Assembly (NCBI GenBank): GCA_002389785.1
Contig: DGQS01000092.1
Coordinates: 1-14,553 of the forward strand
Length of the DNA stretch: 14,553 nt
DNA from: Bacteroidetes bacterium UBA4408
GTDB lineage: Bacteria; Bacteroidota; Bacteroidia; UBA4408
Reading direction: 5' to 3'
The position numbers and the translations under genes were made by a program. The notes beneath the pieces are model-generated. The model did no database searches and was not told the DNA's origin. It worked only from the letters and a program-made list of their open reading frames with translations. How positions within the stretch are numbered: position 1 is the first letter of the stretch; each line of letters begins with the position of its first letter. Shown here in pieces: positions 1 through 14,553 of this stretch.

Positions 1-274
1 AATTTTTGTATGTATTGTAAGTTTTTACAACATTGGGATTTTCCATGCGACACGGTCCGCACCAAGAAGCCCAAAAATCGATCAATACTATTTTACCTTT
101 ATTTACTTTTGAGAGCGCATATTCTTTTCCGTCAGGGCTATTGAATTTAAGTTCGGGAGCTTTATTTCCGATGTTTAAACCTGTTTGAGGACTGCCTCCT
201 TTGCCAATAGCAGATATGCCAATACCAATAAACAGTAGAGCCACAACAGCAATTCCTAATTGTATTTTTTTCAT
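1..274 (-). CDS. TlpA/ResA-like thioredoxin-fold protein, partial (N-terminal part)
   Basis: Too short for a standard ORF call because the window edge cuts it. From ATG at 274 the minus strand reads 91 complete codons without a stop and runs off at position 1. Residues 5-23 are a hydrophobic membrane anchor or signal sequence. Residues 36-60 match the AhpC/TlpA entry region (GNKAPELKF, SPDGKEYALS, then KGKIVLIDFWA). The active site WCGPC lies at residues 71-75, followed by RMENP. The expected role is a periplasmic thiol-disulfide reductase or oxidoreductase, tethered to the inner membrane, that keeps extracytoplasmic cysteines reduced or helps cytochrome c maturation. The C-terminal half is missing, so the substrate cannot be guessed. 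It lies downstream of murA on the same strand, but a TACTTTTG element at 309-316 suggests its own promoter. Confidence 0.88.
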   Translation of the reverse strand, partial: MKKIQLGIAVVALLFIGIGISAIGKGGSPQTGLNIGNKAPELKFNSPDGKEYALSKVNKGKIVLIDFWASWCGPCRMENPNVVKTYNTYKN

Positions 275-308
275 GTTAATTCGGTTAAAAAGTAATTATA
301 ACAGGCAT

Positions 309-316
309 CAAAAGTA
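309..316 (-). promoter_or_regulatory. Predicted -7 element TACTTTTG for the thioredoxin-like gene
   Basis: Minus strand reads TACTTTTG, an exact match to the Bacteroidota TAnnTTTG -7 consensus. It ends 34 bases before the ATG at 274. It sits in the 76-base gap after the murA stop, so the thioredoxin gene may be transcribed separately. No clear -33 TTG is seen at the usual distance. Confidence 0.45.
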
Positions 317-350
317 CAAAAGAAACTACGAATAAACTGAAGGAGTTGAA

Positions 351-1667
351 TTATTTTGAAAAATTAACGCGTTTAATATTTGCTCCCAATTGTATTAATC
401 GGGTATCAATGTTCTGGTAGCCTCTATCAATTTGTTCAATGTTGTGAATGATGCTCTTTCCTTCGGCCGATAAGGCGGCAATCAACAAGGATACTCCGGC
501 GCGAATATCAGGTGAAGCCATTGAAATACCCCTTAATTTATACTTACGATCGAGTCCAATTACAGTTGCTCGGTGAGGATCGCACAAAATAATTTGTGCT
601 CCCATATCAATTAATTTATCGACGAAAAAGAGGCGACTTTCAAACATTTTTTGATGTACCAAAATGCTACCTCTGGCTTGTGTAGCAACCACTAAAACAA
701 TGCTTAATAAATCGGGGGTAAGTCCCGGCCATATTGCATCGGCAATTGTTAAAATAGAACCATCAATAAAGGTATCGATTTCATAATGATCCTGTGATGG
801 AATATAAATATCATCGCCTCTCAACTCAAGTTGGATTCCAAGCTTTCGGAAGGTATCAGGAATAACACCCAATTCGTCATAAGCCACATTTTTAATGGTA
901 ATTTCTGATTGTGTCATTGCCGCCAGTCCAATAAAACTGCCTATTTCAATCATATCGGGAAGCATTCTATGGTTCGTTCCCTTTAAATAATTAACCCCTT
1001 CAATTGTAAGCAAATTTGAGCCAACCCCTGAAATTTTTGCTCCCATGCGGTTGAGCATTTTACACAATTGTTGAATATAGGGCTCACAAGCAGCATTGTA
1101 AATGGTGGTAACGCCTTTAGCCATAACTGCAGCCATAATAATATTGGCAGTTCCGGTAACAGATGCCTCGTCGAGCAACATGTAGCAACCTTTTAAATCG
1201 GAGGCTTCTACTTTGTAAAAGCTTTCATTTGAATCGTACTCGAATTTAGCGCCCAGCTTTTGGAATCCAATAAAATGGGTATCCAATCTTCGACGGCCAA
1301 TTTTATCACCTCCGGGTTTAGGAATATAGCCCTTTCCGAAACGCGAAAGCAAAGGTCCTATAATCATGATAGAGCCTCTTAAACCTCCACCTTTTTTCTT
1401 GAATTCGGGCGAATTCAAGTAGTCGATGTTTACGTTATCGGCTTGAAAAGTATAAGTGTCGGCCGAAATTTTTTCAACTTTCACACCTAAATCAGCTAAT
1501 AAGGATATCAACTTATTTACGTCCACAATATCCGGAATATTACTGATTGTAACGAGTTCGGGAGTTAATAAAACAGCACATAATATCTGCAATGCTTCGT
1601 TTTTAGCTCCTTGTGGGATAATTTCTCCTTTTAATTTTTGTCCTCCAACAATTTCAAATGCACTCAT
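351..1667 (-). CDS. murA: UDP-N-acetylglucosamine 1-carboxyvinyltransferase (MurA), Asp-type active site
   Basis: Catalyses the first committed step of peptidoglycan synthesis in the cytoplasm: transfer of enolpyruvate from PEP to UDP-GlcNAc. The 438-aa length is normal for the family. Substrate-site Lys22-Asn23 sit in GAKNEAL. The mobile catalytic loop is PGGDKIGRRRLD at residues 118-129, with a downstream Arg (about 126) matching Arg120 of E. coli. The general base fits Asp319 in LTPDLL. Arg389 in SPDIRAG matches E. coli Arg397. The residue aligned with E. coli Cys115 is Asp121. Cys-to-Asp at this place is the known basis of natural fosfomycin insensitivity in mycobacterial, chlamydial and Borrelia MurA, so this enzyme is predicted to be fosfomycin-insensitive. 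The ATG at 1665-1667 fits the conserved N-terminus. It is a single-gene unit or is read with the thioredoxin-like gene. Confidence 0.97.
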   Translation of the reverse strand: MSAFEIVGGQKLKGEIIPQGAKNEALQILCAVLLTPELVTISNIPDIVDVNKLISLLADLGVKVEKISADTYTFQADNVNIDYLNSPEFKKKGGGLRGSIMIIGPLLSRFGKGYIPKPGGDKIGRRRLDTHFIGFQKLGAKFEYDSNESFYKVEASDLKGCYMLLDEASVTGTANIIMAAVMAKGVTTIYNAACEPYIQQLCKMLNRMGAKISGVGSNLLTIEGVNYLKGTNHRMLPDMIEIGSFIGLAAMTQSEITIKNVAYDELGVIPDTFRKLGIQLELRGDDIYIPSQDHYEIDTFIDGSILTIADAIWPGLTPDLLSIVLVVATQARGSILVHQKMFESRLFFVDKLIDMGAQIILCDPHRATVIGLDRKYKLRGISMASPDIRAGVSLLIAALSAEGKSIIHNIEQIDRGYQNIDTRLIQLGANIKRVNFSK

Positions 1668-1816
1668 ATTATTGATTTTTGATAGTTCGTGTAGTATTGT
1701 TTAAGACTTTATTCAACGGGTTGAATTATTGAATTAAGCTCAATTAATAAACAAAATAACTGAAAATACCTGCTTCATTTTTATCTCTAAAAAAAAGTAA
1801 TCAACAGATTTTTCAA

Positions 1817-1824
1817 TACTTTTG
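1817..1824 (+). promoter_or_regulatory. Predicted -7 element TACTTTTG, 3 bases before the DUF1684 start
   Basis: Exact TAnnTTTG match ending at 1824, with ATG at 1828. A transcript from here would start at or next to the A of the ATG, giving a leaderless mRNA. It also argues against a TTG start at 1822, which would lie inside the promoter element. Confidence 0.5.
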
Positions 1825-1827
1825 GAC

Positions 1828-2724
1828 ATGCAAAAAAGCAACACGCTAACCTTCCTCTTCACCCTGGTATTTGTATCTACAACTATGGCACAACCTGCTA
1901 CAATTGATTATTTTACAAAAATTGAACAATGGCACAGCAAACGTATAACGAATTTAAAAGGTGAAAATGGATGGTTAACCGTTGCCGGCCTTTTTTGGTT
2001 AAAGGAAGGAGAAAACACGGTTGGAAGCTCAAAAAACAATCAGGTAGTTTTTCCTAAAGGGAAAGCAGCAGCGAAAATTGGTACCTTTACATTGAAAAAT
2101 GGAGAGGTAAGCTTTACTACTCAGCCTGGTACTAAAGTAAGTTTGAACGAGCAAGATTTTACTTCAGGTGTAATTTACTCCGATAAAATTGAAGAACAAT
2201 CGATGGTGTTGCAACATCAAAATTTGCGTTGGTTTATTATCAAAAGGGGCCCAAAATATGGAGTTCGCTTGCGTGATTTAGAAAGTGATGCACGTAAAAA
2301 CTTTAGCCACATCGATAGATTTATTGTAGATAGTAGTTACAAGGTAATGGCCGTATTTGAAAAACCGGAAGTAGCTAAAACCATCCCCATTCATGATGTT
2401 ATTGGCTTAACAACCGAAACTGAATTTGGTGGAACCTTGTTTTTTGAATTGCAGGGAAAAAAATTAAAATTAGATGCAACCCTTGAAGGTGATGATTTAT
2501 TTATTGTTTTTGCAGATGCAACATCAGGTATCAGTACTTATGGCGGTGGAAGATTTTTGTACGCTAAAGTTCCAACGAACGGAAATTTGGTAGAGCTCGA
2601 TTTTAACAAAGCCTATAATCCACCTTGTGCTTTTACTGATTTTGCCACTTGCCCCCTACCTCCTGACCAAAATAAATTAGAAATTGAAATTAAAGCCGGT
2701 GAAAAGAAGTATGCAGATCATTGA
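1828..2724 (+). CDS. Secreted DUF1684 domain protein
   Basis: A 298-aa protein with a signal peptide (hydrophobic segment about 7-20, likely cut after Ala21 in TTMAQ). The mature part carries the DUF1684 hallmarks: the early GWLTVAGLFWLKEGENTVGS block at residues 48-67, and the C-terminal block from 264 with NPPCAFTDFATCPLPP and a final KAGEKKY. Two conserved Cys (267 and 275) sit in that block. DUF1684 proteins have no settled biochemical role; the fold resembles small beta-rich domains and the protein should act in the periplasm or outside the cell. I chose ATG 1828 over the in-frame TTG at 1822 because it gives a clean signal peptide and the TTG overlaps a -7 element. The ABC-F gene follows 44 bases later with its own -7 element. 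Confidence 0.9.
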   Translation: MQKSNTLTFLFTLVFVSTTMAQPATIDYFTKIEQWHSKRITNLKGENGWLTVAGLFWLKEGENTVGSSKNNQVVFPKGKAAAKIGTFTLKNGEVSFTTQPGTKVSLNEQDFTSGVIYSDKIEEQSMVLQHQNLRWFIIKRGPKYGVRLRDLESDARKNFSHIDRFIVDSSYKVMAVFEKPEVAKTIPIHDVIGLTTETEFGGTLFFELQGKKLKLDATLEGDDLFIVFADATSGISTYGGGRFLYAKVPTNGNLVELDFNKAYNPPCAFTDFATCPLPPDQNKLEIEIKAGEKKYADH

Positions 2725-2734
2725 GAAGTCTCAA
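2721..2734 (+). other. 14-bp perfect palindrome over the DUF1684 stop codon
   Basis: TTGAGA-AG-TCTCAA, overlapping the TGA at 2722-2724 and lying 22 bases upstream of the ABC-F -7 element. It could be a short hairpin (5-bp stem, AAGT loop) or a dimer-binding site. There is no T-run after it, so it is not a convincing terminator. Confidence 0.3.
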
Positions 2735-2756
2735 AAGTTAACTCATCCTTTTCTCT

Positions 2757-2764
2757 TACCTTTG
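2757..2764 (+). promoter_or_regulatory. Predicted -7 element TACCTTTG, 4 bases before the ABC-F start
   Basis: Exact TAnnTTTG match with only CCGC between it and the ATG at 2769. The ABC-F start is firm (MNYLSIENLTKTYG is the canonical N-terminus), so the predicted transcript is leaderless or nearly so. Confidence 0.5.
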
Positions 2765-2768
2765 CCGC

Positions 2769-4679
2769 ATGAATTATTTATCGATTGAAAATCTCACCAA
2801 AACTTATGGTGAAAAAACGCTTTTTAAGAATATTAGTTTTGGAATTGAACAAGGACAGAAGCTTGCTTTAATTGCGAAAAATGGTTCAGGAAAAAGTACC
2901 TTACTTAAAATTATTTGTGGTAAAGACATCCCCGACAGCGGCAACATTGTGAGCCGAAACGGAATTTCAATTGCTTACCTCGATCAGGATCCGCAGTTTG
3001 ATGAACAGAGCAATGTAATTGAAAATATTTTTCGTGCAGACAACCCAATACTTAAAATAATTAAGGAATATGAGTTTTGTTTGGAAGAAGTAAATCTTGA
3101 TCCAAGTACCGAAAATTTAGAGAAGTTGCAACAAATTTCAGCTCAAATGGATGATGCAGCAGCTTGGGATTATGATGTAAAAGTGAAACAGATATTATTT
3201 GAACTAAAAGTTACCAACTTACACCAGGCCATCTCAGAAACTTCCGGCGGACAGCGTAAGCGCGTTGCTTTGAGTCGTGTATTGATTGAAGCACCCGATT
3301 TGCTAATCATGGATGAACCCACCAACCATCTTGATTTAGCAATGGTTGAATGGCTTGAGAACTATCTAGCACGACAGGATATGGCCTTGCTTATGGTAAC
3401 GCATGATCGATATTTTTTAGACAATGTATGTGATGAAATTATTGAATTGGATAATCATCAGTTGTATCGATACAAAGGGAATTACTCCTATTTTTTAGAA
3501 AAGAAAGCCGAACGCGAATTTAACGAAGGACGCGAAACCGATAAAGCACGCAACTTGATGCGCACCGAAATTGAATGGATGCGCAGAATGCCCAAGGCCA
3601 GGGGTACCAAGTCGAAAGCTCGAATTGATGCATTTTATGATTTAAAAGACAAGGCTGCCGGAAAGGCAAAACAACAGGCTTTACAGCTAAATGTAAAAAT
3701 GAACCGCATTGGAGGCAAGGTAATTGAGCTTAAAAAATTGTATAAAAATTTTGGCGATTTAAAGGTGGTAAAAGGATTTGACTATACTTTTAAAACCGGT
3801 GAACGTATAGGCATTGTTGGCAAAAACGGGGTTGGAAAATCTACATTTCTAAATATGCTCATGGGTATTGAGCAAGCCGACTCGGGTAAAATAAACGTGG
3901 GAGAAACAGTGGTTTTTGGCTACTATTCGCAACAAGGAATGATATTGAATGAGGATAAGCGGGTGATTGAAGTTGTAAAAGAAATTGCCGATGTTATTCC
4001 CATGGGCGACGGTAGTAAAATTACTGCTTCGCAGTTCTTGCAACTTTTTCAGTTTCCTCCCGACTCGCAATATACCTATGTAAGTAAGCTTAGTGGAGGT
4101 GAAAAGCGCAGGCTTTATTTGTTAACGGTGTTGATGAAGAATCCTAATTTTTTGATTCTGGATGAGCCTACGAATGATTTGGATTTATTGACTTTGAATA
4201 CTCTGGAAGATTTTTTATTAAACTTCAAAGGCTGTTTGCTAATTGTTTCGCACGACCGCTATTTTATGGACAAGTTGGTGGATAGCTTATTCGTATTTGA
4301 GGGTGATGGAATTATATCGGGTTTCACCGGAAATTATGCAGAGTATCGCGATAAGCAAGAAGAAATTGAAAGAATAGAAAAGGAAAATTCAAAACTTAAA
4401 AATAAATCAGTTTCTATCGAAAACAGCGAAGCGACGTTGAACTTGGCTTCCGGTGAAAAAAAGAACAAACTATCGTTTAAAGAAAAATATGAACTGGAAC
4501 AACTCGAAAAGGAAATTCCTGTTTTAGAAAAAGAGAAAGAACAACTTACTGAAAAAATGAATATTGCTTCAGGAAATCATCTGGAACTACAACAAGCTGC
4601 AGAGCGATTTGCAGAAGTTAGCAATTTGCTGGATGAAAAATCGATGCGTTGGCTAGAGTTGAGTGAATTAGTTGAATAA
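2769..4679 (+). CDS. uup: ABC-F family ATPase, Uup-like, with C-terminal coiled coil
   Basis: A 636-aa cytoplasmic protein with two ABC cassettes in one chain and no membrane segments, the ABC-F layout. Cassette 1: Walker A AKNGSGKS (36-43), signature SGGQ (159-162), Walker B LLIMDEP (178-184). The linker (about 250-300) is rich in Arg/Lys (MRRMPKARGTKSKARID), as expected for the P-site tRNA-interacting arm. Cassette 2: Walker A GKNGVGKS (351-358), LSGGE (441-445), Walker B FLILDEP (461-467). The end (about 525-636) is highly charged and predicted coiled coil, as in Uup, whose length (about 635 aa) this matches. ABC-F proteins act on the ribosome at the E site; Uup has also been linked to precise transposon excision. 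It is probably a translation factor rather than an antibiotic-resistance ARE protein, but that distinction needs phylogeny. Confidence 0.93.
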   Translation: MNYLSIENLTKTYGEKTLFKNISFGIEQGQKLALIAKNGSGKSTLLKIICGKDIPDSGNIVSRNGISIAYLDQDPQFDEQSNVIENIFRADNPILKIIKEYEFCLEEVNLDPSTENLEKLQQISAQMDDAAAWDYDVKVKQILFELKVTNLHQAISETSGGQRKRVALSRVLIEAPDLLIMDEPTNHLDLAMVEWLENYLARQDMALLMVTHDRYFLDNVCDEIIELDNHQLYRYKGNYSYFLEKKAEREFNEGRETDKARNLMRTEIEWMRRMPKARGTKSKARIDAFYDLKDKAAGKAKQQALQLNVKMNRIGGKVIELKKLYKNFGDLKVVKGFDYTFKTGERIGIVGKNGVGKSTFLNMLMGIEQADSGKINVGETVVFGYYSQQGMILNEDKRVIEVVKEIADVIPMGDGSKITASQFLQLFQFPPDSQYTYVSKLSGGEKRRLYLLTVLMKNPNFLILDEPTNDLDLLTLNTLEDFLLNFKGCLLIVSHDRYFMDKLVDSLFVFEGDGIISGFTGNYAEYRDKQEEIERIEKENSKLKNKSVSIENSEATLNLASGEKKNKLSFKEKYELEQLEKEIPVLEKEKEQLTEKMNIASGNHLELQQAAERFAEVSNLLDEKSMRWLELSELVE

Positions 4680-4681
4680 AA

Positions 4682-4710
4682 AAGCCGTTACCCATAAGGA
4701 GTAACGGCTT
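4682..4710. terminator. Bidirectional rho-independent-type terminator
   Basis: Perfect 10-bp stem AAGCCGTTAC / GTAACGGCTT with a 9-base loop, between the convergent ABC-F and 119-aa genes. On the minus strand the stem is followed by a run of six T, a strong terminator for the 119-aa gene. On the plus strand the T-tract (CCAATTTTCT) is weaker. Confidence 0.85.
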
Positions 4711-4729
4711 CCAATTTTCTAAAAATTTA

Positions 4730-5089
4730 TTATACCAAGGTATTTTCGGGTTCAAAAGCAAAAATATTGGTAGCATCAGCTGCAACTGCCGGCTTTTCTT
4801 TACTTTCTTTCAGAATTTCTTTAGACTCCGACTTTTTAGTTTCCTTAACTATTGGACTTACGTATGGCAAACCAACTATTTCGCTTTTTATTTCTTTAAG
4901 AAACATACCGAAATGAATCGCTTTTTTAACATTGGTAATATTTACCTCAATTTTCCATTCGTCAATTCCTACGGTCTTAGGCTTTACTGTAAATTCAACT
5001 TCATTTTCTAAGCAGTAATCCATTACCGATTGTATATTTTTTCTTTTTACTGCAACCATTGGCAGTTCTTCGTTCATAAATGCGTTCAT
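4730..5089 (-). CDS. Hypothetical 119-aa protein of unknown function
   Basis: I do not recognise a family. There is no signal peptide and no membrane segment, so it is probably cytoplasmic. Residues 1-80 look like a small folded alpha/beta domain (VAVKRKNIQSVMDYCLENEVEF, a WKIEVN strand, then the helix KKAIHFGMFLKEIKSE). Residues 81-105 are a Lys/Ser/Glu-rich, probably disordered linker (KETKKSESKEILKESKEK), ending in a short hydrophobic tail NIFAFEPENTLV. A normal codon pattern and the dedicated terminator at 4682-4710 support a real gene. The start could be ATG 5089 (Met1), Met5 or Met11; I kept the longest. A near-consensus -7 (TACTTTTA, minus, 5117-5124) and a dyad TTTTAC-N4-GTAAAA (5106-5121) lie upstream. 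Confidence 0.72.
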   Translation of the reverse strand: MNAFMNEELPMVAVKRKNIQSVMDYCLENEVEFTVKPKTVGIDEWKIEVNITNVKKAIHFGMFLKEIKSEIVGLPYVSPIVKETKKSESKEILKESKEKPAVAADATNIFAFEPENTLV

Positions 5090-5272
5090 GCGAGTAGTAT
5101 TTAATTTTTACACTTGTAAAAGTAAGGGAATAAAGTTAAAATTTTAAGAGAATATTTTTCAACAATCCTTTTATTTTTAATCAAAATTACAGGGGGTAAA
5201 TCCATTTTCTATAAAAAACCGGCAAGCGCTTCATCCCCATCTTTAACGTTAATGATCAGATCAAATAAATTT

Positions 5273-5280
5273 TATATTTG
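5273..5280 (+). promoter_or_regulatory. Predicted -7 element TATATTTG for the SGNH/GT4 pair
   Basis: Exact TAnnTTTG match ending 23 bases before the ATG at 5304, in a 214-base gap between divergent genes. It would give a leader of roughly 17 bases. No clear -33 element. Confidence 0.5.
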
Positions 5281-5303
5281 CCTTTATTAATTGATAAAAT
5301 TGT

Positions 5304-5900
5304 ATGAATTGGGAAACCTTGCTGTCATTTGGAGATAGTATCACTTTCGGAGCTAGAAGCTACCTATCCTATCCTGAAATTTGCGGTTCCATCTTGGAAG
5401 AAAAATTACAAAAAAACTGGCATGTAATTAATCATTCGGTAAGTGGTTATACTACCATAGACTTGGTGCGTTCATTAAACCCATTGATGCAAAATTACAA
5501 ATCCGCAAATCCCAGTATTATTACGGTTATGATAGGCACAAATGATATAAAAATGAATGTATCATTAAACGAATTTAAGATAGCGTACAAGCAACTTATA
5601 ATAAAATTAAAACTACTTTCCATTAATAACAACATCGTTCTTCTAAAAATTCCTTCGTTTAAACAAAAGGTTTCCTATCCCTATAATTTTGCAATGAATA
5701 GTCAAATAGATGTATTCAATTCATGCATTGAAAAATTAGCCCTTGAAAATAATTTAGCTTGTTTTTCATTTTGTTTTAAAGATGAAGATCACTTTGATGG
5801 TGTTCATTTAAACTCTATTGGATGCGCTTCAGCAGCTTTGCAACTCGGTAATCTCATTTTAAAAGATAAAGGTTTTGAAAGTATTACAACTTTGCCATAA
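5304..5900 (+). CDS. SGNH/GDSL-type hydrolase (probable esterase or deacylase)
   Basis: A 198-aa protein with all four SGNH blocks: block I SFGDSIT with nucleophile Ser12, block II Gly48 in SVSGYTT, block III GTND with Asn80, and block V DGVH with Asp165 and His168. This is the serine-esterase fold that removes acyl or acetyl groups from lipids or carbohydrates. There is no signal peptide or membrane segment, so it should be cytoplasmic, unlike many secreted carbohydrate esterases. The downstream glycosyltransferase overlaps its 3' end by 26 bases, so the two are translationally coupled. A joint role in making or editing an acylated glycan or glycolipid is my inference. The substrate cannot be read from sequence. 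Confidence 0.88.
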   Translation: MNWETLLSFGDSITFGARSYLSYPEICGSILEEKLQKNWHVINHSVSGYTTIDLVRSLNPLMQNYKSANPSIITVMIGTNDIKMNVSLNEFKIAYKQLIIKLKLLSINNNIVLLKIPSFKQKVSYPYNFAMNSQIDVFNSCIEKLALENNLACFSFCFKDEDHFDGVHLNSIGCASAALQLGNLILKDKGFESITTLP

Positions 5901-7086
5901 AATGCCTTTTCCTGCGCAGGATGGTGGAGCTCAAGTTATACATTTTACTACCCAAGGATTACTAACAAAAGGAATCGAATTAAAAATAATCGCAATAAAT
6001 CCAACCCGTAATTTTATTCCGCTTGATTCGCTGCCAAATGAATATAAAAAATCAACCAGGTTTGAAGCAGTAACCGTTGATACCACCATAAAACCAATTC
6101 GCTTTTTATTTAATCTTCTAAAAAAAGAGTCGTATTTTATTGAGCGTTTTAAATCGGACGAGTTTGAAAATAAACTCTCGACCGTACTCTTAGCAGAAAG
6201 CTTTGATATTATTCAGCTCGAACATCTATACTTATGCATTTACCTACCAATACTACGCAAGTTTTCGAAAGCTAAAATTATTTTACGCCCACAAAATGTT
6301 GAATATCAAATTTGGGAGGGTTATCTGCCCCAAGTAAAAAATCCTTTTAAGCAATTACTTCTCAAAATTGCGACTTCGCGTTTAAAAAAATATGAGCAAA
6401 ATGCCGTAAAACAAGTAGATGGAATACTTGCATTAACAAAAAACGATGCTTCAGTGTTTGCATCTTTAGCTGCATCCATACCGATTGAAATTATTGCAAT
6501 GGGTTATGAATATTCAAAATTAAAAGGGTACAATTTTGAAAATCAATTTTTAAATAAACCTGTAGTGTATCATTTAGGCGCTATGGATTGGCTGCCAAAT
6601 GTGGAAGCAATTGATTGGTTTTTAGATAAGGTATTTCCACTATTGCAAGCGAAAAAAGCAAAGGTTAAAATTATTTTAGCCGGAAGAAATATGCCGAATA
6701 AATATTTGAATTATCAATCAGATATGCTTGAGTTTATTGCTGAGGTAAATGATCCATTAAAGTTTCAAGAAGATAAACCCATACTAATTGTTCCACTTTT
6801 ATCGGGAAGTGGAATACGCGCTAAAATTATTGAAGGTTTAGCCTTAGGAAAAACTATTATATCAACAAGCATAGGTGCACAGGGCATACGTTTTACAAAT
6901 GGCAAAGATTTAATAATTGCGGATACTGCCGAAGAATTTGCAAATCAAATTATACGTTATGCAGGTTCAATAGAAATGTGCAAATCGGTTTCACAAGAAG
7001 CACGTAAACTGAGTCGTTCTTATTATACCAGCGAAGTTACCTCCACAATGATGGTTGAATTTTATACTAAATTGCTTGAAAATTAA
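5875..7086 (+). CDS. Family 4 (GT4-type) glycosyltransferase
   Basis: A 403-aa GT-B-fold enzyme that transfers a sugar from a nucleotide-sugar donor, probably at the cytoplasmic face of the membrane. The N-terminal strand and loop KVLQLCHKMPFPAQDGGA (residues 2-19) are the acceptor-domain start typical of Bacteroidota GT4 enzymes. RPQNVEYQIWEG follows at 138-149. The donor-domain entry is VYHLGAMDWLPN (231-242), and the donor-binding motif GSGIRAKIIEGLALGKTIIS spans 311-330, followed by GAQG. The start is TTG at 5875, inside the SGNH gene; starting at the first ATG (5902) would remove the first beta strand, so TTG is preferred. There are no other polysaccharide genes nearby, so the product glycan is unknown. 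Confidence 0.9.
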   Translation: MKVLQLCHKMPFPAQDGGAQVIHFTTQGLLTKGIELKIIAINPTRNFIPLDSLPNEYKKSTRFEAVTVDTTIKPIRFLFNLLKKESYFIERFKSDEFENKLSTVLLAESFDIIQLEHLYLCIYLPILRKFSKAKIILRPQNVEYQIWEGYLPQVKNPFKQLLLKIATSRLKKYEQNAVKQVDGILALTKNDASVFASLAASIPIEIIAMGYEYSKLKGYNFENQFLNKPVVYHLGAMDWLPNVEAIDWFLDKVFPLLQAKKAKVKIILAGRNMPNKYLNYQSDMLEFIAEVNDPLKFQEDKPILIVPLLSGSGIRAKIIEGLALGKTIISTSIGAQGIRFTNGKDLIIADTAEEFANQIIRYAGSIEMCKSVSQEARKLSRSYYTSEVTSTMMVEFYTKLLEN

Positions 7087-7188
7087 TTGCAGCCTTTAGT
7101 GTTTCGAAAGGAAACTTATAGTTATTCAGAAATTTTATGTAGCTGAAATCGAGTCAGATTTTAATTCAAGTGTAAACACACCAACTAT

Positions 7189-8184
7189 TTACGCAACTGC
7201 TTCGGTAAAATTGTACTGTTTCTCAATTTCATCCAGGGTAGCGTATATTTCAGAAATATCGTTTGAGGTAACAAGCTTCATTCGAAATTCTTTAAAATGA
7301 TCCAGTCCTTTAAAATAATTGGTATAATGTCGGCGCATTTCAACAATACCCAATATCGGACCTTTCCATTGGAGGCTAAAATCGAGGTGCTTTTTACAAA
7401 CAGCAACACGTTCGGCAATACCTGGCTTTTGCAATTGATTACCGGTTGCGAAATAGTGTTTTATTTCATTAAATATCCAAGGATACCCGATGGAAGCACG
7501 ACCAATCATAATACCATCTACTCCAAAACTATCGCGCATTTTTTTTGCCTTTTCAGGACTATCTACATCTCCATTTCCAAAAATTGGAATCGTAATTCTG
7601 GGGTTATTTTTTATTTCGCGAATCAAGGACCAATCGGCTTCACCTTTGTACATCTGCACACGCGTACGGCCATGTACTGAAAGTGCTTTGATTCCGATAT
7701 CCTGCAAGCGTTCGGCCACCTCTCCTACATTTTTAGTTGACTCGTCCCAACCTAAACGCGTTTTAACGGTGACCGGCAAATGCGTGGCTTTAACAATTTC
7801 GGAAGTCATTGCAACCATTTTGGGAATATCGCGCAACAAGGCTGCACCGGCACCTTTGCAGGCAACATTTTTAACCGGGCAACCATAATTAATATCAATT
7901 AAATCAGGTCCGGCTTGAGTACTAATAATCGCAGATTCGCGCATTGAGTCAATCTCGCTTCCAAAAATTTGTATTCCAATGGGTCTTTCGTAATCAAAAA
8001 CATCAAGTTTTTTAACACTTTTTGCTGCTTCTCTGATTAAGCCTTCACTGGATATAAACTCGGTATACATGAGATCGGCACCATGATCTTTGCAAACCGC
8101 ACGAAAAGGCGGATCGCTTACATCTTCCATGGGGGCAAGCAAAAGCGGAAATTCGCCGACTTGTATGTTACCGATTCGTATCAA
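7189..8184 (-). CDS. dusB: tRNA-dihydrouridine synthase B
   Basis: FMN-dependent reduction of uridines in the tRNA D-loop, using NADPH. Numbered from the proposed start, the 331-aa chain shows the N-terminal FMN-binding APMEDVSDPPFR (18-28), catalytic Cys102 in NYGCPVKNV with GAGAALL after it, Lys141 in VTVKTRLGWD, His171 in SVHGRTRVQMYKG, GNGDV (203-207) and the phosphate-binding GIMIGRASIGYPW. No ATG lies upstream of the conserved core. An in-frame TTG at 8211 is the last TTG of a TAAATTTG -7 element (8209-8216) and so is probably not translated. The TTG at 8184 gives MIRIGNIQVGEFPLLL, which fits the usual family N-terminus. It converges with the glycosyltransferase gene and diverges from the CAAX-protease-like gene. 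Confidence 0.93.
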   Translation of the reverse strand: MIRIGNIQVGEFPLLLAPMEDVSDPPFRAVCKDHGADLMYTEFISSEGLIREAAKSVKKLDVFDYERPIGIQIFGSEIDSMRESAIISTQAGPDLIDINYGCPVKNVACKGAGAALLRDIPKMVAMTSEIVKATHLPVTVKTRLGWDESTKNVGEVAERLQDIGIKALSVHGRTRVQMYKGEADWSLIREIKNNPRITIPIFGNGDVDSPEKAKKMRDSFGVDGIMIGRASIGYPWIFNEIKHYFATGNQLQKPGIAERVAVCKKHLDFSLQWKGPILGIVEMRRHYTNYFKGLDHFKEFRMKLVTSNDISEIYATLDEIEKQYNFTEAVA

Positions 8185-8195
8185 GGAATTAATCT

Positions 8196-8203
8196 TAATT
8201 TTG
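8196..8203 (+). promoter_or_regulatory. Predicted -7 element TAATTTTG for the CAAX-protease-like gene
   Basis: Exact TAnnTTTG match ending 26 bases before ATG 8230. It points toward, and its start site overlaps, the opposite-strand -7 element of dusB at 8209-8216. No clear -33 TTG. Confidence 0.4.
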
Positions 8204-8208
8204 GGCTG

Positions 8209-8216
8209 CAAATTTA
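8209..8216 (-). promoter_or_regulatory. Predicted -7 element TAAATTTG for dusB
   Basis: Minus strand TAAATTTG is an exact TAnnTTTG match. The start site would fall near 8203, about 19 bases before the proposed TTG start at 8184. This excludes the TTG at 8211 as the start codon. Confidence 0.45.
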
Positions 8217-8229
8217 CGCTTTTATTTTT

Positions 8230-9159
8230 ATGGATAGATCACTACTCTTAGGCAATCGCCATCCGCTTTCGCAGTTGTTTATTTTTTTGGGAATTGCTTT
8301 GTTGTCGGTTTCTATTTTTTCATTTATTCCATTTTTACTTGCTCAACCTTTGTTTGGAATAGATGCGCTGCACGATCAGGATTTATTTTCGAACCATACT
8401 ACTCCGGCTTCCATTGCCTTATTAAAATTTATTCAGCTCATGCAATCCATCGGATTATTTGTGGTTCCGCCTTTGTTGTTTACTTATTTGTATACTAAAC
8501 AAATAAAAGGTTACCTACAAATAAACCTCCCTATTTTTCCGCTACAGCTGGTGTTTATAACTATTATGTTAGTGGCTGCAATGCCTGCAATAAATTGGAT
8601 GGGAGAAATGAATGCTCAATTAAATTTACCTTCTTCTTTGCATGGCTTAGAAGTATGGATGAAAAAAATGGAAACAGAAGCTGAAGCACTTACAAAGGTA
8701 TTTTTACAAATGCCCAACATAGGAATTTTGCTTTTTAACTTAGTCTTAGTTGCTATTATTCCGGCAATTGGAGAAGAATTGGTTTTTAGAGGAGTGCTTC
8801 AAAAAATAATTGCTGAATGGACAAAAAACAAGCATCTGGGAATTTGGATTTCGGCCATTTTATTTAGTGCTATGCACTTGCAATTTTATGGCTTTGTACC
8901 ACGAATGCTTTTGGGAGCTCTACTTGGTTATTCGCTAGTTTGGACCGGTTCTATTTGGATTCCCATTTTGGGACATTTCGTGAACAATGCAACTGCAGTT
9001 TTGCTAACTTATTTAGAGCAAAGAGGAAAAATTAGCACAACAGTTGAAAGCATTGGAACAACTTCAGAAACTCAACTAATTGTGTTGTTTAGTTTTGCAA
9101 TAGTTTTTCTTTTTTCGTTTTTGTTGTGGAGGTCAAGTAAAGTTGAAAAGCAAAGTTAG
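8230..9159 (+). CDS. CPBP family (CAAX protease-like, Rce1-type) intramembrane metalloprotease
   Basis: A 309-aa polytopic membrane protein, with hydrophobic segments at about 15-39, 62-88, 101-122, 164-180, 204-216, 226-260 and 282-300. The three CPBP/Abi motifs are present and intact: EExxxR as E182-E183-LVF-R187, FxxxH as F212-SAM-H216, and HxxxN as H249-FVN-N253. Family members are glutamate-type intramembrane endopeptidases; bacterial ones are linked to bacteriocin immunity, signal-protein cleavage or envelope stress, and the substrate here is unknown. The proposed ATG 8230 starts MDRSLLLGNRHPL; the reading frame stays open upstream into dusB, but that extension is only dusB antisense. 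It is a single gene, divergent from dusB. Confidence 0.9.
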   Translation: MDRSLLLGNRHPLSQLFIFLGIALLSVSIFSFIPFLLAQPLFGIDALHDQDLFSNHTTPASIALLKFIQLMQSIGLFVVPPLLFTYLYTKQIKGYLQINLPIFPLQLVFITIMLVAAMPAINWMGEMNAQLNLPSSLHGLEVWMKKMETEAEALTKVFLQMPNIGILLFNLVLVAIIPAIGEELVFRGVLQKIIAEWTKNKHLGIWISAILFSAMHLQFYGFVPRMLLGALLGYSLVWTGSIWIPILGHFVNNATAVLLTYLEQRGKISTTVESIGTTSETQLIVLFSFAIVFLFSFLLWRSSKVEKQS

Positions 9160-9295
9160 GTAAAAATTGATCGTTAGTTCTCGATTAAACTAGCTTAATA
9201 TTAAATTAGACTTTCGTTAGTTTAGGTGTGCTAAACATAACTTCACTAGTGAGAAATTCAGTCTTTAGTAATGGATTCATTTGTAACTGAATTTT

Positions 9296-9369
9296 CTATT
9301 CAAAAAAATTCGCACTGAATTTTCTAATCAAAATAAAACCCGCCGATGGCGGGTTGAATTGTTTTGCGG
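9296..9369 (+). repeat. Direct repeat, copy 1
   Basis: Begins CTATTCAAAAAAATT and ends GAATTGTTTTGCGG. Its last 56 bases (9314-9369) match copy 2 (9474-9529) with a single difference seen by eye (G9352 versus A9512). It contains the hairpin AACCCGCC-GAT-GGCGGGTT (9337-9355), which on the minus strand runs into a T-rich tract like a terminator. It also forms the left half of the foldback element. Confidence 0.85.
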
Positions 9370-9453
9370 AGAGGGAGGGATTAGTTACATGATCCCGTGA
9401 CGTAGGGGCTTAAAACAATTCACACCTTTGGTGCTTTATTTTGATTAGAAAAT
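9319..9453. repeat. Symmetric foldback element (about 135 bp)
   Basis: Nested inverted repeats. The outer arms 9319-9337 and 9435-9453 are 19 bp and perfect. A side hairpin CCCGCC-GAT-GGCGGG (9339-9353) lies on the left arm and CACC-TTT-GGTG (9423-9433) on the right arm. The inner arms TGAATTGTTTT (9355-9365) and AAAACAATTCA (9412-9422) are 11 bp and perfect. The apical hairpin is GGGAT-N10-ATCCC (9377-9396). As DNA or RNA this can form a four-way junction with an apical arm. It encodes no protein. It may be a MITE-like or other palindromic repeat, or a structured transcript. Confidence 0.8.
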
Positions 9454-9456
9454 ACA

Positions 9457-9529
9457 CTATCAAAAAAAATTGTACTGAATTTTCTAATCAAAATAAAACC
9501 CGCCGATGGCGAGTTGAATTGTTTTGCGG
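9457..9529 (+). repeat. Direct repeat, copy 2 (partial foldback element)
   Basis: Repeats copy 1 from CTATCAAAAAAAATT to TTTTGCGG, one mismatch in the last 56 bases, 160 bp downstream. It carries only the left half of the foldback element; the apical and right arms are absent and the sequence changes after GCGGG at 9530. The A9512 change breaks one base pair of its CCCGCC hairpin. Confidence 0.85.
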
Positions 9530-9733
9530 GCTCAAATTTACCCTGTTCGAACCAAATAACCAACGAAAACCTTGAAGAATCGAAAGAGGCCCAAATCCAG
9601 CGATTTTTAGCCGATTTGCGGGCGATAAGCCACTTCTGCAAGGTATTTAAGGTTGGTCAGAAATAAGGCCTGTTATCGTATTTTACGGTAATTTTACCAA
9701 ATTTGTTAAAATCTCATTTTTATTCACAAAATC

Positions 9734-9763
9734 GTGAAGCTTCCCTGCAAAAGGAAGCCTCAC
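9734..9763 (-). terminator. Rho-independent-type terminator after the PepSY-like gene
   Basis: Stem GTGAAGCTTCC / GGAAGCCTCAC, 11 pairs with one mismatch, 8-base loop. It lies 10 bases beyond the stop of the PepSY-like gene. On the minus strand it is followed by a T-rich tract (CGATTTTGTG). It would end the whole minus-strand module. Confidence 0.75.
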
Positions 9764-9772
9764 TATGAAAAA

Positions 9773-10237
9773 TTAATCCTTTCCTTCTTCTTCTTTCATT
9801 GCTTCGGTCTTTTTAACAAAGTTTCCGTTTGCATCGAATAAAGCGTCAAAGTACATTTTATCTTTTTCCATTTCGGCTTCATACATTACCTTGCCAGTTG
9901 CATCTGTAATTTTTGCGGCTTCAGATAACTTATAGCCTGCATAACTCTTGGTGCAATAGTCAGTAACAGCTTTTGGTAATGCCGATGTCTTAATTTCTTG
10001 TTCTAGTTCTTTAAATGTTCCACTTGCATCAAATACAGCAGAGGATTCTACTTTGTTTAAATGAAATTCAGCTTCATAATTAGCTCCTTCCTTTTCCCAC
10101 ACATCCACTTTCGATCCGGGATATTTTTTAGCAAAGCTATCTTTTACATTAGCAGGAACTTCTGCTTCTTTTAAGTGTTGTGCATTTGCGTAGCTAAGCC
10201 CGAAGCATAATGCGATTGTTGCGATTGTTGTTTTCAT
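9773..10237 (-). CDS. Periplasmic PepSY-like protein with two repeats
   Basis: A 154-aa protein with a signal peptide (cut likely after ANA, residues 17-19, before Gln20). Two repeats of the Bacteroidota PepSY-like fold follow. Repeat 1 (about 26-80) has VPANVKDSFAKKYPGSKVDVWEKEG, then NYEAEFHLN and AVFDASGTFKE. Repeat 2 (about 87-143) has LPKAVTDYCTKSYAGYKLSEA, then MYEAEMEKDKMYFDALFDANGNFVKK. The C-terminal tail is acidic (EEEGKD). Such proteins are small periplasmic binding or inhibitor-like domains, commonly encoded next to two-component systems; the ligand is unknown. It is the last gene of the minus-strand module, 69 bases after the receptor gene, with its own copy of the shared operator upstream. 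ATG 10237 is the only start giving a proper signal peptide. Confidence 0.88.
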   Translation of the reverse strand: MKTTIATIALCFGLSYANAQHLKEAEVPANVKDSFAKKYPGSKVDVWEKEGANYEAEFHLNKVESSAVFDASGTFKELEQEIKTSALPKAVTDYCTKSYAGYKLSEAAKITDATGKVMYEAEMEKDKMYFDALFDANGNFVKKTEAMKEEEGKD

Positions 10238-10264
10238 TTTTTATCTGGTTTTAAATTTATAATT

Positions 10265-10272
10265 CAAAGTAA
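10265..10272 (-). promoter_or_regulatory. Predicted -7 element TTACTTTG for the PepSY-like gene
   Basis: Minus strand TTACTTTG; the TTTG is intact but the TA position is imperfect (one mismatch to TAnnTTTG). It is placed 10 bases after the dyad at 10283-10299, exactly as in the receptor promoter, and ends 27 bases before ATG 10237. Confidence 0.45.
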
Positions 10273-10282
10273 CAACACAATT

Positions 10283-10299
10283 CTAAAGCAAATCTTTAG
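10283..10299 (-). promoter_or_regulatory. Putative operator dyad CTAAAG-N5-CTTTAG, copy upstream of the PepSY-like gene
   Basis: A perfect 6+6 dyad with 5-base spacer inside a 23-bp block (10277-10299) that matches the block upstream of the receptor gene at 22 of 23 positions. It fills the short gap between the receptor stop codon (10307-10309) and the PepSY-like promoter. Likely bound by the response regulator encoded at 14028-14553 (inference). Confidence 0.6.
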
Positions 10300-10306
10300 G
10301 CACAAA

Positions 10307-12736
10307 TTAGAACTTATAACTGTATCCAATTCTCACAACTTGTGTTTCATAATAATCGGTACTAACATACCTAAACCCGTTGCCTTGAATGGATTTTTTA
10401 ATCTGCATCGTATTCAAAAGGTCGGTAGCATTTATAAATAATTCTCCTTTACCCTTTTGAATTTGTTTTTTCATTCCTACATCCAATGAAAACCTTGATC
10501 CAATCGTTCCTTGTGGAATTAAATCAGGAGCGAGGTAAATTGCTGTTAATTGAAAATCTGTATTTTTCTTTGAATGGAAAGTAGCATTCAGTTTCGAATT
10601 CCAAGAGATTAATGACTGCCTATCAGAAGAATAAGTATTTGCATAAGGATATTTATTGTAAGCGGTAAAAGCCTCAATGGTGCTTTGATAGCCATTAAAA
10701 TTCATATTAAGAGAAAGCCAATTTTTTATGTCCTGTGAAACTATTAATTCCAATCCTGTGTTATAACTCCTTCCTGCATTCTGCATAATAGAATAAATCA
10801 AAGTGCTGCCCGAAACAACGCTTGCGATACGAGTGATTGTTCCATCTGCTATTTTGTGATACGCTGCCGAATAGAAATATCCGTTTTTCCAGTTTCCTTT
10901 ATAGCCTAATTCAAACAGATTGGTGAATTGTGGGTTTAATGAAGGATTACCAACTTTAATAATTTCTGCATCATCATACTTTGGGAAGATTCTAATATCA
11001 ACTTCGTTTGGTCTATCAACTCTTCTATTGTAAAACAAAGAAATCTTGTTATTGTCATTAAATTTATAAGCAAATCTTACGTTAGGAAAAGGCTGGGTAT
11101 AATTATATCCGTTGCTTTTATAAGTGGGGTGGTTTGGATTCACTTGATAATTCACATTAACATACTCAACTCTTAAACCTGCCTCTAATTCATATTTTGC
11201 TTTTTCAAGAACGTAATTTCCATATAGCGCAGGTATCGTTTCTTTATAATTTGCCCAACCTCCTGCTGCGGAATCAATGGGAGAATTAATTCCCGGAAAG
11301 AAAAGCATATTTGTTGGAATATTTCTATACCTGAATTTACCTCCCATTTCGATCCTTCCATGCTTTAAGGGTTTAATGTAGTCGAGATTGAAATCTGCTA
11401 CATTCTCATCAGAAATTAACTTAAAGGCATCATAACCTGTAAAGGTTGGCATCACATTCGTGAAGTAATACTTTTCATCTTCCCTGTGAAATGTATAATT
11501 CAATCCAATGTTTAAAGTATGTCCAGCCTGTTTGAATTTATGTAAGTATGAAGAAGATGCAGTAGCAGTTGTTTTTAGTTCATCCTCTAAAAATTGCCAT
11601 AAACGTATTCTCTCTGAATAATCGGAGTTGAAAAATGGTTCATCTCCATGATCTAAAATTCGCTCTGAACTAAATAACCCTGATAAGCTAAATTGGTTGT
11701 ATTCATTGGGATTATAATCAAATCCTAATCTTCCTGTTGCAACTGTAGTGTTTCTATTTCTTTTAGTTTGCTGATGAATAATCTCTCCGCTATCATAGTA
11801 ACGATCTACAAATTCATTTTTATTCAATGTGTTGGTAAGTAAGTAATCGCCCTGAAGGAATAAATTAATTTTCTTTTTTTTGTAGTTAAGTGATAGGCTT
11901 GGATTAAACTTAGGTGTATTTTGATATTGTGGTCGAATCGTTGGTAGGTTTTCCTGCTTTATCCATAAAGCACCCAAGCCTGCTGCCACGCCTACCTTAC
12001 CATTAAACCCTTCTTGTTTATTTTTCTTATAAATGATATTAATTACACCTGCGTTGCCATTGGCATCATATTTAGCTGAAGGATTATTTATGATTTCAAT
12101 TTTTTCAATAGCGGATGCAGGAATATTATCAAGGCTTGTTTGGTTTCCAAAACCTGTTAATGCAGTTTGCTTTCCATCAATTAATACAATCACTTTATCG
12201 CTGCCTCGTATCTGAACCTTTCCTTCTTGTACAGTTACTCCGGGTAAATTTTGTACGGCTTGCAAAACCGAACCACCACTTTGAGAAATGTTATTTTCAA
12301 GTGTATAGGATTTCTTATCCATTTTACCTGAAACTTCGTCTTGCTTTGCGGTTACTTCAACTTCATTTAAAACTTGTGTGTCTTCAGATAATTCTATTAC
12401 ACCTGCATCTAAAAACGAACTCAAACTACCAATAAAGAAAGATTGTCTTGAGGTCGCATAACCAATAAACGAAACTTCGATATAATATTTACCCTGCTTT
12501 AAACCATTTAATGTAAAACGCCCTTCTTCATTGGTGATAGTTCCCACAACTAAGGAACTGTCTGTCTCCATTTTAATTAATACACTCACATAAGGCAAAG
12601 GACTTCCTGTATTTTTTTCTTTAATTAGACCCGAAACAGAAATGTTTTGTGTTTGCGAATACACATTTACACTTAGCAACAGAAACACCAAGCACTCAAT
12701 TGTTCTTTTTAAAATGGAGGGATTTTTAACTTTCAT
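10307..12736 (-). CDS. Outer-membrane beta-barrel, TonB-dependent-receptor-like protein
   Basis: An 809-aa outer-membrane protein. Signal peptide about 1-28 (hydrophobic CLVFLLLSVNV, then YSQ). Residues about 32-118 form a carboxypeptidase-regulatory-like domain (ISVSGLIKEKNTGSPLPYVSVLI, then GTITNEEGRFTLNGLKQGKYYIEVSFIGY, given in two pieces). A TonB-box-like stretch NEVEVTAK (124-131) precedes the plug at about 140-238, which has LQAVQNLPGV, VQIRGSDKVIVLIDGKQ and the end motif NAGVINIIYKK. The rest is a barrel of the outer-membrane beta-barrel family (TonB-linked type 3), closing with VVRIGYSYKF whose terminal Phe suits BAM assembly. No SusD partner is adjacent, so glycan import by a SusCD pair is unlikely; a small ligand, metal chelate or peptide is possible. 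Co-located with a two-component system and preceded by its own promoter and operator. Confidence 0.92.
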   Translation of the reverse strand: MKVKNPSILKRTIECLVFLLLSVNVYSQTQNISVSGLIKEKNTGSPLPYVSVLIKMETDSSLVVGTITNEEGRFTLNGLKQGKYYIEVSFIGYATSRQSFFIGSLSSFLDAGVIELSEDTQVLNEVEVTAKQDEVSGKMDKKSYTLENNISQSGGSVLQAVQNLPGVTVQEGKVQIRGSDKVIVLIDGKQTALTGFGNQTSLDNIPASAIEKIEIINNPSAKYDANGNAGVINIIYKKNKQEGFNGKVGVAAGLGALWIKQENLPTIRPQYQNTPKFNPSLSLNYKKKKINLFLQGDYLLTNTLNKNEFVDRYYDSGEIIHQQTKRNRNTTVATGRLGFDYNPNEYNQFSLSGLFSSERILDHGDEPFFNSDYSERIRLWQFLEDELKTTATASSSYLHKFKQAGHTLNIGLNYTFHREDEKYYFTNVMPTFTGYDAFKLISDENVADFNLDYIKPLKHGRIEMGGKFRYRNIPTNMLFFPGINSPIDSAAGGWANYKETIPALYGNYVLEKAKYELEAGLRVEYVNVNYQVNPNHPTYKSNGYNYTQPFPNVRFAYKFNDNNKISLFYNRRVDRPNEVDIRIFPKYDDAEIIKVGNPSLNPQFTNLFELGYKGNWKNGYFYSAAYHKIADGTITRIASVVSGSTLIYSIMQNAGRSYNTGLELIVSQDIKNWLSLNMNFNGYQSTIEAFTAYNKYPYANTYSSDRQSLISWNSKLNATFHSKKNTDFQLTAIYLAPDLIPQGTIGSRFSLDVGMKKQIQKGKGELFINATDLLNTMQIKKSIQGNGFRYVSTDYYETQVVRIGYSYKF

Positions 12737-12740
12737 ATCA

Positions 12741-12748
12741 CAAACCTA
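12741..12748 (-). promoter_or_regulatory. Predicted -7 element TAGGTTTG for the receptor gene
   Basis: Exact TAnnTTTG match on the minus strand, 10 bases after the dyad at 12759-12775 and ending 4 bases before ATG 12736. The predicted transcript is leaderless or nearly so. Confidence 0.55.
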
Positions 12749-12758
12749 CTGTACAATT

Positions 12759-12775
12759 CTAAAGTAAATCTTTAG
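12759..12775 (-). promoter_or_regulatory. Putative operator dyad CTAAAG-N5-CTTTAG, copy upstream of the receptor gene
   Basis: Perfect 6+6 dyad with spacer ATTTA (minus strand) in the 35-base gap between kinase and receptor genes. It overlaps the kinase stop codon (12772-12774). Relative to the -7 element it covers roughly -38 to -22, where an activator would contact RNA polymerase. Confidence 0.6.
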
Positions 12776-14031
12776 TTGAAATTTACTTGAAAATGATGCA
12801 ATGATGATGAATAATCGTAATTGATTTTAAATCCATAGGTTTTAGCAATTCCATTAATAATCGATAAACCAAGACCGAGAGAGTCTTTGGAGGCATCATT
12901 CTTTTTAAAACGAATAAATAGATGTTCCTTGGGAATAGTTAATGGTTCACCGCTGTTAGAAATGGTCAATTGATTTTGCTTTAATTCAATAATTATTTTT
13001 CCATTTTCACTGTTGTGCCTGATTGCATTTTGAATAAGGTTTGTTAGAAGAATTTCAGCCAAAGTTGGATTCATCTTTACTATAACATCTTCTGATAAAT
13101 TCAATTCCAAACCAATATTTTTTGACTGAAACAGATCCATGTAATTATCCGTTATTTTTGAAGTAAACTGCTTAATGCTTATTGATTCGCTCTCCTTAAA
13201 CTGATTGTTTTCTATTTTAGATAATAAAATAAGAGCCTTATTTAACGATGCTAATTTTTTTATGGTGTTTTCAATTGTTTGAAGTCGATTCATTTCATCT
13301 TCTTTCAAATTGTCTGATTGCATTAATAAACTGAGATTTGCTTTAATAACTGCCAATGGTGTTTGCATTTCGTGAGACGCATTTTCGGTAAACTCTTTTT
13401 GCTCCTGATAATCAGAATAAATTTTATCCATCATTTTATTCAAAGCAATATTTAATTGATTAAACTCAAGTGTATTTACTTCATTAAAATGATATTGTTC
13501 ATGGTTTTGAATTTCGTATTTGTTTAACTTAGAAAGCGTACTATAGAATGGTTTCCATAAAGTTTTTGACAACAACCAATTAACTATTACAAAGGACACT
13601 ATCAAAAAGCCTACAATTAAAGCAAATGTTGCAAGTATTCCCTCCAAAAGTTCCTCCTCTTCCATTGTAGTTTTAATCAGAGTAATTTGATATGTGTTTT
13701 GCTCAAACGTATAATAGCTGCGCAACATTCTCGCTCCAACATTTTCCTTTTCAACACTATTATAAATTGAGGTGTCAATGAATCCTGTCTTTAATTTGCA
13801 ATCGGTACATGGAATGATATTCTCAAGACTATCAGAACTCAAATAGATGCTTTTAGGTTCTTTCAATGAGTGAATAAGTCTTTCAGCATTAACTTTTTCA
13901 TTCATCAATGTTTCATCAGTACCATCTTTCAATTCGCTATTAATAAGAAAATAGGAAAGCAGTCCTGCAATAATCAGCAACGGCAAACTAACTAAAAGGT
14001 AATAAAAGAGTGTTTTACTTATTAATTTCAT
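12772..14031 (-). CDS. Membrane sensor histidine kinase of a two-component system
   Basis: A 419-aa inner-membrane kinase. TM1 about 9-30; extracytoplasmic sensor about 31-130 holding the pair Cys75 and Cys78 (CTDC); TM2 about 131-153. The linker 154-205 has no obvious HAMP consensus. DHp: ENASHEMQTPL with phospho-acceptor His220. ATP domain: N box NLIQNAIRHN with Asn335, G1 region SNSGEPL (358-364) with the usual Asp replaced, LFIRFKK (371-377) and G2 GLGLS (386-390). The NSG-type G1 box is frequent in Bacteroidota kinases, so activity is still expected. It overlaps the response-regulator stop by four bases (ATGA), showing translational coupling, and is followed 35 bases later by the receptor gene. 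The ligand is unknown; the Cys pair hints at metal or redox sensing. Confidence 0.93.
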   Translation of the reverse strand: MKLISKTLFYYLLVSLPLLIIAGLLSYFLINSELKDGTDETLMNEKVNAERLIHSLKEPKSIYLSSDSLENIIPCTDCKLKTGFIDTSIYNSVEKENVGARMLRSYYTFEQNTYQITLIKTTMEEEELLEGILATFALIVGFLIVSFVIVNWLLSKTLWKPFYSTLSKLNKYEIQNHEQYHFNEVNTLEFNQLNIALNKMMDKIYSDYQEQKEFTENASHEMQTPLAVIKANLSLLMQSDNLKEDEMNRLQTIENTIKKLASLNKALILLSKIENNQFKESESISIKQFTSKITDNYMDLFQSKNIGLELNLSEDVIVKMNPTLAEILLTNLIQNAIRHNSENGKIIIELKQNQLTISNSGEPLTIPKEHLFIRFKKNDASKDSLGLGLSIINGIAKTYGFKINYDYSSSLHHFQVNFN

Positions 14032-14553
14032 CCGTTTACTTTAAAATTATAACCTATACCGTATATCGTTTGCACATAATCCGTACATCCTTTATCCATC
14101 AATTTTTTTCTAAGATTTCTTAAATGAACGTAAATAAAATCGTGACTATCCATTTGATCTGAATCGTCTCCCCACAAATGTTCCGCAATGGTATTTTTTG
14201 AAACAACCCTGTTTTTATTTGAAATGAAAAATAATAGCAAATCGTACTCTTTAGCTGTTAAAGCAACGAGTTCATTATTTACATTAACCTGTCTTTGCTC
14301 AGGGAGAATGGTAATTTCGTTTACAACAATAGACTTGTTGCCATCAAAGTTCCTCCTACGAATAAGTGCTTTAATTCGGGAATTCAATTCTGCTAAATCA
14401 AAAGGCTTTGCTAAATAATCATCAGCTCCCAAATCAAGCCCTTTAATTTTATCGCCTGAAGAATTTTTGGCTGAAATAATGATAATACCTGCTTTTGAGT
14501 TATTTTCTTTTAACCTTTTTACAATGTCTAATCCGTTGCCTTTAGGTAGTGTT
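14028..14553 (-). CDS. OmpR/PhoB-family response regulator, partial (N-terminus outside window)
   Basis: The minus strand is open from the window end to the TGA at 14028-14030, with about 174 codons visible. The visible receiver portion has LPKGNGLDIVKRLKE (following the phospho-Asp, which is outside the window), the Ser/Thr switch strand IIIISAK, and Lys in the LAKPFDLAEL motif. The C-terminal half is a winged-helix DNA-binding domain: ITILPEQRQVNVN, then LTAKEYDLLLFFISNKNRVVS, with HLWGDDSD, DFIYVHLRNLRKKL and a YVQTIYGIGYNF wing. It should receive phosphate from the kinase encoded immediately downstream (four-base overlap) and bind promoters. The two CTAAAG-N5-CTTTAG dyads downstream are the obvious candidate targets. 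Starting at TTG 14432 would be wrong because the frame continues upstream with receiver-domain sequence. Confidence 0.94.
   Translation of the reverse strand, partial: TLPKGNGLDIVKRLKENNSKAGIIIISAKNSSGDKIKGLDLGADDYLAKPFDLAELNSRIKALIRRRNFDGNKSIVVNEITILPEQRQVNVNNELVALTAKEYDLLLFFISNKNRVVSKNTIAEHLWGDDSDQMDSHDFIYVHLRNLRKKLMDKGCTDYVQTIYGIGYNFKVNG

Follow-up and report, generated by a model that had tools for sequence, protein, structure and literature searches.

Two near-identical operator-promoter blocks are found in the analysed DNA (hereafter the window, that is, the whole 14,553-nucleotide stretch, positions 1 to 14,553 of contig DGQS01000092.1 from Bacteroidetes bacterium UBA4408), and each of them, judged by comparison with related sites, is a tandem operator of the OmpR/PhoB/PmrA type lying over the -33 region of a promoter. 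One block precedes a gene for a TonB-dependent receptor-like protein and the other a gene for a PepSY-like protein, and an adjoining gene encodes an OmpR-family response regulator, the putative binder of both operators. We infer that this regulator, in answer to a signal, very probably binds to both operators and switches on the receptor gene, the PepSY-like gene and its own operon. The cassette and its elements are as follows:

9762..14553, no strand assigned: regulator-kinase-receptor-PepSY cassette; its DNA homology with eight orthologous loci (L004-L011) stops between 9762 and 9809, at or near the PepSY stop
14028..14552, minus strand: OmpR-family response regulator, receiver and Trans_reg_C domains, 5' end lost at the contig end
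12772..14031, minus strand: sensor histidine kinase, 419 aa, NCBIfam NF052314 'PorY family'
12754..12775, minus strand: operator 1, 11-bp tandem units CTAAAGATTTA and CTTTAGAATTG, 5' of the receptor gene; the kinase stop codon (12772-12774) and the first unit overlap
12741..12748, minus strand: -7 element of the receptor promoter, TAGGTTTG, 5 nt past the 22-bp tandem
10307..12736, minus strand: TonB-dependent receptor-like outer-membrane protein, 809 aa, with CarbopepD_reg_2, Plug and OMP_b-brl_3; predicted leaderless start at 12736
10278..10299, minus strand: operator 2, 11-bp tandem units CTAAAGATTTG and CTTTAGAATTG, 5' of the PepSY-like gene
10265..10272, minus strand: -7 element of the PepSY-like promoter, TTACTTTG, spaced as at operator 1
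9773..10237, minus strand: PepSY-like protein (PF11396, former DUF2874), 154 aa, N terminus signal-peptide-like by eye

Direct sequence comparison of minus-strand positions 12775-12753 and 10299-10277 gave 22 identical bases out of 23, and the likeness of the two places drops beyond the block edges. Both blocks contain an exact CTAAAG-N5-CTTTAG separated by 10 nt from the -7 element, which is followed by the ATG after 4 nt in the receptor gene and after 27 nt in the PepSY-like gene, confirming to the base what an earlier, sequence-only reading of this DNA had described. No other place in the window matches with two mismatches or fewer; as shuffled sequences yield a mean of 0.9 sites at this loose threshold, the weight rests on the exact matches. 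The organism's genome bin (2,651,853 bases, 71% complete) contains no exact copy of the motif besides these two and no match for the reversed-pattern control, and a looser tandem-plus-TTTG pattern with up to two mismatches revealed nothing beyond them, the reversed control giving one match. Hence, the motif is not scattered over the 2.65-Mb bin, where it is confined to the exact pair, and a large regulon in this 71% complete bin is rejected, as no additional site appears at up to two mismatches.

Regarding the promoters, the -7 consensus TAnnTTTG is matched exactly by TAGGTTTG and with one deviation by TTACTTTG. A -33 TTTG is expected about 19 nt 5' of TAnnTTTG; in the receptor promoter, TTTG is absent from the 27 nt preceding the -7 element, and the PepSY promoter contains a single one 16 nt before its own, a few bases too close for a -33 motif but near the position that one could occupy. 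It is highly probable that the adjacent phosphorylated regulator binds each block as an activator, by a mechanism in which two regulator subunits would sit head to tail on 11-bp units spaced by about one helix turn. The operator covers the place of the -33 TTTG and ends 5 nt before the -7 element, which is recognised by the housekeeping sigma factor of Bacteroidota. Given this position, the dimer, once bound, would keep RNA polymerase at promoters that have no well-placed -33 motif. The messengers of the receptor and regulator genes would begin at the AUG or immediately beside it, the PepSY messenger would carry a leader of about 22 nt, and the PepSY-like protein may feed back on the kinase. 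The spacing is not peculiar to the two window sites. When 40 loci (478 kb, near-duplicates L007, L010 and L046 excluded) were scanned for the tandem without regard to the promoter, there were 25 matches at 14 of 14 positions versus 0.33 per shuffle (reversed 0), 24 at 13 of 14 versus 1.7 (reversed 2), and 28 at 12 of 14, scarcely above the 22 in shuffles. TTTG stood at offset 31 in 33 of the 77 promoter-blind matches and in no more than two at each of 23 other offsets. Therefore, the earlier proposal that the geometry to the promoter is conserved, and not the distance to the gene, holds for the fixed -7 spacing, well beyond this clade, but not for the receptor genes and many regulator genes, where the start codon also lies a fixed 4 nt past the -7 element. 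This arrangement predicts leaderless mRNAs for these genes. Short leaders are a minority in the phylum, at about 13% in F. johnsoniae according to part of PMC6847099, and leaders below 10 nt account for about 3.7% in B. thetaiotaomicron according to part of PMC7366714.

That the regulator instead acts as a repressor, or as repressor or activator depending on its state, is unlikely, although more probable than the other alternatives. The site overlaps the promoter, a TTTG stands 16 nt before the -7 element of the PepSY gene, and a dual action, as repressor and as activator, is reported for HaeR of Porphyromonas gingivalis (PMC3764172). Against repression, the receptor promoter lacks such a TTTG, and a constant phase relative to the -7 element is reminiscent of activator sites; the lack of a -33 motif carries little weight, as this motif is scarcely evident in F. 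johnsoniae either, as far as the relevant part of PMC6847099 describes it.

The symmetry of the block distinguishes the activator reading from another alternative, namely a true palindrome for a symmetric dimer of another regulator (e.g., a one-component regulator) beside which the two-component genes are incidental. Both window sites are perfect CTAAAG-N5-CTTTAG dyads, which is how the sequence-only reading took them, and their two free core positions alone fit the inverted better than the direct reading; it is the family that reveals the direct symmetry. Among 51 distinct related sites, located from the cores and the -7 element alone (near-duplicates L007, L010 and L046 excluded), the units run head to tail as CTNNAGAWT twice with an 11-bp period, AWT following half-site 1 in 34 and half-site 2 in 45 but preceding half-site 1 in only 4. 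The dyad arms are lost in orthologues, shifting to CTAAAG/CTTAAG or AAAAAG/CTTTAG, and three head-to-tail units are present in L005 and L047. The orthologue arms and the flank symmetry of the family lead us to reject the inverted repeat, and because the sites also track this regulator family over the class, a palindrome serving another regulator is improbable. By comparison across relatives, what is conserved is a direct repeat of 11 bp, and a perfect dyad represents a special case within this clade. The features of a tandem operator are present, with half-sites head to tail about one helix turn (10-11 bp) apart, here at an 11-bp period, and an adjoining regulator composed of a receiver and a winged-helix Trans_reg_C domain, of which L004 carries a full-length homologue.

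Conservation was followed in related loci, among them the best-scoring 33 of 57 matches outside the own genome, without G606:C64. Both sites precede the same two genes in all eight loci that hold the receptor and PepSY upstream regions (L004-L011, two of the eight being near-duplicates of others), and the block is almost unchanged where the cassette is only 72-76% identical (L005, L006 and L008-L011). In L005, the block comes after an inserted EamA-like gene and keeps with the receptor rather than with the kinase end. Consequently, it is very improbable that the blocks are promoter DNA duplicated recently, with no regulatory meaning, or that they form a transcript hairpin or terminator after the kinase gene: the near-identity of the blocks and the overlap of block 1 with the kinase stop codon would fit, but both copies persist in these diverged cassettes, the L005 block does not follow the kinase, and a block 5' of its own -7 element lies outside that transcript. 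The blocks are thus most likely what they had been proposed to be, a binding site of the adjacent regulator within a real, conserved operator-promoter block. In L004, whose DNA is 91% identical, a third site lies directly 5' of the regulator gene, as it does before the response-regulator gene in relatives, which very probably reflects autoregulation of the regulator-kinase operon. The earlier statement that the window holds no third copy is correct for its two sites, but the contig ends at 14553, which accounts for the absence, and the operator of the regulator gene itself would fall outside the window. Similarly, the proposed small regulon of receptor and PepSY-like genes stands as the sole links in the 71% complete bin, but it missed the third target seen in relatives, the regulator's own promoter. 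Among the 32 relatives L047-L078, the composite site was not found in eight (L053, L061, L067, L068, L070, L074, L076 and L078; near-duplicates excluded from the count as above).

A phylum search of 395 genomes with the tight clade-specific pattern matched the own genome only, the pattern being too narrow to reveal a wider family, and a relaxed pattern matched in 6 of 10 chosen genomes. Searched by DNA alone, 395 genomes of the class yielded 57 sites, spread over 40 of them, with none for the reversed pattern; 11 lay within loci already in the set, and 46 were newly examined, mostly with 4 kb on each side. In these neighbourhoods, a regulator or kinase homologue occurs near 23 of the 46 sites and a PepSY-like gene near 8, and no regulator, kinase, PepSY or receptor homologue was found near 20. 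Some class-wide sites stand before genes for PAP2, sulfatase-domain and VTT (DedA-type) proteins; the 38 target proteins scanned are a selected set with mechanically assigned starts. Half-site variants over the class include CTACAG, CTCCAG and CTTCAG, and base 4 of the half-site varies with a recognition-helix residue, being C in 1 of 52 half-sites with Val and in 37 of 40 with Ser (same near-duplicates excluded). Few independent events lie behind this covariation, as 11 of the 12 Val rows fall together with a single Asn row in one group, and the remaining one, L052, shows a mixed and weak site below the threshold of the count.

Concerning the cassette genes, a PepSY-like gene lies within 3.5 kb in 26 of 59 examined loci with a kinase match (L007, L010 and L046 excluded). 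In the window's family (8 genomes, E up to 1e-40), the kinase search matched the own genome only, and plasmid records (22 records) gave only kinases below 60% identity. The PorY-family model matches many kinases in all 11 relatives and in 12 of 14 control genomes, of which just 2 and 1, respectively, pass its cut-off. A periplasmic CTDC of the kinase was considered as a metal sensor and rejected; among seven aligned kinases only those of the window and L004 have it, so that the family as a whole does not share it. Metal-efflux genes adjoin three orthologous loci, and a metal or envelope signal is accordingly possible.

In the PhoB pho box, an 11-bp tandem repeat stands in for the -35 region, with the downstream promoter element about 10 bp away. 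The window sites share this tandem and spacing and differ in half-site and sigma factor. The full-length L004 regulator aligns to BasR/PmrA (PDB 8jo2, 4s04), whose box in Salmonella and in Klebsiella pbgP is given in part of PMC3973317 as CTTAAG-N5-XTTAAT, head to tail. Like the window sites, this box combines an OmpR-family regulator with head-to-tail half-sites 5 bp apart, and CTTAAG itself occurs in close relatives, as in the L047 regulator promoter CTTAAGAATCTCTTAAG (CTTAAG-N5-CTTAAG). A further parallel lies in the PAP2, sulfatase-domain and VTT (DedA-type) genes that follow some of the class-wide sites. In contrast, the window has the same 5-bp spacing with other letters (CTAAAG-N5-CTTTAG), its sites are tied at a fixed distance to the Bacteroidota TAnnTTTG promoter, its targets are a receptor and a PepSY-like protein, and half-sites vary over the class. 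HaeSR of Porphyromonas gingivalis (PG0719-PG0720) adjoins the DUF2874/PF11396 lipoprotein PG0717, and its regulator binds its own promoter and TonB-dependent receptor promoters (PMC3764172, in part); the window likewise has a regulator-kinase pair beside a PF11396 gene, a likeness drawn from the published description only. No operator motif for HaeSR is given in the examined parts of PMC3764172, and the footprint is given by position only in that of PMC8757827. With 445 bits, the window kinase exceeds the NCBIfam 'PorY family' cut-off of 350, but it adjoins an OmpR-type regulator, whereas PorY of Porphyromonas gingivalis is an orphan whose partner PorX carries a PglZ domain (PMC4800418, in part). 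A PorX-type partner was rejected, as the adjoining regulator has Trans_reg_C and not PglZ.

Tentatively, these likenesses may extend to a class-wide Bacteroidota operator code, in which PorY-family/OmpR-type systems would read a PmrA-like 11-bp tandem box phase-locked to TAnnTTTG, with part of the specificity owed to a single recognition-helix residue (Val for A/T and Ser for C at half-site base 4), autoregulation through leaderless regulator mRNAs, feedback of the exported PepSY-like protein on the kinase, and HaeSR of Porphyromonas as one member. In the accessible part of the open-licence full-text literature, no binding motif was found for these Bacteroidota regulators. With an operator defined at sequence level and a fixed promoter geometry, their regulons would become predictable from genomes, and the way in which OmpR-type activators work with the unusual Bacteroidota sigma factor could be put to a concrete test. 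Such an operator would also tie PepSY-like (DUF2874) proteins to a specific signalling system, and the predicted leaderless starts are of note given the small share of short leaders in the phylum.

Regarding the regulatory sequence shared by the receptor and PepSY-like genes, two blocks on the minus strand match at 22 of 23 bases and stand in the following setting.

Features of the window
12775-12753, minus strand: operator 1 block before the receptor gene; 10 nt from the dyad to TAGGTTTG, then 4 nt to the start codon
10299-10277, minus strand: operator 2 block before the PepSY-like gene; 10 nt from the dyad to TTACTTTG, then 27 nt to the start codon
12772-14031, minus strand: histidine kinase, scoring over the NCBIfam PorY-family cut-off
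Window end, minus strand: OmpR-family regulator, truncated by the contig end, which coincides with the window end
Within 9762-14553, minus strand: TonB-dependent-receptor-like protein, 809 residues
Within 9762-14553, minus strand: PepSY-like protein (PF11396), 154 residues, with a signal-like N-terminal start

Both blocks hold the exact motif CTAAAG-N5-CTTTAG, and everything that the sequence-only reading had described of them (positions, match, dyad, and gaps to the -7 element and start codons) was reproduced. No further site was found in the window with up to two mismatches. When the organism's own genome bin (71% complete, 2.65 Mb) was searched for the motif, as that reading had proposed, only these two exact sites came up, and the reversed pattern gave none; allowing 2 mismatches in a relaxed composite brought no additional site there and 1 for the reversed control. 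The inference that the adjacent regulator controls both genes as one small regulon is largely right, with a reach wider than the window could reveal. The regulator promoter itself is absent from the window because the contig ends with it.

A kinase-based scan yielded nine loci, and conservation at orthologous loci, also proposed earlier, was borne out: both blocks are kept in 8/8 loci extending over the DNA upstream of the receptor and PepSY genes (L004-L011), with 27 nt from block start to -7 element throughout (the L009 PepSY -7 element is TTACTTCG). In L005, an inserted EamA-like gene separates the kinase from the receptor, with which the block remains. An additional site lies directly upstream of the regulator in all seven loci with a regulator start (L004, L005, L006, L008, L009, L011, and L012). 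Longer arrays occur in L005 and in L047, a more distant relative.

Arrays of three head-to-tail 11-bp units
L005:10901-10946: extra block before a small lipoprotein gene
L047:9095-9140: before a second TonB-type receptor gene

By alignment, the lipoprotein of L005 shares 44% identity with one of L048 that matches a PepSY-like profile. The L047 regulator gene (L047:3925-4598) comes out of tblastn in two pieces and seems to be broken close to its 3′ end.

The blocks had been read as an inverted repeat, and in the window's own sites the two free core positions do favour this reading; the direct-repeat statement therefore draws on the family as a whole. Orthologues do not keep the dyad: the PepSY sites of L005-L011 are CTAAAG...CTTAAG and the receptor sites of L008, L010, and L011 are AAAAAG...CTTTAG. 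Sites were then chosen solely by CT--AG cores (7 of 8) and the -7 element (5 of 6), with symmetry not built in, giving 51 distinct sites, a few apparently by chance. AWT follows the first core on its 3′ side in 34/51 and the second in 45/51, and precedes the first on its 5′ side in 4/51; read as direct repeats, the free core positions agree in 58/102 cases, and read as inverted repeats in 31/102. The dyad reading was thus wrong, and the conserved unit is CTNNAGAWTNN, occurring twice with a period of 11.

This head-to-tail unit was sought regardless of promoter as CTNNAGAWT-N2-CTNNAGAWT in 40 loci totalling 478 kb, a set from which three near-duplicates had been removed. Full 14/14 matches numbered 25, against 0.33 per first-order shuffle and 0 for the reversed pattern; 13/14 matches numbered 24, against 1.7 and 2; the 12/14 tier is mostly chance, since its 28 places compare with 22 shuffled and 9 reversed. 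These counts include related sequences and are not independent events, and the contrast is still large. Of the 77 places scoring at least 12, 33 have a TTTG beginning at offset 31; each of 23 other offsets has at most 2. The composite site is absent from 8/32 more distant loci (L047-L078).

As for the candidate binder, the closest solved relatives of the full-length L004 regulator include DrrD and BasR/PmrA, and its IYVHLRNLR aligns on BasR LEVHIHNLR. The PmrA box is reported as a head-to-tail pair, CTTAAG-N5-XTTAAT (PMC3973317); the L047 regulator promoter reads CTTAAG-N5-CTTAAG. Half-site base 4 was compared with the residue occupying the Val position in the 30 loci whose sites passed the threshold; this base is C in 1/52 half-sites for Val, 37/40 for Ser, 9/10 for Asn, and 13/18 for Thr. 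Two Val loci fall under threshold, L066 being consistent (CTTTAG twice) and L052 mixed. Label shuffling equalled this association in 0/20,000 trials, and in 82/20,000 with the eight near-window loci dropped; in the regulator tree (bootstrap not settled), 11/12 Val rows cluster together, in a group that also has one Asn row. This covariation supports, and does not prove, the regulator as the predicted binder.

Probable promoters of F. johnsoniae are reported to start transcription 4-5 nt past the -7 element, with a hardly evident -33 motif (PMC6847099). The window operators occupy the expected -33 position; TTTG is absent from it in the receptor promoter, and in the PepSY promoter occurs 16 nt upstream of the -7 element, a few bases nearer than usual. 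In the window and in 8/8 orthologues, 4 nt lie between -7 element and receptor ATG; among regulator rows with a site at a looser threshold, 20/34 have a gap of exactly 4 nt. With the operator disregarded, strict TAnnTTT[GA] 4 nt before the start occurs at 13/43 regulator genes against 21/648 other genes, 8 of those 21 being receptors of the regulator-kinase-receptor-PepSY system. TAnnTTTA, displaced by one base and keeping the 4-nt gap, is found in many regulator promoters. This spacing predicts leaderless mRNAs for the receptor and the regulator, and one with a leader for PepSY.

Across 395 genomes of the class, CTWCAGAWT twice plus TAnnTTTG (at most 2 mismatches) occurs at 57 places in 40 genomes, and the reversed pattern at none. 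Around 46 newly seen places (mostly 4 kb each side, shorter at some contig ends), a regulator or kinase homologue is near 23, against a rough chance estimate of ~5%, derived from some 10-30 candidate kinases in each genome; a PepSY-like gene is near 8, any of the four cassette genes near 26, and none of them near 20. In 38 hand-picked putative target proteins, a set from which regulators and most of the PepSY-like proteins were excluded and whose starts were assigned mechanically, Pfam domains were TonB plug 5, sulfatase 3, PAP2 3, outer-membrane efflux 3, DUF347 1, and VTT 1, with unrelated ones, e.g., SecA and glycosyltransferases; many targets have envelope functions, and others do not. Some class-wide sites precede membrane proteins that are 645-653 residues long and alike at their starts (L064:8806-10764, L171:1992-3947, and L172:4053-5987); those of L064 and L172 have a sulfatase domain.

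The four genes seem to travel as one cassette, since DNA homology to L004-L011 ends somewhere in 9762-9809, close to the PepSY stop or at it; L004, the nearest relative, shares 91% identity across 4.8 kb (9762-14553 vs L004:5479-10269) and has a serine recombinase gene downstream; and the kinase is present in 1/8 genomes of the window's family, namely its own. Given this identity, the nearby recombinase, and an L004 genome that appears to belong to another family of the class, the cassette was likely transferred horizontally. Directly downstream of the cassette end lie 70-nt direct repeats (9300-9369 and 9460-9529, 94% identical) and inverted repeats. Among 7 aligned kinases, only those of the window and L004 have a CTDC motif (residues 75-78, periplasmic part).

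HaeSR of P. gingivalis is reported to bind its own and receptor promoters and to act both ways, in a neighbourhood which, compared by description only, is similar and has a DUF2874 lipoprotein (PMC3764172); its footprint is given as positions only in the available text of PMC8757827. The PorY-family name does not imply the PorX pathway, because PorX is described as carrying a PglZ domain (PMC4800418), which the window kinase's partner lacks. The proposed mechanism has dimers of the phosphorylated regulator occupying the tandem, where they would substitute for a -33 contact and recruit RNA polymerase. An inhibitor role has been proposed from structure for PF11396 proteins (PMC2954215), and such a gene lies within 3.5 kb in 26/59 kinase loci; our guess is that the PepSY-like protein exerts putative negative feedback on the kinase. 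Domains for heavy-metal efflux or binding (CusB-like, HMA, P-type ATPase, RND, cation efflux) are encoded upstream of the regulator at L008:2246-5160, L009:688-4377, and L011:550-4936; an L004 MerT match scores under its cut-off. Since metal-efflux genes adjoin these three orthologous loci, a metal or envelope signal for the kinase is plausible.
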